64,000 bases of DNA from Corynebacterium timonense (GTDB lineage: Bacteria > Actinomycetota > Actinomycetes > Mycobacteriales > Mycobacteriaceae), in NCBI RefSeq assembly GCF_900105305.1, contig NZ_LT629765.1:2294001-2358000 (forward strand), read 5' to 3'. The notes beneath the pieces were generated by a model that was given only the letters and a program-made list of their open reading frames with translations, had not been told where the DNA came from and searched no databases. Positions 1-64,000 of the stretch are shown piece after piece; position 1 is the first letter of the stretch; the number at the start of each line of letters is the position of its first letter. The translations under genes and the position numbers were made by a program.

Positions 1-688
1 CGTTGCGGGGGTGGTCGTAGAGCTCGCGCGGGGTACCCACCTGCTGCAGCACACCGAAGTTGAGCACGGCGATGCGGTCGCCCATGGTCAGCGCCTCGGT
101 CTGGTCGTGGGTGACGTAAAGGGTGGTCACGCCCATGCGGCGCTGCAACGCGGCGATCTGCGTGCGGGTTTGCACGCGCAGCTTGGCGTCGAGGTTGGAC
201 AGCGGCTCGTCCATGAGGAAGACCTGCGGCTCGCGGACGATGGCGCGCCCCATGGCCACGCGCTGGCGCTGCCCGCCGGAGAGGGCCTTCGGCTTGCGGT
301 CGAGGTAGTCGCTGAGGTCGAGGGTGCGGGCGGCCTCTTCGACGCGCCGGTTGATCTCCTCCTTGTCCATCCCGGCCAGGCGCAGCGCGAAGCCCATGTT
401 CTCGCGCACGGACATGTGCGGGTAGAGCGCGTAGTTCTGGAACACCATGGCGATGTCGCGCTCGCGGGGCTCCAGGCCGGTGACGTCGCGGCCGTCGATA
501 AGAATGCGCCCTTCAGTCGTCTCCTCCAGGCCGGCGAGCATACGCAGCGCGGTGGACTTCCCGGAGCCTGAGGGTCCGACGAGGACGAGGAACTCGCCGT
601 CGGCAAGCTCGAGCGAAAGCTTATCGACGCTCGGCCCGCTCGCGCTGGGGTACACGCGGGTGGCCTGGTCAAAAGTTACTGTTGCCAT
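1..688 (-). CDS. ABC transporter ATP-binding subunit, MalK/UgpC type (C-terminus cut by window edge)
   Basis: Energises import of a sugar or glycerol-phosphate type substrate by hydrolysing ATP at the inner face of the membrane. The first 229 residues are visible: Walker [10 protein letters not shown] at 38-46, Q-loop in [12 protein letters not shown], signature LSGGQRQR, Walker B VFLMDEP and switch histidine in THDQ. The start is the ATG at 686-688, preceded by a GGAGG-type ribosome site. Strong resemblance to the MalK/UgpC/MsiK branch, which carries a C-terminal regulatory OB-fold; that part lies outside the window, so the substrate and permease partners cannot be named. A parS site lies about 45 bp upstream. 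Confidence 0.93.
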
Positions 689-732
689 GTTTCCTCCATC
701 GGCGGGGACAAGATGCGTCAAGTATAAGGGGC

Positions 733-752
733 CATGTTTCACGTGAAACATG
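733..752. other. parS centromere-like site (ParB binding), 1 of 3
   Basis: A perfect 20-bp palindrome, CATGTTTCACGTGAAACATG, contains the 16-bp parS consensus TGTTTCACGTGAAACA at 735-750. ParB loads on such sites to organise and segregate the chromosome origin region. It sits in the gap between two divergently read genes. Two further copies occur in this window. Confidence 0.93.
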
Positions 753-781
753 GGATTTTCCGGCGGTCGTATCCTTGACCT

Positions 782-1495
782 ATGAGCGCGGAGATTGTCA
801 CCACCCTATTCCTGGCCCACCCCGACGATGCCGGGGAGGCCTACGAGCGCTACGCGCGCCGGGTGCACGACTCCCCCGCCCTCGTTCACGCGCTGTCTCC
901 CGGCCCGCACCCGATCGACGAGCCCTACTCGCTGTGGGACCTGCGCACCGAGGCCGCCTACGGCAACCTCGCCGCGCCGGAGCAGATGCAGCTGTACGAG
1001 GCCAACGCGCTCGTCGATTTCACCGGCGTCGACCGCGACGACGTCATCGACTCTTTCTTCCTCGACGACCCTTTCAGCGCCGCGCGCTTCCCCTCCACGA
1101 TCGGCGGCCTCAGCGGGATCACCACGCGCGACCCGGTCGACCCCGGCGACGCGCTCCAGCTCATCACCGTCGTTTACCTCAGCGCCGAGGGCGCCGAGGA
1201 GGAGGTGCAGGAGCTGTTCACGCAGCTGCTCGAGAGCTGCCGCGCGGTAGCCTTCGAGGAGGAGATCGCGCCCGTCGAGGCACTGGACACGCCGGACCTC
1301 GTCGGGCCGCTGTGGATTCGCGACGCCACGCTCAACATCATCGGCCGCGGCGACAGAGTCTTCTCCCCCGCCAAGGAGGCGTGGGCCGGGTGGCTGCTCA
1401 CGCCGGACACACTTCGCGACGTCGAGGACCGCATCACCGAGAAGTTCGGGCCGCAGCGGGTCATCATCGCGCGGGCGATTGCGGAGCCCTTCTAA
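782..1495 (+). CDS. hypothetical soluble protein, 237 aa
   Basis: I do not recognise the family. The protein is acidic, without signal peptide or membrane segments. The halves look alike in layout: each opens with a beta-strand (VTTLFLAHP near residue 5; [10 protein letters not shown] near 123), continues with an acidic helix and ends in an LW[D/I]R segment (LWDLR near 50; LWIRD near 178), suggesting an internal duplication of an alpha/beta domain. That is my inference. The ATG at 782 follows a TATCCT -10-like hexamer (770-775) by 6 nt, so the mRNA may be leaderless. The next gene starts 19 bp downstream in the same direction. Confidence 0.75.
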
Positions 1496-1514
1496 AAGCT
1501 TAGAATTGCGAACT

Positions 1515-2942
1515 ATGGACTTCGGAAAACAGATCGCGCTCGTCGCCGCCCTCGCCGCAGCCGCCGGAATCGGGGCGGGCGGCTTTGCGGCTACCACCGT
1601 TGACATCCCCTCCCCCGACCAGGTGGCCGTCACCACCGCCGGCGCCCCGCAGGTCGTCGTCGACGACCCGGACGACATCCTCACCCCCGACGAGGAGGCC
1701 CGCCTCCGCAGCGACGTCGAGCGTCTCGACGCCCCCGACACCGTCACCACCCTCTACTACCTGCTGCTGGCCACCACGCACGACAACGTCAACGATTCTG
1801 TCGAGGAGTTCTTCCGCGCCAACCACCCAGAGGCGATCGGTGAGGACTACTTTGCTGACGGGGTTCTCATCCTTGGCGCCGGCACCGATCAGCGAGCCGT
1901 TTTCGCCTTTGGGGGCGAGGACGTCGCCGACCAGCTCCGGCTCCGCCCGGGCGAGCGCCTCGAAGAGGTCAACGACGCGATGAAGCCCGGCATGCGCGAC
2001 AACAACATCCCCGCCGCGATGTTCGCGGGCGCCCGCACCGCCACCGACGCCGAGGCGATCGCCGAATCCGCGGTCAGCGACGCGGAAAGCGACCGCGGCA
2101 CGCGCGCCGCGTTGAGCGGCGTCGGTGCCGGCGCGGCCGTCGCCGGCGTCGGCGGTGGTGTGGTGGTGGCGAACCGGAGGCGTCGTAAAGCAATTGCCCA
2201 AGGCCGCGAGGACTACGACCTGGTGACCCGCGAGTACGCGCAGCTGGCGCAGCGCCTCGACGCGGTGGATATCCGCGCCAACTCCCTGACCTCCGAGTTC
2301 GCCAACGAGGAGCTGCGCAAAGACTGGGCCGAGGTGCAGCAGCGATTCCTGCGCATGCACGACAGCGTCTCCGGCGCCGGCGGCATCGGCGACATCAACA
2401 TGGACGACGACAAAGAGGTGCTGGCCAACCGCGACAAGCTTGCCGAGGCCGCCCGCACCGTCCGCCACACCACCACCGCCGAGAAGAACATCAACCGGCT
2501 GTTCGAGGTCGAAAACGGCAACGCCGCCGCCCGCCGCTCCGACCTGACCAACCTCCGCGAAGACGTCATGCGCGCCGCCACCGAAGTCAAAGACAAGGAA
2601 CTCAAGGCCCGCCTGCGCGACCTGGAAGAGCGCATCAACTGGCTCGACCAGAACCCCGAGGCGCCCGACTACATGGACCGCTTCGTCCGCGTCCTCGGCG
2701 ACTACCAGCTCGTCCTCGACCTCGTGCGCACCCGCCAGTTCAGCGACGTCAAGGAACACAACGAGCTCGAGCGCCCGCGCGTGTACCAGGAGAACTACTA
2801 CTACCCCAGCTACGTGCCCTACGTCGTGCTCGCCGACTGGCACTCCTCCAACGTCGCCGCGGAGCAGGCGCCCTCGTCGTCCGCGACGAACTCCTCGTTC
2901 AGCTCCGGGTTCTCGGGCTCGGGCGGGTCGAGCGGGTACTAG
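1515..2942 (+). CDS. membrane-anchored DUF5129-like protein with TPM-like domain
   Basis: 475-aa envelope protein of unknown function. A hydrophobic N-terminal segment (about residues 5-25) is followed by an extracytoplasmic region that looks like a TPM/DUF5129 domain (LTPDEEARLRSDVERL, then EEFFRANHPE and a DGVLIL strand), then a second Gly/Ala/Val-rich membrane segment (about 200-218) capped by NRRRRK. The rest is a charged, probably coiled-coil cytoplasmic region, ending in a Ser/Gly-rich tail. The start chosen is the ATG at 1515; a TAGAAT hexamer (1501-1506) sits 8 nt upstream. The assignment to DUF5129, a family common in corynebacteria, is from pattern memory. Confidence 0.75.
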   Translation: MDFGKQIALVAALAAAAGIGAGGFAATTVDIPSPDQVAVTTAGAPQVVVDDPDDILTPDEEARLRSDVERLDAPDTVTTLYYLLLATTHDNVNDSVEEFFRANHPEAIGEDYFADGVLILGAGTDQRAVFAFGGEDVADQLRLRPGERLEEVNDAMKPGMRDNNIPAAMFAGARTATDAEAIAESAVSDAESDRGTRAALSGVGAGAAVAGVGGGVVVANRRRRKAIAQGREDYDLVTREYAQLAQRLDAVDIRANSLTSEFANEELRKDWAEVQQRFLRMHDSVSGAGGIGDINMDDDKEVLANRDKLAEAARTVRHTTTAEKNINRLFEVENGNAAARRSDLTNLREDVMRAATEVKDKELKARLRDLEERINWLDQNPEAPDYMDRFVRVLGDYQLVLDLVRTRQFSDVKEHNELERPRVYQENYYYPSYVPYVVLADWHSSNVAAEQAPSSSATNSSFSSGFSGSGGSSGY

Positions 2943-2988
2943 GGCGCACCTGGTCTGGTCGACCTGGGGTTGTGTGCGCGGGTTGGTG

Positions 2989-3318
2989 TTGAGGTCGACT
3001 GTGGTCGACGTCAGCGTGTTGGGCTCGGTGGCGACCTGGGGTTTTGCTCGGCTGTTTTCCTTGAGGTCGACTGTGGTCGACGTCAGTGTGGTGGGCTCGG
3101 CGGCGACCTGGGGTTTTGCTCGGCCGTTTTCGTTGAGGTCGACTGTGGTCGACCTCAACGTGTTTGCCCCCGCGGCGACCTGGAGTTTTGTACCCGCATC
3201 GGCGTTGAGGTCGACCGTGGTCGACGTCAGCGTGCTGGCCCCCGCGGCGACCTGGAGTTTTGTACCCGCATCAACCTTGACGTCGACCGTGGTCGACGTC
3301 AACGCACACCACCCCAAC
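2989..3318 (+). repeat. tandem array of 72-bp hairpin repeats (array 1)
   Basis: Units begin at 2989, 3061, 3133, 3205 and 3277, an exact 72-bp period; the fifth is partial. Each unit holds a 9-bp inverted repeat around a 4-nt loop (GAGGTCGAC - TGTG/CGTG - GTCGACSTC) and then a conserved block CGACCTGGRGTTTTG. A degenerate half unit (GGTCGACCTGGGGTT) occurs near 2957. The array starts just after the stop of the upstream gene and fills the gap 2943-3418; no coding potential is convincing although the 72-bp period keeps several frames open. A related 84-bp array lies at 61672-62375 in the opposite sense. Confidence 0.95.
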
Positions 3319-3418
3319 GCGACACCCCAACAACCTCGACATCCGGCACGACCACACCCCCGTGGCTACACTGGCGGCACCTGAGTCACCGACCGTGAAT
3401 ACACGACAAGGAGCCCGA

Positions 3419-4591
3419 ATGGCACTGCAGCAACCGGACGGCGGCCCGCTCGAGGGGATTGTCGTCGCGGACTTCTCCCGCGTCCTCGCTGGCCCGTACG
3501 CGACGATGATTCTGGCGGATCTGGGTGCGACCGTGATCAAGGTGGAAAGCCCCGCCGGTGACGATACGCGCCGGTGGGTCCCGCCGAAGCGCGGGGAGGT
3601 GGGCACGTACTACCTCTCGGTCAACCGCAACAAGAACTCGATCGCGCTGGATCTGAAGGACCCGGAGGACCTGCAGACGGCCTACGACATTATTGACCGT
3701 GCTGACGTGCTGATCGACAACTTCCGCGTCGGCAGCCTGGACAAGTTCGGGCTGGATTCGGAGTCGGTGGCGCGGCGCTGGCCGGACATCATCCACGCGA
3801 AGATCACCGGCTTCGGTGAGCGCGAGGGGGCGCAGCTGCCGGGCTACGACATGCTCATTCAGGCGGCGAGCGGTTTCATGTCGGTGACGGGGGATCCGGA
3901 GGGGCAGCCGCAGAAGGCGGGATACGCGGTGTTTGATGTGTTCACCGGTTTGCACACGGCGGTCGGGATCCTCTCGTCGCTGCTGCGCCGAGAGAAGAAG
4001 GGCGGCGGGGAGCTCATCAGCACGAATTTGCTGTCGGCGGCGCTGTCGTCGATGGTCAATATCTCCTCCGCGGCCGTCGCCTCGGAGGCGCCGCTGCCGC
4101 GCACGGGCAACGACCACACGTCGATCTTTCCGTACGGGCCGTTCCCCGCGAAGGACCGCGACGTGGTCATCTGTGTGGGCAACGACAAGCAGTTCGCTAC
4201 GCTTGTCGACGCCCTCGGGGCGCCCCACCTCGCGGAGGAGGAGCGCTTTGGGAGCGTCGAGAAGCGGAATGCGAACCGCGAGGACCTGAGGCCGCTGCTC
4301 AACGAGCGTCTGGCGGAGAGGACCGCGGACGAGTGGATCGAGGTGTTCCGCGCGCGGGGCCTGCCGGCCGCGCCGATCCTGTCGGTGCGTGAGGCGGTGG
4401 GCTTCGCGGAGGAGCTCGGGCTGGAGCCGGTCGTGCGCCTGCCTAACCGGGAGGGCACGGACGAGGTGCCGTACGTGGCGAACCCGCTGGAGTTGAGCTC
4501 CGGCGGGGTGCGCTACACCAAGTCGGCGCCGGAGCTGGACGAGGACCGCGCGGACATCCTGGAGTGGATCGCGGCGACGCCGCGACGCTGA
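3419..4591 (+). CDS. CaiB/BaiF (class III) CoA-transferase, SUGCT-like
   Basis: Moves CoA between a thioester donor such as succinyl-CoA and a free carboxylic acid. The 390-aa protein has the class III layout: N-terminal VADFSRVLAGPYATMILADLGATVIKVE, then YYLSVNRNKNSI, GYDMLIQAASG with the likely catalytic Asp at 144, and GNDKQFATL in the second half. Several blocks closely match my memory of succinate-hydroxymethylglutarate/glutarate CoA-transferase (SUGCT). The start chosen is the ATG at 3419, preceded by AAGGAG. Downstream genes encode a TAXI-TRAP importer and a glutaryl-CoA-dehydrogenase-like enzyme, so activation of glutarate or a similar dicarboxylate is a reasonable inference. Confidence 0.9.
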   Translation: MALQQPDGGPLEGIVVADFSRVLAGPYATMILADLGATVIKVESPAGDDTRRWVPPKRGEVGTYYLSVNRNKNSIALDLKDPEDLQTAYDIIDRADVLIDNFRVGSLDKFGLDSESVARRWPDIIHAKITGFGEREGAQLPGYDMLIQAASGFMSVTGDPEGQPQKAGYAVFDVFTGLHTAVGILSSLLRREKKGGGELISTNLLSAALSSMVNISSAAVASEAPLPRTGNDHTSIFPYGPFPAKDRDVVICVGNDKQFATLVDALGAPHLAEEERFGSVEKRNANREDLRPLLNERLAERTADEWIEVFRARGLPAAPILSVREAVGFAEELGLEPVVRLPNREGTDEVPYVANPLELSSGGVRYTKSAPELDEDRADILEWIAATPRR

Positions 4592-4722
4592 TTGTTGCGC
4601 GGCATCCGGTGCGGCTTACCGGAAAGGGTATTAATCACCGACTCTGTGACGCAGAACATAGTTTTCTGGTAAAACTAATCCCCAATGTGATGTAGGCAAC
4701 CCACCAGCACGAACGGGGATGT

Positions 4723-5898
4723 ATGAGCACCTTCGGCCGCCGAGCGTTTCTCAAGGGCTCCGCGCTTCTTGGCGTGGGCGGGCTCCTGTCCGCCTGCGGC
4801 GGGCCCGCCCAGGGGGCGGACGGCCAGATGGTGTGGGTGACGTTCAACGCGGGCACCGGCACGTACAACGACGTCGCGGCGATCGCGAACATCATCACGG
4901 CCGAGTCGGGCACGCGCGTGCGGCTCATGACGGGCGATACCGGCATCGCGCGCGTGGCACCGCTGATCTCGCGGGTGGCGGACTACGCCCGCGCCGGCGA
5001 CGAGACCTACTACGCCTTCGAGGGCGACGACGAGTACGCCTCGGAGACGTGGGGCCCGCAGCCGGTGCGCGGCGTGTGGAACCCGCCGGGCAACTACGGG
5101 GTGTTCACGCTGCAGCGCTCGGGCATCGAGACGGTCGCCGACCTGCGCGGCAAGCGCTACCCGCGGCTCATCGCCTCCACCTCCATTAACTGCAAGCTCG
5201 AGGCCATCTTGAACTTCGGGGGCCTGACGCCTGACGACGTCGAATTGGTCGACATCGCCTACTCCGAGCAGATCGGCGCGGTGAAGGCGGGACACCTCGA
5301 CGCCGCCTACAACAACGTGGTCGGCGCGACGATCGAGGAGCTCAACACCACCGACCCGATCCACTGGCTTCCCCTCGGAGGCGGCGCCCCGGAACAATAT
5401 GCCACGTGGGAGGACCTTGCCCCCATGGTCACCCCGGGCACGACCCTCGATGCGGTGGGCCACAAGGGCGAGCCGATTACGAACCTGCAGTATTCCATCC
5501 CGCTGAGCACGCTGTCGGACCGCCCGGCCGACGAGGTGTACTCGGTGCTGAGGTCCATGCACGACAACTTCGACACGCTGCGCGGGATGACGCCCGACAT
5601 CAAGAACTTCGCCACCGACCGGACCCTCGTGGTGCCCATGGTCATCCCCTTCCACGACGGCGCGATCCGTTTCCTGCGCGAGGAGGGCCGCTGGAACGAC
5701 AGCCTGCAGCGCCGCCACGATGCGCTGCTCGACCGCGAGCAGGCGATGGCGCAGGCCTGGCCGGGGTTTTGGCGGGACAACCACCGCGCCTACCCGGACC
5801 GGCAGGGGCCGAACTCGCTGGCCGCGGCGTGGCGCGCGTGGAAGAAGGACAACCTGCCGGCGCTGCCGCCGGCCGACGACCCATCCGCGGCCGCGTAG
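4723..5898 (+). CDS. TAXI-family TRAP transporter solute-binding lipoprotein
   Basis: Extracytoplasmic receptor that captures an organic acid and delivers it to the TRAP permease encoded 12 bp downstream. The 391-aa protein has a twin-arginine-like signal (GRRAFLKGSALLGVGG) and a lipobox LLSAC with Cys25 as probable lipid anchor. Features of TAXI proteins include the early FNAGTGTYNDVAAIANIITAES stretch and the central DLRGKRYPRL segment followed by a VDIAYSEQIGAVKAGHLDAAY block. The substrate cannot be read from sequence; neighbours point to a dicarboxylate such as glutarate. Confidence 0.92.
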   Translation: MSTFGRRAFLKGSALLGVGGLLSACGGPAQGADGQMVWVTFNAGTGTYNDVAAIANIITAESGTRVRLMTGDTGIARVAPLISRVADYARAGDETYYAFEGDDEYASETWGPQPVRGVWNPPGNYGVFTLQRSGIETVADLRGKRYPRLIASTSINCKLEAILNFGGLTPDDVELVDIAYSEQIGAVKAGHLDAAYNNVVGATIEELNTTDPIHWLPLGGGAPEQYATWEDLAPMVTPGTTLDAVGHKGEPITNLQYSIPLSTLSDRPADEVYSVLRSMHDNFDTLRGMTPDIKNFATDRTLVVPMVIPFHDGAIRFLREEGRWNDSLQRRHDALLDREQAMAQAWPGFWRDNHRAYPDRQGPNSLAAAWRAWKKDNLPALPPADDPSAAA

Positions 5899-5910
5899 GA
5901 GGAGGGCACC

Positions 5911-7875
5911 ATGACGACGGCAACGCTACCCACACCTGCCCCCGCCTCCCCCGAGCAGGCGACGAAGGACACCAACCCGCGGCTGACCACCCCGTGGCGC
6001 ATTGTCATCGGCGTGCTCACCGTCGTGGGAATCGTGATCACGATGAACCAGGTCTACTTCTGGAACCTGTTCGGCCTGTCCATCCCCACCAACTCGTTCC
6101 TTTACCTCGTGCTGGCGGCCTTCGCCCCGATCGTCCTCATCGTCAGCCCCCTGCGCGCGGGGGACGGGGCGCGCCGGGGCGTGCCGGCCTACGACATCCT
6201 CTGTATCGCGGTGTTCATGGCCAGCAGCATCTGGCTCGCGCTGCACGGGCCGGATATCTCCTACTTCGGCTGGTCCATGGTGCCGCCGCCCCTGGCGCAG
6301 GCGATCAGCGTCGTCTACTGGGCGCTGGTGCTGGAGATTCTGCGCCGGGCCGCCGGGTGGATCGTGGCGCTCCTTGCGCTCGTGGTGTCGCTCTACCCGC
6401 TGGTCGCGGGGGCGATCCCGGTGGGCTTCCTGCAGGGCATCCAGTACGACTTCCTCACCCTGGCGTCGATGCACGCGATGGGCGGCGAGTCCATCCTGGG
6501 CCTGCCGCTGCAGACGGCGGCGAATATCTTGGTGGGCTTCCTCCTGTTCGGTGTCGTGCTGCAGCACACGGGCGGCGCGGCCTTCTTCAACGACCTTGCC
6601 ACCTCGCTGTTCGGCCACTTCCGCGGCGGTTCGGCGAAGGTGTCGGTGACCAGCTCCGCCGCGATGGGCATGATGTCGGGTTCGGCGGTGTCGAACGTGC
6701 TCACCACGGGCCCGATGACCATCCCCACGATGATCAAGGCGGGCTTTAGCCCGAAGACGGCCGGCGCCGTCGAGGCGACGGCCTCCTCCGGCGGGTCGAT
6801 CACTCCCCCGATTATGGGCACCGCGGCGTTCCTCATGGTCTCGTTCGTGGGCGTGCCCTACACGGAGATCCTCATCGCGGCCTCGATCCCGGCCTTCCTC
6901 TACTTTTTGGGCATCTACCTGCAGGTGGACGGCTACGCGGCGGCGCGCGGCCTGAAGGGCATAGACAAGGCGCAGCTGCCGCGCACCCTGCCCACCCTCG
7001 CGCACGGGTGGCCCTACATCCTGGCGCTTGTGGCGTTGACGGCGGCGCTGCTGTTCGCCCCGAGCGAGGCGCAGGTGCCGTTCTGGGTGGTCGGCCTGCT
7101 GCTCGTCATCGCCATCGTGCTGCCCAGCGTGACGTTCGGCGTGAGGGAGCTCTCCGACCTGCTGCTGGAGGCCGGAAAGACGATCGGGCAGATCATCGGC
7201 ATCATCGCCGGCGTCGGGCTGATCCTCGGCGGGCTGTCCGCCACCGGCGTTTCCCTCTCGCTCTCGCGGGACCTGGTGGCCATCGCCGGGGAAAACGTGC
7301 TGTTCATCCTGATCGTCGGCGCGCTGGCCTGCTTCGTGCTGGGCATGGGGCTAACCATCTCCGCGGCTTACGTGTTCCTGGCCATCGTGATGGTGCCCGC
7401 CCTGACGGCGCTGGGCGTCAACCCGATCGCCGCGCACCTCTTCGTCATCTACTGGGCCTCGGTCTCCTACATCACCCCGCCGGTGGGCCTTGCGGCGATC
7501 GCGGCGTCGGGCATTTCGGGCGCCAGCGCGATGGGGACGAGCATCGAGGCGATGAAGTTCGGCGCGGTGAAATACATCGTCCCCTTCGCCTTCGTGCTCA
7601 ACCCCGGTCTGGTGGCGCAGGCGCCGGGCCAGCAGATCGCGTTCGCCTTTGTCACCTCCGTCGTCAGCGTGTTCGCCCTCGGCTCCTGCTTCACGGGCTA
7701 CCTGCAGTTCGTGGAGGCCCGGATCGGCCTGTTCACCCGCGCGTTGCTGCTGGTGGGTGGGCTGTTGGTGTTCCTGCCTCAGGTGGGGGTGTCGGCGGCG
7801 GGCCTTGTGTTGATTCTCCTGGGCGTTGCTGCGGGCGTCGTTAGTAAAAGGCGGCCTGCGCGTGCCCACTCGTAA
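5911..7875 (+). CDS. TRAP transporter permease, fused 4TM/12TM (TAXI type)
   Basis: Ion-coupled secondary transporter for the organic acid bound by the preceding lipoprotein. At 654 aa it has the length of fused TRAP permeases in which the small (Q) and large (M) subunits form one chain. About 16-18 hydrophobic segments are visible. Hallmarks of the M domain are [19 protein letters not shown] and [20 protein letters not shown] near residues 245-315, and the matching second half ([23 protein letters not shown] near 520). Start ATG at 5911 follows GGAGGAGGGCACC. Translation is probably coupled to the receptor gene. Confidence 0.93.
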
Positions 7876-7891
7876 CCAGAAAGAAGCTGTT

Positions 7892-9379
7892 ATGTCTCGT
7901 ACCGAATTCAAAATTGTCCTCTCCCCCGCGGAGGCCCTCGCCGACGTCCACGACGGGGCATCGCTCGCCGTCGGCGGCTTCGGCGCGGTGGGCAACCCGT
8001 TTTTTCTTCTCGACGCCCTCATCGAGCGCGGCACCCGCGACCTCACCGTGTACTCCAACAACCCCGGCACCCTGATCGGGAAGGAGCCGGTCGGGCTGGC
8101 GAAGCTCTTCGAGGCCGGCCAGGTGTCCCGGTTCTGCGGCTCCTACATCGGCAGCAACGTCTACGTGCAAAGCGCCTACCTGGAGGGGCGCCTCGACGTG
8201 GAGCTCGTGCCGCAGGGCACCCTGGCGGAGAAGCTGCGCGCCGGCGGCGCCGGCATCCCGGCTTTCTTCACCCCGGCCGGATACGGCTCCGCGGTGTCCG
8301 AGGGCGGGCTGCCCGTGCGCTACGGCCCCGACGGCGAGGTGGTGGAGGAATCGCAGCCGAAGGAGACGCGCGAGTTCTCCTTCGGCGGTGCGCAGCGCGG
8401 CTACGTGCTCGAGGAGTCCGTCAAGGCCGACTTCGCGCTCGTGCGCGCGTGGCAGGCCGACGAGGACGGCAACCTGGTCTTCCGCAGCTCGGCGCGCAAC
8501 TTCAACCCGGACTGCGCGATGAACGCTAAGGTCACGATCGTGGAGGTAGAAAAGCTCGTCCCCCGCGGGGCGTTGGACCCGGCGGGCGTACACGTGCCCG
8601 GCATCTTCGTCGACCGCATCGTGCCGCTCACCTTCGAGCAGGCGCACTACCGGCCGGTCGAGGTGCCCACTCTGCGGGTGGACGACGCAGACGGCGCCCC
8701 CGCGGGCGACGGCGAGGCGGGGGGCTGGTCGCGCGAGCAGATCGCGCAGCGCGGCGCGCGGGAGCTCAACCCCGGCGAGTACGTCAACATCGGCATCGGC
8801 CTGCCCACCTTGGTGCCCAACTACATCGACGATTCGAAGGGCATCATCCTGCAAAGCGAGAACGGCATCCTCAAAACCGGCCCGTTCCCCCTGCTCTACG
8901 AGCTGGACCCGGACACCATCAACGCCGGGAAGCAGACGGTGACGGTGCGTCCGGGCGCCTCGTTCTTCAGCTCCTCGACGAGCTTCGCCATGATCCGCGG
9001 CGGCCACGTCGACTCGGTCATCCTCGGCGCGTTCCAGGTCAGCGAGCGCGGCGACATCGCGAACTGGGGTATCCCCGGCAAGAAGATCAAGGGCATTGGC
9101 GGGGCGATGGACCTCGTCGAGGGCGCCCGGCGCGTCATCGTGCTCATGGAGCACACCGCCCCGGACGGCAGCCCGCGCATCGTCAGCAGCTGCACCTACC
9201 CGCTGACGGGCCGGGCGGTGGTGGACACGATCATCACCAATCTCGGCGTGTTCCAGGTCGACGAGCACACCGGGCTCACCCTGACGGAGCTCGCGCCGGG
9301 CGTGGAACTCGACGAAGTGAAGGAAAAGACGCAGGCCCCCTTCGCCGTCGACCTGGCGGGCGAGGGGGCGACGGCGTGA
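7892..9379 (+). CDS. fused alpha-beta 3-oxoacid-type CoA-transferase (class I)
   Basis: 495-aa class I CoA-transferase with subunits A and B joined, as in SCOT. The N-terminal half carries [27 protein letters not shown] and a [24 protein letters not shown] block; the C-terminal half starts near [27 protein letters not shown] and contains LQSENGIL, whose Glu323 should be the CoA-linked catalytic residue. The start is the ATG at 7892, after an AGAAAGAAG site 16 bp beyond the permease stop. Likely substrates are acetoacetate or another short acid formed or consumed in the pathway; which one is not decidable here. Confidence 0.93.
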
Positions 9380-9467
9380 GCACTCCCCCGCGGGCGGGAC
9401 GGACCCCGCCCATATCGTTGCTGGCAGGCACACACACCCACCACTAACCATGAAGGAGCAAGGACCC

Positions 9468-10679
9468 ATGACCGACGCAACCGACCTGATCAACTTCGAC
9501 GCCCTGCTCACCCCGGAGGAGGTGCAGTGGCGCGACTCTGTGCGCGCCTTCGTGGAGGAGGAGATCAAGCCCCACGTGGGCCAGTGGTACGAGGACGCCT
9601 ACGTGCCGCTCGAGCTGATCCCGCGCTTCGCGGAGAAGGGCATGATCGGCGCGCACCTGCCCGGCTATGGCTGCCCGGGCCGCACCGCCGTGGAGTACGG
9701 CCTGTCCATGCTGGAGGTCGAGGCGGCCGATTCGGGCCTGCGCACGATCTTCTCGGTGCTGGGCTCGCTGGCGATGACGTCGATTCACAAGCACGGCACG
9801 GAGGAGCAGAAGAACGAGTACCTGCCGAAGATGGCGCGCGGCGAGCTGCTCGGCGCCTTCGGCCTGACGGAGCCGACGGCGGGCTCGGACCCGGCCTCGA
9901 TGATCACCCGGGCGACGTGGAAAGAGGGCGAGGGCTGGCTGCTCAACGGCGAGAAGCGCTGGATCGGCCTGGCGCACCTGGCCGACATCACGGTGGTGTG
10001 GGCAAAGGTCTCCACCGCGGACCTCACCGCCGCCGGCCACGAGGCACCGGAGGGCCGCGAGGAGACGGTCGCCGGCTTCCTCGTGCCCAAGGGCACCCCG
10101 GGCTTCGACCCCCAGCCGATCACGAAGAAGCTGTCCATGCGGGTGTCCACGCAGTCGCATATCACGCTTGACGACGCCCTCGTGCCCGCCTCCAACATCC
10201 TCTCCGCCCGCTTCGGCCTGAAGGCGCCCCTGATGTGCCTGAACGAGGCCCGCTACGGCATCGGCTGGGGCGTGCTCGGCGCGGCCCGCGACTCCCTGGA
10301 GCAGGCGCTGGCCTACGCGCTGGAGCGCACCCAGTTCGGCCGCCCCCTGGCCAGCTTCCAGCTGACGCAGAAGAAGCTCGTGGACCTGGCGGTGGGCCTG
10401 AACCAGGGCTACCTGCTGGCCCTACACGTCGGCCGCCAGAAGGACGCCGGCACCCTCGACATCAGCCAGATCTCGGTGGCAAAGCTGCAGAACACGCGCG
10501 TCGCCATCGACATCTGCCGCGAGGCCCGCACGATCCTCGGCGGCAACGGCGTCACCCACGACTACTCGCCGATCCGCCACGCGGCGAACCTGGAGTCGGT
10601 GCGCACCTACGAGGGCACGGACGAGATGCACACCCTGATCCTGGGGCAGAAGATGACCGGGATCAACGCGTTCTCCTGA
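9468..10679 (+). CDS. gcdH: acyl-CoA dehydrogenase, glutaryl-CoA dehydrogenase-like
   Basis: FAD enzyme that would oxidise, and if a true GcdH also decarboxylate, glutaryl-CoA to crotonyl-CoA. The 403-aa chain shows ACAD signatures GAFGLTEPTAGSDP and GEKRWIGLAHLADITVVWAK, and the C-terminal GGNGVTHDYSPIRHAANLESVRTYEGTDEMHTLILGQ region. Glu382 in TYEGT is the expected catalytic base. This C-terminal stretch resembles glutaryl-CoA dehydrogenase more than generic fatty acyl-CoA dehydrogenases. Start ATG at 9468 follows AAGGAGCAAGG. An 88-bp gap before it could hold its own promoter. The specific function is inferred from similarity and neighbours. Confidence 0.88.
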   Translation: MTDATDLINFDALLTPEEVQWRDSVRAFVEEEIKPHVGQWYEDAYVPLELIPRFAEKGMIGAHLPGYGCPGRTAVEYGLSMLEVEAADSGLRTIFSVLGSLAMTSIHKHGTEEQKNEYLPKMARGELLGAFGLTEPTAGSDPASMITRATWKEGEGWLLNGEKRWIGLAHLADITVVWAKVSTADLTAAGHEAPEGREETVAGFLVPKGTPGFDPQPITKKLSMRVSTQSHITLDDALVPASNILSARFGLKAPLMCLNEARYGIGWGVLGAARDSLEQALAYALERTQFGRPLASFQLTQKKLVDLAVGLNQGYLLALHVGRQKDAGTLDISQISVAKLQNTRVAIDICREARTILGGNGVTHDYSPIRHAANLESVRTYEGTDEMHTLILGQKMTGINAFS

Positions 10680-10693
10680 TCGGGGGTTGAGGC

Positions 10694-11800
10694 GTGGGCA
10701 GGGTGCGCTACCTCTGCATCATGATCGGCGGCTTCCTCGGCCCCTTCGCCGGGCAGTCGCTGTCGGTGGTGCTGCCGGAGTTCGCGGCGGATTTTGGCAT
10801 CTCCCTGCGCTTGGCGTCGCTGACGATGACGGCGTACATGCTGCCGTTCGCGTTCATGATGCTGGTGTCCACCTACTTGGTGCGCACCCTCTCCCCTACC
10901 CGCGTGGTGCGTGTCGCCTACGCCACCATCGCCTGCGCGTCGGTGGTGCTCGTGTTGTCGCCCGTGTGGTGGGCGTTTGTGGCGGCGTACATCGTCGCCG
11001 GGATCGCGAACGCGTTCACGGCGCCGCTGCTGCAGCTGATCCTGCGGCACATCACCGCGCCGGGCGAGCTGGGCAAGGCGATGGGCACCTACGCTGCGAT
11101 GCAGGCCTTCGGGCTTTTCTCCGCTCCGCTGTTCGCGGGTGCGGCGGTGACGGTGGCGTCGTGGCGTTGGATGTACGTCGCCCTTTTCGCTTTCGCGGTG
11201 TTCATCGTCTGCGTCGGCCTGCCCGCGGTGCCGCCCTCCGGGGCGGTGTCGGAGGCGGTGCGGCTGCCGCCCGGCCGGGTGCTGCGCGCCGTCTACACGC
11301 TGCTCGCCATCGGCGCCGGCGTGGTGGGCATGGGCTTTCTCATCTCCCTGCACGTCGAGGCGCTGTTCGACGCCCCGCCCCTTACCCGCGGCCTCATCGT
11401 CATGGCCGGCGGGCTCACCGCGTTCCTCTTCGCCCGCCCCGTCGGCGGGCTCGCCGACACGCGGGGGCCGCGCCCGCTCATCGTCGGCTCGTTGCTCGTC
11501 GGTGCGTGCGCCATGGTGGGCGTCGGGGTCGCGCCCTCGATGGTGGCCATAACGCTGCTGTGGGGCGTGGCGGTGCTCGCCGCGCAGGGGGTGCAGGTGG
11601 GTGTGAATATGCTCATTTTGGCGTCGCCACGCGGGGCCCAGATCCTGTCGACGATCCAGGCCTTCCGCTTCTTCGGCAACGCCCTGACGCCGATCCTTAT
11701 TCTGCCTCTGTACGGCGTGGCGCCGCTGCTCGGCTTCGGGGCGGCGGTGGCGTTCCTCCTCGTCGCGGTGGTGCTGAACGCGGAAGCGCTGCGAAAATGA
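10694..11800 (+). CDS. MFS transporter, about 12 TM, 368 aa
   Basis: Compact major-facilitator protein with a GTG start at 10694, 14 bp after the dehydrogenase gene and so probably in its operon. The N-terminal domain shows an AYMLPFAFMMLVSTYLVRTLSP loop (degenerate motif A) and the QAFGLFSAPLFAGAAV helix; the second domain has RPVGGLADTRGPRPL between TM8 and TM9. Substrate unknown. In the context of the putative glutarate cluster it could import or export an acid; alternatively it may be a general drug-type exporter. Confidence 0.85.
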   Translation: MGRVRYLCIMIGGFLGPFAGQSLSVVLPEFAADFGISLRLASLTMTAYMLPFAFMMLVSTYLVRTLSPTRVVRVAYATIACASVVLVLSPVWWAFVAAYIVAGIANAFTAPLLQLILRHITAPGELGKAMGTYAAMQAFGLFSAPLFAGAAVTVASWRWMYVALFAFAVFIVCVGLPAVPPSGAVSEAVRLPPGRVLRAVYTLLAIGAGVVGMGFLISLHVEALFDAPPLTRGLIVMAGGLTAFLFARPVGGLADTRGPRPLIVGSLLVGACAMVGVGVAPSMVAITLLWGVAVLAAQGVQVGVNMLILASPRGAQILSTIQAFRFFGNALTPILILPLYGVAPLLGFGAAVAFLLVAVVLNAEALRK

Positions 11801-11827
11801 CGCGGCGGCGGACGTTCCCGTTCTAGG

Positions 11828-12232
11828 TCAGAGCTCGCGCAGGAGGGTGCGAACGCGGGCGTCGATGTCGTCGCGGATGAGGCGCATGCGTTCCATCCCC
11901 TCGATGCCGCGCGCGGAGGGTTCGTCGGTGCGCCAGCGCTCGAGCGTGCCCCGCGCGCCGGGCGGGAGGGTGACCTCGGCGTCGGCGCCGAGCACGACCA
12001 CGCGGTCGACGGAGGCGAGCAGGTCGGGGTCGATGCCCTTCGGTCGACCCTGGGACATGTCGGCGCCCGCCTCGGCGATCGCCGCGACGGACTCCGGGTT
12101 GAGGCCGGCCCCGGGGGCGGTGCCCGCCGAGTAGACGGCGACGGCGTCGCCCGCGTGGTGGGTGGCCAGCGCCGCCGCCATCTGGGATTTTCCGCCGTTG
12201 CCGACGCAGATGAACAGAACTGAGGGGGCCAT
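11828..12232 (-). CDS. arsC: arsenate reductase, LMW-phosphatase/mycothiol type
   Basis: 134-aa protein that should reduce arsenate to arsenite in the cytoplasm, probably through a mycothiol-arsenate adduct as in corynebacteria. The P-loop [14 protein letters not shown] begins at Cys9, the only cysteine in the protein, which argues against the three-cysteine thioredoxin-linked class. The usual phosphatase loop is CX5RS; here Lys stands in for Arg. The conserved late Asp is in [10 protein letters not shown] or [11 protein letters not shown]. It lies 19 bp downstream of acr3 in the same direction, forming an acr3-arsC unit. Confidence 0.9.
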
Positions 12233-12251
12233 GGGGGTTCCTTTCGGGTGT

Positions 12252-13298
12252 TTAGCTGTGTACCGCGTGCGCGCGGGGTGAGGCGTCCCAGCGGGGCCGC
12301 AGCCACAGCATGACGTAGACGAGGCCGACGAGCACGGGGATTTCGATGATCGGGCCGACCGTCCCGGCGAGCGCTTCGCCGGAGGTGGCGCCGAAAGTGC
12401 CGATGGACACCGCGATCGCGAGCTCGAAGTTGTTGCCCGCGGCGGTGAACGAGACGGCCGCCGTGCGCTCGTAGGTGAAGTCGGCCACCCTGCACACGAG
12501 CAGGGAGAGGAAGAACATGCCGATGAAGTAGCACAGCAGTGGCAGCGCCGTCCGTGCGACCGCGCCGGGCTGGGTGGTGATCTGCTCGCCCTGCAGCGCG
12601 AACAGCAGCACGACGGTGTAGAGCAGGCCGATGAGAGCGAGGGGGGAGATCGCGGGCAGGAACGTGGATTCGTACCAGTCGCGCCCGCGCACGCGCTCCC
12701 CCACCACGCGCGAGAGTGCCCCCAGGGCGAGGGGGATGCCCAAGAACACGAGCACCGAGGTGACGATGGCGGTGAAGGAGAAGGCCGCGGTGGCCGTCGG
12801 CAAGCCGAGCCATGCGGGCAGCACCTGGAGGTAGAACCAGCCGAGCACGCCGAACATGAGGACCTGGAAGAGTGCGTTGAGGGTGACCAGGACGGCGGTT
12901 GCTTCGCGGTCGGCGCAGGCCATGTCGGTCCAGACGAGGACCATGGCGATGCAGCGCGCGAGGCCGACGATGATGAGGCCGGTGCGCAGCTCGGGCTGAT
13001 CGGGCAGGAAGAGCCAGGCGAGGGCGAACATGAAGGCGGGCCCGACGACCCAGTTGAGCACGAGGGAGACGCCCATGAGGCGGGCGTCGGTGGCGACCTC
13101 GCGGGTGGAGTCGTAGCGGACCTTCGCCAGCGGCGGGTACATCATCACGAGCAGGCCGATCGCGATGGGCACGGAGACGCCCCCGACGGTGAGGGAGTCG
13201 AGGAAGGGCGCGAGCCCGGGCACGGTGCGGCCGAGCAGCAGGCCGGCGGCCATGGCCAGCAGGATCCAGAGGGGAATGAAGCGGTCCAAGAGCGACAT
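12252..13298 (-). CDS. acr3: arsenite efflux permease ACR3
   Basis: 348-aa, about ten-TM carrier that exports arsenite. The key residues of the family are present: Cys116 in [19 protein letters not shown] and Glu292 in [18 protein letters not shown]. Their separation, 176 residues, equals that of Cys129 and Glu305, which I recall as essential in C. glutamicum Acr3. The start chosen is ATG at 13296-13298, giving a 37-bp divergent gap with arsR; longer versions would run into arsR and are not credible. The shared gap holds the operator described separately. Confidence 0.95.
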
Positions 13299-13306
13299 GG
13301 CCCTAA

Positions 13307-13326
13307 ATATAGACCACGGTCGATAT
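13307..13326. promoter_or_regulatory. probable ArsR operator between acr3 and arsR
   Basis: The near-perfect dyad ATATAGACCACGGTCGATAT (one mismatch between arms) fills the 37-bp gap between the two divergent starts. It overlaps the -10 box of arsR and must overlap the acr3 promoter, so a single ArsR dimer could shut off both directions until arsenite binds. Assignment is from position and symmetry. Confidence 0.75.
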
Positions 13327-13329
13327 AAT
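13324..13329 (+). promoter_or_regulatory. -10 box of a leaderless arsR promoter
   Basis: A consensus TATAAT lies 6 nt before the arsR ATG at 13336. This spacing puts the transcription start on or next to the A of the ATG, the arrangement of leaderless mRNAs common in actinobacteria. No Shine-Dalgarno sequence precedes the ATG. Confidence 0.7.
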
Positions 13330-13335
13330 CGACGC

Positions 13336-13662
13336 ATGCTTGTCGACGCCCCACCGTGCTGCCCCCTCACCACCGAGCCGCTCTCCCCCGCGGACGCCGA
13401 CCGCCATGCCGCCGCGTTCAAGGTGCTGGGCGAGCCGGTGCGCCTGCGCATCATCTCCCTGCTCGCCGCCGAGGGCTGCCCGCCCACCACGGTCGGCGAG
13501 CTGGCGGAGGCGTTGGAGCTGAGCCAGCCGACGGTGTCGCACCACCTCAAGCGCCTCACGGAGGCCGGTTTTCTTGCCCGGCGCCCGGAGGGCCGCCGCG
13601 TGGTGCATACGGTGCGCCCGGAGCTGTTTGCGGACTTGAGGACGGTGCTGTCCGTTGGCTGA
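13336..13662 (+). CDS. arsR: arsenite-responsive repressor ArsR
   Basis: 108-aa winged-helix repressor of the ArsR/SmtB family. The recognition helix region is ALELSQPTVSHHLKRLTEAGFL. The As(III) sensor cysteines are Cys8, Cys9 and Cys48. This spacing matches Cys15/Cys16/Cys55 of C. glutamicum ArsR1 (recalled) exactly, and differs from the CVC sensor of E. coli type ArsR. The ATG at 13336 is the start that fits the promoter; its 3' end overlaps the next gene by 8 bp, so the two are translationally coupled. Confidence 0.95.
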   Translation: MLVDAPPCCPLTTEPLSPADADRHAAAFKVLGEPVRLRIISLLAAEGCPPTTVGELAEALELSQPTVSHHLKRLTEAGFLARRPEGRRVVHTVRPELFADLRTVLSVG

Positions 13663-14638
13663 GCACCACTCCGCGATCGTCGTCGGCGGCGGACAGTCCG
13701 CCCTGGCCACGGCCTACTACCTGCGCAAGTACGGGGTGGACTTCCTCATCCTCGACGACCAGGACGGCCCCGGCGCCGCGTGGCGCCACGTGTGGCCCTC
13801 GATGACGCTGTTTTCCGCCAGCGAGTTCTCCAACCTGCCCGGCTGGCCCATGCCCCACTACCCCGGTTTCCCGCCCGCGGAGCACGTCGTGGAGTACCTG
13901 GCGGAGTACGAAAGGCGCTACGACCTGCCGGTGAAGCGCCCCGTGCACGTCGACCGGGTGGGCCACGACGGCGCGGTGTTTCGCCTGGACACCACCGCGG
14001 GCGCCTACACGGCGGACGCGCTCGTCGCCGCGACGGGCACGTGGTCGGCGCCCTTCGTGCCCTTCTACCCCGGCACGTTCGACGGCGAGCAGTGGCACTC
14101 GGCGCGCTACCCCGGCCCGGAGCCCTTCCGCGGCGCGCGCGTTGCGGTGGTGGGGGGCGGGAACTCGGGCGCGCAGATCGCCGCGGAGCTCACCGAGGTC
14201 GCCGACGTGACGTGGTACACGCGTCAGGAGCCGCGGTGGATGCCCGACGACGTCGACGGCCGCGTGCTGTTCCGCCGCAACCGGCAGCGTGTGCTGGCGA
14301 TTCAGTGCGGCGAGCCCGACCCCGGCGCGGACTCGAACCTGGGCGACATCGTCGCCCTTCCGCAGGTCCGCGAGGCCCGCGACTCCGGCCGCCTCACCGC
14401 GACGCCCATGTTCGACTCGCTCGACGAGGTCGACGCCGATCACCTCATCTGGTGCACGGGCTTCCGCCCGGCGCTTGAGCCGGTGCGCTCGCTTCTCGAC
14501 GCCCCCATTCCCCTCTTCCTCGTCGGCTACGGCGACATGGTCGGCCCGGGCGCGGCGACAATCACCGGCGTGGCGCCCTTTGCCAAGCGCGCGGCCCAGG
14601 GCGTGGCAAATGTTTCACGTGAAACATCGTCGGAGTGA
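13655..14638 (+). CDS. arsO: ArsO-like FAD-dependent monooxygenase/oxidoreductase
   Basis: 327-aa flavoprotein with an N-terminal FAD motif VVGGGQSALATAYYLRK (about residues 9-25) and a second, NADPH-type Rossmann motif VAVVGGGNSGAQIAAEL in the middle, the layout of flavin-containing monooxygenases. ArsO proteins are commonly found in ars operons; their exact reaction is not settled. It starts at a TTG (13655) inside arsR, with an 8-bp overlap. Unusually, a full parS site is embedded in its last codons, where it encodes NVSRETS. Confidence 0.88.
   Translation: MAEHHSAIVVGGGQSALATAYYLRKYGVDFLILDDQDGPGAAWRHVWPSMTLFSASEFSNLPGWPMPHYPGFPPAEHVVEYLAEYERRYDLPVKRPVHVDRVGHDGAVFRLDTTAGAYTADALVAATGTWSAPFVPFYPGTFDGEQWHSARYPGPEPFRGARVAVVGGGNSGAQIAAELTEVADVTWYTRQEPRWMPDDVDGRVLFRRNRQRVLAIQCGEPDPGADSNLGDIVALPQVREARDSGRLTATPMFDSLDEVDADHLIWCTGFRPALEPVRSLLDAPIPLFLVGYGDMVGPGAATITGVAPFAKRAAQGVANVSRETSSE
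14610..14627. other. parS centromere-like site, 2 of 3 (inside arsO)
   Basis: Perfect 18-bp palindrome ATGTTTCACGTGAAACAT containing the 16-bp parS consensus (14611-14626). It overlaps the final codons of arsO, so protein and ParB-binding constraints coincide on the same bases. Confidence 0.93.
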
Positions 14639-14655
14639 GGGGCGGGGTGGGCTGA

Positions 14656-15591
14656 CTACTGAGCCGACACGCCCATAAGCGGGTCGCGGATTTCGATCCC
14701 GCGCTGCTTGTTGTAACACACTGTGGCCGCTCCCAGCTCTTCTGATCGCGCCGCCGTCGGGGACGAGCAATCCCACCCGTCGAACGACACCGAGATGGTA
14801 TTTCCCATACCTTCTTCGAACTTCCTCGCGTCGTAGCGGTCAAGGACGTCCATGGCCTCCGCGCACGTGATTTCGCCCGTGACGACGTCCGCCAGGCGGT
14901 GCCCCTCCATCGCGCCGCACATTATTGGGCCCTGAACGAGTACGTCCGTGCCGGTCTCGTACCCCATCCCCGGCTGCGCCAGGGCCTTCTCTGTCAGTTC
15001 CCGGGAGCTGAGCACTGGGCCCTCGGTCACGATGCGATGATCCGCCCCCGCGATCTCGAAAGCGGCGGAGTCGGAGGTGCACACCAGCGACTCGTTGTCC
15101 GGCTTCGCGCACTGAACGTTGCCGAGGTTCACCCACTGCCCCGGCTTGAGTTCGGCCGTGGCGGGCGGGATGCCTTCCGCGTTGGTGTACGCCACGCCGT
15201 CGGCCGAGATCTGAACGGCCCCGGGCCGGCCGCCGTCCACGTCGGGCACCGATTTGTCGGGGGTGCCGAAGCACGTGACAGCGCCGTAAAAAACGCATTG
15301 GCTCGCTGCGCCGCCGTTGACGAAGGAGAACATCTTCGATCCGTCTGCGTCGAACAGTGTCGGGCTCACCTGCTGCAACTGCGTGACATCGACGGAACGC
15401 ACGGAGGCAGCCGGCGCGGCGGAGGTGGAGTGAGTGCTGGGTGTGTGCGTCTCGACGGTCGGTTCAACCGTCGTCGTCTGCGTCACCGTCTGCGGCTGCG
15501 GAGGTTCCGTCGTCGCTGAGCATGCGGAGAGGGTCAGCGCTGCGGCCGCCACAGCAGTAGGCAGAACGATCGTCCGGGCTGGGGTGTACAT
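14656..15591 (-). CDS. secreted lipoprotein of unknown function, 311 aa
   Basis: Signal peptide with lipobox LSAC, Cys24 being the likely acylated residue, followed by a Thr/Pro/Ser-rich linker (residues 25-65) typical of surface lipoproteins. The mature domain has several cysteines (SQCVFYGAVTC, NVQCAKP, LVCTSD, IMCGAM, ITCAEAM, DCSSP, TVCYN) that could form disulfides. The C-terminal half, GEITCAEAMDVLDRYDARKFEEGMGNT then WDCSSP, resembles small mycobacterial/corynebacterial secreted proteins annotated only as hypothetical. Function not inferred. It converges with arsO. Confidence 0.82.
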   Translation of the reverse strand: MYTPARTIVLPTAVAAAALTLSACSATTEPPQPQTVTQTTTVEPTVETHTPSTHSTSAAPAASVRSVDVTQLQQVSPTLFDADGSKMFSFVNGGAASQCVFYGAVTCFGTPDKSVPDVDGGRPGAVQISADGVAYTNAEGIPPATAELKPGQWVNLGNVQCAKPDNESLVCTSDSAAFEIAGADHRIVTEGPVLSSRELTEKALAQPGMGYETGTDVLVQGPIMCGAMEGHRLADVVTGEITCAEAMDVLDRYDARKFEEGMGNTISVSFDGWDCSSPTAARSEELGAATVCYNKQRGIEIRDPLMGVSAQ

Positions 15592-15715
15592 AATTGTGAG
15601 TATGCCAGGTGATATGGGGCTGAGGTGCGGGGTTGGGGATTGGTATCCGCGCGGGGCGGGTAGATCGTCGCGTGGGCGGGCGCCGGAGGGCCGCTCGTTG
15701 TTCGTGGAGGCGGGC

Positions 15716-15803
15716 GGCTCATCCCCGCCTGCGCTGGGAACGCGGATTTGTTAGGGGCCCTGGTGCGTCGGAGGCGGCTCATCCCCGCCTGCGCGGGGAA
15801 CCC
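15716..15803 (+). CRISPR. orphan two-repeat, one-spacer type I-E CRISPR remnant
   Basis: Two 28-nt repeats at 15716-15743 and 15776-15803 share GGCTCATCCCCGCCTGCGC followed by KGGGAAC; they differ by a T/G and at the last bases. Between them is a 32-nt spacer (15744-15775). Repeat sequence, length and 60-nt period match type I-E arrays. No cas gene occurs in the window and I see no convincing third repeat. Confidence 0.8.
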
Positions 15804-15882
15804 CACCCGGAGCTTGACATGTGGAGCGATGAGTACATGGAGATCGTGGAATTGGCCTAACTGTCCAGCTATCTTTGGGCCC

Positions 15883-16146
15883 ATGGTCTTCTTAAGTCGA
15901 GATAAACAACTCGTGGACGATCTCCTCATCCGTGTCAGTCAGCTGGAAACAACCGTGTCCGAACTCGCCGCGCGGGCCGGTGTGCGGCCCCCCGCGTATA
16001 CGCCCCTGGTATCGCAAGCCGTGCGGGATCTGAGCAACCAAGGAAACCACATCGCCGCGGTTAAAAAGCTGCGGGAGGAAACTGGCCTCGGTCTCCTCGC
16101 AGCCAAGCGGGTTGTTGATGATCTGCGGGGCCATACTCCGCTCTAG
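15883..16146 (+). CDS. small protein with ribosomal L7/L12 C-terminal-like fold
   Basis: 87-aa protein. An N-terminal predicted coiled helix (QLVDDLLIRVSQLETTVSELAARAG) is followed by VRDLSNQGNHIAAVKKLREETGLGLLAAKRVVDDL, which closely resembles the C-terminal domain of ribosomal protein L7/L12 (KK.RE.TGLGL.EAK..VD). Stand-alone versions occur in many actinobacteria without known function. The start chosen is the ATG at 15883; a longer reading would extend back through the CRISPR remnant and is less likely. It lies just upstream of a dead IS481-type element. Confidence 0.72.
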   Translation: MVFLSRDKQLVDDLLIRVSQLETTVSELAARAGVRPPAYTPLVSQAVRDLSNQGNHIAAVKKLREETGLGLLAAKRVVDDLRGHTPL

Positions 16147-16231
16147 AACCGGCGGTACCTGCCAGCAAAGTTCGCCAGGATGCGGTCGTCCACTGTGAGG
16201 TCGACTCCCTCGGTCGCGGCGAGGAGCTCGT

Positions 16232-17204
16232 CTAGCTGTACTTCCCCGTGACGTTGTGAACGCGTTGTGCGGGGGTGAGGCCGTCGATGGCGGTGTGGGC
16301 TCGATGGTAGTTGTACTCGTGGATGAATTCCGTATACGTCTGCTGCTGGGCCTTTTCGCTGGTGTATGGGCGGATGTAGGCCCATTCCTGCATCAGGGTG
16401 CGGTTAAACCGCTCGACCTTGCCGTTGGTCTGCGGCCGGTACGCCTTGGTGGAGACATGCGTAATCGTGCCCAAGGGCGGCGTTGCACGCCGTGGAACGG
16501 TAGCAGGCTCCGTTATCGGTCATCACCCGTGTGACCTCGACACCGTGGAGGGAAAAGAACGCGCAGGCACGCCGCATAAAACCGGCGGCGGTGTTTTTCT
16601 TTTCGTCGGTCAGGATCTCCGAGTACGCCATCCGTGAGTAGTCATCCACGGCGTGATGCAGGTAGGAATACTCGCGCCCGGCGGGTGCACCAGCCTGTTT
16701 TTGTGCGTTGCGGGCGCGGCCCGCCCGGCGATCCTGTTCAGAGCCACGCCCGTGCACGCGCCAGCCGCCACCGTCGGGGATGCGACTGAGCTTTTTGATG
16801 TCGACATGGATCATGTCCCCGGGTTGGCTGCGTTCATAGCGTACTGGTGGTGCTTTGCGCACCGGCAGGCCGGTGGCCTGGTCGATGCGGGCTAGTTTCG
16901 GCATGGTGGAGCGCGCGACACCGAGATGGCAACCGATACGGTGTGGGCCCCACTGGCGGGTAAACCGCAGTGTGATGATGCGGCGCTGGGTGCGCATCGG
17001 CAGCTGGTGCGGGCACGTGCGGGGACGGTGTGACCGGTCGGTGAGCACTTCGCCACGGCGTGCCCGGCTCACCCACCTGTTGACGGTGGCTGGTCAGACC
17101 TGGAAGCGTTCAGCGACCCGGCGCTGCGTCCATCCGTGGGTGATGACCAGCTCAACCATCCTTGCTCTGCCGGTCGGGGTCAAAGGTGCGTTACGGTGTG
17201 TCAT
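16232..17204 (-). pseudogene. IS481-type DDE transposase, broken
   Basis: Helix-turn-helix N-terminus (VELVITHGWTQRRVAERFQV) followed by a DDE integrase core: VDIKKL, YLHHAVDDYSR, RVMTDNGACYRS, and AYRPQTNGKVERFNRT. Three lesions are visible: an in-frame TGA at codon 37 (17094-17096); loss of about nine codons between ARST and MPKL compared with copy 2; and a frameshift near 16475 that separates the last 80 residues (THVSTKAYRPQ onward) from the rest. The gene cannot make active transposase. Confidence 0.85.
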
Positions 17205-17306
17205 GGAAGCCTTCCGGATCGGTGTTCGTGTGGATACCTACTCCACTACCGGAGGCTTCCCCCATCCGCTCACACCGTTCACAACCTCCCGGGGAAGTAC
17301 ACCTAG
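16232..17306 (-). mobile_element. IS481-family-like insertion sequence, copy 1 (inactive)
   Basis: A 1075-bp element bounded by imperfect inverted repeats: left CTAGCTGTACTTCCCC, right (complement) CTAGGTGTACTTCCCC, continuing into GTTGTGAACG on both sides. CTAG at both edges fits the known preference of IS481-type elements for CTAG targets. The single transposase gene reads leftward and is broken. A truncated sister copy lies at 48989-49775 in the same orientation. Confidence 0.85.
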
Positions 17307-17979
17307 ATACGGTTGTTTCTACTTCGGTTCGGGGGTTCTCGAGCAGCTCCCCCCCCCAAGCGGCAAGGAAGAACCCGCCGGGCGCGGATGTGGCGGAAAC
17401 GACGAGCAAACGGGGCGTGATCATAGCGGGTTTCCTCTGGGGTGCTTGTGGCTACGGCAGGAATGATGTGGCGCCGGCCGCCGCCGCACGCTTCCCAGGA
17501 TAGGTTTCACGTGAAACGGGGCGACTGTGATGCGATAGCGCACGTGAGGGCCCCCGCAACGCACATGTGGGGACCCATTCTGGGATGCCGCCCGCACACT
17601 GGATCACCTTTGATGTGACGTGCCCAGCGAGAGGAGCGGCGAGCTAGGGGTGCAGGTCTGAATCAGTGCGCTCGAAATCTCGAGCCTTGTGTTTTCGGTT
17701 TCTTCTCGCGTGTTGTGGCTCTATATAATAGCTAGCTTGTAATAAGGTGTGAATAAGATAGGACATAATTCAATGCATGCCCATGGCGCCAGATAGTACA
17801 CGTGACGGAATCGCGGACCTCCGTACAGAAGAAAAATGCCTTCTGGACTGGCGATTCGTCTTTGACGAGCGGTTGATTGGGAGCGGCACTATATTGTCCA
17901 ATTGGTGATCTAGAGATCACTCTCCCGGGAATTTGCAAGGTTTACCCCTGTTCTCAGCTGCATCCACGATTGGAGAAAC
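17307..17979. other. non-coding/decayed stretch upstream of the phosphatase gene
   Basis: No gene that I can support. It contains a run of nine C residues (about 17349-17357), a parS core (17504-17517), and then an AT-richer segment from about 17690 with TATAAT at 17724-17729 that may belong to a promoter. The base composition changes here from the GC-rich backbone to the lower-GC island that follows. Confidence 0.55.
17504..17517. other. parS-like site, 3 of 3
   Basis: Perfect 14-bp palindrome GTTTCACGTGAAAC, the core of the parS consensus; the outermost T/A pair of the 16-mer is replaced by G and G. It is intergenic, about 200 bp beyond the IS481-type element and 2.9 kb from the parS in arsO. 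Confidence 0.82.
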
Positions 17980-20190
17980 ATGCGTAAATTCAGCGGCGCA
18001 TTTGTCATTTCCCTTGCCGCGGCCGTGATCGCACAGAATGCTTCCGTCAGTTCTGCACAGGTTGCAGACTATTCGGCGGAGTTCTCTGCGCGGACAACCC
18101 CATCGTTCACAGGTTCCAACACGTCGTACGCCAACTCTAACGAGGCCTCAAAGCTTTCCACGGAGCTGCAAGAAGCGCCAGACGGTTTTGAGCCATCGTA
18201 CTCTGCACTTTTTGCTCGTCACGGGTCCCGCACCTCAAGCGATTCGGGATACTACGACAGGCTAATCAACGGCCTTGAAGCTGCTGGACGGGTGGACTTC
18301 TTTGGTGGAGCTCCCACTCGAACTGAGCTGGGCAAAGAGATCGAGGATCACCTCCGCCAGCTTCGGCAGCTCCACGATCAGATCGGCGGAGGAAACCTTA
18401 CGGGCCTTGGCCGTGAAGAATCCCGTGAACTCGCGGATAGTTTTGCTGAAAGGAATCGAGAGCTCCTTTCGGATAGTGAAGCCAAGCTGCGTCTAGAAGC
18501 CTCCACAAAAGGGCGCTCAATTGAGACGGGCGAGATTTTCGCACAACAGTTGATTGCCCATCGATTCGTCGTTGCACAGATTCCTGATAGGGCAACACAA
18601 AACAAAGAAGTCTTGCAAAACCAAGATGTCCCCGAGTCACCAGCTCAGCAGCGTCGGGAAGCTTACCTGCAGACGGATCCGGGTTACCAGGCTGTGAAGG
18701 GCATCCCGGAAAACTGGACAGCAGAAGTTCAGCCGTATGCGAATGCTGTATTTGAGCAGCTGCAAGGCTCGCGCAAGCCCTCTTTTTATGGGTACTGCGG
18801 CGGGCGCGCCAGAGATCTGTTTGAGGCGCGTGCATTCTCAGAATTGATGTCGGTTGAACGAGAAGCAGCTGGTGTCGGACCGTTCCCCGCTATTCCCGGG
18901 GCAGAGGACATGTACCGGTCCGTGCAGCAGTGCACCGCAATTGACGAATTCTATAAGCGCGGCGTCGGGTTGGAAGGGCAGGACCACTCGAACGCAAATG
19001 GCTTACCTCTTCTCAACCAGATTTTCGCGGGGATCGACGCCTCCGAAAACAACGAAGAGGTTGGGCAGCTTCTTTTCAGCCACAACGAGATTCTGACCCC
19101 GTTCAACGCCGTTCTTGCTATCCCGGAGATTGGTGCGAATCAGAAATTCCGCCCGGGCGAGCTGTTTAACTATGAGACCTATCCGGTTCTTAACCAGGCG
19201 CAGTCGGACCCGATGATGGGGAACATTGAATGGAATGTTTTCAAGCATGAGAACGGAACTCGGTTGGTGCGTATGCAACACAATGAACGGGCCGTACATT
19301 TTGGCCGTTCGTGCAAACCGATCAATGAAGAGTTTGACTACTTCTATCTTTACGAAGATTTGAAGGCCTGTTTGCCGGATGCGGGTCAAAGCATCCCATC
19401 CGAGGACGAGTTGTCTAAAGCGCGAAAACTCTTGCAGGAAGCGCTGAGCGAGGAAGAACTGATTCAAATTGTTTCGGTCATAGAGAACGAGGACGGTTCG
19501 ACCACGTTGAAGCTTTCGAACGGGCAGGTAGTCACGGTTCCGCCGAACAGGCAAATCGTGGGGACGGAAGAAACCGGGAGCGCGGTGATCATTAAGTTGA
19601 GTGATGGCTCGGTGATCGAGATCGCTAAGGGCCCCAAGGGTGAACCCGGTGAGCAGGGCCCCAAGGGTGAACCCGGTGAGCAGGGCCCCAAGGGCGAACC
19701 CGGTGAGCAGGGCCCCAAGGGCGAACCCGGTGAGCAGGGCCCCAAGGGCGAACCCGGTGAGCAGGGCCCCAAGGGCGAACCCGGTGAGCAGGGCCCCAAG
19801 GGCGAGCAAGGCGAACCGTCTAGGATCGTTGCCCAAGGGGTCGATGGTGAAGGCAATACAGTGCTGACTTTCTCGGATGGCACCGTTGTCACCATCCCAA
19901 GCGGGGCATTGTCGATCGAGCGACAGTATCTCGACTCCGAGGGGAATACGGTGGTCGAGTTTTCGAACGGCCAGAAGATCGTTATTGCTTCACCCGCCCC
20001 GAGCAAGAGCAGCTCGGGATCGTCGTGGTCGGATTCCTCCTCTTTGACCGCCGTGGGTTCTTCAGCGTTCGCTGCTGGTGGTGTGGTAGTTGCTTTTGTG
20101 CTGGCCATTGCGGCAGTTGTCGGGGGTTTGCTGGGCATTATTCCGCTGGCTCCTCCGATTCAGTCTTTAATTGATCTCGTACAGCGGTAG
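17980..20190 (+). CDS. secreted histidine acid phosphatase (phytase/MINPP-like) with collagen-like stalk
   Basis: 736-aa surface or secreted enzyme. Signal peptide ends near VSSAQ (residue 27). The histidine phosphatase branch-2 domain has the catalytic ARHGSRTSS motif (Arg80, His81, Arg84) and the late acid motif as SHNEILTPFN (His368-Asn-Glu370), as in multiple-inositol-polyphosphate phosphatases and phytases. Two short repeat modules ('DGSTTLKLSNGQVVTVP', 'SGSAVIIKLSDGSVIEIA') precede 21 Gly-X-Y triplets at residues 551-613, followed by two more DG[T/N] modules, a Ser-rich linker and a C-terminal membrane segment (about 700-722). Likely role: release of phosphate from inositol phosphates at the cell surface. 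No LPXTG is visible. Lower GC than neighbours suggests acquisition. Confidence 0.9.
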   Translation: MRKFSGAFVISLAAAVIAQNASVSSAQVADYSAEFSARTTPSFTGSNTSYANSNEASKLSTELQEAPDGFEPSYSALFARHGSRTSSDSGYYDRLINGLEAAGRVDFFGGAPTRTELGKEIEDHLRQLRQLHDQIGGGNLTGLGREESRELADSFAERNRELLSDSEAKLRLEASTKGRSIETGEIFAQQLIAHRFVVAQIPDRATQNKEVLQNQDVPESPAQQRREAYLQTDPGYQAVKGIPENWTAEVQPYANAVFEQLQGSRKPSFYGYCGGRARDLFEARAFSELMSVEREAAGVGPFPAIPGAEDMYRSVQQCTAIDEFYKRGVGLEGQDHSNANGLPLLNQIFAGIDASENNEEVGQLLFSHNEILTPFNAVLAIPEIGANQKFRPGELFNYETYPVLNQAQSDPMMGNIEWNVFKHENGTRLVRMQHNERAVHFGRSCKPINEEFDYFYLYEDLKACLPDAGQSIPSEDELSKARKLLQEALSEEELIQIVSVIENEDGSTTLKLSNGQVVTVPPNRQIVGTEETGSAVIIKLSDGSVIEIAKGPKGEPGEQGPKGEPGEQGPKGEPGEQGPKGEPGEQGPKGEPGEQGPKGEPGEQGPKGEQGEPSRIVAQGVDGEGNTVLTFSDGTVVTIPSGALSIERQYLDSEGNTVVEFSNGQKIVIASPAPSKSSSGSSWSDSSSLTAVGSSAFAAGGVVVAFVLAIAAVVGGLLGIIPLAPPIQSLIDLVQR
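19630..19818 (+). repeat. 27-bp in-frame repeats encoding collagen-like GPKGEPGEQ units
   Basis: Seven tandem 27-bp units, the first six coding GPKGEPGEQ and the last GPKGEQGEP, form 21 uninterrupted Gly-X-Y triplets. Units are nearly identical in DNA (differences such as GGT/GGC at the same codon), so copy number could change by slippage or recombination without losing frame. Confidence 0.93.
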
Positions 20191-20530
20191 GGCGGCTTTC
20201 TGAGTCTCCTTCACTGCACTCCTAAGCGGATTCCATTACAGCTGGGCTTTTCCCCGGCACCGAGTGTTTGGTAGGAGGAGCAGGAACCAGTCGCTCTGAG
20301 CGCGACGGAGCCGCCGCTATGCGCGCGGCCGTAAGGAATGCCGTGGAGCTAGGGCGCGATCCGGGGTGGAATCACCCTTAGGGGCGCGTCTTAGTTCATT
20401 GCGAGCATCCTGCCGGACTTTTGGTCGTCGGCTGTGCTTTTCTACCACGGCACGGAGATTCGGCCTCGACGGCCCCCGCCGATGTCGCTCAACCCCAAAC
20501 GCGCGCGCTCGATGCGACATAATCATCTTT
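20191..20530. other. 340-bp intergenic stretch before the type ISP gene
   Basis: No gene supported. An upstream in-frame extension of the restriction gene (from 20366) has low-complexity Arg-rich content and no ribosome site, so I treat it as non-coding. A CATAAT hexamer at 20518-20523 lies 7 nt before the ATG at 20531 and may be the -10 of a leaderless promoter. Confidence 0.5.
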
Positions 20531-23500
20531 ATGTCATACTTTGCAGAAGTGCTTGAGCAGCTCCGCGAGAACCAGCCGCAGGCTAAGTACGGGATTGCCT
20601 TTGAGAAGTTGATGGTCAATTTCTTCCGCACCTCCCCCTCCCTGGCGGAGCAGTTCGATGAGGTGTGCCGGTGGGCGGACTGGCGCTATAACGGGGGCCT
20701 CGCGGACACGGGGATCGACATTGTGGCGCACCGCAAGGACGATGACACGTGGGTTGCCATCCAGGCAAAGTTCTACAAGCCGAACACGAGCATCCACAAA
20801 GCGCACATCGATTCCTTCTTTGAGGCTTCGGGGCAGTCCTTCGAAACGGAGAAGGGGCGCGAGCATTTCTCGCACCGGTACATCATTGCAACGACGGACA
20901 AGTGGTCAAAGAACGCGGAGGCGGCGCTGGCAAACCAGGTGATTGAGACCAGCCGCATCGGCATGGCCGACATTGCGGCGGCACCGGTGAACTGGGATGT
21001 GGTCTTCCCCGGCTCCGAGATGCAGATCAACCTGACCCGCAAGGAGGCATTCATGCCGCGCAAGCACCAGGCCGAGGCGATCGAGAGCGTTGTGGGCGGG
21101 TTTGAGGCACACGACCGCGGCAAGCTGATCATGGCGTGCGGTACGGGTAAGACGTTCACCGCGCTGCGCCTCGCGGAGCAGATGGCGGAGAACAACGGCG
21201 GGAAGGCGCGCGTTCTCTTCCTCGTGCCGTCGATCGCGTTGTTGTCGCAGACGCTGCGTGAATGGACGGCGCAAGCGACGATGGAGATGCGCAGCTTCGC
21301 GGTGTGCTCGGACACGAAGGCCAGCCGGGCGGCGGAGGATATCGCCCCGTATGACCTTGAGGTTCCCGTCTCCACCAGTGGCGGCAAGCTCGCGGAGATC
21401 TTCGCCAGCGGCAAGCACGCGAAGGGCCTGCATGTCGTCTTTTCTACCTACCAGTCCCTGCCCGCGGTCCACGACGCGCAGCAAGAGGGCCTGGAGGCCT
21501 TCGACCTGGTCATTTGCGATGAGGCTCACCGCACCACCGGTGTGACGCTGGCCGGCGAGGACGCCTCGAACTTCGTGCGTGTCCACGATGGGGCGTACAT
21601 CGAGGCGACCAAGCGCCTCTATATGACGGCGACGCCGAGGCTTTTCGACGACGCCGTCAAGGGCAAGGCCGCCGACCACTCCGCGGAGCTCGCCTCGATG
21701 GACGATGAATCTATCTACGGCCCCGAGTTCCACCGCCTCGGCTTCGGCGAGGCCGTGGAGCGGGGCCTGTTGACGGACTACAAGGTGTTGGTCATGACGG
21801 TCGACGAGGACGTCGCCGCAGAAGCACTTGCCCACTCCCCCAACGATCTGGTCAATCTCACCACCGCCTCCGCGATCATCGGCGCGTGGAACGCACTGGC
21901 CAAGCGTTCGGGCAAGCTGCAGGGCGGCAAGGACGGCTTCGAGGTCGGGGCGGCGCCGATGCAGCGTACCGTCGCTTTTGCGAAGGACATCAGGCATTCC
22001 CAGCAGATCGCCGATGCGTTCCCCACCCTCGTCTCGGCGCACCAGGAGATGCTGCGCCAGCACGCCGAACCCGGCGAGGCCAGCCTGCACAACATCGACC
22101 TGTCTGTCTCCGCGCAGCACGTCGACGGCACGATGAACGCCCTCGAGCGCTCCAACAAGATCACCTGGCTCGAGGCGGACATCCCGGCCACCGAATCGCG
22201 TGTGCTCACTAACGCGCGCTGCCTTTCCGAAGGCGTGGACGTTCCTGGCCTGGATTCGGTGATCTTCTTCAACCCGCGCAACTCCATGGTGGACGTCGTG
22301 CAGTCCGTGGGCCGCGTGATGCGCAAGGCCGAGGGCAAGGACTACGGCTACATCATTTTGCCGGTCGCGGTGCCCCCGGGGGTCAGCCCTTCGCAGGCGT
22401 TGAATGATAACGCCCGGTTCAAGGTGGTGTGGCAGATCCTGAACGCCCTGCGCGCCCACGATGATCGCTTCAACGCCAAGATCAACTCCATCGCGCTCAA
22501 CGAGGGCGACGCGACGAAGCTGCCCATCGACGCCGACCACGTGGATACGCCGAAGAAGAAACTCGACGCCAGCGACGCGGCGCCCGCCGACAGGGCGCCG
22601 GATGAGGACGTCGCAAAGCAAGTTGCGCTGTTCTCGTTGGAGCAGTGGCAGGAGGCGATCTACACCAAGCTCGTGGACAAGGTGGGCACGCGCACCTACT
22701 GGGAGGACTGGGCCGACGATGTCGCAACCATCGCGCAGTCGCACATCACCCGCATCAAGGCTTTGCTTAACGACGCCAACCCGGCGCTCACCACAGAGTT
22801 CACGCGCTTCGTCGAGGGGCTGCGCGGGAACCTCAACGACTCGATCACCGAGGACGAGGCAATCAGCATGCTCTCGCAGCACCTCATCACCGCCCCGGTG
22901 TTCGACGCCCTCTTCGAGGGGCACTCCTTCACCCAACACAACCCCGTCGCCCAGGTCATGCAGCGCATGACCGACGCCCTCGAGGCCGCGCACCTGGAGA
23001 CCGAAACGGAGTCGCTGGAGAAGTTCTACGAATCGGTGCGTGTGCGCGCCTCGGAGGTCTCCAGCGCCTCCGGGAAGCAGCAGGTGATCAAGGAGCTGTA
23101 CGAGCGCTTCTTCCAGAAGGCCTTCAAGAAGCAGGCCGAGTCCCTCGGCATCGTCTACACCCCGGTGGAGATCGTGGACTTCATCCTCCGCGCCACCGAC
23201 GACCTCTCCCGCGCCCACTTCGGCAAGGGGCTAAGCGACGAAGGCGTGTGCATCCTCGACCCCTTCGCCGGCACCTCCACGTTCACGGTGCGCCTGCTGC
23301 AGTCCGGTTTGATCCGCTCGGAGGACATGGCGCGCAAGTACGCGAGCGAGCTTTTTGCCACGGAGATCATGCTGCTGGCCTACTACGTCTCGGCCGTGAA
23401 CATCGAGACCACGTACAACGCGCTGCTCGCAGAGGAAGCGACCCGCAACGGGGAACCCGCACCGGACTACGTGCCCTTCTCCAACATCGCGCTCGCCGAT

Positions 23501-25498
23501 ACGTTCCAGATCCACGAGGACGGCGACATCCCCGACCTGCAGATTTTCCGCGAGAATAACGCCACCATCGAGCGGCAGAAGAAGGCCCCGATCAACGTGG
23601 TGATTGGCAACCCGCCCTACTCCGCCGGCCAAAAATCCGCCAACGACCTCAACGCGAACCTGAAGTACCCGAGCCTGGACGCGCGCATCGCGGAGACCTA
23701 CGCTGCGCACTCGACAGCCACGAACAAGAACTCGCTCTACGACTCCTACCTCCGAGCCTTCCGCTGGGCCACCGACCGCATCGGTGACCAGGGCGTCGTC
23801 GCGTTCGTTTCCAACGGCGGCTGGATCGACGGCAACACCGGCGACGGGGTTCGTCTCTCGATGGCTGAGGACTTCACGGATCTGTATGTGTTCAACCTGC
23901 GGGGCAACCAGCGCACCGCAGGCGAGCAATCCCGCAAAGAGGGCGGAAAGGTCTTCGGCTCAGGTTCGCGCAATACCGTGGCCATCACGATCGGTATCAA
24001 AGACCCGGAAAAATCGGGCTTCCAGCTGCACTACCGGGACATCGGTGACTACCTTCCGGCCGAGGAAAAGCTCCGCATCGTGTCTGTGTCCAGCATCGAG
24101 AGCATCGACTGGCAGGACATTACCCCGAACAGTGAGGGCGACTGGATCAACCAGCGCTCGGAAGAGTTTGCAACGTGGCCGGTGATCGGTGAGAAGAAGG
24201 GTGTCTCGACGACGTTCTTCACGACCTTCTCCCGTGGATTATCGACGGCCCGAGACGCCTGGGCATATTCGTTCTCCCGAGATGCGCTGCTTGAGAACCT
24301 TGAGACACTGACCGACACCTACGCGGAGGCGACCGCTGAACTCCATAAGTGGGCCAATCAAAAAGGGGTCACGAAACCGACGGAGGCGGATGTCACGACG
24401 TTTCTGCAGCAGAACCTGCAGTTTGCGGACACCGCCAAAATCTCATGGAACCGGACCTTAAAGAATCTTGCTGCGAAAGGCACCACGATCAACGTAGACC
24501 CGCAGCGGGTCTACTCCTCGCTCTATCGTCCTTTTGCCGGTCAGCGGGCGTACTTCGACCAGGCCTTGAACGACATGGTTTACCAGCTGCCAACGATGTT
24601 CCCGACGCCGGCTCATCGAAATATCGGATTCCTAGTCTCAGCGGCGGCAGCATCGGCTCCTTTTACTTCACTCGGCAGCGTACTTCTCCCCGATCTAGTA
24701 TCAGTTGCAGGCGCGGGAAATCCCGGCCAGTTCTTCCCCCGCTTCACCTGGTCACGCCTCGACGCCGATGGTGGGTTGTTCGGTGAGGGGGACGTCGCTA
24801 AGCACAGCTCGGAGACGAGCATCTACGGCGAGATCGGTGAGGTCGTTGACGGGTACGTGCGCGTGGACAACGTCACCGAGGAGATCAAGGGAATCTACCG
24901 GGATGCGCTCGGTGCGGACATCACGGGCGATGACATCTTCCACTTCGTGTACGGCAAGCTGCACGATCCCGCGTACCGCACCAAGTACGCGGCGGATCTG
25001 AAGAAGATGCTGCCGCACATCGAGACGCCGACGGATCGGGCGGAGTTCGACAGGTTCTCTGCTGCGGGCAAGGAGCTGATGGGTCTGCACGTGGAGTACG
25101 AGTCCGTGGAGCCGTGGCCGCTCGATGTCCAGGTCAAGGGCGATGAGGCCGACCGCGAGACGTGGCGCGTGACCAAGATGCGGTGGGCTAAGCGCAAGGA
25201 CCCGGAGACCGGCAAGGGCGTCAACGATGTGACCACGCTGATCTACAACCCGAAGGTGACCATTAGCGGCATTCCCGCCGAGGCGGAGGAGTATATGCTG
25301 GGCTCGCGCAGCGCCCTGGCGTGGATCGTCGACCGCTACCAGGTGAAGAAGGACAAGGCCTCCGGCATTGTCAACGACCCGAACGACTGGGCCGACGAAG
25401 TGGGCAACCCGCGCTACATCGTGGACCTGATCGGGCGCGTCACGCGCGTGGCGGTTGAGACGGTGCGAATCGTGGATGGGTTGGGCGGAAACGGCTGA
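20531..25498 (+). CDS. single-polypeptide type ISP restriction-modification enzyme (LlaGI/LlaBIII-like)
   Basis: 1655-aa protein combining all activities of a type ISP system. N-terminal Mrr-like nuclease: Asp63 in DTGIDIVAH and Gln78-Ala-Lys80 in VAIQAKFY. Superfamily-2 helicase/translocase: Walker A CGTGKT (203-208) and DEAH (330-333), with a later SVGRVMRKAEG arginine motif. Gamma-class N6-adenine methyltransferase: SAM motif ILDPFAGTSTF (Asp910) and NPPY (1027-1030). The remaining 500 or so residues should hold the target-recognition domain. Length is close to LlaGI (about 1.6 kb residues). It protects the cell's own sites by methylation and cuts unmodified DNA after translocation. Start ATG at 20531; nothing suggests frameshift. 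Confidence 0.93.
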   Translation: MSYFAEVLEQLRENQPQAKYGIAFEKLMVNFFRTSPSLAEQFDEVCRWADWRYNGGLADTGIDIVAHRKDDDTWVAIQAKFYKPNTSIHKAHIDSFFEASGQSFETEKGREHFSHRYIIATTDKWSKNAEAALANQVIETSRIGMADIAAAPVNWDVVFPGSEMQINLTRKEAFMPRKHQAEAIESVVGGFEAHDRGKLIMACGTGKTFTALRLAEQMAENNGGKARVLFLVPSIALLSQTLREWTAQATMEMRSFAVCSDTKASRAAEDIAPYDLEVPVSTSGGKLAEIFASGKHAKGLHVVFSTYQSLPAVHDAQQEGLEAFDLVICDEAHRTTGVTLAGEDASNFVRVHDGAYIEATKRLYMTATPRLFDDAVKGKAADHSAELASMDDESIYGPEFHRLGFGEAVERGLLTDYKVLVMTVDEDVAAEALAHSPNDLVNLTTASAIIGAWNALAKRSGKLQGGKDGFEVGAAPMQRTVAFAKDIRHSQQIADAFPTLVSAHQEMLRQHAEPGEASLHNIDLSVSAQHVDGTMNALERSNKITWLEADIPATESRVLTNARCLSEGVDVPGLDSVIFFNPRNSMVDVVQSVGRVMRKAEGKDYGYIILPVAVPPGVSPSQALNDNARFKVVWQILNALRAHDDRFNAKINSIALNEGDATKLPIDADHVDTPKKKLDASDAAPADRAPDEDVAKQVALFSLEQWQEAIYTKLVDKVGTRTYWEDWADDVATIAQSHITRIKALLNDANPALTTEFTRFVEGLRGNLNDSITEDEAISMLSQHLITAPVFDALFEGHSFTQHNPVAQVMQRMTDALEAAHLETETESLEKFYESVRVRASEVSSASGKQQVIKELYERFFQKAFKKQAESLGIVYTPVEIVDFILRATDDLSRAHFGKGLSDEGVCILDPFAGTSTFTVRLLQSGLIRSEDMARKYASELFATEIMLLAYYVSAVNIETTYNALLAEEATRNGEPAPDYVPFSNIALADTFQIHEDGDIPDLQIFRENNATIERQKKAPINVVIGNPPYSAGQKSANDLNANLKYPSLDARIAETYAAHSTATNKNSLYDSYLRAFRWATDRIGDQGVVAFVSNGGWIDGNTGDGVRLSMAEDFTDLYVFNLRGNQRTAGEQSRKEGGKVFGSGSRNTVAITIGIKDPEKSGFQLHYRDIGDYLPAEEKLRIVSVSSIESIDWQDITPNSEGDWINQRSEEFATWPVIGEKKGVSTTFFTTFSRGLSTARDAWAYSFSRDALLENLETLTDTYAEATAELHKWANQKGVTKPTEADVTTFLQQNLQFADTAKISWNRTLKNLAAKGTTINVDPQRVYSSLYRPFAGQRAYFDQALNDMVYQLPTMFPTPAHRNIGFLVSAAAASAPFTSLGSVLLPDLVSVAGAGNPGQFFPRFTWSRLDADGGLFGEGDVAKHSSETSIYGEIGEVVDGYVRVDNVTEEIKGIYRDALGADITGDDIFHFVYGKLHDPAYRTKYAADLKKMLPHIETPTDRAEFDRFSAAGKELMGLHVEYESVEPWPLDVQVKGDEADRETWRVTKMRWAKRKDPETGKGVNDVTTLIYNPKVTISGIPAEAEEYMLGSRSALAWIVDRYQVKKDKASGIVNDPNDWADEVGNPRYIVDLIGRVTRVAVETVRIVDGLGGNG

Positions 25499-26008
25499 CG
25501 AGGCGTGGCATCCGACTCCATCTAGTGCGGTTGTTCCTCAGAAGTCTCAATTTCCCGCAGTTGAGGCCAGCGGCGCTCGACAGTGTCGCCATCATTCCTA
25601 TACCCGATGACCTTGAGCTTCTTCCAATACGCGATGTGCACGTAAATGTAGGAGCTGCATTAACCATTGGCTTGGCCCAGGGTACGCGGCCCGGCTTCCG
25701 CAGCTAACAGAAAGACGCACCTAGCCACCGGGATAGAGGTCATCGCAGCCGGCGTGGTTGCCGGGAGGCCTTCGACACCCCGCCGTCGGGTGGATCACCC
25801 GTTTGACTCGGGCCTATAGCACAGGCTGGCCGACGGCGCTCTTAACCAGACTCAACTGCTACCGCCTACTCCTCATTGACGAGGTCGGCTACGTTTCGGC
25901 CGTCGCAAGTGGGCTACTTTTCAAGCGTCGCTAACGGCCATGGTTATGTTATTCCAACCGAAACTCTAGTCCAGCGCCGCTACTAGTCACGGTTAGTAGG
26001 CTAAAGGA
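25499..26008. other. 510-bp non-coding stretch with relics
   Basis: No intact gene. It holds a short relic of an IstB-like ATPase (next entry) and otherwise sequence I cannot assign. A small frame at 25525-25707 has no ribosome site or recognisable motif and is not called. Confidence 0.5.
25857..25934 (+). pseudogene. possible relic of an IS21-type istB ATPase
   Basis: The frame reads CYRLLLIDEVGYVSAVASG and then a stop. LLLIDEVGY is the Walker B block of IstB proteins. Only about 25 codons survive, so this is a tentative call; it shows that an IS21-like element may have been lost between the type ISP and Mrr genes. Confidence 0.4.
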
Positions 26009-26524
26009 GTGGTCGAATCGCTTTCCGCAGATGCCGTCGTTGCTTCTGTATTCAGTGTCCTGACGGTCCTACTTGCACACCGGCTCAATGAGTATAAACC
26101 TCCAACGCAACGCTACATCGCCTCAGTAGAAAAGTTATTTGAGTTTGCAAAATTGTCGAGCCTTGAAAGGCTGGATGCCTATACCCTCGATAACCGAAAG
26201 AGTGCTTATGTACTGCGCATGCACCGGGTCCATGTTCGGGAGATCTTGGAACGAGATTCTTTCGAACTGGCAAAAGCTCTTTACAAGCCCGATAGAGTGC
26301 CTATCGCTATCTTGGCCCTTCAACTCGCCTGTCAAGCCGCCCTTTTTTATATTTGTTACACTACCTCCGCAGGCTGGCTGAAGGTCGTTTGCATCGGTCT
26401 ACTCCTTTTTCAGTCCTATTCCACGGGCAAGTCAATTAATTTGATATTGCGAGTGCGCAAATCTTCCAAAATTAACTCTGCCATGATCGAGCAGGTGCTC
26501 GATCATAAATGGCTAACCTTTTGA
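26009..26524 (+). CDS. small membrane protein of unknown function in the defence island
   Basis: 171-aa protein with a GTG start at 26009. One hydrophobic segment lies near the N-terminus (ADAVVASVFSVLTVLLAHRL), and two more between about residues 98 and 135 (IAILALQLACQAALFYICY; GWLKVVCIGLLLF). Between them is a charged helical region with RMHRVHVREILERDSFELAKAL. I do not recognise the family. It sits between a type ISP enzyme and an Mrr-type nuclease in lower-GC DNA, so a link to defence is possible but only by position. Confidence 0.62.
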   Translation: MVESLSADAVVASVFSVLTVLLAHRLNEYKPPTQRYIASVEKLFEFAKLSSLERLDAYTLDNRKSAYVLRMHRVHVREILERDSFELAKALYKPDRVPIAILALQLACQAALFYICYTTSAGWLKVVCIGLLLFQSYSTGKSINLILRVRKSSKINSAMIEQVLDHKWLTF

Positions 26525-26696
26525 GTGAACCGAAACGAATGAGACAGTTGACGCCAGAACCACGAATTGGCCAAGATCAAATGGTCACGTCCTCATTGGG
26601 CGAGTCGCGGGGACGCTGCCGACTGGGCTACTTTTCACGCGCCGCCATCAAGTCGGACACGCTGCTTTCACGCAATCGGTCTGTCACAATAGGAAG

Positions 26697-27635
26697 ATGG
26701 GCGCAGATCAGAACTCCTCGTTTACGGATCAAGGTATCCCCACTCACCAGCAGCTTGTTGTGCCAATCTTGAAAGCAGTAAAAAGCCTTGGAGGTTCCGC
26801 CAAGACGAATGAAATTGAAGAGTCGGTCCTGGAGCTGATTCCCGGCTCAGAGCAGTTGGTACAGATCACTTATCAATCGCGGCCGCAGATGTCTGTATTG
26901 GTGGACCGCATTGGGTGGGGGCGCTCGACAGCCAAACGCATTGGTGCCCTCGAGCAGCCAGCAAGCAGGATGTACCTCCTTACAGATATTGGAGCTGAGA
27001 TTCTCAAACTTGCCGACGACGAGGCTTACGAAAAGGTTCGGGATCTGGACAGAGAAGCTTTTCGCGCCCGGAGAAAGCAAAAGGAACTCGAAGCACCTAC
27101 TAGCAGCCCTACCCACCAGGAGGAACTTCCGGATGATGACATTCTGGCTGATTCGAGCGAAGAACAGAAGGAAGCCGACTGGAAGAGCCAATTGCTCGGG
27201 CGTCTTCACCAGCTATCCCCAGAGGCTTTCGAAAAGTTCGTCATATATCTGTTGCGCCGGCAAGGATTGAAACTCCAGCATTCAGGCGGTCCGGGCGACG
27301 AGGGGGTCGATGCAATCGGCACCGCCCCTCTGAGCTCGGTTCTTTCGACGCGTGTCGCGGTGCAGGTTAAACGATACGCACCTGATGGCAAGCCAATCGG
27401 CCGAGAGACGGTAGCGCTGTTTCAGCGCGATGCGCAAACGAAGGGGGCGGAGCGTGCCATCATCGTGACACTGAGCCGTTTCACGGAAAGCGCACGAAAG
27501 GCTGCCACTTCCACAATCCCGACGGTCGATCTGATAAGTGGTGACCGGTTAGCGGAGCTCATTCGGGAGGACGGTGAGTCTGGGGTAACGCTTCGTCCAA
27601 CCGTGGACCTCGGTTGGTTTGACAAGTTTGAGTAG
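26697..27635 (+). CDS. mrr: Mrr-type restriction endonuclease (type IV-like)
   Basis: 312-aa protein: N-terminal winged-helix Mrr_N region (residues 15-105: QQLVVPILKAVKSLGG ... SRMYLLTDIGAEIL), an acidic linker, and a C-terminal Mrr catalytic domain (from about 165: LSPEAFEKFVIYLLRRQG). Catalytic residues fit D-QXK: Asp205 in GDEGVDAIG, and Gln223-Val-Lys225 in VAVQVKRYA. Such enzymes cut DNA carrying foreign methylation. ATG at 26697 follows CACAAT by 6 nt, again a leaderless-type start. Coexistence with a methylating type ISP system implies that its own methylation pattern must be tolerated. Confidence 0.92.
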   Translation: MGADQNSSFTDQGIPTHQQLVVPILKAVKSLGGSAKTNEIEESVLELIPGSEQLVQITYQSRPQMSVLVDRIGWGRSTAKRIGALEQPASRMYLLTDIGAEILKLADDEAYEKVRDLDREAFRARRKQKELEAPTSSPTHQEELPDDDILADSSEEQKEADWKSQLLGRLHQLSPEAFEKFVIYLLRRQGLKLQHSGGPGDEGVDAIGTAPLSSVLSTRVAVQVKRYAPDGKPIGRETVALFQRDAQTKGAERAIIVTLSRFTESARKAATSTIPTVDLISGDRLAELIREDGESGVTLRPTVDLGWFDKFE

Positions 27636-27735
27636 GAGGCGCGCAACCTTTCCCATGTGGCCAGAGGAGAAAGAATAGACATTCAAACTGTCGTGTTGTT
27701 GCACTACCGATAGTTTGACTAGGTATCTTGGGCGC

Positions 27736-28899
27736 ATGACATGGCCATCCGTCAATTTTGAGGAACTGCCCCAGCGGTCGTCGCTGGAGGGGCTTTCTCG
27801 CCGCGCCCTGCGTAACGCCCCGTCGACATACAGGAGCGCCGTCGTGCCTGCGATCGCGGATGCGCAGCTCGACCTTGACGCCGACATGGTGTCGGAGGTG
27901 GAAGATGTCACGCTCGCGGTGAAAGAGTTTGACCTATATAACGCCCGCCATTCTCCCCTCCTGCTGCGCAGTGAATCGCTCGCGTCCAGCCAAATTGAGC
28001 ACCTGACGTCGTCCGCGCGCCGGATCCTGGAAGCGGAACTCACGGACCTCGCCGGCACCAACGCCCGGTTGATCGTCGCAAACACGAGGCAGATGCAGGA
28101 AGCGGCGGCGATGGATGGGGCGTCGACAAGCGTGCTCCTTCACATGCACGACGTCCTTCTCCGGGAGTCGGCTCCGGAGATCGCGGGTAAGCTCCGCGAG
28201 CAGCCGGTGTGGATCGGCGGACACGACATGTACCCGCGCGATGCGCTGTTCGTGCCCCCGCACCACACGCACATCCCCGCGCTGATGGAAGACCTCGAGG
28301 CCTTCAACCGGCGCCGTGACCTGCCTATTCTCGTTCACGCCGCCCTGGCCCACGCCCAGTTTGAGACGATCCACCCTTTCGCGGACGGCAACGGCCGGAC
28401 GGGGCGCGCACTCGTGCACGTGCTGCTGCGGCAGCGCGGCCTGACCAGGGAGACGTCCCTCCCCCTCTCCGCGGGGCTGCTGGGGGATCTCGATTCCTAC
28501 TTCGCTGCGCTCGACGCCTACCGGGCGGGCCGACCGGCCGAGATCATCGAGCTCTTCGTTCGCTCGGCCCTCGGCGCCGTGGAGAGGGGGACGTGGCTCG
28601 CGACCGAACTGACCATCCTGCGAGAAGAATGGGAAAGCATGCTGACCGCCCGCGGCGGCGCGCTGGTGTGGCGCCTCATCCCCCTCCTGCTGCAACGGCC
28701 GGTGGTCACCTCGAAGATCGTCGCCGAAGAGCTTGGTGCGAGCCAGGTCAGCGCCCGAAACGCGCTGGATTCCCTCGAGGAGGCAGGCATCCTGGCGTCC
28801 GCGAAGCTGGACAACCGAACCCGCGCGTGGAGGGCCGTTGAGGTGCTCGCGCTTCTCGACGGCTTTGCCACCCGCACCGGACATCGCCAAGCCCCGTAA
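27736..28899 (+). CDS. Fic-domain protein (probable AMP-transferase), class II
   Basis: 387-aa protein with an intact Fic motif HPFADGNGRTGR (His213 to Arg224), which would attach AMP to a protein hydroxyl. Before it lies the inhibitory-helix motif SSQIE (Ser84 to Glu88), N-terminal to the Fic core as in class II proteins that autoinhibit. A C-terminal winged-helix segment (VVTSKIVAEELGASQVSARNALDSLEEAGIL) resembles DNA-binding domains of Fic/DOC regulators. The ATG at 27736 follows TATCTT by 6 nt. The target is unknown; no separate antitoxin gene is adjacent, consistent with self-inhibition. Confidence 0.92.
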   Translation: MTWPSVNFEELPQRSSLEGLSRRALRNAPSTYRSAVVPAIADAQLDLDADMVSEVEDVTLAVKEFDLYNARHSPLLLRSESLASSQIEHLTSSARRILEAELTDLAGTNARLIVANTRQMQEAAAMDGASTSVLLHMHDVLLRESAPEIAGKLREQPVWIGGHDMYPRDALFVPPHHTHIPALMEDLEAFNRRRDLPILVHAALAHAQFETIHPFADGNGRTGRALVHVLLRQRGLTRETSLPLSAGLLGDLDSYFAALDAYRAGRPAEIIELFVRSALGAVERGTWLATELTILREEWESMLTARGGALVWRLIPLLLQRPVVTSKIVAEELGASQVSARNALDSLEEAGILASAKLDNRTRAWRAVEVLALLDGFATRTGHRQAP

Positions 28900-29012
28900 C
28901 GCCTCAAGCCCCGTAATTGTTCAGAAGACCGAAATGGTAGCGGTGTGGTGAGTATCTGGTAGCGCCTGAGTGGGTACCCGGTAGCGGTATCTCACTCAGG
29001 CGTTGCCGGTTG

Positions 29013-29745
29013 TTATGCGTTGGTGGTCAGGCGCATGTTTGGTCCTTCGAGTGTGATGATTTCGGCGCCGGAGACGAGTCGGTTGAGGATTGACTCGGAG
29101 ATCACGGCGTCGGGGATGGACTTGTACCACTCGTGTGGGGTGAACTGTGAGGTCACAATGGTTGAGACTTTGCGTTCCCGCCCGGCGAGGGTATTGAGTA
29201 GTTGGTGCGCGGTCGCGGCATCAACAGGTGTGGTGAGAAAGTCATCCAGGACTAGGACGTCGACGTCGTGGAGTTGCTGGATGAACTTCAGCCGTGTGGG
29301 GTTATCGGGTTGGAGGACTGCCAGTTCGGCGGCGAGCATGTCGGTGCGGTAGAACCGTGCGGAGTAGTCGTTGCGGCATGCTGCGGTGATGAGTGCTTGG
29401 GCGAGGTAGGTTTTACCAACTGAGGATTTGCCCAGGATGACGATGTTTTGGCCCAGGTGGCACCATTGTCCGTGAGCGAGTCTGCTGACTTGCTCGGGGT
29501 TGATGTTGCGGTCAGGCGTGCACACCACGTTTTCAAGGCAAGCATCAAGGTTTGGCGATCGGGATGCTTTAAGCAGTTTGCTGATGCGTCGTTCACGCCT
29601 GGCTGCGACTTCTTTATCGAGTGCGTAGAGCACCTTTTGGGAAAACGTCCACGTGTCGAAGGCGGGATCGTTGGCGATATCGATGACGCTTCTGCCGAAG
29701 GCAGTCATCCGCAGTGCGGTGAAGTCTGGTTCGCCCCGGGTTTAA
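29013..29745 (-). pseudogene. istB: istB ATPase of the IS21 element, 3' part
   Basis: Helper ATPase of IS21 transposition, here cut near its N-terminus. The readable part has RRERRISKLLKASR, Walker A ILGKSSVGKTYLAQAL, Walker B VDVLVLDDFLTTPV and sensor IVTSQF. In-frame sequence extends upstream of the apparent ATG at 29706-29708 (GEPDFTALRMTAFGRS) to the IS3 boundary, so the missing start is on the other side of the insertion, at 31021-31094. A shorter product from the internal ATG is conceivable but would lack the N-terminal region. Confidence 0.82.
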
Positions 29746-29779
29746 TGGAGGGTAGGAATTTGGAAAAGGAGCCCTATAC

Positions 29780-30091
29780 ATGCCCTCGAAGTACTCGCCT
29801 GAGTTGAGGCAGCGCGCCATCGAATTGGTGCTGCATGCGCAAGCTGACCCTGACACGTCTCGTGGTGCGATATCCCGCATCGCTGTCGAGCTCGGAATGA
29901 GCAAGGAAACTCTGCGCGGATGGGTCCGCGCTCATAAACAATCCGGCGCGGCAACCCCGGCTGAATCGGTGGATCTTGCAGCGGAAAACCGCAGGCTGCG
30001 GGCTGAACTGATTGAAGCGAAGCGCGCTAACGAGATTTTGAAAAGAGCATCAGCTTTTTTCGCGGCGGAGTGCGAGCGCCCACACACGTAG
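29780..30091 (+). CDS. IS3-family transposase OrfA
   Basis: 103-aa DNA-binding part of the transposase: helix-turn-helix (KYSPELRQRAIELVLHAQ ... IAVELGMSKETLRGWVRAHK) and a leucine-zipper-like helix (AAENRRLRAELIEAKRANEILKRASAFF). Near its end a T6 run (about 30055-30060) could allow -1 slippage into orfB, yielding the OrfAB transposase. ATG at 29780 with AAAAGGAG upstream. Confidence 0.92.
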   Translation: MPSKYSPELRQRAIELVLHAQADPDTSRGAISRIAVELGMSKETLRGWVRAHKQSGAATPAESVDLAAENRRLRAELIEAKRANEILKRASAFFAAECERPHT

Positions 30092-30996
30092 TCGTCCGGT
30101 TCATCGACGACAACCGGGAGGAGTTCGGGGTCGAGCCGATTATTCGCGCCCTTTCAGCAACCAACGCGAAAATCGCCCTGAGCACCTACTACGCCTACAA
30201 ATCCCGGCCTGAATCATCTCGATCTATCCGCGACCGACAACTACGCAAAGCTTTGCGTGCCATCTACGACGACAACTACTCCTGCTATGGAGCGCGCAAA
30301 CTATGGGCCGAGGTCAATCGCCGAGGCGACTTCGGTCACCTCGCCCGGTGCACCGTCGAGCGCCTCATGGCACTCGAAGGCATCCGTGGTATCCGGCGCC
30401 GGAAGAAAAAGCCCTCGACCCGCAGCGCTGCCCCCGATAACTGCCCAGTCGACTTGGTCGAGCGCGACTTTTGTGTCGATGCGCCGAACCGGCTGTGGGT
30501 CGCGGATATCACATACATCCCCACGCGTGTCGGGTGGGTGTATGCCTCGTTCGTTCTCGACGCGTGTACACGGGAGATTGTTGGCTGGCAGATCACCAAC
30601 CACATGCGCCCATCACTGGCTAAAGACGCGCTCGAGATGGCCTTGTCAGCGCGCGTGCGCGCCGGTGAAGATGTCTCCGGTCTGATCCATCACTCAGACA
30701 GGGGCGTGCAGTACCGGTCGGTCGTCTATGGAGAGACCTTGGCTCAGTCGCAGGTTATCGCTTCGGTTGGCTCGCGGGGAGACTCCTACGACAACGCGAT
30801 GGCAGAAGCGCTGAACTCAGTGTTCAAAGCTGAACTCATCGACCGTAGGACCTGGCCGGGGCTGCGAGATGTTCTCGTCGCGACGTCGACATGGGTCGGC
30901 TGGTACAACAACCGTCGTGTGCACTCGGCGCTAGCGTACCGCTCACCCTGCGAGGCCCATCAGGAATACACCGCCGCGAACACCCAAGCGGCCTAA
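30070..30996 (+). CDS. IS3-family transposase OrfB (DDE integrase core)
   Basis: 308-aa catalytic part. The DDE triad is visible as WVADITYIP, HHSDRGVQYRS and NAMAEALNSVFKAELI. The helical HTH_21-type region precedes it (CTVERLMALEGIRGIRRR). It overlaps orfA by 22 bp in the -1 frame and is most likely translated as an OrfAB fusion after slippage at the T6 run rather than from its own GTG. Complete and apparently intact, so this element may still be mobile. Confidence 0.92.
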   Translation: MRAPTHVVVRFIDDNREEFGVEPIIRALSATNAKIALSTYYAYKSRPESSRSIRDRQLRKALRAIYDDNYSCYGARKLWAEVNRRGDFGHLARCTVERLMALEGIRGIRRRKKKPSTRSAAPDNCPVDLVERDFCVDAPNRLWVADITYIPTRVGWVYASFVLDACTREIVGWQITNHMRPSLAKDALEMALSARVRAGEDVSGLIHHSDRGVQYRSVVYGETLAQSQVIASVGSRGDSYDNAMAEALNSVFKAELIDRRTWPGLRDVLVATSTWVGWYNNRRVHSALAYRSPCEAHQEYTAANTQAA

Positions 30997-31020
30997 TCGA
31001 CAACAATAGGACCCTCTACA

Positions 31021-31094
31021 AAACTCGGGGCTTGACAGTCGGCCAGGACGGATTCGTCAAGGAAGCGATCTGTTGGCGGGGTTGGTGAGGACAT
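31021..31094 (-). pseudogene. istB: istB 5' fragment
   Basis: Starts with ATG at 31092-31094, 5 bp beyond the istA stop, and reads MSSPTPPTDRFLDESVLADC before it meets the right end of the IS3-type element. It is the detached N-terminus of the gene continued at 29013-29745. Confidence 0.75.
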
Positions 31095-31099
31095 GGGTT

Positions 31100-32734
31100 T
31101 TAGTTTCCTTTCTTAGCGAGGTTGTCCATGCTGAACTGGTCTGCACCGCCAAGGAACGCGCCGGTGGTGTCCCGGTCAGCGGCTACAGGTCGGGCGGGTT
31201 GGTTGGTTGTGGTGCTGCGCGGGGGCTGGTCAAACCCGCGTGGTCGGGTTGCGTGTTCCTTGCGGACAGCGGCCATCATGTTTTTGACTGCGGTATATGA
31301 CACTGCCCGTCGGCTGCCGTCGTTGGCGGTCAGGCGTTGGCATGCTTCTTCCAGGATTGGTTTGTTGGCATGCTTGCCCATCGACAGCACGTTTCGGCAG
31401 GACTGGTATGCCTGGGCCGGGATGGCTTTCGCCGTGATGAGTTCTTCGATGACCTTGCGCGTTGCCGGGCCAACTTTGCTGGCTTCGCGATAAAAGTAGT
31501 CGCTTGTCCACAGTCCACGGGTGGAGTCCATTCCAGATGGAATGTGCTCGTAGTCAGTGACATAGGCCCCACGCTTATGTGAAACCCGGTGGGTTGCCAC
31601 GGTTGCCCCTTGGTCAAAGACGGTCAACATCTGGCCGGTGATGCGCACATCGACAGTGCGGCCAACAAGCTGGTGCGGAACGGAGTAACGCACTGTTGCA
31701 ACCGTGACATGGAAATCCGGGGCCACTTTTGCCCGTTTCCACTCGGTGTGTTGCCACGGGGTTGCCGGCAGATCCGCAAGCAGATGCTGTTCGTGCTCTT
31801 CAAAGAGATCCCTCCGGCTTGACTGCTGGCTGCGAAACGGCACGGACGTGTTGATTGCGTCGACGAAGCCCACAATCTTTTCGTTGAGCTCGTCAAGGTC
31901 AACACACTGGTGGCCATTAAGCGCGTGGATGACTTTGTGTGTGACGATCTTTACCGCAGCTTCCACATTTGCTTTATCCTTCGGACGACGCGCGCGTGTG
32001 GGAAGTGCTGCTGTGTTGTAGTGCTCCAAGAACTGCTGGTAGGTGTCGTTGACCTTCCGATTCCTATCGGCAGTGCTGATCGCATTCGACGCCGTCGACG
32101 CGTTATCTGGGACAACAACCTGGCAGACCCCACCGAAGTAGTCAAACGCTTGACGGTGAGCATCAAGCCAGGACTGTTGCCGCTGGTCAGCACACGCACA
32201 TGCAAAGAGCATCCCTGAATATGGCAGCGAGGCGACGAAAACACTGACTTTCGCACCCGGTGTGCCCGCCGGGTCGTACAGGCGCATCTTGGTCCCAGCC
32301 CAGTCCACCTGCATCGTATGCCCTGGTGCATGGGTGATCCGGGCGGTAAGCCCGGCCGCGTCGACATGGGAGGCAACCAGTTGGCGGAACCGGTCATAGC
32401 TGTAGTGACGCTGGCCCAGCTGGGCCGGCGTTGTGGTGGAGCGAGCCCACAATACTTGCAGTGTTAGCTTCACCCGTCCTGTGCGTGCTTTGACGACCGC
32501 GTCAAAGTCAATCGGGACGAACTCGCCTTGCCCGCTACTGCGTCTATCTACGAATATCTCGTCCAACTCGTCATCCGTCAACGCCGCGACCTGTTCAACA
32601 GTGGTCAGACCAAGGCTTCGCAGTGCTTGGTTCGCTCGTGAAATCGCGCGGTGCGAGCATCCGAGCTGGTGTTCAATCTGGCGGTAAGAACGCTGCCGAA
32701 TCAGCAGCGTCATCACCGCACGGTAATCCGTCAT
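31100..32734 (-). CDS. istA: IS21-family transposase IstA
   Basis: 544-aa DDE transposase. N-terminal helix-turn-helix (RSYRQIEHQLGCSHRAISRANQ), then an integrase core with Asp in MQVDWAGTKMRLYD, Asp in VVVPDNASTASN and a Glu in DKANVEAAVKI. The C-terminal domain has SVPHQLVGRTVDVRI. The gene looks complete, but transposition by IS21 elements also needs IstB, which is disrupted here, so the element is probably immobile unless helped in trans. Confidence 0.92.
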   Translation of the reverse strand: MTDYRAVMTLLIRQRSYRQIEHQLGCSHRAISRANQALRSLGLTTVEQVAALTDDELDEIFVDRRSSGQGEFVPIDFDAVVKARTGRVKLTLQVLWARSTTTPAQLGQRHYSYDRFRQLVASHVDAAGLTARITHAPGHTMQVDWAGTKMRLYDPAGTPGAKVSVFVASLPYSGMLFACACADQRQQSWLDAHRQAFDYFGGVCQVVVPDNASTASNAISTADRNRKVNDTYQQFLEHYNTAALPTRARRPKDKANVEAAVKIVTHKVIHALNGHQCVDLDELNEKIVGFVDAINTSVPFRSQQSSRRDLFEEHEQHLLADLPATPWQHTEWKRAKVAPDFHVTVATVRYSVPHQLVGRTVDVRITGQMLTVFDQGATVATHRVSHKRGAYVTDYEHIPSGMDSTRGLWTSDYFYREASKVGPATRKVIEELITAKAIPAQAYQSCRNVLSMGKHANKPILEEACQRLTANDGSRRAVSYTAVKNMMAAVRKEHATRPRGFDQPPRSTTTNQPARPVAADRDTTGAFLGGADQFSMDNLAKKGN

Positions 32735-32973
32735 AAGCGGACTCCTTCCAGTACGAGCCGCACCCGAGTGGTGCGGCTACCGGAAGTATCACCTTGAGCG
32801 CTGTGAGCTGCTACCGGATACTCACTGAAGCGCTACCGGAAAGTCACGACGCTGCTACCAAATAGCCGGTCGCAACACCGTAATGCCCGATGTCTAACGT
32901 GAAACGTCTTTGGCAGCCATTGTGGCATGTCACGGCTGCCTCGCGCAGTCATGAGACCCCACGCGATGTGCAG

Positions 32974-34074
32974 CTAGCTGTACTCCCCCTGCACAGCCTG
33001 CCGCAAACGCTGCACTGCGTAGTCGAAAACGATTCTCTCCTGCTCGATGCGCAGGCATCCGCCTGCCGAGCGACCACGCAGGAATTCGAGCGTCAACGTC
33101 TCCGCCGGGGTGAGCAGTCGCGGGGTGAAGCGGCTGGGTTGCGGTTCCTCCACCGCCAAGTCCTCGTGGTCGCGCGCTGTGTCGATATCCATGAGGACGG
33201 ACCGGGCGCGAGGCAGGTAGCGGCGCACGATATCGAGGATGTACAAGCCGTGGGAGTCGAGGTCGCCCCAGTACAGAACGTCTGCCTCGGCAAGTCCTGG
33301 AAGTTGCGCGGCGAGCGTGTGGGCGTGTAGTCCACCGCCGAAGACGGCTACGGTGCTGTCCAGCTTCGGCAGGGCAAGGAAGGTCTGGTGGTTCTCCACA
33401 ATGAGCACCTTTTCGGCAGGCAAACCACCGATATCTGTGACGGGGCAGGCCCAATGTCTCGCCGCGCCCGCACTGTCGAGAGTGCGCAGCTCCACCATCT
33501 GGGGCTTCGGCCGGAACTGTAGCGGCCCGGCCACGGCTTCGACGACGGCTCGGCGCGACTCCAGCCACTTTGTGTCAACGCCGAAGATGGGCAGTTCGCG
33601 GATGTAGTAGTCGGTGGGGTCGTGGGTTCGCAGCCAGCTGATGACCTCGATGTACTGGTTGACCGTTGCATCATCCCAGACCTCCCACGCGGCGAGGCGT
33701 CCGATCAATGGAGAGCGCACGTCGTCTCCGAGTTCTTCGCAGACGTGGTCCAGCACGGTGTTGATCCTGCTCCAGTGCCTCTCCTCGCCGGCCACGCGGG
33801 CGGCGGCTGCGGGATTGTTCAATTCCACGCGCGCGGGTAGCGAGTAGGTGCCCAGGTAGCCGAGCTTCTTGTCCTCCCACACGGAGGGTATGGTGCTGCG
33901 ATTCCACTCGTCGATCCAGGAGCGCACCGAAAGGCCGTCGTCACGCTCTGCGGCCCTGCCCGTCGGGGGCTGGAGGTTGATGGTCAGCCCGGTGAACTCG
34001 CCGCCCAGCCACGCGCGGTGGTTGCGCGAGTAGAACGTCGCAGCCCGGGCGCGCACCTCTCTAGGCGTCTTCAT
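32974..34074 (-). CDS. jetD: Wadjet JetD / MksG nuclease subunit
   Basis: 366-aa Toprim-type nuclease subunit that cuts circular DNA recognised by the JetABC condensin. Toprim acidic residues are visible: Glu227 in VLIVENHQTFLAL and Asp271/Asp273 in LYWGDLDSHGLYIL. The N-terminal half (RNHRAWLGGEFTGLTINLQPP, TYYIRELPIFGVDTKW-like) fits the DUF3322 region. It overlaps jetC by 14 bp and is the last gene of the operon; an IS21 element begins 112 bp beyond its stop. The homologous MksG of C. glutamicum is known for plasmid restriction. Confidence 0.93.
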   Translation of the reverse strand: MKTPREVRARAATFYSRNHRAWLGGEFTGLTINLQPPTGRAAERDDGLSVRSWIDEWNRSTIPSVWEDKKLGYLGTYSLPARVELNNPAAAARVAGEERHWSRINTVLDHVCEELGDDVRSPLIGRLAAWEVWDDATVNQYIEVISWLRTHDPTDYYIRELPIFGVDTKWLESRRAVVEAVAGPLQFRPKPQMVELRTLDSAGAARHWACPVTDIGGLPAEKVLIVENHQTFLALPKLDSTVAVFGGGLHAHTLAAQLPGLAEADVLYWGDLDSHGLYILDIVRRYLPRARSVLMDIDTARDHEDLAVEEPQPSRFTPRLLTPAETLTLEFLRGRSAGGCLRIEQERIVFDYAVQRLRQAVQGEYS

Positions 34075-37000
34075 CCGCCACCTCTTCGATGGTCAGCGAA
34101 CTTGTCCGAGAGCGCTTCCGGTCGGGGCACTCGACCATGAGCACTCCCCCGATGTAATCCTGCACCGTCTGCAGTAGCTTCTCCGGGGTGGCCAGGATCA
34201 TGTGGAACCCGAACTGGCGGAAGGCGTCCATGGCGGCGCGCGTGAACTCGGTGTCGGCTCGGTCGAAGGCCTCGTCGAGCACGATGGTGCCAAAGCGCGG
34301 GTAAATCTCCCCGTCCAGCTGCACCGTCGAGTTGCGAGCCTGCGAGGCGGACATCCCGGTGCCCGTGAGCCGGTAACGCAAGGCCGCCGCGAGGCAGAAC
34401 GAGGAAAGCTTCTGGGCCTGGCCCCCGGACAGGCCCTCGGCTGAGTCGTAGACCGCGCCGCGCGCCCCGTCGGCGCTGTACTCCACACCCAAGAACTTCA
34501 CGTGTTCGCGTGTGTCCAGCCGCAGCTGGCGCTCGCGCGGTGAGGTGTTGTCGGAGACCGTCACCGCGTCAATCACCGCGCGCAGTTTGTGGAAGCGCTT
34601 TTCGCTTTCCTCCTGGTCAGCGTCGTTGATCATGCCCTCCATTGCGGCGTCGAGAAGCTCAACGAAACCCCGGGTGATTGCTGGCTGCGCTTCGCGCACC
34701 TCGATCGTCAGATGCGTGCCCGGGTAGAATTCCACCTCCGCCAGTGAGTCGTTGATCATCTGAATCGAGTTGCGCGTCTTTGTCGCCGCGTCCCGGATGA
34801 GCCGTCGCAACCTTCCCAGGTGCTTGTGGGTTTGGTCGCGGAGCATCTCCCGGAAGCGCTGTTCGAAGCGCGGCAGATCATCGGACTCGAGACGCGCAAG
34901 CTCTTTGAGGAAGTCCTTCTCCCAGGCTGCATCGGCACTGAGATCGCCTTGGCGCTGTGGCCAGCGCAGAAGGTAGCGGTTCATGGCGTCGCGAAGCTGG
35001 CTGTCGTAGCGGCTGGAACGGTCTTTCAGCGCCGCCAGCCTGTCCTCAATGACCCTGGTGAGCCGGTGTGAGAGGCGGTCGATGTTGTCGGCGCGGATGG
35101 AGCGATCGATCGCGTGGCAACGCTCCTCGAGCCGTGCGTCCACTTCCGCCGGCACCACGCGCTCCCCCACCTGCAGCCGTGCCTTCTCCAGGATCGCCTC
35201 CGCCTGCTGGAGCTCGGTGCGCAGTCCGCCCCGGGTCCCGAGAAGCTCCTCCAGAGTCTTCTCTATGTCCCGCCGGGCGGCCTGAGCCGACGAGAGTTGC
35301 TTCTTCAGGGCCGCTAGCTCCGTGTTACCGTCGGTCAGATCGTCGACGAGCTGCTGAGCGTCGCCAAGCTGAGCGGTGGTGGCGGCAACATCGATGTCAG
35401 CGAAGTCCCTCGTTTCGAGCAGCCGCTCGATGGTGGATAGCTGGATGCGCTGTGTGTGCAGGGCATCTTTGATCAGGTCACGCGAGCGTGTGGCAGCGCC
35501 GAGTTTCTCCGTCACAGCGCGAACTGCCGCCTGGAGTTCGTCGATTTTGTCATCCAGGTTGCCCCACAGCACCCACCGCGACTTGTCCTCGACGCGGCTG
35601 CGGTCATCCTTGACGTGGTCGTGCGGGTTGTGTTTCACCAAGCCCTGGCGGGTGACGGCGCGCCGGGCGGCCCGGAATTCGTCCATGGTCTCGCAGCAGA
35701 GGTGGTCAAAGCTCTTGGAGAGCTGTGTTTGAATCCAGTCGTGGAACCGCCCCTCGGCGACTTCAATTTTCTGGCCCAGCGAGCCCTGCACAAACGAAGG
35801 CGGCCGCTGGTTCTCCAGCTGGGGGCTGAATCGGGTGTAGGATACCTTCGCCCCGAGGTGCGTCGCGTTGATCGCGGAGGAGACCTGTGCGTACAGCTCC
35901 TCCGGCACGATAAGTGTCCGGGCGAAGCCACCCATGACACGTTCTGCAGCACCCTGCCATGCGTCTTCGCCCGGTCTCATACTCATCAGGTCCGCGACGA
36001 AGGGAAGGTCCTTCTCCCTGACGCCCGCGACCTGCGAGATGAGTGACCGCGCACCAATCAACCGGCTGTCCATCGCGGAGCCGGACGAGCGCAGCGTCTC
36101 CAGCTCCTTGATGCGGTTGTTCTTGATGGTGACAAGCTCGTAGACACGCCCCTGCGCCTGCTCCAATTTGGTTTCGTTGTCAGCATGTCGCTGGCGTAGA
36201 TTGTCCCGCTCTGCTTCGAGTTGCAGCCGGAGGTTGGAGAACTCGTCGACTGTTCCCGGCATCGCGGCGTTCAGAACCTTCAGCCTCTCCGTGTAGTCCG
36301 TCTCGGCCCGCGTCACCCTTTTCAGCTGCTCTCGCAGCGCATCGCGGCGTGCCTCTGCGGCGACAAGCGAGGAGTCCTGCGCGCCGTGAATGAGGGTGCG
36401 CAGTCGGTCCTGCTCCGCTGCATTCTCCTCGCGCCGGGTGTTTTCCGCGGTGATGGTTCCGTCGATGGCCGCAAGCTCGGACGTCAGTTGGGCCCGCTGC
36501 TTCTGGGCGAATCGTTGCTTCCATGTATTGATGAACAGCTCGAGGTGCTCGCGTTCCTCGTTGACGGTGAGCAGCTCGGTGGCCACGTCCGAGCGTTTTT
36601 CGGCCGCTACCCGCACCGGCAGCAGGTGCTCGATCTGCTCGCGGGCATCCACCACAGAGGAATACGCCGTGTGCAGGTCCGTGAAGTTCTCCGCCGCCTG
36701 CTCCGCGATGGCGAACGTCTCCGGCTCCGGAAGCATGAATGCGCGCATCAGGTGGTTGAGATCCCCGAGCGTTTTCGCGGACTGTGTGCGGTGCAGCAGA
36801 TCCAAGGCCCCTTCGTCGGTGATTCCGACGGCACGGCGCAGCGCCGCAATGAACTGGGGGTGGTTGCGGCTCACGTGCAGCGCGGACGCGTACTGCTTTT
36901 TCGCCTCCGTCACAGGCAGGTTCTTCAGCGCCAGGGGCTCGAACTCCGTCAGGCTCGCCTCGCGGGGAAGGAGCAGGTAAAGGTCCACCATCTCCTGGCG

Positions 37001-37411
37001 CGAGTAGGCGTTCGCTGGCAGGAACATGAGCCGGCAGGCGGTGACCACGCCCTCGGCACCGTTGTCGTAGCGCAGCGCCACGCCGCTCCAGGTCGCTCCC
37101 TGGCGCAGGTAGGACTGGGTCAGTTCGTCGGCCTCGACAGAGTGTTCGCGGCGCCACGCCCCGCGGCAGTAGGTGACGAGGTTTCGTCCTGATTGGGAGT
37201 GACTGTCAGCAGCCGCGTTGAAGCGGACTTTGCTGGGTGGCACCAGGATGGTCGAGAGGGCGTCGATAAGCGTGGACTTGCCCGACCCCGATGGGCCCGT
37301 GATGAGGAAGCCTTCCCGCGCTACGTTCACCGTGTGCAGGTTGTCGAAGGTTCCCCAGTTGTACACCTGGACCTGGGACAGTCGAAATTGGCCTGGGATG
37401 ATGGCGGTCAC
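34061..37411 (-). CDS. jetC: Wadjet JetC / MksB SMC-like ATPase
   Basis: 1117-aa SMC-type ATPase motor of the Wadjet system. Walker [10 protein letters not shown] at 39-47; long coiled coils through the middle (for example residues about 240-430 and 640-820); signature GLSGGQAQKLSSFCLAAALRY and Walker B FGTIVLDEAFDRAD near the C-terminus. The start chosen is the GTG at 37409-37411, which overlaps the jetB stop in a GTGA, the usual coupling; an upstream extension would read out of jetB. Extrudes and senses plasmid DNA by ATP hydrolysis. Confidence 0.95.
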   Translation of the reverse strand: MTAIIPGQFRLSQVQVYNWGTFDNLHTVNVAREGFLITGPSGSGKSTLIDALSTILVPPSKVRFNAAADSHSQSGRNLVTYCRGAWRREHSVEADELTQSYLRQGATWSGVALRYDNGAEGVVTACRLMFLPANAYSRQEMVDLYLLLPREASLTEFEPLALKNLPVTEAKKQYASALHVSRNHPQFIAALRRAVGITDEGALDLLHRTQSAKTLGDLNHLMRAFMLPEPETFAIAEQAAENFTDLHTAYSSVVDAREQIEHLLPVRVAAEKRSDVATELLTVNEEREHLELFINTWKQRFAQKQRAQLTSELAAIDGTITAENTRREENAAEQDRLRTLIHGAQDSSLVAAEARRDALREQLKRVTRAETDYTERLKVLNAAMPGTVDEFSNLRLQLEAERDNLRQRHADNETKLEQAQGRVYELVTIKNNRIKELETLRSSGSAMDSRLIGARSLISQVAGVREKDLPFVADLMSMRPGEDAWQGAAERVMGGFARTLIVPEELYAQVSSAINATHLGAKVSYTRFSPQLENQRPPSFVQGSLGQKIEVAEGRFHDWIQTQLSKSFDHLCCETMDEFRAARRAVTRQGLVKHNPHDHVKDDRSRVEDKSRWVLWGNLDDKIDELQAAVRAVTEKLGAATRSRDLIKDALHTQRIQLSTIERLLETRDFADIDVAATTAQLGDAQQLVDDLTDGNTELAALKKQLSSAQAARRDIEKTLEELLGTRGGLRTELQQAEAILEKARLQVGERVVPAEVDARLEERCHAIDRSIRADNIDRLSHRLTRVIEDRLAALKDRSSRYDSQLRDAMNRYLLRWPQRQGDLSADAAWEKDFLKELARLESDDLPRFEQRFREMLRDQTHKHLGRLRRLIRDAATKTRNSIQMINDSLAEVEFYPGTHLTIEVREAQPAITRGFVELLDAAMEGMINDADQEESEKRFHKLRAVIDAVTVSDNTSPRERQLRLDTREHVKFLGVEYSADGARGAVYDSAEGLSGGQAQKLSSFCLAAALRYRLTGTGMSASQARNSTVQLDGEIYPRFGTIVLDEAFDRADTEFTRAAMDAFRQFGFHMILATPEKLLQTVQDYIGGVLMVECPDRKRSRTSSLTIEEVADEDA

Positions 37412-37995
37412 TGCTCGTCCTCCAGAAGTGCGCGGAATGATTCGGTGACGGCGGCGATTTCCTCGCCGGAGAAGATGATGCGCAGTACCGGGGAGACCTC
37501 GAAGCGGCCTTCGGTGGGGGTGGAGACGATGATGGAGTAGCTCTTCATCTTGTTCCACGAGGCAGTGAACCGCTTGCGCTGGTTGGTCTTGTCCGTGCCC
37601 CCGTGGCCCTGGTACGGCAGGGTCGCCTCGAACACCTCGCCCTCGTCCACGATGGTGCGCTCGTTGGGGTTGGTGGTTACCAGCTCGCGGCGCAGATGCA
37701 GGATGACCACCGTATCCATGAACGTCAGCGACTGTTTCCGCAGCAGAGCGCGTTTGTCAGGCACCTCCACGTCCCACGCCTTGGTGTAGGCGACACCTGC
37801 GTTGTCGTCGACGATGAGGGTGAGAAAGAGGTTGTCCAGCTGCTGCGCGAGCAGCTCCCGCGAACCCGACACAGTCTGGAACACCTCCGGTGCCTTGATG
37901 CTGGACACGTACGGGCCGCGGATGAGCTCCGCCAGCGCCCGGCGCTGCAGGCCGGTCAGGGTGCCGGTGTCGGTCTCATGAAGCTTGTTGTCCAT
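37408..37995 (-). CDS. jetB: Wadjet JetB / MksE subunit (DUF4194)
   Basis: 195-aa winged-helix KITE-like subunit that bridges the kleisin JetA and the JetC motor. It shows the DUF4194 pattern: LQRRALAELIRGPYVSS, a DNAGVAYTKAWD strand pair, LTFMDTVVILHLRRELV, and the ending SPVLRIIFSGEEIAAVTESFRAL. Its start codon follows the jetA stop directly, and its stop overlaps the jetC start, so the three genes are tightly coupled. Confidence 0.93.
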   Translation of the reverse strand: MDNKLHETDTGTLTGLQRRALAELIRGPYVSSIKAPEVFQTVSGSRELLAQQLDNLFLTLIVDDNAGVAYTKAWDVEVPDKRALLRKQSLTFMDTVVILHLRRELVTTNPNERTIVDEGEVFEATLPYQGHGGTDKTNQRKRFTASWNKMKSYSIIVSTPTEGRFEVSPVLRIIFSGEEIAAVTESFRALLEDEQ

Positions 37996-39468
37996 CTAAA
38001 CGTGTCCAATCTTTTCGCCGAATTCGAATCGTGCATACCTGGCGCGGAAACTCTTACCGCCTGGGCGCTGCCAGTGCAGGAACTCGGTGCCGTCGGCCCG
38101 CTCGCCGTGGTCGTGCGCAAGCTTGATCAGTCCCACGACGCTCGCCAAGCCTTGGGTTGCGGGGTGAGCGGAAAGCACCTCGCTTATCGACGCCCTCCCG
38201 CTCCTGCCCACCACATCATTGATTGCCCCGCGCAGCTCCTCCCAATCAATCTCGGATTCCCGGATCCTCGCGCGCATCGCCTCAAAGTCGATCTCCCCCG
38301 ACTCGTTGACTTCCATGTTGGGCTCGATGCGGTACTCCATCGGGTCGTAGAGTTCCCAGCTCGACAGCGAGGTCGGCTGCCGGGTGGTCAGCTCCAGATC
38401 GAACTCGATGGACTCGTAGGGTTTGATGCCGCGCTGCGCGAGTTGGAGAGCGAGCTGCTGGGCGGTATTGATCGCCCTGGTCAATGCCTGCTGCGACTCC
38501 GCCTCGCGGGACTGCACGAACCTTCTCAGCGATCTGGACAGGCCCGTCATCGAGTCATGGACTTGCCCCGACGAGGTGTCCAGTGTGTCTACCAGCTGTG
38601 CCAGCTCCGTTCGCTCCAGCGGATCAAGCTTGTCCACGAAATCACGGGACAGTACGGAGCTGACAGTCGCGTCGAACTGCTTGGATCGCTCCGGGTCGAG
38701 GAAGACCTCGTAGAAGCCGTTGAAGGCTTTACCCGCCTCGGACTCGGTAATCAGATCCACACCCCGAAACACGTTGTCCAACACCTCGCCGGCGTTGAGT
38801 TGTTCATCGACTATCGATTCCCGCAGATCCCTGTCGACCTCCTCGATCTCCTCCCGTACACGGGAAAAGTCCGTCGGCAAATCGCTCGCCAGGGCCAGGA
38901 TCTCGCGCGCCTTCTCCACGGCCTCCGCATCAGATATGATGCCGACCCCGTTCATACGGATCTGCTCGATGCGCGCCTGCAGCTGATCGCGCTGCTGCTC
39001 GAGGCGTCGAATAGCGGTCGCCTCATCGGGGTCCGTCTCTGCGGCCAGGCTGTGCAAGCCCGTGAAGAGGGTGTCCAGGCGGGACTTGGTTACCGAGCGC
39101 TGCGGGTTGACCAGCTGTCGGACATAGTCGATTGCCACGTGGGCGTCCGTAGTGAGCTCGTAGAACTCATCACGTGTTCCCTGCGGGCTGCGGCGGATGA
39201 GATAACCGGCCTTGACCCAATCGTTGATGTACGCCACGGCGGATTTGGGAAGCTCCATGTCGGTTTGCTCCCGAATATCAACGAGCAGCGAGTCGACCGC
39301 TAGCGTCAGTTCGGTGCCCGCGACCTGTCGGTTACTGGACTGAAACACCGCGCTGAGCACTGACAGTACAGCTGGCGCGTTTTTGGCGCGCAACATCACC
39401 CACGCCGGGACCGAGTCCGCAAGGCGGATCATGGTGAGGGTGTCGGCAACCGCCGTCGTTCGGTTCAT
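37996..39468 (-). CDS. jetA: Wadjet JetA / MksF kleisin subunit (DUF3375)
   Basis: 490-aa kleisin-like subunit, first gene of the jetABCD operon. DUF3375 features are visible: an early VMLRAKNAPAVLSVLSAVFQ helix, the SAVAYINDWVKAGYLIRR segment, a long central helical region (AIRRLEQQRDQLQARIEQIR; EILALASDLPTDFSRVREEIEEVDRDLR) and a C-terminal winged-helix-like part ending FLHWQRPGGKSFRARYARFEFG. A TAAGTT hexamer 6 nt before the ATG suggests a leaderless promoter. All four jet genes are intact. Confidence 0.93.
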   Translation of the reverse strand: MNRTTAVADTLTMIRLADSVPAWVMLRAKNAPAVLSVLSAVFQSSNRQVAGTELTLAVDSLLVDIREQTDMELPKSAVAYINDWVKAGYLIRRSPQGTRDEFYELTTDAHVAIDYVRQLVNPQRSVTKSRLDTLFTGLHSLAAETDPDEATAIRRLEQQRDQLQARIEQIRMNGVGIISDAEAVEKAREILALASDLPTDFSRVREEIEEVDRDLRESIVDEQLNAGEVLDNVFRGVDLITESEAGKAFNGFYEVFLDPERSKQFDATVSSVLSRDFVDKLDPLERTELAQLVDTLDTSSGQVHDSMTGLSRSLRRFVQSREAESQQALTRAINTAQQLALQLAQRGIKPYESIEFDLELTTRQPTSLSSWELYDPMEYRIEPNMEVNESGEIDFEAMRARIRESEIDWEELRGAINDVVGRSGRASISEVLSAHPATQGLASVVGLIKLAHDHGERADGTEFLHWQRPGGKSFRARYARFEFGEKIGHV

Positions 39469-39637
39469 GAACTCAACTTAGCAAGGGGCGCCGACACGGA
39501 CCGGCCACCAATCGAACGGGTGGGCGCGTGGTGCTTATCGACGCCCCCCTCCTCACCCGGTTGATGATCCGCCACGTCCACGGAGTGCAGGTCACACTTC
39601 GAGTAGCGCCCGCTCACCCCCCGTTACACATGGCCCC

Positions 39638-39870
39638 ATGTTCAAGGACACGAAGGAAGTCTCCACCGCGGCGGCCGCTTTCCTGCCGGCAGAGTTTGTC
39701 GGAAAGGCGCTGGCGTATCTCATCGAGGAAATCGGGGTGGAACCTGGTGGGGCCGCCGAGGTTCCTTTGGGTTCCTCGCGGGTTGGCGGTCTCCCCGACC
39801 TGCCGAAGGGCGCTGAATGGCCCGCAGGTCCGGGCGGTATGCCCTACGCATTCATCGCCCAGATCAGACA
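39638..39870 (+). pseudogene. N-terminal stub of a DUF1963 (YwqG-like) protein
   Basis: The frame begins MFKDTKEVSTAAAAFLPAEF and runs through GSSRVGGLPDLPKGAEWP to MPYAFIAQI, which is the conserved opening of DUF1963 proteins. After about 78 codons the similarity ends and the frame runs on antisense to the following hydrolase gene. The remainder of a normal protein (more than 200 residues) is absent, so this is a truncated gene at an island junction. Confidence 0.65.
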
Positions 39871-39927
39871 CAGAAGCGCCGGGCACTCCGCCATCGTCGG
39901 CGGCAACGCCGCGCTCGAGCAGCGCCC

Positions 39928-40779
39928 TTACACCACCGGCGCGAGTCGCTGGGTGATGAACTCGCTACCAGCGTCGGAGGGGTGCAAAGCCATGGTCGTG
40001 TTGGGGGTCGTGGTGTCGATAAAACCTGCGACATGGCGCTGGGACGCGTCGCGGTTGCAGCTGGTGTGGCCGGCGGAGGGCAAGCGCATCTCCACGAACT
40101 CCGCGCCGATCGCGTCGGCGGCGGCGCGCTGGTTGTGCTCGTTGTCGTGCTCGACCGCCTGGAGGTGCGGGAGCGGGAACCCGATCGGGGCGCCCGGGAT
40201 GACGTTGATCGGGCAGAACATGTGCGGCTGCGCCGGCTCGGACACCGCAAGGGAGCCGGACAGGACGATGCTGGCCTCCGGGGCCACCGCACGGATTTTA
40301 TCAGCGGCGATCTGCATGTTGTGGACGAAGTCGTCGCGCATCGTCGACGGGAACCACGGCGTGAAGCCCTGAGCGATGCCGAAGGGGCCGTAGTCGTTCA
40401 TGCCGACGGCGATGACGACGCTGCGCGTGCCGGGGTGGATGTCGCCATGCTCGATCGCGGCGTCGATGCGCCCGAGCACGCTCTGCGAGGTCTGCGCCGT
40501 GCACGACCAGTCAGCGACGGGCGCGCCGACCGCGTCGGAGAGCTTGCGCGGCCAGTTGTTCGGCGCCTGCAGACACCCGCCCGTCGAGGGGTAATCGTCG
40601 ACGTACTCCTGCACGCTGCGTACCTCGATGCCGCGGAGAGCATTGCGAATCTCGTCTGGGTTGGCGGTGTAGGAGTCGCCGAAGGTGACGATGTTCCCGT
40701 TCTGCGCGGCCTGGGCAGCCGGGGCACCGACGAGCGAGAGCGCGGCAAGAACGCTCGCGGCGATGCGGGCGAGCTTCAT
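39928..40779 (-). CDS. secreted SGNH/GDSL-family hydrolase
   Basis: 283-aa exported esterase or lipase-like enzyme. Signal peptide with APAAQA cleavage motif near residue 25. SGNH blocks: FGDSYTAN (nucleophile Ser), a Gly in CLQAPNNWPRKL region, VIAVGMNDYGPF (block III Asn), and HPSDAGSEF (block V Asp/His pair: DxxH arrangement reversed in print as ALHPSDAG). Several cysteines (GGCLQAP, WSCTAQ, HMFCPIN, TSCNRD) could pair as disulfides in the mature enzyme. Substrate unknown; similar secreted hydrolases act on envelope or host lipids. Confidence 0.88.
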   Translation of the reverse strand: MKLARIAASVLAALSLVGAPAAQAAQNGNIVTFGDSYTANPDEIRNALRGIEVRSVQEYVDDYPSTGGCLQAPNNWPRKLSDAVGAPVADWSCTAQTSQSVLGRIDAAIEHGDIHPGTRSVVIAVGMNDYGPFGIAQGFTPWFPSTMRDDFVHNMQIAADKIRAVAPEASIVLSGSLAVSEPAQPHMFCPINVIPGAPIGFPLPHLQAVEHDNEHNQRAAADAIGAEFVEMRLPSAGHTSCNRDASQRHVAGFIDTTTPNTTMALHPSDAGSEFITQRLAPVV

Positions 40780-40917
40780 AACGTATTTTCCCCTTCCATA
40801 AATAGATCCTTAATAGTGAAACCCTATGGGAAAGATGCGGGGAGCGCCAAAACATCGCACCAAATCCCTCGGAAGGGACGCGCCTAGGGTGGAGGCTGCG
40901 AGCACGAAAGGACCCCC

Positions 40918-42129
40918 ATGACCCCCGAGAACATCCTCAACCACTACCCAGCCGTCAAAGACAGCCAGGAGGAGCTGTATATCGACCTGCACCGCCACCC
41001 GGAGCTGTCGATGAGGGAGGACAGGACGCGGGGGGTGATCGTCGACAAGCTCACTGCCCTGGGATACGACGTTGTCGAGGTCGGCGGCGGCGTCGTGGGC
41101 ACCATGACCAACGGCGAGGGGCCGACGGTGATGCTGCGCGCCGACTTTGATGGGCTACCCGTCAAGGAGGAGACGGGGCTGCCCTACGCCTCGACGGACA
41201 CCGCGACCGACGCCGACGGCAACACCGTGCCCGTCATGCACGCCTGCGGCCACGACGTGCACGTCGCGTCGCTCGTCGCCATGGGCGAGATGATGGCGGC
41301 CCACCGCGGTGACTGGTCCGGCACCCTGCAGCTGCTCTTCCAGCCCGGTGAGGAAAACGGCGCCGGCGCGCGGGCCATGGTGGCCGACGGCCTGGTGGAC
41401 AAGGTGGCGCGCCCCGACGTGGTGTTGGGCCAGTACGTTTTCTGCGACCACGTGCCCGCCGGCCACGTTGCGCTCAGCGCAGGGCCCGTGATGGCTACCT
41501 CGGTTAACCTGGAGATCACGCTGTACGGCGAGGGCTCTCACGGCTCCATGCCGCACCTCGGGGTGGACCCGGTGGTCATGGCGTCGGCGGTCGTACAGAA
41601 CCTGCAGACGATCGTCGCGCGCGTGCTTAGCCCCTTCGAGTTCGGCGTGGTCACCGTGGGCACCTTCCACGCGGGCACGCGCCCGAACGTCATTCCGGAC
41701 TCGGCGCACCTGGGCCTCAACGTGCGGGCCTACGATGCAAAGGTGCGCGAACGGATCCTCGCGGCAATCGAGCGGATCGTGCGCGCAGAGGCCCGGGCGG
41801 CGGGGGCGAAGCGCGAGCCCGAGATTGTCACCCACACCACCTTCCCCGTCCTCGACAACGACGAGTGTGTGACTGAGCGAGTCCGCAAAGGCATCGCCGC
41901 GCGCCTCGGCGCCGAGCGCATCCACCCCGCGGACCCGCTCACCGGCTCCGAGGACTTCCCCGGCATCCCGGACGCCTTCAGGGCGCCCTACTGCTACTGG
42001 TACCTCGGCGGCGCGCCGGAGGGCGTTGTCATCCCCAACCACAGTCCCGCCTTCGCCCCGCTGCTCCAGCCGACGCTGGAAACGGGGGCGAAGGCACTGG
42101 CAGCAGCGGCGCTGGCGTACCTGGGTTAG
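40918..42129 (+). CDS. M20-family amidohydrolase (N-acyl-amino-acid hydrolase type)
   Basis: 403-aa zinc- or manganese-dependent aminoacylase-like enzyme that would release an amino acid from an N-acyl, hippurate-like or amide substrate. Metal-site motif MHACGHDVHVASL (Cys110, His112) is typical of M20D peptidases, as are LYIDLHRHPELSMRE, LLFQPGEENGAGARAMVADG and the late TGSEDFPGIPDA. Start ATG at 40918 with AAAGGA upstream. It diverges from the SGNH hydrolase across an AT-rich 138-bp gap. Confidence 0.92.
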   Translation: MTPENILNHYPAVKDSQEELYIDLHRHPELSMREDRTRGVIVDKLTALGYDVVEVGGGVVGTMTNGEGPTVMLRADFDGLPVKEETGLPYASTDTATDADGNTVPVMHACGHDVHVASLVAMGEMMAAHRGDWSGTLQLLFQPGEENGAGARAMVADGLVDKVARPDVVLGQYVFCDHVPAGHVALSAGPVMATSVNLEITLYGEGSHGSMPHLGVDPVVMASAVVQNLQTIVARVLSPFEFGVVTVGTFHAGTRPNVIPDSAHLGLNVRAYDAKVRERILAAIERIVRAEARAAGAKREPEIVTHTTFPVLDNDECVTERVRKGIAARLGAERIHPADPLTGSEDFPGIPDAFRAPYCYWYLGGAPEGVVIPNHSPAFAPLLQPTLETGAKALAAAALAYLG

Positions 42130-42138
42130 ATCAACAGA

Positions 42139-43548
42139 CTAGATAAACAGGAACGCGCACAGCACCGCCACCGCGGCGCCGGCGAACATGGGCACGATCG
42201 TGCGGCGCACCAGCTCGATCGGGTTGACGCCGAGGGCGCCGGAGACGATGAGCACCGCCGCGTTCACCGGCGAGGCCTGGCGCATGGTGTTCGAGGTGGC
42301 CCAGATGGAGGCGAGCATCTGCGGCGCGTGGATCGTGGAGTTGGCGGCCAGGCCCGGCACCATCTCGGAGAAGGCGAAGTAGGGCGCCACGCCGGAGCCG
42401 GTGAGCATGGCCATGAGGGCGGTCGCCGCCACGAAGATGAGGACGATGACCACCGCGGCGCCGGAGGAGTCGCCAGCCAGCGAGGTCAGGGCCTCGATCA
42501 CGCCCATCTGGGTAATGCCTTCGACGAGGATGGCGGCGGCGACGATGAGGGCCACGACGCTGCCCGCGCCCTCGCCGAGGCCGCGGAAGAAGTGGCTGAG
42601 GTCGTCGAGCGCCTCGGAGACGGTGCGGTGGCGGATCGCCTCGATGATCATCGTGATCATGAGGGAGACCACGGTGACCGGGAGGATGTCGGCCTCGAAC
42701 TCGACCACGCCCGCGCGGTTGAGGATGGCGGAGATGATGATGAGCACCAGCGGCAGAAGCGGCAGGATGGCGTAGAAGCCGGGCAGGCCCTCGGCGCGCT
42801 TCATCGCCTCGGCGACGCGGTCGTCGGAGTCCGCGGGCGAGGTGGTCACGTCGGAATCGAGCGTCTCACGCGCCGCGTCCTTCTTATCGCAGCGCCACTG
42901 CCACCACATGTGGGCGAACGCCATGACCACCAGCGCCGGGATCGTCGCCTTGGCCACGTTGCCGAAGGTGAACTCGGTGACGGACATCCCCACCAGGTCC
43001 GCACCTTGGATCAGGCCGGCCTCGAGCGGCGTGGGCACGATTGTCGACGACGTCACGATGATGGCCCCCACAGTCAGCGGGCTCAACCCCGCCGCGATGA
43101 GGGCGGGCAGCAGCGTGGCCACCAGCAGCAGCGACAGCGCGCTCGCCGAGGGCACGACCAAGGACAGCAGCGTTCCCACCGTGAAGCCGAGCGGGACCAG
43201 CCAGTAGGAACCGTTGAAGCGCTGCAGGGGGCGCGACAGTGCCACGACCGTCTTCGCGTCCGCCCCGATGTGGCGCATGTAGCCCACGAAACCGAAGAGC
43301 ACCATGATGGCCATGCCGGTGCCGGCGAAGCGGGACTTGAACAGCTCCTCGACCACGAGCAGCTCGTCGTAGAACGCGTTGCCGGTGAACTCGATATCCA
43401 GCTCGGTGTGGTCGACGCGGCCCGTCGCCGCGGCGATCATGAGAAGGAGGACGCCCACCGCGAAAATGGCCGATGCCGCGTGGACCCGTTTGTAGATGAA
43501 ATACCCAACCGCAATAATCGCCGCGATGGCGATGGCTATGTATACCAT
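42139..43548 (-). CDS. DcuC-type C4-dicarboxylate transporter
   Basis: 469-aa integral membrane carrier with about 12 hydrophobic segments. DcuC family traits: early GVLLLMIAAATG, VLFGFVGYMRHIGADAKTVVALSRPL, the PSASALSLLLVATLLPALI helix and SSTIVPTPLEAGLIQGADL, and near the end SGVAPYFAFSEMVPGLA plus IWATSNTMRQASPVNAAVLI. Likely exchanges or exports succinate or related dicarboxylates. It converges with the M20 gene, whose stop is 9 bp away. Confidence 0.88.
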   Translation of the reverse strand: MVYIAIAIAAIIAVGYFIYKRVHAASAIFAVGVLLLMIAAATGRVDHTELDIEFTGNAFYDELLVVEELFKSRFAGTGMAIMVLFGFVGYMRHIGADAKTVVALSRPLQRFNGSYWLVPLGFTVGTLLSLVVPSASALSLLLVATLLPALIAAGLSPLTVGAIIVTSSTIVPTPLEAGLIQGADLVGMSVTEFTFGNVAKATIPALVVMAFAHMWWQWRCDKKDAARETLDSDVTTSPADSDDRVAEAMKRAEGLPGFYAILPLLPLVLIIISAILNRAGVVEFEADILPVTVVSLMITMIIEAIRHRTVSEALDDLSHFFRGLGEGAGSVVALIVAAAILVEGITQMGVIEALTSLAGDSSGAAVVIVLIFVAATALMAMLTGSGVAPYFAFSEMVPGLAANSTIHAPQMLASIWATSNTMRQASPVNAAVLIVSGALGVNPIELVRRTIVPMFAGAAVAVLCAFLFI

Positions 43549-43720
43549 AGTTCAAGTGTATTTCTAGCCTTCAGGTTGCGCTCGGCGAATCCACAGTTGA
43601 ACGCCATGATGTGGCGAGTTTCATAGGCGCAACAGTTGGGCGTCGCTAAGCAAAAGCCCGCCCCGCGACATCTCTGTACCCTCGGGACCGTAAGGCACCT
43701 AAATCTAAGGAGGATTCAGA

Positions 43721-44095
43721 ATGTTTACCCGTTCCCGTGAGGACGTCGAGACGGTTGAGTGGGGCGGCGGCACCAGCGAGCGCGTGTTGACGGCGAAGGA
43801 CAACATGGGCTTCGCGGTCGCGCACACGGTTGTCAAGGCCGGCACCGAGTCGCGCCTGCAGTACCGCAACCACCTCGAGGCCTGCTACTGCATCGGCGGC
43901 TCCGGCGAGGTCGAAGACACCGAGGGCAACGTCTACCCGATCACCCCGGGCACCATCTACGTCCTCGACGAGCACGACGCGCACTACCTGCGCGGCGGCA
44001 AGGACGAAGACCTGATCCTGGTGAGCGTCTTCAACCCGGCGATCACCGGCGACGAGAAGCACGAGCTGACCGACGACGGGTTCAGCTCGTACTAA
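43721..44095 (+). CDS. ectC: orphan ectoine synthase-like cupin (EctC)
   Basis: 124-aa cupin. In other bacteria EctC closes N-gamma-acetyl-diaminobutyrate into the osmolyte ectoine. The chain aligns throughout with Ect[41 protein letters not shown] and [10 protein letters not shown]. Metal ligands described for Paenibacillus EctC (Glu57, Tyr85, His93) correspond to Glu53, Tyr80 and His88 here. A strong AAGGAGG lies at 43707-43713. No ectA or ectB is nearby, so either substrate comes from elsewhere or from outside, or the protein works on a different compound. Short CCGGCCT direct repeats follow the stop (44100-44132) and may contribute to termination between the convergent genes. Confidence 0.85.
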
Positions 44096-44127
44096 GACCC
44101 GGCCTCAAAACCGGCCTCACAACCGGC

Positions 44128-45369
44128 CTAGAACAGGTCGAACAGCGAGATGCCTCCGAGGACGAGCGTGACCAGGAAGACGGCGCCGCCAAGGACGTTG
44201 GCGACGACGCCGTTGGCGTGCTCCCCGAGGAGGCGTTTGTTGTTCATGATGGCCAGCAGGAAGCCCGCGATGATGGGCAGCAGGATGCCGTTGGCGGCCT
44301 GCGCCAGGATGATCACCTGCACCGGGTCGGCGCCCGTAATCGCGATGATCGCGCCGATGATGACGACGGTGAGGAACAAGGCGCGGAACTTCGGGTCCTT
44401 GAGGTCCGAGGACCAGCCGAGCACGCCGCTGATGGCGTAGGCAGCGCCCAGCGGGCCCGCGATGGCGGACGTCAGACCGGCGGCGAACAGGCCGATGGCT
44501 AGCGCCCACGGTGCGAAGTCGCCGAGCGTGGGGCGCAGCGGCTCGGCGAGGTCTCCCGCGGACTCCGCGCTCAGGCCCTGCGTGAACATGACGGCGGCGG
44601 CCGTGGACATGATCGACAGCGTGATCAGGCCACCGACGGAGATCGAGACCGCGGTGTCCGTCCGCCCCTTCTTCAGCGCCACGTCCGGCCTCTCGTCGCC
44701 CCACTTTTCCTGCACGAGGTTCGAGTGCAGGAAGACGTTGTAGGGCACGACCGTGGTACCCACGAGCGCGATCGCCGTCAGCCCGGCGGCTTCCGGGATG
44801 CTCGGCTGGAAGATGCCGCGCATGAGCTCCCCGAGGTCGGGGCGGACCGCGATGAACGTGATGACGAACACCGCGGCCAGGATGGCGACAAGCACCGACA
44901 TGAAACGCTCGAGGACCTTGTAGCTGCCGGTGAGGAACAGCGCGATGATGACCGCGGCGATGATGCCTGCCAGCACCGGGATGGGCAGCCCGGTGACGCT
45001 GTTAATCGCTAGCGAGGTGCCGGTGGTGTCGCCGCCGGCGTAGGCCGCGCCGCCGATACCGATGGCGGCGACAACCAGCGCCGTCACCAACCCCCGGCTG
45101 ACCGGGTGCTCGAAGGTCTTGCGCAGCGCCTCGCCGGTGCTGAGCCTGGCGGACAGCCCGAGGCGCACCGACATCTCCTGCAGGATGATCGTGGCGAGGA
45201 CGGAAAAGACGACCGCCCACGCCAGGGCGAAGCCGAAGCTCGCCCCCGTCACTGTTGCCGTGGTGACGGTGCCGGGGCCGATGAAGGAGGCGCTGATGAC
45301 CAAGCCAGGCCCGACCCAGCCTGCCCTGCGGAGCCCCTCCCCTCCACTGACGGACGTACTGCCAGACAT
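44128..45369 (-). CDS. Nramp/SLC11-family transporter with atypical substrate site
   Basis: 413-aa, about 11-TM carrier of the Nramp fold. Family blocks are clear: GWVGPGLVISASFIGPGTVTTATVTGASFGF at TM1 and GTTVVPYNVFLHSNLVQ at TM6, plus GDTTGTSLAINSVTG. The canonical metal-binding residues differ: TM1 has GPGT in place of DPGN, and TM6 has VPY in place of MPH. This argues against a normal Mn/Fe importer and puts it among divergent SLC11 proteins, some of which carry Mg or non-metal cations. Start ATG at 45367-45369. It is divergent from a TetR gene that may regulate it. Confidence 0.88.
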   Translation of the reverse strand: MSGSTSVSGGEGLRRAGWVGPGLVISASFIGPGTVTTATVTGASFGFALAWAVVFSVLATIILQEMSVRLGLSARLSTGEALRKTFEHPVSRGLVTALVVAAIGIGGAAYAGGDTTGTSLAINSVTGLPIPVLAGIIAAVIIALFLTGSYKVLERFMSVLVAILAAVFVITFIAVRPDLGELMRGIFQPSIPEAAGLTAIALVGTTVVPYNVFLHSNLVQEKWGDERPDVALKKGRTDTAVSISVGGLITLSIMSTAAAVMFTQGLSAESAGDLAEPLRPTLGDFAPWALAIGLFAAGLTSAIAGPLGAAYAISGVLGWSSDLKDPKFRALFLTVVIIGAIIAITGADPVQVIILAQAANGILLPIIAGFLLAIMNNKRLLGEHANGVVANVLGGAVFLVTLVLGGISLFDLF

Positions 45370-45505
45370 GTTTGCTCCACTTCGGTTGGGGACGAGATAT
45401 GAACTATCGTAAGCCCTTTTCCAGATACGTTGGCGCGGACGCGTGTTCTGGGTCACAATGGCTGCACCCTGTTTCACAGAGTTTCACAGATACAAGGTGG
45501 TTACC

Positions 45506-46069
45506 ATGTCCCCCCAACGCTCCCGCGGACGGCCGACGAAGGCCATCGTGACCTGCGATAAGATCACGAAGGCGGCCCTCGAAATCGCCGCCCAGCAGGG
45601 CTACTCCAAGCTCACGATGTCCGCCGTCGCCCGCGCCCTCGGTGTCTCCCCCAGCGCCCTGTACAACCACGTGTCGGGCAAGGAGGAGCTGCTCTTCATC
45701 GTCGAAGACGCCGTGATGGCGCAGGTTGACACCGCCGCCCTCGAGGCCTGCCTGGCGGGCACGATCGAGCCCGCCGAGGCGCTGACCGCTTGGGGCTCAT
45801 CCTACCGGGACGTCCTGTCGCGCCACTGCGCCCTCATCGCGCACCTGGGCACGATGCCCACATTCGGCGCGCGCGGGACGGTGGAGATGTACGAGCTGGT
45901 CGTCGCGGTGGTGCGTCGGGCGGGCGTCGATGAGCGCGAGGCGATGGACGTCGTCGCGGTCCTCGAGTCCTTCATCTTCGGTGCGTCGTTCAACGTGCTT
46001 ATCGACGCCCACAATCCCCACCACATCTTCGACCTCGGCCTGCGCACCCTGCTGGCGGGGCTCGTGTGA
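45506..46069 (+). CDS. TetR-family transcriptional regulator
   Basis: 187-aa regulator. The helix-turn-helix is LTMSAVARALGVSPSALYNHVSGKEEL (about residues 35-62), preceded by a basic RSRGRPTK tail. The C-terminal domain, with CALIAHLGTMPTFGARG and VVAVLESFIFGASFNVLID, resembles TetR_C actinobacterial types. The start chosen is ATG at 45506. The 136-bp gap to the divergent Nramp-like gene contains a direct repeat GTTTCACAGA (45473 and 45481 region) that could be part of an operator. Control of the transporter is a positional inference. Confidence 0.88.
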   Translation: MSPQRSRGRPTKAIVTCDKITKAALEIAAQQGYSKLTMSAVARALGVSPSALYNHVSGKEELLFIVEDAVMAQVDTAALEACLAGTIEPAEALTAWGSSYRDVLSRHCALIAHLGTMPTFGARGTVEMYELVVAVVRRAGVDEREAMDVVAVLESFIFGASFNVLIDAHNPHHIFDLGLRTLLAGLV

Positions 46070-46679
46070 CCTGCGAGCTCTGAAGAAGACTCGAACAGTC
46101 ACCGCCGGGCGTTTGCGGGTCGATGTGCTGTCGTGCTTTCTGTAGGAGGTATGTACTAAAGGGGCGCGACAGGTACATTGTGGGCGCGCCTCATTTTTCC
46201 GGGATGCCGCCTGGCACGTCTGGGACGAGGGCGACGAGCGCAGCCGGTACATCCCCGAAAATGACGCTTCTGGCGGCGACGAGCCGGCCCCTGAGCGGGT
46301 TGTTGGACTACGACCCAGTCGGAGAATAATGGAAATCAAGGCGCACAACTAGGAAAAAACTGGGGCACTTCACCTCTCGCAACGTAAGTGGAGGCCGCCG
46401 GGAATAGTAGAGATAGTCCTGAAACCGATAATGGGCCTTTGGGGTTCGACAACGTGGTACGCGCTCCCCAATGCACGAGCGCGCTGCTGATTACTAGTTA
46501 GTTACTAGTTATGAGCTGACTTTCCAACGTCGACGCCTTTATCTTTTCTCTTCCAGATATCTATGAGAGCGTGGCCCGCTCGATCTGGAGTCGGGCCCTG
46601 ACAACAAGCCCTCAAACATCACCAAGATCCGAAACCAGATACACCACTACCCGGGACTTGACCGCATAGAATCACGATC
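46070..46679. other. 610-bp decayed stretch, no intact gene
   Basis: One frame (about 46181-46350) reads FFRDAAWHVWDEGDERSRY and on to a stop without a start, looking like the tail of a lost protein. Another short piece near 46625 reads NITKIRNQIHHYPGLDRIE, perhaps a transposase relic. A direct repeat of TTACTAGTTA occurs near 46490-46510. I cannot assign a functional gene or RNA. Confidence 0.5.
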
Positions 46680-46901
46680 CTATGCTTCAGATTTCTTTTT
46701 GGCGATCAGGAACCACACGGCTCCCACAAAAAGCGCCGCAATCGTAAACCCAATGCCGATATCTTTTGTTTTCTCTAACGCCACGCTGGCGTAGCTACCG
46801 TCAGAGAACAGTGGTGCCACGATCAGGCAGTAAGCCCATATTCCAGCGATGACACAGACAAATGATGTAGCGACTGTTTTCGGGTTACGGAAATTAGACA
46901 T
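46680..46901 (-). CDS. small two-TM membrane protein, possible immunity protein
   Basis: 73-aa protein with two membrane segments (ATSFVCVIAGIWAYCLIVAPLF and IGIGFTIAALFVGAVWFLIA) and a basic tail AKKKSEA. The start chosen is the ATG at 46899-46901 with a GAGGG site just before it; it lies 11 bp beyond the stop of the putative bacteriocin precursor. Small 2-TM proteins in this position often give self-immunity to membrane-active peptides. This role is inferred from context only. Confidence 0.65.
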   Translation of the reverse strand: MSNFRNPKTVATSFVCVIAGIWAYCLIVAPLFSDGSYASVALEKTKDIGIGFTIAALFVGAVWFLIAKKKSEA

Positions 46902-46912
46902 CTTCGCCCTCA

Positions 46913-47476
46913 CTAACACACAGAATCAAAGTTAATATTGTCTTCCGCCCATGTTGCGCCGAGCCCGCATGCTCCCCCTGCAACGCCTCCAGTCGCAGCG
47001 CCAAGCGCTCCACATACTCCAGCGGCACCTATGCGGTACGTCCACTTACCTACTGTGGCTTTGGTGCATGCATCACGGGTTGAAGGCCCTGTTTCAGCGA
47101 GAATAAGCATGTCTTCGTATTGAGCAAAACGTGCGGATAGCTCGTTACCGTCAGCGTCATAGATTTGTGGCGCGGTAAATGAACCTACGACATCGCCGTC
47201 TTTATTGACCAAATCAGCGGTTTGGCCATCAGCGCTGATCTCGATTCTGTCGCCAGGTTGCAGCTCTATATGCCGACCTTGGACACCCGGCTGTTCAACA
47301 GGCGAGGTTGATCGAGTCAGGCCATCAGCGCCTTGCAGGATGAAGGAATCATCTCCTACCTGGCTTCCCGCATGGGCTCCCTCTTGCGCGACCGTTGGCG
47401 TAGCTGGCGCAAGCGCTAGCCCCACCCCCACCAGAGCGGCCCCTGCTACTCTTCCGAAAGCTCTCTTGCAGATCAT
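46913..47476 (-). CDS. secreted precursor with bacteriocin-like C-terminal peptide
   Basis: 187-aa exported protein. Start ATG at 47474-47476 directly follows GGAGGAAAG. Signal peptide RAFGRVAGAALVGVGLALAPATPTVAQ, then a polar propeptide-like domain (QPGDRIEISADGQTADLVNKDGDVVGSF...). The last 55 residues form a distinct module with four cysteines and a Gly/Ala-rich hydrophobic core (YRIGAAGVCGALGAATGGVAGGACGLG), ending FDSVC. This plan, large secreted precursor with a C-terminal Cys-containing hydrophobic peptide, resembles halocin C8-like bacteriocins, though with fewer cysteines. The downstream 2-TM protein fits an immunity role. Function is unproven. Confidence 0.72.
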   Translation of the reverse strand: MICKRAFGRVAGAALVGVGLALAPATPTVAQEGAHAGSQVGDDSFILQGADGLTRSTSPVEQPGVQGRHIELQPGDRIEISADGQTADLVNKDGDVVGSFTAPQIYDADGNELSARFAQYEDMLILAETGPSTRDACTKATVGKWTYRIGAAGVCGALGAATGGVAGGACGLGATWAEDNINFDSVC

Positions 47477-48256
47477 CTTTCCTCCAATCCTTGGGTTTAC
47501 GTTCATCTTCCATGCTTGTGCAAACAGCGGTTGCACTTCAACCTCAGCAGTACGGTGTTACCCGATAGTTATCCGGTTTGCGCACGACCGTCATATAAGA
47601 AAACTGTTGAACAATACCTCTTGGCGCTGCCGCTCATTGGTGAGCTTGCGTGGCGCTCCCATCGCCTCATCGGCTTCCCGGTCTAGATCATCGTGCGTCT
47701 TGCTTGAAGAGGCCCGTGCGCGCGGCACTAACCCCGAAGCAGGCGAGGAAGTTCGCCTAGAAGCTGTGGGCGTGTTTCTTCTCGATGGCTCTTAGGTGGT
47801 GTCTGTTCACGAGTCGAGGCGTTCACGCCAGTGGAGTTTGAAGGGGCAAATCCACGGTGGTGGCGTATCTTCCTGTCGATAAAACAAGCAGCATGACGGC
47901 GTCAGGAGCCATCACGCGCTTGGCGTTGGCGCGGGCTCCTACACCGCCCTCCTGAGTCGATTCACCGACGTCAATGACGGCGGGTGTCATTGACGTCGTG
48001 GACTGTTCCAGGCTGGTGAGCGGCATGCAGGTTTTCTGGTGCATCTTTCTTACTCGGGCTTACTCGGGCTGTCCGGCGACGACCGCCCCGTTAACCCTGA
48101 CGACGGCGTCACGGTCGGGGAAGGCCCCGACGAGGTCGGGGCGGCGCCTGATCTCCCGGTTGCGCCTTTCGGCGGGGTTGTTTGACCACGCCTTCGTCCG
48201 CGCTGTCTTTGGCACATTCCTAAACGCCAAAGATACCGAAGCAAGCGCTGGAGACT
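47477..48256. other. 780-bp decayed stretch with transposase relic
   Basis: Apart from the promoter side of the precursor gene (up to about 47560) and an IS256-type relic (48060-48224), I see no supportable gene. Short frames here have stops, lack ribosome sites and show no recognised motifs. Confidence 0.5.
48060..48224 (-). pseudogene. C-terminal relic of an IS256-family transposase
   Basis: The frame reads WSNNPAERRNREIRRRPDL and then VGAFPDRDAVVRVNGAVVAGQPE before a stop. This is the hallmark C-terminal block of IS256/Mutator transposases (WS.NP.ER.N.EI.RR...VG.FP). The upstream catalytic region is missing. Confidence 0.75.
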
Positions 48257-48592
48257 CTAAGCTATAGGAGCTTGCACAGACGCCGACCAAAGATCAGGCT
48301 CGATAGGTGGCGCAGTCCTGAGAAGTTGTAGATATTCGCTTCCCAGGAACAACAGTTCTTGCTGCTCAGCAGCAATACGATCGCCAATCGCCGATAATGC
48401 GAACATCATCGATTGCATTGAATCGACTCCACCCGAACTCAGGTGTACATCGCCGTCTTCCAAGCCTTTTATAGACCACTTCGTAAACCAGTCGTGCCCC
48501 TCTAGGACAGGGGCACTAACAAGGATCTCAATGCTGCTTCCATCAAGTTTTTGAAGAACGCGTTGAAGCACTGAGGTTTCGATAAAAGCCAT
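48257..48592 (-). CDS. hypothetical 111-aa protein paired with a secreted peptide gene
   Basis: Soluble protein starting at ATG 48590-48592, 11 bp after the stop of the upstream small secreted peptide gene and therefore probably in its operon. The central part, DWFTKWSIKGLEDGDVHLSSGGVDSMQSMMFALSAIGDRI, resembles DUF6968-type proteins (a small beta-strand domain followed by an alpha helix, GVDS.QS...AL..IG). The function of that family is unknown to me. By position it could be an immunity or accessory factor, but no membrane segment supports this. Confidence 0.6.
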   Translation of the reverse strand: MAFIETSVLQRVLQKLDGSSIEILVSAPVLEGHDWFTKWSIKGLEDGDVHLSSGGVDSMQSMMFALSAIGDRIAAEQQELLFLGSEYLQLLRTAPPIEPDLWSASVQAPIA

Positions 48593-48603
48593 GAGAGCTC
48601 TTC

Positions 48604-48873
48604 CTAGCGCAAGCGGCCAGCATACGTAGCAGCAGGTGCTGCCCAGCAAAGCGCACGGCCTGCTGGATGTGGAACCACTCGACACTTTCGGGAAAGACCT
48701 TCATACAACGTCTCGCAATTTTCCTTATGGCCATCGTGACCATAAGGAATCACGTTTGGATGAGCAACCAGCGAAATGTGTGAAACGGGCGCAGCGCCTG
48801 CTGTGTGCATTCCGACGAAGGGAGTTGCGGCGCTGGTTGCGCAAATGGTGAGAACACGCAGTTTGTGTCCCAT
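48604..48873 (-). CDS. small secreted cysteine-containing peptide
   Basis: 89-aa product from the ATG at 48871-48873, preceded by GGAGG at a 10-nt distance. N-terminal signal-like segment (KLRVLTICATSAATPFVGM..AGAA). The mature part contains NCETLYEGLSRKCRVVPHPAGRALCWAAPA, with three cysteines and a short hydrophobic tail. I recall similar small Cys peptides with a CWAA-type ending in actinobacteria but cannot name the family. A 10-bp inverted repeat lies within its coding sequence. Possibly a second bacteriocin-like peptide; real expression is unproven. Confidence 0.5.
   Translation of the reverse strand: MGHKLRVLTICATSAATPFVGMHTAGAAPVSHISLVAHPNVIPYGHDGHKENCETLYEGLSRKCRVVPHPAGRALCWAAPAATYAGRLR
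48721..48749. repeat. perfect 10-bp inverted repeat inside the small peptide gene
   Basis: Arms TTCCTTATGG (48721-48730) and CCATAAGGAA (48740-48749) flank a 9-nt loop. The hairpin would form in either strand's RNA and lies in the coding part just before the Cys-rich segment. Confidence 0.85.
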
Positions 48874-48988
48874 GGCAGGGAAGCCTCCAAAAATAGGTTG
48901 AGTGGATACCTGCATCGTTAGCCGATCGCAGCAATTCCCGCTACCGGAGCAGCATGGTTTGACGGAGTTCCCCTTCTCAGGGGCATCA

Positions 48989-49775
48989 CCGGTTACCCGT
49001 CATCACCCGTGTGACCTCGACGCCGTGGCCGGAAAAGAACTGTAAGGCGCGCCGCATAAACCCGGCCGCGGTGTGCTTCTTCGTATCGGTCAGGATCTCC
49101 GAATACACCGTCCGTGAGTAGTCATCCACGGCGTGATGCAGGTAGGAATATACCCGCCCCGCGGGCGCGGCCCGCCCGGCGATCCTGTGCAGAGCCACGC
49201 CCGTGTACACGCCAGCCGCCACCGTCGGGGATGCGGCCGAGCTTTTTAATGTCGACATGGATCATGCCCCCGGCCTGGCTGTGTTCGTAGCGCACTGGTG
49301 GTGCTGTGCGCACAGCAAGCCCTGTTGCCTGGTCGATGCAGGCTAGTTTCGGCATGGTGTAGCGCGCCAGCACCCGACGGACCGTGGACCGGGGAATTCC
49401 GAGGTGGTAGCTAATACGGTGTGGGCCCCACTGGCGAGTCAACCGCAGTGTGATGATGCGGCGCTGGGTGCGCACCGGCGGCTGGTGCGGGCAGCTGCGG
49501 GGCTGGCTGGAGCGGTCGGTGAGAGCCTCGCCATTGCGGGCGCGTGTGACCCACAGGTTGACCGTGGCCGCCGAAATCTGCAGCCGCTCGGCCACCCGGC
49601 GCTGGGAGTAGCCGTCGACGAGAACCACATCGACGATCTTCTACCTACCGGCCGGGGTCAAAGGTGCGTTACGGTGTGCCATGGAAGCCCTCGGGATCGG
49701 TGTTCGTGGGGATACCTCCACCACTACCGGGGGCTCCCCCTTTTCGTTCACAACCTCCCACGGAAGTACAGCTAG
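48989..49775 (-). mobile_element. IS481-family-like insertion sequence, copy 2 (truncated)
   Basis: Sister of the element at 16232-17306. The right end is preserved (complement CTAGCTGTACTTCC, then GTTGTGAACG), but the left end, carrying the last third of the transposase, is missing from about 48989. The transposase remnant reads leftward from ATG 49679-49681 region: RRVAERLQISAATVNLWVTRARN, VRRVLARYTMPKL, YLHHAVDDYSR. Lesions: a TAG near codon 14, and a deletion of about 29 bp near 49170 relative to copy 1 that shifts the frame. Not functional. Confidence 0.85.
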
Positions 49776-49830
49776 GTGTTCATGCTCCAGCGGGAGCCCG
49801 CCGCCTCACAATCTCCGTATTGTGGTCCGC

Positions 49831-50112
49831 ATGAGCGAACGCAACGACCACGACGACACGATCCCGGAAACGGTGCGCCTCACGGTGACGGGCGACAGCG
49901 CCCGCCAGGCCGCCCTGGAATGGCTCGAAGACCTGCCCGCCGACCCCCTGGGTACCCGTGGGCGCGACGGGTGGATGGTCAAGGAAATCGCCACCACCCA
50001 GGACACCGTCGTGCTCGACATCAGGAGCGCCGACAGGCTCGACGAGGCGACGACGGAAGCCGTCGACGTCCTCGAAGCCCTGGGGTGTGACGTGCAGTGG
50101 GAGCGTGTTTAG
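49831..50112 (+). CDS. hypothetical 93-aa acidic protein
   Basis: Small soluble protein from ATG 49831: MSERNDHDDTIPETVRLTV, then ALEWLEDLPADPLGTRG and a strand pattern EIATTQDTVVLDIRSADRLDEATTEAVDVLEALGCDV. The layout, beta-alpha-beta-beta-alpha, suggests a small ferredoxin-like fold. No recognised family. A longer frame reaching back into the IS481-type relic has no ribosome site and is rejected. It overlaps the convergent gldA gene by 4 bp. Confidence 0.65.
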   Translation: MSERNDHDDTIPETVRLTVTGDSARQAALEWLEDLPADPLGTRGRDGWMVKEIATTQDTVVLDIRSADRLDEATTEAVDVLEALGCDVQWERV

Positions 50113-51230
50113 CGCTCTCGGAACGAACGCGCGTAGCGGTCCGCAGCGCGGATCGCCTGCACGACGTCGGTGGGCGTGTACTCGCCCGGCAGCTGCTTGA
50201 GCGTTTCGTCGCTGGAGCAGGCGAGCTCGGCGATCTTGTACAGGTCCTCGTCCGTCGCGTCCTCGAGGTGCATCTCCTCGAGCGTCGTGGGCAGGCCCAC
50301 GGACTGGAGGAAACCGAAGTAGCGGTCCGCTTCCTCCTTCGGCGCAGCCGTGAGCATCAGCTGGACGCCGATGCCGAAGGACACCTTTTCGCCGTGCGAC
50401 ATCGAGTGGACCTCACCGTCGAGCGCGGTGAAGCCGTTGTGGATCGCGTGGATCGCCGCGAGGCCGCCGTTTTCGAAGCCCAGGCCCGACAGGAGGGTGT
50501 TCGCCTCGCAGATGGCCTCGAGGGCCGGGGAAACGATGTGCTCCTCCGCGTCCTTCAGCGCCTGGTGGGCGTAGGCGAAGAGGGTTTCTTCGCACTTTTC
50601 GGCCAAAGCCAGCCCGGCGAGCGTGGGGCGGGAGGCGTCGTCCATGCGTCGGCCGTTTGCCTGGTGCACGGCCCGTGCCTCGACGAGGGTGGCGAGCGCG
50701 TCGCCGAGACCAGAGCGCAGCGTATTCACGGGCGCGTTGGCGATCACGCGCGTGTCCACGGCAACGAGGTCGGGGTTGCGGTCGTAAAAGAGGTAGGAGT
50801 CGAAGACCCCGTCGTCGGTGTAGATGACGGAGACGCGCGCGGTCGGCGCGTCGGCGGAGACGGCGGTGGGGAAGATGGCAACGGGCGCGTCGAGCTTGTC
50901 CGCTACCCCGCGGGCGGTGTCGATGGTCTTGCCGCCGCCGAGGCCGATGATGACGTCGCTGTCGCCAGATCGGGCCTTGTCGGCGATGCGCTCGATCTCG
51001 TTGAGGGAGGCCTCTCCGCCGAAAACCTCGTGCGTGGCTTCCATGCCGTCGTTACGCAGGCTCTCCTGCAGCTGCTTGCCCGCGATGTCCCATACGACCT
51101 CGTCGGCGATGATCAGCGGTGCCGTGCCAAGAGGCTTGAGGTAGTGGGCGGCGCGGTCGATCAGGTCGATGCCTTGGACGTAGCGGGAGGGGCCGGTGTA
51201 GGTCTTATCGCGGGTGTATGCCTCGGTCAT
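50109..51230 (-). CDS. gldA: glycerol dehydrogenase (NAD-dependent, zinc type)
   Basis: 373-aa iron-type alcohol dehydrogenase family member oxidising glycerol to dihydroxyacetone. NAD-binding IGLGGGKTIDTARGVAD, substrate loop FPTAVSADAPTARVSVIY, and zinc ligands: Asp in RSGLGDALATL, His in GLAAIHAIHNGFTAL, and His in SMSHGEKVSFG. The adjacent divergent gene encodes dihydroxyacetone kinase, so the two make a glycerol to DHA to DHAP route. Start ATG at 51228-51230 with AAAGGAAT upstream; the 97-bp gap should contain both promoters. Confidence 0.95.
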   Translation of the reverse strand: MTEAYTRDKTYTGPSRYVQGIDLIDRAAHYLKPLGTAPLIIADEVVWDIAGKQLQESLRNDGMEATHEVFGGEASLNEIERIADKARSGDSDVIIGLGGGKTIDTARGVADKLDAPVAIFPTAVSADAPTARVSVIYTDDGVFDSYLFYDRNPDLVAVDTRVIANAPVNTLRSGLGDALATLVEARAVHQANGRRMDDASRPTLAGLALAEKCEETLFAYAHQALKDAEEHIVSPALEAICEANTLLSGLGFENGGLAAIHAIHNGFTALDGEVHSMSHGEKVSFGIGVQLMLTAAPKEEADRYFGFLQSVGLPTTLEEMHLEDATDEDLYKIAELACSSDETLKQLPGEYTPTDVVQAIRAADRYARSFRER

Positions 51231-51327
51231 GAGTATTCCTTTCCTATGGTGAATGAACTGGGGTTTTGCCCCGTGGCGTCCATGCTAGGCCGGCATCGGG
51301 CGCCGCGGTGTGGGCTAGTCTTGGCGC

Positions 51328-53019
51328 ATGGCTGACAACGCACCCATCATCCGTTCCTTCCGCAACGACCCACACGATTTTTCCGCCCAAGCGTTCGGGG
51401 GCACGGTCGCCGCCCACCCCGATGCCGAGTGGGACACGTCCGGCTTTATCCGCCAGGCCTCGCCGGTGGTGACCGGCGACGGTGAGCCCGCCGTCGCCGT
51501 GATCTCCGGCGGCGGCTCGGGACACGAGCCGATGCACGCCGGGTTCGTCGGGCCTGGGATGCTCGCCGCTGCCTGCCCCGGCCACCTGTTCACCTCCCCC
51601 AACGCGGTGCAGATCTCGGAGGCGACGAAGTGGGCAGACCAGGGGCGCGGGGTGCTCCACGTGGTGAAGAACTACACGGGTGACGTCATGAACTTCTCCG
51701 TGGCGCGCAACATGAACCCCGACGTGGAGACGGCGTTCGTGGTGGTCAAGGAGGACATTGCCACTGAGGCCGGGGAGAAGTCGGGGCCGGGTCGGCGGGG
51801 AACCGCGGCGACCATCCTCGTCGAAAAGGTGGCCGGGGCCGCCGCACGGCGCGGCGACGACCTCGAGGCGGTCCGTGACATCGCGCAGTGGGTGGCCGAC
51901 AACTCCCGGAGCATGGCGGTCGCGCTCGCGCCGGGCCACCTGCCCACGTCGGGCCGGGACACGTTCGACCTCGGCGAAGGCGACATGGAAGTCGGCGTGG
52001 GCATCCACGGCGAGCGTGGCGTCGCCCGGGTCGACGTCGCCCCGGCGCGCGACATTGTCACGGCGATCCTGCCTGGCATCGTGCACGCGTTGGGCCTGAC
52101 GGAGGGCGACGAGGTCGCTTGCGTCATCAACGGCCTCGGCGGGACCACGCTGCTCGAGATCCACCTGGTGTTCGGCGAGGTGCTGTCGTGGCTTCGCGAG
52201 CGCGGCATCACGGTGCGTCGCAGCCTCACCGGCACCTTCGTCACCTCGGTGAACATGCACGGCGTCTCCGTCACGCTCACCCGCCTGACGGACGAGGTCG
52301 CCGAGCTTCTCGACGCCCCGACGACCGCCCCGGCCTGGCCCCGCGCCCTCGGCGGCGAGGCCGAGTACCGCCCGGCGGAGACGTCGTTCGACGACACGCT
52401 GCCCACGGAAGGGGAGGAAAACGGCTGGCTGACGGAGTTCGTGCGGCGCGCGCAGGAGGGCTCGGACGACCTGACGGAGCTGGACCGCCTCGCCGGTGAC
52501 GGCGACTTTGGGGAGAACGTGGACGCGGCGTTCGGGGACATTGCCCTGCCCCTGCGCGGCAGCGACAGCGACGTCCTCGACGGCCTCGCCCACCGTTTCT
52601 TGGTCCGCTCCGGCGGCACCTCGGGCGCGGTGTTCGGCACCCTGTTCACCGAGCTCGCAAGGGCGTGCGACGGTGAGATGACCACGGGCGCCCTGGCGGC
52701 GGGCCTTAAGGCAGCGTACGAGGCGATTCGCGAGCTCGGCGGCGCGGAGCTCGGCGACAAGACCATGATCGACGCGCTCTACCCAGCGGCGCAGGCCGTC
52801 GCCGAGCGCGACAGCTCCGCCGACTTCGGCGAGACGCTCGCGGTGGCACTCGAGGCGGCGGCAGAGGGGGTGGACAGCACCCGCGAGCTGTCGGCGAAGA
52901 AGGGGCGCGCCTCCTACCTCGGAGAGAGCGCGAAGGATGTGCCCGATCCGGGCGCGATCCTCATCACCTGGCTGTTCGGAGATACCGACTACCCCACTAC
53001 ACTGTCTAACCATGACTAA
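51328..53019 (+). CDS. dhaK: dihydroxyacetone kinase, fused DhaK-DhaL (ATP-dependent)
   Basis: 563-aa cytosolic kinase converting dihydroxyacetone to DHAP with ATP. DhaK domain (residues 1-330) has [17 protein letters not shown] and the GVGIHGERG motif whose His227 should form the covalent hemiaminal with DHA. DhaL domain (from about 350) has [18 protein letters not shown], the Mg-ADP binding Asp cluster, and [18 protein letters not shown] and [12 protein letters not shown]. Fusion of the two domains indicates the ATP-dependent rather than phosphotransferase-dependent type. TAGTCT ends 6 nt before the ATG, a leaderless arrangement. Its 3' end overlaps leuS by 8 bp. Confidence 0.95.
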
Positions 53020-55840
53020 CGCGACCGAGGGGCCGGCGTTTCGCTACACGGCGCGCCTGGCAAACGAGATTGAGCAGAAGTGGCAGCGCTACTGGGTGGA
53101 CAACGGCACGTTCAACGCGCCGAACCCGGTGGGCGACCTCGCGACGGGCACGCAGCTGCCCGAGGACAAGCTCAATGTCCAAGACATGTTCCCCTACCCC
53201 TCGGGCGCGGGCCTGCACGTGGGGCACCCGCTGGGCTACATCGCCACCGACGTCTACGCCCGCTACAACCGCATGCTGGGCAAGAACGTGCTGCACACCC
53301 TCGGCTACGACGCCTTCGGCCTGCCGGCGGAGCAGTACGCCATCCAGACGGGCACGCACCCGCGCACGACGACGGAGGCGAACATCGCCAACATGACCCG
53401 CCAGCTCGACGCGCTGGGGTTGGGCCATGACCGCCGCCGGTCCGTGGCCACGACGGACCCGGAGTTCTACCGCTGGACGCAGTGGATCTTCCTGCAGATT
53501 TACAACGCCTGGTTCGATGAGGAGCAGCAGAGGGCCCGCCCCATCGAGGACCTCGTGCGCGAGCTCATGACGGGCGAGCGCACCTGCAAGGACGGCCGCG
53601 CCTTCCGCGACCTGAGCACGGAGGAGAAGTACGCGGCGATCGACGAGTTCCGCCTCGTCTACCTCTCGGAGTCGATGGTGAACTGGTGCCCGGGCCTGGG
53701 CACGGTGCTCGCGAACGAGGAGGTCACCGCCGACGGCCGCTCGGAGCGCGGGAACTTCCCGGTCTTCCGCAAGCGCCTGCGCCAGTGGATGATGCGCATC
53801 ACCGCCTACTCGGACCGCCTCCTCGACGACCTCGAGCTTCTCGACTGGCCGGAGAAGGTCAAGTCCATGCAGCGCAACTGGATCGGCCGCTCCCGCGGCG
53901 CGCAGGTCGCCTTCGCCTCGGAGGCGGGCGACATCGAGGTCTTTACCACCCGCCCCGACACGCTCTTCGGCGCCAGCTACGTCGTCCTCGCGCCCGAGCA
54001 CGAGCTCGTTGGCGTGCTGACGGCCGATGCGTACCCCGAGGGCGTCGATACGCGGTGGACGAATGACGCCGCAACCCCGGCGGAGGCTGTCGCCTCCTAC
54101 AAGCGCGCCATCGCGGCGAAGTCGGACGTGGAGCGCCAGGAAAATAAGGAAAAGACGGGTGTATTCCTCGGCTCCTACGCCACGAATCCCGTCAGCGGCG
54201 AGCAGGTGCCCATCTTCATCGCGGACTACGTGCTCACCGGCTACGGCACGGGCGCCATCATGGCGGTGCCGGCGCACGACGAGCGCGACCACGAGTTCGC
54301 GACCGTTTTTGGCCTTCCCATCGTGGAGGTGCTCGAAGGCGGCGACGTCTCCCAGGAGGCGTTCACGGGCGACGGCCCCCACGTCAACTCCGCGAACTCC
54401 GCGGGCCTGGACCTGGACGGCCTGGGCAAGGAAGACGCGATCGCACGGACGATCGCGTGGCTGGAAGACAACGGCTCGGGCACCGAGAAAATCCAGTACA
54501 AGCTGCGCGATTGGCTCTTCGCCCGCCAGCGCTACTGGGGTGAGCCCTTCCCCATCGTCTACGACGAAAACGGCCAGGCGCACTCCCTGCCGGAGGACAT
54601 GCTGCCGGTGGAGCTGCCGGAGGTGGAGGACTACAAGCCCGTCTCCTTCGACCCGGACGATGCCGACTCCGAGCCCTCTCCCCCGCTGGCGAAGGCCACC
54701 GACTGGGTGGAGGTGGAGCTCGACCTGGGCCACGGTACGCAGACGTACTGGCGCGACACCAATGTGATGCCGCAGTGGGCGGGGTCCTCCTGGTATCAGC
54801 TGCGCTACATTGACCCGACGAACGCGGACGAGTTCTGCAACATCGAGAACGAGCGCTACTGGACGGGCCCGCGCGGCGAGAACGACCCGGGCGGCGTGGA
54901 CCTCTACGTCGGCGGCGTCGAGCACGCCGTGCTGCACCTGCTCTACGCCCGTTTCTGGCACAAGGTGCTCTACGACCTGGGCTTTGTCACCTCGCGCGAG
55001 CCGTATCGGCGCCTCTACAACCAGGGCTACATCCAGGCCTACGCTTACACCGACGCCCGCGGCGTGTACGTGCCCGCCGCCGAGGTGGAGGAGAAGGACG
55101 GCAGGTTCTACCACCACGGCGAGGAGGTCACGCAGGAGTACGGCAAGATGGGCAAGTCCCTGAAGAACGCCGTCGCCCCGGACGAGATCGCCCGCGACTT
55201 CGGCGCGGATACCCTGCGCGTCTACGAGATGTCGATGGGCCCGCTGGACACCTCCCGCCCGTGGGCCACGAAGGACGTCGTCGGCGCGCACCGCTTCCTG
55301 CAGCGCCTGTGGCGCCTCGTCGTCGACGAGGAGACCGGCGAGCTGCGCGTGGACGAGGCCGCGCTGACCGACGAGGACGCGAAGCAGCTGCACCGCACCA
55401 TCGCCGGCGTGCGCGAGGACTACGAGAACCTGCGCGACAACACCGTGGTGGCCAAGCTCATCGAGTACGTCAACCACCTCACCAAGGCGTACTCGGGCGC
55501 GGTGCCGCGGGCCGCGGTCGAGCCGCTCGTGCAGATGGTCTCCCCGCTCGCCCCGCACATTGCGGAGGAGCTGTGGTCCACGCTCGGCCACGCCGACACG
55601 GTCACCTTCGAGCCCTTCCCCACCTTCGACGAGTCGCTGCTCGTTGACGAGACCGTGGAGGTCCCCGTGCAGATCAACGGCAAGGTCCGCGCCCGCATCC
55701 AGGTCGCGCCCGACGCCACCCCGCAGGAGATGGAGGCCGCCGCGCGTGGCGACGCCCGCGTCGCCGAGCTCACCGAGGGCAAGAACGTGGTCAAGGTCAT
55801 CGCCGTGCCGGGACGCATGGTCAACTTGGTGGTGAAGTAG
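53012..55840 (+). CDS. leuS: leucyl-tRNA synthetase
   Basis: 943-aa class I synthetase charging tRNA-Leu. HIGH motif as HVGH (69-72) in [20 protein letters not shown], editing-domain landmark near [17 protein letters not shown], and the KMSKS loop as KMGKS (712-716) in [17 protein letters not shown]. The C-terminal domain ends [21 protein letters not shown]...[18 protein letters not shown]. Start ATG at 53012 inside the end of dhaK; a TACACT hexamer (52998-53003) may be its own -10. Essential housekeeping gene, a good anchor for comparing strains. Confidence 0.97.
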
Positions 55841-55944
55841 CACCGCCACAGTCTGATAAATTTTTAGCCGCCCGGGCCGGGGCGCTGCTAGCCTCGCGTG
55901 TGTACCTATTGTTTCGAAACCACGTGATGGAAAAGGTGTGACGC

Positions 55945-56913
55945 ATGAGCAACAGCGACAACTACGGCTCGGGGAGTTATGACCCCAACAGCTACGGCGA
56001 CAGCTTTGGCGACAGCTATGGCGACAGCTACGGCAACTACAGCCCCGACCCCTTCAACGTCAACGCGCCCCGCGGTGCGCTGAGCCTCCACGGCACCAGG
56101 ATCGTCGACGGCGCGTACGGCGACGGCGATCAGCTCCACCCGATCAACGACCCGGAGGCCAACGGCTGGGTGCACCGCCGCGGCACCGGCAAGATGAACC
56201 CCTTCGAGGCGTGGGCCTTCGGCTTCAAGGCGACCTTTGCCAATTGGCAGCTGTGGATCAGCGTGGGCCTCATCTTCTTCCTGGTCTTGGTCGTCGTGGG
56301 GTTCTTCGTCCCGCTGGCGGGTAACCTGCTCTCCTTCGCCACGCTGTTCTTCTACCCGGTGCTGTTCTCCCTGGCGCTGATGAACACCCTGGCCGCCAAG
56401 TGGAAGTTCGATGGCTTGCGCGCGCCTCACTACGGGCCTTCTCTGGGCATGCTTTTCGTGGTGATCGTGATCTCGACTCTCGTCAGCCTTCTCCTGCTCC
56501 TCCTCGCCAGCGCGCTGTTTGGTGAGGAGTTCGTCCGGGGCGTGAACATGGTGGACTTCAACTCGCTGGAGCAGGGAGAGCTCGCTGGCGTGACAGAGAT
56601 ACTCGGCGCTATGGGCAAGATGCTCGCTGTCGTGGTCCTAGGCATGTTCCTGGTCTCCCCGTTCCTGATCTTCCCGATGCTCTACGCAGCAGATAACGCC
56701 GCCGATTTCGGCACCTGCTTCAAGGAGGGCCTCGCGGCCGGCGCCCGCAACTACGGGTGGGGCCTGCTGTTCGTGCTCATCGGTGGCGTTCTCGGCGTCC
56801 TCGGCACGCTCCTGCTGGGCTTGGGCTTGATCATCGTGCTGCCCGCCTCCTTCCTGGCCAACGCCTACGCGTACCGCCAGGTCTCCGGCGGGCCGGTTCC
56901 CTACCCCGCCTAA
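55945..56913 (+). CDS. membrane protein with Tyr/Gly/Asp-rich N-terminus
   Basis: 322-aa protein. The first 40 residues are low-complexity (NYGSGSYDPNSYGDSFGDSYG...), then a cytoplasmic segment ending RGTGKMNPFEAWAFGFKATFANW leads to about six TM helices between residues 105 and 310. The pattern resembles corynebacterial proteins of the DUF975/YciC-like class found beside leuS. Function unknown. Start ATG at 55945. The stop is 7 bp from that of the convergent reductase gene. Confidence 0.8.
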   Translation: MSNSDNYGSGSYDPNSYGDSFGDSYGDSYGNYSPDPFNVNAPRGALSLHGTRIVDGAYGDGDQLHPINDPEANGWVHRRGTGKMNPFEAWAFGFKATFANWQLWISVGLIFFLVLVVVGFFVPLAGNLLSFATLFFYPVLFSLALMNTLAAKWKFDGLRAPHYGPSLGMLFVVIVISTLVSLLLLLLASALFGEEFVRGVNMVDFNSLEQGELAGVTEILGAMGKMLAVVVLGMFLVSPFLIFPMLYAADNAADFGTCFKEGLAAGARNYGWGLLFVLIGGVLGVLGTLLLGLGLIIVLPASFLANAYAYRQVSGGPVPYPA

Positions 56914-56920
56914 ACCGGGG

Positions 56921-57898
56921 CTAGATCTCGACGACCGTGCGGCCGTGCCCCGTGCCCGCGAGGAGCTCACGGCCGACGTCGATCGCCCCCTCCACAGAGA
57001 CGGTGCGCACGCTCAGCTTGTCCACGTCCAACGACTCCGCTAGGAGATCCCACGCGACCTTCCGCAGCGCAACCGGCGTGTCCACCGAGTTCACGCCGAT
57101 GAGCTGCACGCCCCGCAGGATGAACGGCACGACGCTGGCGGGCAGATCGACGCCGGCGGCCCGGCCGCAGGCGGTGACCACGCCGCCCCACGTCACCTGG
57201 GAGACAGCGTTGGCCAGCGGCACCCCGCCAAGGGCGTCGACCACGGCGCCGTAGCGCGCCTTCTGCAGGGGCTTGCCGGGCTCGGAGAGCTCCGCTCGGT
57301 CCACCACCTCGCTCGCGCCGAGGGAGCGCAGCCAGTCGCCGTGCTCGGCGACGCGGCCGGTGAGGGCGTGGACGGTGAAGCCGCGGTCGGACAGGAGCTG
57401 CACGGCGATGGAGCCGACGCCGCCGGTCGCGCCGGTGACGAGGACGGGGCCGCGCTCGGCGGCCTCGAGGGTGTCCAGGGGGTACAGGGCGCGCTCGAGG
57501 GCCGCCACGGACAGAGCTGCGGTGTAGCCGGCGGTGCCGATGGCGGCGGCGGTGGGGGCGTCGAAACGCGAGGGCACCCGGGTGATACGGGAGGCGTCGA
57601 TACGCAGCTGGGGGGTGTACCCGCCGTGGCGGTGCTCCCCGATGCCGAAGCCGTTGACGGTGACGAGGGTGCCCTCGGGAAGCGAGGGCGAGGAGACGAC
57701 CCGGCCGACGGCATCGATGCCGGGGACGGTCGGCAGGGTGCGCAGGACCGCGCGGTTGCCGTCGAGTGCCATCGCGTCCTTGTAATTGACGGAGGAGTGG
57801 CTGACCTCAATGAGCGTGTCGCCCTCGCCCGCGTGCTCGGGGGCCGTGTCGATGGTCTCGGGGCCGTTGTCGGTAACAATCAAAGTGCGCTGTGTCAT
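56921..57898 (-). CDS. AcuI/YhdH-type quinone oxidoreductase (acrylyl-CoA reductase family)
   Basis: 325-aa zinc-free medium-chain reductase that uses NADPH. The AcuI/YhdH traits are visible: SSVNYKDAMALDGNRAVLRTLPTVPGIDAVGRVV, GFGIGEHRHGGYTPQLRIDA, the coenzyme motif LVTGATGGVGSIAVQLL, and VVDALGGVPLANAVSQVTWGGVVTACG. AcuI reduces acryloyl-CoA to propionyl-CoA; the substrate of this protein is not proven. Start ATG at 57896-57898. Single gene, convergent with the membrane protein. Confidence 0.9.
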   Translation of the reverse strand: MTQRTLIVTDNGPETIDTAPEHAGEGDTLIEVSHSSVNYKDAMALDGNRAVLRTLPTVPGIDAVGRVVSSPSLPEGTLVTVNGFGIGEHRHGGYTPQLRIDASRITRVPSRFDAPTAAAIGTAGYTAALSVAALERALYPLDTLEAAERGPVLVTGATGGVGSIAVQLLSDRGFTVHALTGRVAEHGDWLRSLGASEVVDRAELSEPGKPLQKARYGAVVDALGGVPLANAVSQVTWGGVVTACGRAAGVDLPASVVPFILRGVQLIGVNSVDTPVALRKVAWDLLAESLDVDKLSVRTVSVEGAIDVGRELLAGTGHGRTVVEI

Positions 57899-57951
57899 GA
57901 GCGCCAGGGTACGCGCGAATGCGGCCGCCGCGTGCGTATAAGCTCGGCCCG

Positions 57952-58416
57952 GTGCGAAACACGATTCCGGCGTGGGTCCTCGTGCTCGCCGCGGTCTTCT
58001 GCATCACGGTGGGCAAGGCATACGTCGACGGGCCGCTGTGGAATGCCAGCGTCCAATCGCTGCGCGAGATCCGGCTCATCCCGCTACAGGAGTTCTACCA
58101 GCCGACGGTGTGGTACGGCCCGTGGCTGAACTTCCTCGGCAACGTCGCGCTCTTCGTCCCCGTCGGCCTCCTCGCGCGGCGGCGCGCCGTCCCCGTCGGC
58201 GTCGGCCTGAGCGTGGCCATCGAGCTGACCCAGTTCGCCACCGCGACCGGCTACACCGACATCGACGACCTCATCTTCAATACCCTCGGAGCCGCCCTCG
58301 GCGGGTGGCTGGCCGGGCGGCTTACCCGGCGCAGCTACCGCGCGGCGGTGGCGGCGTGCGTCGCCGGCTCGCTGGCCGTCGTGGCGGCCTTCGCCGGGCT
58401 GTGGCTGGTGCAGTAA
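57952..58416 (+). CDS. VanZ-family membrane protein
   Basis: 154-aa protein with four to five hydrophobic segments. VanZ features are present: IRLIPLQEFYQP, WLNFLGNVALFVPVGLLARRR, and SVAIELTQFATATGYTDIDDLIFNTLGAALGGWLAGRL. VanZ-like proteins are linked to teicoplanin resistance in enterococci, but most bacterial members have unknown roles. GTG start at 57952, with TATAAG (57937-57942) upstream. Confidence 0.9.
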   Translation: MRNTIPAWVLVLAAVFCITVGKAYVDGPLWNASVQSLREIRLIPLQEFYQPTVWYGPWLNFLGNVALFVPVGLLARRRAVPVGVGLSVAIELTQFATATGYTDIDDLIFNTLGAALGGWLAGRLTRRSYRAAVAACVAGSLAVVAAFAGLWLVQ

Positions 58417-58436
58417 GGAAGTTAGAATGGGCCACC

Positions 58437-58805
58437 ATGACGCAGCAGCCGCGCGGGTGGTTCACCCGCCAGGTCTTCCCTGACGGGGACGAGCCCGACC
58501 CGCGCTTTACCCTCGCCAACGAACGCACCTTCCTCGCGTGGACCCGCACCGCCCTCGCCTTCCTCGCCGGCGGCATCGCGCTCGAGGCGATCGGGCTGCC
58601 GGGCCTAGCGGAGGGGCCGCGCTCCGTGGCGGCCGCGCTGCTCGTGCTCACCTCGATGGCGATCTCCCTCGGCGCTGCCGTGCGCTGGGTGCGCATCGAG
58701 CGGGCGCTACGGCACTCCCGCCCCCTGCCCGCCCCGGCGATCGCGCCGCTGCTCGGCGTCGGCATCGTCGTCGCCGGCCTGGCCTTGTTCGTGGGGGTGC
58801 TGTAG
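58437..58805 (+). CDS. DUF202 (YidH-like) membrane protein, 122 aa
   Basis: Small protein with three membrane segments. The DUF202 signature is clear: FTLANERTFLAWTRTALAFLAGGIALEA (about residues 24-51), followed by a second segment (SVAAALLVLTSMAISLGAAVRWVRIE) and a third near the C-terminus. Start ATG at 58437; a TAGAAT hexamer (58423-58428) is 8 nt upstream. It lies 20 bp after vanZ and 2 bp before a second DUF202 gene, and the two probably form a heteromeric complex. Function unknown. Confidence 0.88.
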   Translation: MTQQPRGWFTRQVFPDGDEPDPRFTLANERTFLAWTRTALAFLAGGIALEAIGLPGLAEGPRSVAAALLVLTSMAISLGAAVRWVRIERALRHSRPLPAPAIAPLLGVGIVVAGLALFVGVL

Positions 58806-58807
58806 GG

Positions 58808-59083
58808 GTGCGCGAAACGCAGCCGGAGCGCACCACCCTGTCGTGGACGCGCACCGCGCTGGCCACGATGGTGGTCTCCATGGTGTTGCTGCGCTGGTCC
58901 GAGGCCTACCCCGCGCTGGTCACACCGGCGATCCTCGTCATCGTCGCGTTCGGGGCAGGCCTCATGGTGTCGAACGGGACGCGCTACAGCGTCCAGCCGC
59001 GCGCGGGGGCGGTCGCGCTGACCACGCTCATGATGCTCCTGTTCGGGGCGGTTGGGCTGGTGCTGGTGCTAATCAGCGACTGA
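58808..59083 (+). CDS. second DUF202-type membrane protein, 91 aa
   Basis: Starts at a GTG 2 bp after the preceding DUF202 gene. The signature is partly kept: ERTTLSWTRTALATMVVSMVLLRW, then two more hydrophobic segments. Paired DUF202 genes (one with an N-terminal tail, one short) are a common arrangement. Function unknown. Confidence 0.83.
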   Translation: MRETQPERTTLSWTRTALATMVVSMVLLRWSEAYPALVTPAILVIVAFGAGLMVSNGTRYSVQPRAGAVALTTLMMLLFGAVGLVLVLISD

Positions 59084-59094
59084 TCAGCGACTGA

Positions 59095-60384
59095 TCAGTC
59101 GGTGATCATGTGCGCGAGGAAGTTCTGCCCGCTGGGGGTCAGCGCAATACCGCTGGGCTCCAGCACGCCGAGGGCCACCATGAGCTCCCGGGCGGCGTCG
59201 GTGTCCCGCGGCACCAGCTCGGGTTCCTCGCCGAGGCCGTAGACGTCGACAAGCCAGGCGATGATCTTTCGCCACTCGTCCGTGCCCACGGCGCGCTCGA
59301 ACCCGGAGCGCAGCTCGTTGTTCATCGTGCACACACTGTACGGGTCGTCCAGGAATGACTCGCCGCGCGGTGTCGCCTCGAGCCAGCCGCCCGACTCCCG
59401 CAGCAGGCCGCCTTCCACCATCGCGCGGCGGATCGTGCGCACCGAGGGCATCGAGCTCTCGCGCGGACGGGGCGAGAACAGATCAACGCCGAGCTCGACG
59501 GCGATGCGCGACACGTGGGCCGGGGGCAGTGCGCCTGTCGACGTCAACTTAATCCGCTGCCCCGGCTGCGCCAGCACCTCCCACAGGAACACGCACAGCG
59601 ACTCGCGCACCTCGTCCTCCTCGAACGGCTCCCCGCCCAGCGTCTCCTCGAAGAACTGCGACATCGCCGCGATCAGCGCCGGGTTGCGCTCCGGGTTGGG
59701 GTCCATCGCGAGGATGTCGCGCAGGTCGGGGCGCGTATCCAGGAACTGCTCGAACTCCTCCGCGAACTGGGGCGTGTTCGGGTCGTCTCCGATCATGTCG
59801 GCGGCGTCGAGGAAGAGGTCCTCGGCGACGTAGCTGATCCGCTCGGCCACCGTCACCGGGTCGGCCTGCGCGAGGCGCTGCAGCAGGCGGTCCGGGCTCA
59901 TCACCGGCAGGAAGCTCAGCAGCAGCGGGGCGACGTCCATCTCGGGGGTCAGGCCCGCGGTGATGCGGCGCGCCTCGGCGTGGAAGCGGGTCATCATCGC
60001 CGGGCCGTTGCACGCTTCGACTACGTCGGGCCCGAGGGCGTCGATAAGCAGCGGCGTGGGGCCGTCAAGGTGCGAGCTGCCCAGCACCTCGACGGTGATG
60101 TTCCAATTGGCGCTGGGGTCGTAGACGTAGGTCATCTCCTTGATGTCGGCGACCCGCACCTCCTCCTCCGCGCGCTCGCCCGGCCCCGGCGTCGCGGACA
60201 GCACCTCCCGGCCCGCGCCGCGGCGTTCCGGGCCCATGTAGAGGTGGCTGGCCGCGCCCGAGAAGCCGAACGCGGCGTCAATGACTTGCGAAAGCTCGCC
60301 CAAGTTCATCGAATCATCAACGTTGACCAGCCGAGACATCAAAGGCTCGGACTTTTCGACGGTCACAAGAAGCGAGACGATCAT
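59095..60384 (-). CDS. protein with N-terminal plasmid pRiA4b ORF-3-like domain
   Basis: 429-aa soluble protein. The N-terminal 130 residues (IVSLLVTVEKSEPLMSRLVNVDDSMNLGELSQVIDAAFGFSGAASHLYMG ... MTYVYDPSANWNITVEV) fit the pRiA4b ORF-3/IS1096 TnpR-like domain, with the typical L..VI..AFGW..SHLY pattern and a late Y.YD..D.W...V. The remainder is helical with an acidic region and a possible winged-helix segment (PSVRTIRRAMVEGGLLRESGGWLEATPRGESFL). The domain's function is unknown. Start ATG at 60382-60384; convergent with the DUF202 pair. Confidence 0.78.
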   Translation of the reverse strand: MIVSLLVTVEKSEPLMSRLVNVDDSMNLGELSQVIDAAFGFSGAASHLYMGPERRGAGREVLSATPGPGERAEEEVRVADIKEMTYVYDPSANWNITVEVLGSSHLDGPTPLLIDALGPDVVEACNGPAMMTRFHAEARRITAGLTPEMDVAPLLLSFLPVMSPDRLLQRLAQADPVTVAERISYVAEDLFLDAADMIGDDPNTPQFAEEFEQFLDTRPDLRDILAMDPNPERNPALIAAMSQFFEETLGGEPFEEDEVRESLCVFLWEVLAQPGQRIKLTSTGALPPAHVSRIAVELGVDLFSPRPRESSMPSVRTIRRAMVEGGLLRESGGWLEATPRGESFLDDPYSVCTMNNELRSGFERAVGTDEWRKIIAWLVDVYGLGEEPELVPRDTDAARELMVALGVLEPSGIALTPSGQNFLAHMITD

Positions 60385-60457
60385 AACTTAAACAATAGTG
60401 TCTGGGCCCCGCCCGCGCGTCTTGCGTTGCAACGACCGCCGGGCTACACATGAACAA

Positions 60458-61645
60458 ATGACTTCTCTGACGGGTGGGCTCCTTGTCGCCCTCGCTGTGC
60501 TCACGGCTACGGGCCCGCTCGGAATCGACATGTACCTGCCGGGCCTACCCGCCCTCGCCGAGGACCTGAACACCACGCCCGCAATGGCGCAACTGACCAT
60601 CACCGGCTTCATGGTCGGCATGGCCGCCGGCAACCTCCTCTTCGGAGCCATCTCCGACTCCACCGGCCGCAAACCGCCGATCCTCATCGGCTCCGCCGCC
60701 TTTTTCGTCGCGTCCGTGGGGTGCGCGCTGGCTCCCACGATCGAGGCGCTCATCGCCGGGCGCGTCGCCCAGGGCCTCGCCGGCGGCGCGGCCATGGTCG
60801 TCGCGCGCGCCATCATCCCGGACGTCGCCCACGGCAGGCAGGCCGCGCGCGCGTTTTCCGGCCTCATGGCCATTACCGGCTTCGCGCCTGCGATCGCCCC
60901 CGTCCTCGGCAGCCTCCTGCTTCCCGCCTTCGGCTGGCGCGGAGTCTTCTGGACGCTCGCCGCCGTCAACGCCGCCCAGTTCCTCCTCGCCGCCCTCGTC
61001 ATCCCCGAGACGCTGCCCGCTTCTCGACGCTCCAACAGCGCCCTCCGCGGCCTCTTCCCCCGCATCGGCCGCTGCCTGCAGCGCCCCACCTTCATCGGCT
61101 ACATGCTCGCCTCCAGCCTCGGCTTCGGCTCGTTGTTTTCCTACATCGCCGCCTCCCCCCTCGTCCTGCAAAACCAACTCGGCGCCTCGCCCTCCGTCTA
61201 CGCCCTCCTCTTCGGATCGATGGCCCTGCTCCTGCCCGTCTCCAACGCGCTGAACATGCGGGCGGTCACCAACGTCCACCCGGGCGTCCTCCTGCGCGCC
61301 GCGCTCACGATCAACCTCGCCACCGGCGCCGTGCTCTTCGCCCTGTCGCACTTCACCCCCACGCTGCCCATCGTGGTACCCGTCCTGGCCGTCCTCTCGC
61401 TGACCTCCGGGTTCGTCATGGCCAACGCCACAGCCCTCGGCGTGGAAACCGTCCGCGACGTCGGCGCCGGTGCCGGCTCCGGAACGATGGGCTTCGTGCA
61501 GTTCCTCGTCTCCGCCACCGTCGCGCCACTCGTCGCCACAGGAGCAAACCACCTCCAGACCGTGTCTATCTCCGTCATGGCGTGCGCCGGGGTCGCGCTT
61601 GTCGCGCTCCTGGTGCTGGCGCCGCGCGTGCGGGAGAGGGGCTGA
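60458..61645 (+). CDS. Bcr/CflA-type MFS multidrug exporter
   Basis: 395-aa, 12-TM proton antiporter. Bcr/CflA traits: GPLGIDMYLPGLPALAEDL in TM1, motif A GAISDSTGRKPPILIG, motif B-like GRVAQGLAGGAAMVVARAIIPDV and motif C-like GFAPAIAPVLGSLLLPAFGWRGVFW. Expected to export small drugs or amino-acid derivatives. Start ATG at 60458; TACACA ends 7 nt upstream. The repeat array 2 begins 27 bp after its stop. Confidence 0.92.
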   Translation: MTSLTGGLLVALAVLTATGPLGIDMYLPGLPALAEDLNTTPAMAQLTITGFMVGMAAGNLLFGAISDSTGRKPPILIGSAAFFVASVGCALAPTIEALIAGRVAQGLAGGAAMVVARAIIPDVAHGRQAARAFSGLMAITGFAPAIAPVLGSLLLPAFGWRGVFWTLAAVNAAQFLLAALVIPETLPASRRSNSALRGLFPRIGRCLQRPTFIGYMLASSLGFGSLFSYIAASPLVLQNQLGASPSVYALLFGSMALLLPVSNALNMRAVTNVHPGVLLRAALTINLATGAVLFALSHFTPTLPIVVPVLAVLSLTSGFVMANATALGVETVRDVGAGAGSGTMGFVQFLVSATVAPLVATGANHLQTVSISVMACAGVALVALLVLAPRVRERG

Positions 61646-61671
61646 GGGCGCTGGCGCGGGGCTGGCTTGCG

Positions 61672-62375
61672 TTGAGGTCGACTAGGCGGGGTGTGCTGGT
61701 CGACGTCAGCGAAATCTCGCGCGTAAAACCCCAGGTGGCGTGAGCGTGGAATGTGTTGAGGTCGACTAGGCGGGGTGTGCTGGTCGACCTCAGCGAAAAC
61801 CTGGGCGTAAAATCCCAGGTCGCGAGAGGTTGGAATGCGTTGAGGTCGACTAGGCGGGGTGTGCTGGTCGACCTCAACGAAATCTTGCGCGTAAAACCCC
61901 AGGTGGCGAAACCCCGAAATACCTTGAGGTCGACTAGGCCGGGCGCCCTGGTCGACCTCAGCGAAATCCCGCGCGTAAAACCCCAGGTGGCGGAACCCCG
62001 AAATACCTTGAGGTCGACTAGCCTGTCGCCCTGGTCGACCTCAGCGAGATCCCGCGTGCAAAACCCCAGGTGGCGAAACCCCGAAATACCTTGAGGTCGA
62101 CTAGCCCCAGCGCCCTGGTCGACCTCAACGAAATCCCGCGCGTAAAACCCCAGGTGGCGAAACCCCGGAACACCTTGAGGTCGACTAGCCCCAGCGCCCT
62201 GGTCGACCTCAGCGAAATCCCGCGCGCAAAACCCCAGGTGGCGAAACCCCGCAACACCTTGAGGTCGACTAGCGCCAAAAACCTGGTCGACCTCAGCGAA
62301 AACCCACACGCAAAACCCCAGGTCGCCTAACCCCGCAACACCTTGAGGTCGACGAGGCCGGGAGACCTCAACGGC
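61672..62375 (-). repeat. tandem array of 84-bp hairpin repeats (array 2)
   Basis: Units start at 61672, 61756, 61840, 61924, 62008, 62091, 62175, 62259 and 62343: a strict 84-bp period except one 83-bp unit (62008), with the ninth partial. Each has GAGGTCGAC and GTCGACCTC (9-bp inverted repeat around a variable loop of about 16 nt) and AAAACCCCAGGTGGCG. The latter is the complement of the CGACCTGGGGTTTT block of array 1, so the arrays are the same family in opposite orientation. The array fills the gap 61646-62385 between the convergent MFS gene and rbsK. No ribosome site supports translation. Confidence 0.95.
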
Positions 62376-62385
62376 CCGCAATACC

Positions 62386-63282
62386 CTATTCCGGCAGCGC
62401 GTCCCCCGCGTGTGGGTAGGAGGTCTGAGCGCCACGCCGGGTGGCGGCGAACGCGCCGACCCGCCCGGCGAAGCGGGCGGCGGGGACGAGTTCGTCGCCG
62501 GCGGCGAGACGGTGCACGAGCGCGCCGACGAAGGCGTCGCCGGCGCCGGTGGAGTCGACGGATTCGACGATGGCCGGCGGGATGGCCACCACCTGGTTGC
62601 CCTCAGCGACGACGGCGCCGCGCGCCCCGCGGGTGACCACGACTGACGCGAAGCCCAGCTCGATGAGCCGGGCAGCCATGCGCTCTTCCGATTCGGCGGG
62701 GGCCGCGCCGAACATCGTCAGCACGAGGCCCGCCTCGTGCTCGTTGACCACCAGCGGGTCGGCGCGCAGCAGGTCGTCGCGGTCCACGGGGACCACCGGG
62801 GCGAGGTTGACCACGACGCGACCGGTGGCGGCGCGCACCGCGGCGGAAAAGCCGGAGGCGGGGATCTCGCCCTGCAGCAGCACGATGTCGGCGGCGGCGA
62901 TGGGGTCGGCGGAGGCGGTGACGCGGGCGTCGTCAAGCGAGGCGTTCGCGCCGGGCACGACGATGATGGTGTTCTCCCCGTCGTCGGACACGGTGATCAC
63001 GGCCAGGCCGGTCGCGCCGGGTTCGGCGGTGACGGCGCTGAGGTCCACGCCGGCCGCGCGTAGGTGCTCGAGCGCGGTGTCCGCGTAGGCGTCGGAGCCG
63101 ACGGCGCCGACCATGCGCACGTCGGAGCCGAGGCGGGCGGCCGCGACTGCTTGGTTGGCGCCTTTGCCTCCGGCTGAGACTCCCCCGTCGGCGCCGATGA
63201 GGGTTTCACCGGGCAGCGGGTGGCGCTCGACGAGCACGAACAGGTCTGCGTTGATGGAGCCGACGACGGCGATGGCGCTCAT
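62386..63282 (-). CDS. rbsK: ribokinase
   Basis: 298-aa PfkB-family kinase phosphorylating D-ribose to ribose-5-phosphate. N-terminal VVGSINADLFVLVERHPLPGET and SAGGKGANQAVAAARLG, and the anion-hole/catalytic motif DSTGAGDAFVGALV. The start chosen is the ATG at 63280-63282; an upstream extension has no ribosome site. No ribose transporter is adjacent. Its 3' end abuts repeat array 2. Confidence 0.93.
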   Translation of the reverse strand: MSAIAVVGSINADLFVLVERHPLPGETLIGADGGVSAGGKGANQAVAAARLGSDVRMVGAVGSDAYADTALEHLRAAGVDLSAVTAEPGATGLAVITVSDDGENTIIVVPGANASLDDARVTASADPIAAADIVLLQGEIPASGFSAAVRAATGRVVVNLAPVVPVDRDDLLRADPLVVNEHEAGLVLTMFGAAPAESEERMAARLIELGFASVVVTRGARGAVVAEGNQVVAIPPAIVESVDSTGAGDAFVGALVHRLAAGDELVPAARFAGRVGAFAATRRGAQTSYPHAGDALPE

Positions 63283-63292
63283 GGGGTCCACG

Positions 63293-63892
63293 TTAGATGA
63301 TGCGCCGCTCGCGGGCCTTATCGACGGCCGCCGTCCTGTTGTCCACACCGAGCTTGCTGTAGATGTGGATCAGGTGCGTCTTCACGGTCGCCTCCGAGAT
63401 GAACAGCCGGGCGGCGATCTCCCGGTTGGACGCACCGGTCTGCAACGCCTGGAGGATCTCGATCTCGCGGGAGGACAGCGCCTCGTCGGGGCGCATGACG
63501 CGTTCCGCGAGAACGCCCGCGACCTGGGGCGACAGGACGCGCTCGCGGCGAGAGGCGGACACGACGGCGTCGTGAAGCTCCTGCTCTGGGGCGTCCTTGA
63601 GCAGGTAGCCGAGCGCGCCCGCCTCGACGGCGGCGACGACGTCGGCCTGCGTGTCGTAGGTGGTGAGGATGAGCACTGGCGGCCCGCTCGCGGCGACGAG
63701 GCGGCGCGTGACCTCGATGCCGTCCGCGCCGGGCATCTGGATGTCGGTGACCACGACGTCGACCCCATCCGGCACCTCCACGTCCCCGGAGGCGCCCTCG
63801 GCGACGACCTCGATGTCGCCGAAGGAATCGAGCACGGCGCGCAGGCCGGCGCGGACGACGGGGTGGTCGTCGATGAGCATGACGCGGATCAT
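63293..63892 (-). CDS. NarL/LuxR-type response regulator
   Basis: 199-aa two-component regulator. Receiver domain with acidic pocket MLIDDHP and phosphoacceptor Asp50 in VVVTDIQMPG, Thr in ILTTYDT and Lys in GYLLKDA. C-terminal LuxR helix-turn-helix: LSSREIEILQALQTGASNREIAARLFISEATVKTHLIHIYSKLGV. Its ATG directly follows the stop of the kinase gene, so they are co-translated. Targets unknown; rbsK follows 10 bp downstream, so it could be in the same transcript. Confidence 0.95.
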   Translation of the reverse strand: MIRVMLIDDHPVVRAGLRAVLDSFGDIEVVAEGASGDVEVPDGVDVVVTDIQMPGADGIEVTRRLVAASGPPVLILTTYDTQADVVAAVEAGALGYLLKDAPEQELHDAVVSASRRERVLSPQVAGVLAERVMRPDEALSSREIEILQALQTGASNREIAARLFISEATVKTHLIHIYSKLGVDNRTAAVDKARERRII

Positions 63893-64000
63893 CTAACGCT
63901 CCTTCAGCGGGATCGTTGCGGCGAGCACGTTGCCCTCCACGGTCAGTTCGCCGCCGGCCTCCTCCACGCGCGCCCGCAGGCCTGTCAGGCCGAAGCCCTC
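63893..64000 (-). CDS. sensor histidine kinase, C-terminal end only
   Basis: The last 35 residues, GFGLTGLRARVEEAGGELTV and on to IPLKER, are the end of a HATPase_c domain (G-box GxGLxGLRxRV) typical of NarL-class kinases such as DesK/NarX types. The rest lies beyond the window. Partner of the response regulator encoded immediately downstream. Confidence 0.88.
   Translation of the reverse strand, partial: EGFGLTGLRARVEEAGGELTVEGNVLAATIPLKER

Follow-up and report, generated by a model that had tools for sequence, protein, structure and literature searches.

Array positions and neighbouring genes in the window

The stretch of DNA analysed here (the window) is 64 kb long and corresponds to bases 2294001-2358000 of the host chromosome, a single contig of 2,633,085 bp. 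Two tandem arrays of a palindromic repeat lie in this window (Table 1). Array 1 is flanked by the genes of a DUF5129 protein and a CoA-transferase family III protein, and array 2 by the convergent genes of an MFS transporter and a PfkB-family sugar kinase. Tandem Repeats Finder gave a period of 84 and 8.2 copies for array 2 (61672-62362; 88% matches, score 855), and a period of 72 and 4.8 copies for array 1 (2960-3301; 81% matches, score 367), whose palindromes are spaced exactly 72 bp apart throughout. A preliminary description of the window had listed eight full units and a partial one at 84-bp spacing in array 2, with one step of 83 bp; this was reproduced, and the single shorter step arises because the fifth palindrome (62009) is 35 instead of 36 nt long. 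The same modules had been reported for array 1 at 72 bp and in the opposite sense, and the core module indeed lies on the other strand there. The reported inverted repeat is also real, but its arms measure about 10-13 bp rather than 9 bp.

Table 1 Arrays, array modules and adjoining genes, in window coordinates
Feature	Position	Strand	Remarks
DUF5129 protein gene	1515..2942	+	stop just ahead of array 1; start codon predicted
Array 1 (A14)	2960..3301	-	72-bp class, five 24-nt palindromes, core on - strand
Array 1 palindrome 1	2990..3013	-	
Array 1 palindromes 2-5	3062-3085, 3134-3157, 3206-3229, 3278-3301	-	
Array 1 core	3031..3045	-	reads GCGACCTGGGGTTTT on +; read from sequence
Array 1 further core copies	2959-2973 (variant), 3103-3117	-	read from sequence
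Array 1 core copies with A for third G	3175-3189, 3247-3261	-	read from sequence
CoA-transferase family III gene	3419..4591	+	downstream of array 1
MFS transporter gene	60497..61645	+	stop 61643-61645 points into array 2; start codon predicted
Array 2 (A16)	61673..62362	+	84-bp class, 8 full palindromes and 1 partial, core on + strand
Array 2 palindrome 1	61673..61708	+	36 nt
Array 2 palindromes 2-4	61757-61792, 61841-61876, 61925-61960	+	
Array 2 palindrome 5	62009-62043	+	35 nt
Array 2 palindromes 6-8	62092-62127, 62176-62211, 62260-62295	+	
Array 2 palindrome 9	from 62344	+	broken/partial
Array 2 unit 1 core	61725..61739	+	AAAACCCCAGGTGGC; read from sequence using the unit cut
Array 2 further cores	61809-61823, 61893-61907, 61977-61991, 62060-62074, 62144-62158, 62228-62242, 62312-62326	+	same basis as unit 1 core
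PfkB-family sugar kinase gene	62386..63288	-	convergent; stop 62386-62388 beside array 2; start codon predicted

A chromosome-wide family with constant linker length

The two loci, first described as one modular family, are in fact 2 of 19 arrays of the chromosome. By BLAST and a fuzzy scan of the fetched stretches, we located 19 arrays with 132 palindromes, a count that excludes three isolated places with degraded units as well as broken units at array ends; a two-unit BLAST query gave 99 matches in the host genome. The host genome contains 62 perfect matches to the palindrome pattern, all of them inside arrays, and none to the reversed control pattern; a chance origin of the arrays is excluded. 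Assembly artefacts, an objection raised in the preliminary description, are unlikely because an independent genome, that of the close relative G155, has arrays at the same gene ends.

Each unit consists of a palindrome of 24 nt (56 of the 132), 35 nt (17) or 36 nt (59) and a linker, with a 15-nt core, AAAACCCCAGGTCGC, in mid-linker (linker positions 17-31). Among the 113 links between successive palindromes, 102 measure 48 nt, eight 47 nt, one 46 nt and two, both in A17, 34 nt. The unit lengths of 72 and 84 bp follow from this constant 48-nt linker, common to arrays 1 and 2, and a palindrome of either 24 or 36 nt (24+48, 36+48), so that the difference between the classes (84-72 = 36-24) sits wholly in the central spacer of the palindrome. 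One 24-nt palindrome is joined to 36-nt ones in A10, and the two classes therefore mix, and G155 has an additional class of 104 bp (56+48; lengths counted by hand). Comparison between arrays, restricted to the 102 links that measure 48 nt, showed a divergence of 48% and 50% in the linker flanks and of 12% in the core; in the arms, compared across all 132 units, it was 5%. The linker is free in sequence and constrained in length. The two short links of A17 (host chromosome 2563946-2564118) are without 14 nt that include the core, indicating that core-less units can persist.

The TCGA centres of the palindrome are 10 (54 units), 22 (53) or 21 bp (17) apart in 124 of the 132 units. At six loci of G155 the corresponding distances are 10 (five cases), 21 (seven) and 42 bp (eight), together with one case each of 43, 44 and 45 bp. 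These spacings amount to about one, two and four helical turns. At L097, L099 and L101 of G155, the 36-nt palindrome spacer of the 104-bp units was also seen to hold a diverged second core-like stretch (TAAACCCCGACTTCGCG). Higher-order repeats are present in A19, where the linker difference falls from 15.7 at lag 1 to 7.7 at lag 2 and 6.1 at lag 4, and in A5 (10.4 vs 5.2).

Arrays at gene 3' ends and their history in two relatives

The neighbours of the arrays were predicted with a codon-model gene finder, and the array limits were set by hand. The preliminary placement of the arrays in gaps at gene ends is supported across the chromosome, with a gene 3' end pointing into 18 of the 19. Eight array gaps are convergent, ten tandem and one divergent; among 180 further gaps, from the window and these stretches, the numbers are 27, 126 and 27, so that convergent gaps are enriched (8/19 vs 27/180, p 0.004). 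The array is closer to the stop than to the start codon in all ten tandem cases, and the orientation of the core relative to the tandem genes shows no bias (6 against 4). Of the flanking proteins, 30/38 match Pfam families, nearly all of them ordinary, and eight match none; a Mutator-family transposase gene adjoins A11 and A19.

The neighbouring gene of 18 arrays was located in G155, with A11 excluded for its flank, a multicopy transposase. Arrays occupy six of these 18 orthologous sites (A2, A3, A10, A13, A17 and A19; the A13 array comprises two palindromes with a single core) and are absent at the other 12. The G155 stretches of A9, A12 and A18 contain lone core-like matches with 2-3 mismatches and without palindrome. 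Since global alignment misplaced the gene ends at empty sites, gaps were measured with local anchors. At A5, A9 and A16 the gene gaps are -16 to 14 nt in G155 and in a second relative, G020, vs 787, 521 and 740 nt in the host, the anchors on the other side of A16 being weak (0.37, 0.29); the A14 and A2 gaps in G020 were left unused, with a poor other-side anchor (0.13-0.14). No core is present at the A5, A9 and A16 sites of the two relatives, and the stop codons at A4 and A7 overlap in G155 (CTAG). Compared with the empty G155 sites, the arrays begin at or near stop codons, and no clean target-site duplication was found. Because array 2 of the window is absent in two relatives whose flanking genes abut or overlap, it was probably gained in this genome.

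Occupied sites differ between the genomes as well. At A3 and A10 the units are of about 104 bp in G155 and of 84 bp in the host, except for one 72-bp unit in A10. The core of the A2 array in G155 (L129 400-630) runs in the opposite sense to that of the host. Likewise, the G020 array corresponding to A19 (L089), which like A19 follows an acetate kinase gene, combines the same core, in the opposite sense, with other palindromes. The opposite core senses at A2 and A19 may reflect repeated gain at the same gene end. Gain and patchy distribution favour spread. The preliminary suggestion that the repeat spreads agrees with the gain of arrays at gene ends and with the differences in unit length and presence between relatives.

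A fixed core between changing arms

The preliminary description had also proposed searching Corynebacterium genomes for the two modules. The core pattern, with C or G allowed at one position, was found in 61 of 242 genomes of the genus, host included. The perfect palindrome pattern of the host was absent from a sample of 150 other genus genomes that did not include G155, a close relative with the same palindrome. The remaining 181 genomes are without the exact core. The reversed control of the core pattern gave single matches in five genomes among the matches listed, and a covariance model of the unit matched 23/242 genomes, host included, at E<=0.001. The core keeps its place while the inverted arms change between most genomes: arms of the GTGACAT type are found in G020 and G021, AAATGGAGCTAGCTCCATTT arms in G209 and G103, and AAAAGACGATATCGCCTTTT arms in G163, next to further arm types in other genomes. 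Some genomes (G020 with G021, G209 with G103) thus have arms in common.

To describe the surroundings of the core, we used 95 distinct core contexts from 56 loci in 22 of the 60 other core-bearing genomes, hand-picked among the matches listed, with G155 excluded from the count. A strong inverted repeat (score 11 or more) was found in 41% of these contexts vs 2.1% of 475 random positions, and at a lower threshold arms were found in 87 of the 95. About the core, 68 of these 87 arm pairs are symmetric (0-2 nt), 16 are offset by 9-12 nt, which is one helical turn, and three are placed otherwise, vs 172, 204 and 1899 at random positions of the same loci (n=2275). The binomial probabilities, 1e-61 for the in-phase class and 4e-14 for the offset class, treat the contexts as independent, although many of the 95 come from tandem arrays and are not; the safer figure is the count by genome, with the symmetric class in 16/21, the one-turn class in nine and another in three.

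Two genomes illustrate the arms further. The half-sites of G148 recur to either side of the core, in steps that are mostly 20-22 bp and in a few cases 42-43, and they differ from locus to locus. Dispersed pairs of the arm TGTGACAATGTTGTGTT are found in G015; the two arms lie exactly 53 nt apart in 9/10 single copies, with the core at the same offset in 9/9. The flanks of these copies differ by 38-42%, the core by 10%, the right arm by 7% and the left arm by 1%; as the copies were found via the arm, its low divergence is partly a selection effect, which leaves core position and spacing unaffected. That such diverged single copies keep both arms and core favours a present function.

Accessory genes were observed between two arm-core-arm units, as if the cargo were exchangeable, at L119 1344-2707 in G163 and at L103 868-2388 and L114 1314-2769 in G148. 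They include a gene for a Fic protein in G163 and one for an AbiEi/DUF559-like protein in G148, and an unassigned 364-aa ORF is also among the genes at these loci. The G148 ORF prompted us to consider a DUF559/AbiEi nuclease as the partner of the repeat. This candidate was rejected: the core (<=2 mismatches) was present in one of 30 DUF559 loci fetched, which are part of 58 matches listed. A further DUF559 match (G085:C35) has the core about 1 kb away. The presence of DUF559 genes is by itself uninformative, because 23/24 core-bearing genomes carry them, and the Fic gene between two units is a single case.

Among 298 genomes of the order, five of them from the host genus, the exact tandem core was found in one, the host itself. 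In a wider contig collection the tandem core appeared in six stretches, three of them from Corynebacterium, in keeping with the genus assumed in the preliminary description; those of Amycolatopsis and Sulfopaludibacter were judged unrelated by eye. The host palindrome followed by CCAGGT matched no stretch of this collection, from which the host's own records were possibly left out. Outside the genus, an Austwickia stretch (L080 2838-3156) contains a tandem array in which the same core is accompanied by an inverted repeat of CCGCCCACGGGCG. Array 2 had no match in plasmid or phage collections, the tandem-core pattern had none in viral contigs, and the palindrome matched the latter once, in isolation; a plasmid or phage vector was rejected on these grounds. 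The one viral match is a perfect TGAGGTCGAC...GTCGACCTCA pair in a 115-kb contig (L156 710-749).

Comparison with known repeat families

A literature search, in sources accessible in part, yielded no description of the array family, and a string search gave none on Corynebacterium repeats among the matches listed. C. diphtheriae is among the genomes with stem-loop families according to the accessible part of PMC2267715, and the main text of PMC12306157, in its accessible part, makes no mention of Corynebacterium. These results agree with the preliminary statement that no described family has this signature, at the level of the partial sources searched, and suggest that the array family is an undescribed element.

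CRISPR loci consist of palindromic repeats alternating with unique spacers. The present arrays resemble them in a palindromic repeat of 24-36 nt that alternates with about 48 nt, but their linkers have a common conserved core instead of unique spacers, and the loci are many and dispersed. MITEs are short and dispersed with inverted ends, usually without a constant centre between varying arms. The single copies of G015 are MITE-like in being short, dispersed and bounded by inverted ends; unlike in MITEs, it is the centre of the Corynebacterium units that stays constant, with inverted arms that differ from genome to genome, and neither a parent element nor a target duplication was found. The MIRU of Mycobacterium tuberculosis, as described in the accessible part of PMC2734929, are likewise dispersed tandem units of 40-100 bp, variable in number, in an actinobacterium, and are set apart, by description rather than by sequence, by the inverted arms around a core and the genome-specific arms found here.

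The REP-derived elements of E. coli come closer. IHF interacts in BIME-1 with the stretch that separates two opposed REPs, and tandem BIME-2 binds gyrase (PMC2817692), the cleavage sites of which are overrepresented in BIME-2 (PMC6379681); a GTAG (or GTGG) 5' of the palindrome is a REP feature (PMC2817692, Table 1), all as given in the accessible parts of these papers. Like BIME-1/BIME-2 and RIB, as far as the accessible descriptions go, the Corynebacterium elements have inverted palindromes around a constant site (the IHF site in theirs), are single or tandem and are extragenic. RIBs reportedly lie at the 3' ends of transcription units, going by the title of Boccard and Prentki (1993). The extragenic 3'-end position of REP/BIME was found for 18/19 arrays, and the BIME-1/RIB architecture, with inverted arms flanking a constant site, for 87/95 contexts, the core being a predicted protein site. 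Unlike in BIME and RIB, unit lengths in the Corynebacterium arrays are strict and the arms are placed in steps of one helical turn, and their 15-nt core is of another sequence and constant across genus members, with palindrome letters that change. They also differ in having neither the GTAG start nor RAYT: the palindrome is mostly preceded by CGT, CGC or CCT, with GTAG/GTGG absent, and PF01797 (RAYT, Y1 transposase) was found in none of 14 core-bearing genomes, host included, and, by the same search, in one of 14 genomes without the exact core. With no Y1 transposase and no GTAG, a REP/RAYT system was rejected.

Interpretation of the array geometry

Constant spacing with free flanks, phased arms and a fixed core suggest that the arrays bear the mark of a protein-DNA complex and not of an RNA hairpin; of the functions offered in the preliminary description, the protein-binding array is the one favoured by constant spacing and helical phasing. 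We infer protein binding from this geometry and consider it probable, on balance, that the arrays are a protein-bound architectural element that also spreads. Each unit would be a composite site in double-stranded DNA, its two inverted arms facing the same side of the helix and the 15-nt core lying midway. The arms would be bound by a dimeric protein whose specificity differs between genomes, and the core would be bound or bent by a factor common to the genus; we infer these separate binders, as well as the architectural role and the mode of spread. The basic form would be the single arm-core-arm unit, amplified here into tandem arrays, probably by unequal recombination (compare the higher-order repeats), and new arrays would be gained at the 3' ends of genes, where harm is small. 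Such an element would work most like BIME-1/BIME-2 and RIB, as a chromosome-architecture site that also spreads. Speaking against this reading are the good folding of the palindromes as RNA, the patchy distribution, the unbiased core orientation relative to tandem genes and the reversed core at A2 in G155.

A more specific version, which we put forward tentatively as a possibility, is a new class of bacterial DNA element, a two-key chromosome or mobilisation site, its core read by a conserved Corynebacterium factor and its helically phased arms by a fast-evolving, genome-specific partner. Centromeric satellite DNA turns over while the CENP-B box stays fixed; if a two-key site exists here, then, by analogy, its specificity would turn over like the satellite and its centre stay fixed like the box.

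The strongest rival is a purely selfish, satellite-like repeat, non-autonomous and moved in trans by a putative recombinase or transposase, without benefit to the host. Its amplification would proceed by slippage and unequal crossing-over, and arms and core would be kept because the mobilising enzyme needs them. We regard this as rather unlikely, even though patchiness (181/242 genomes without the exact core, 12/18 G155 sites empty) accords with a selfish element no less well than with a host function. The occupation of only six of 18 orthologous sites in a close relative, the lack of array 2 in two relatives, the higher-order repeats in A19 and A5, the change from about 104 bp in G155 to 84 bp here at A3 and A10, and the accessory genes (Fic, AbiEi/DUF559-like) between units in G163 and G148 all speak for it. 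Against it, no Y1 transposase was found in the host or 13 other core-bearing genomes, array 2 is unmatched in plasmid and phage collections, viral contigs contain one palindrome match and no tandem core, the flanking proteins belong to ordinary Pfam families (30/38) or match none (eight), and no target-site duplication was established. Moreover, the G015 single copies keep arms and core despite flank divergence of 38-42%, which is unexpected for dead copies.

The second function offered in the preliminary description, a structured RNA, would mean 3'-UTR hairpins that stabilise or terminate mRNAs, and we judge it improbable. Folding of the palindromes as RNA is indeed strong (better than shuffles in six folds, with z between -1.7 and -4.9; -3.2 and -4.9 for the core strand of the two window units), most arrays come after stop codons, and the arms stay complementary between species despite changed letters. 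However, the one strongly variable arm position changes mostly without compensation: palindrome position 4 is mispaired in 41/56 of the 24-nt palindromes and in 5/17 and 10/59 of the other classes, which weakens the hairpin reading, and covariation of the pairs is not above that of shuffles (37 units). Spacers of 4, 15-16 and 36 nt and a one-turn arm offset have no obvious RNA reason, the core orientation is mixed, and no Rfam family was above its gathering threshold at the arrays. As for an intrinsic terminator, array 1 contains four terminator-like sites on the + strand (0.6 expected for the whole region), all of them weak matches inside the array, but array 2 contains none (1.3 expected), and A12 lies between a stop codon and a separate terminator-like hairpin that is common to G155; an intrinsic terminator is thus not supported in array 2. 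Operator arrays of one ordinary transcription factor, which palindromic sites with phased half-sites might call to mind, are very improbable, given that all 62 perfect palindromes are inside arrays, at gene 3' ends rather than promoters, and that one of the 19 arrays lies between divergent genes.

Returning to a protein-bound element that also spreads, the array geometry predicts in-phase protein contacts on arms and core. REP/BIME with RAYT are the best-understood intergenic palindromic repeats, and the Corynebacterium arrays would be a comparable case without that machinery. Should a fast-changing protein read the arms, the arrays would be a bacterial example of satellite-like, concerted evolution around an unchanging core. 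In addition, the arrays may serve as typing markers, because presence and unit number differ between relatives.

Other features of the window and genome

About six and a half near-perfect 27-bp repeats lie at 19628-19805 of the window and encode a collagen-like GPKGEPGEQ tract in a 736-aa ORF (17980-20190, + strand). At 30052-30180, Rfam recorded an ALIL pseudoknot (RF01497, 57.8 bits), a frameshift signal known from IS3-family elements. Another intergenic inverted-repeat family (CTAAAAACAGAACYCTAAAAATC with GATATC) was observed at L057 3436-3730 and L047 6440, with five matches in the fetched host-genome stretches and the window.
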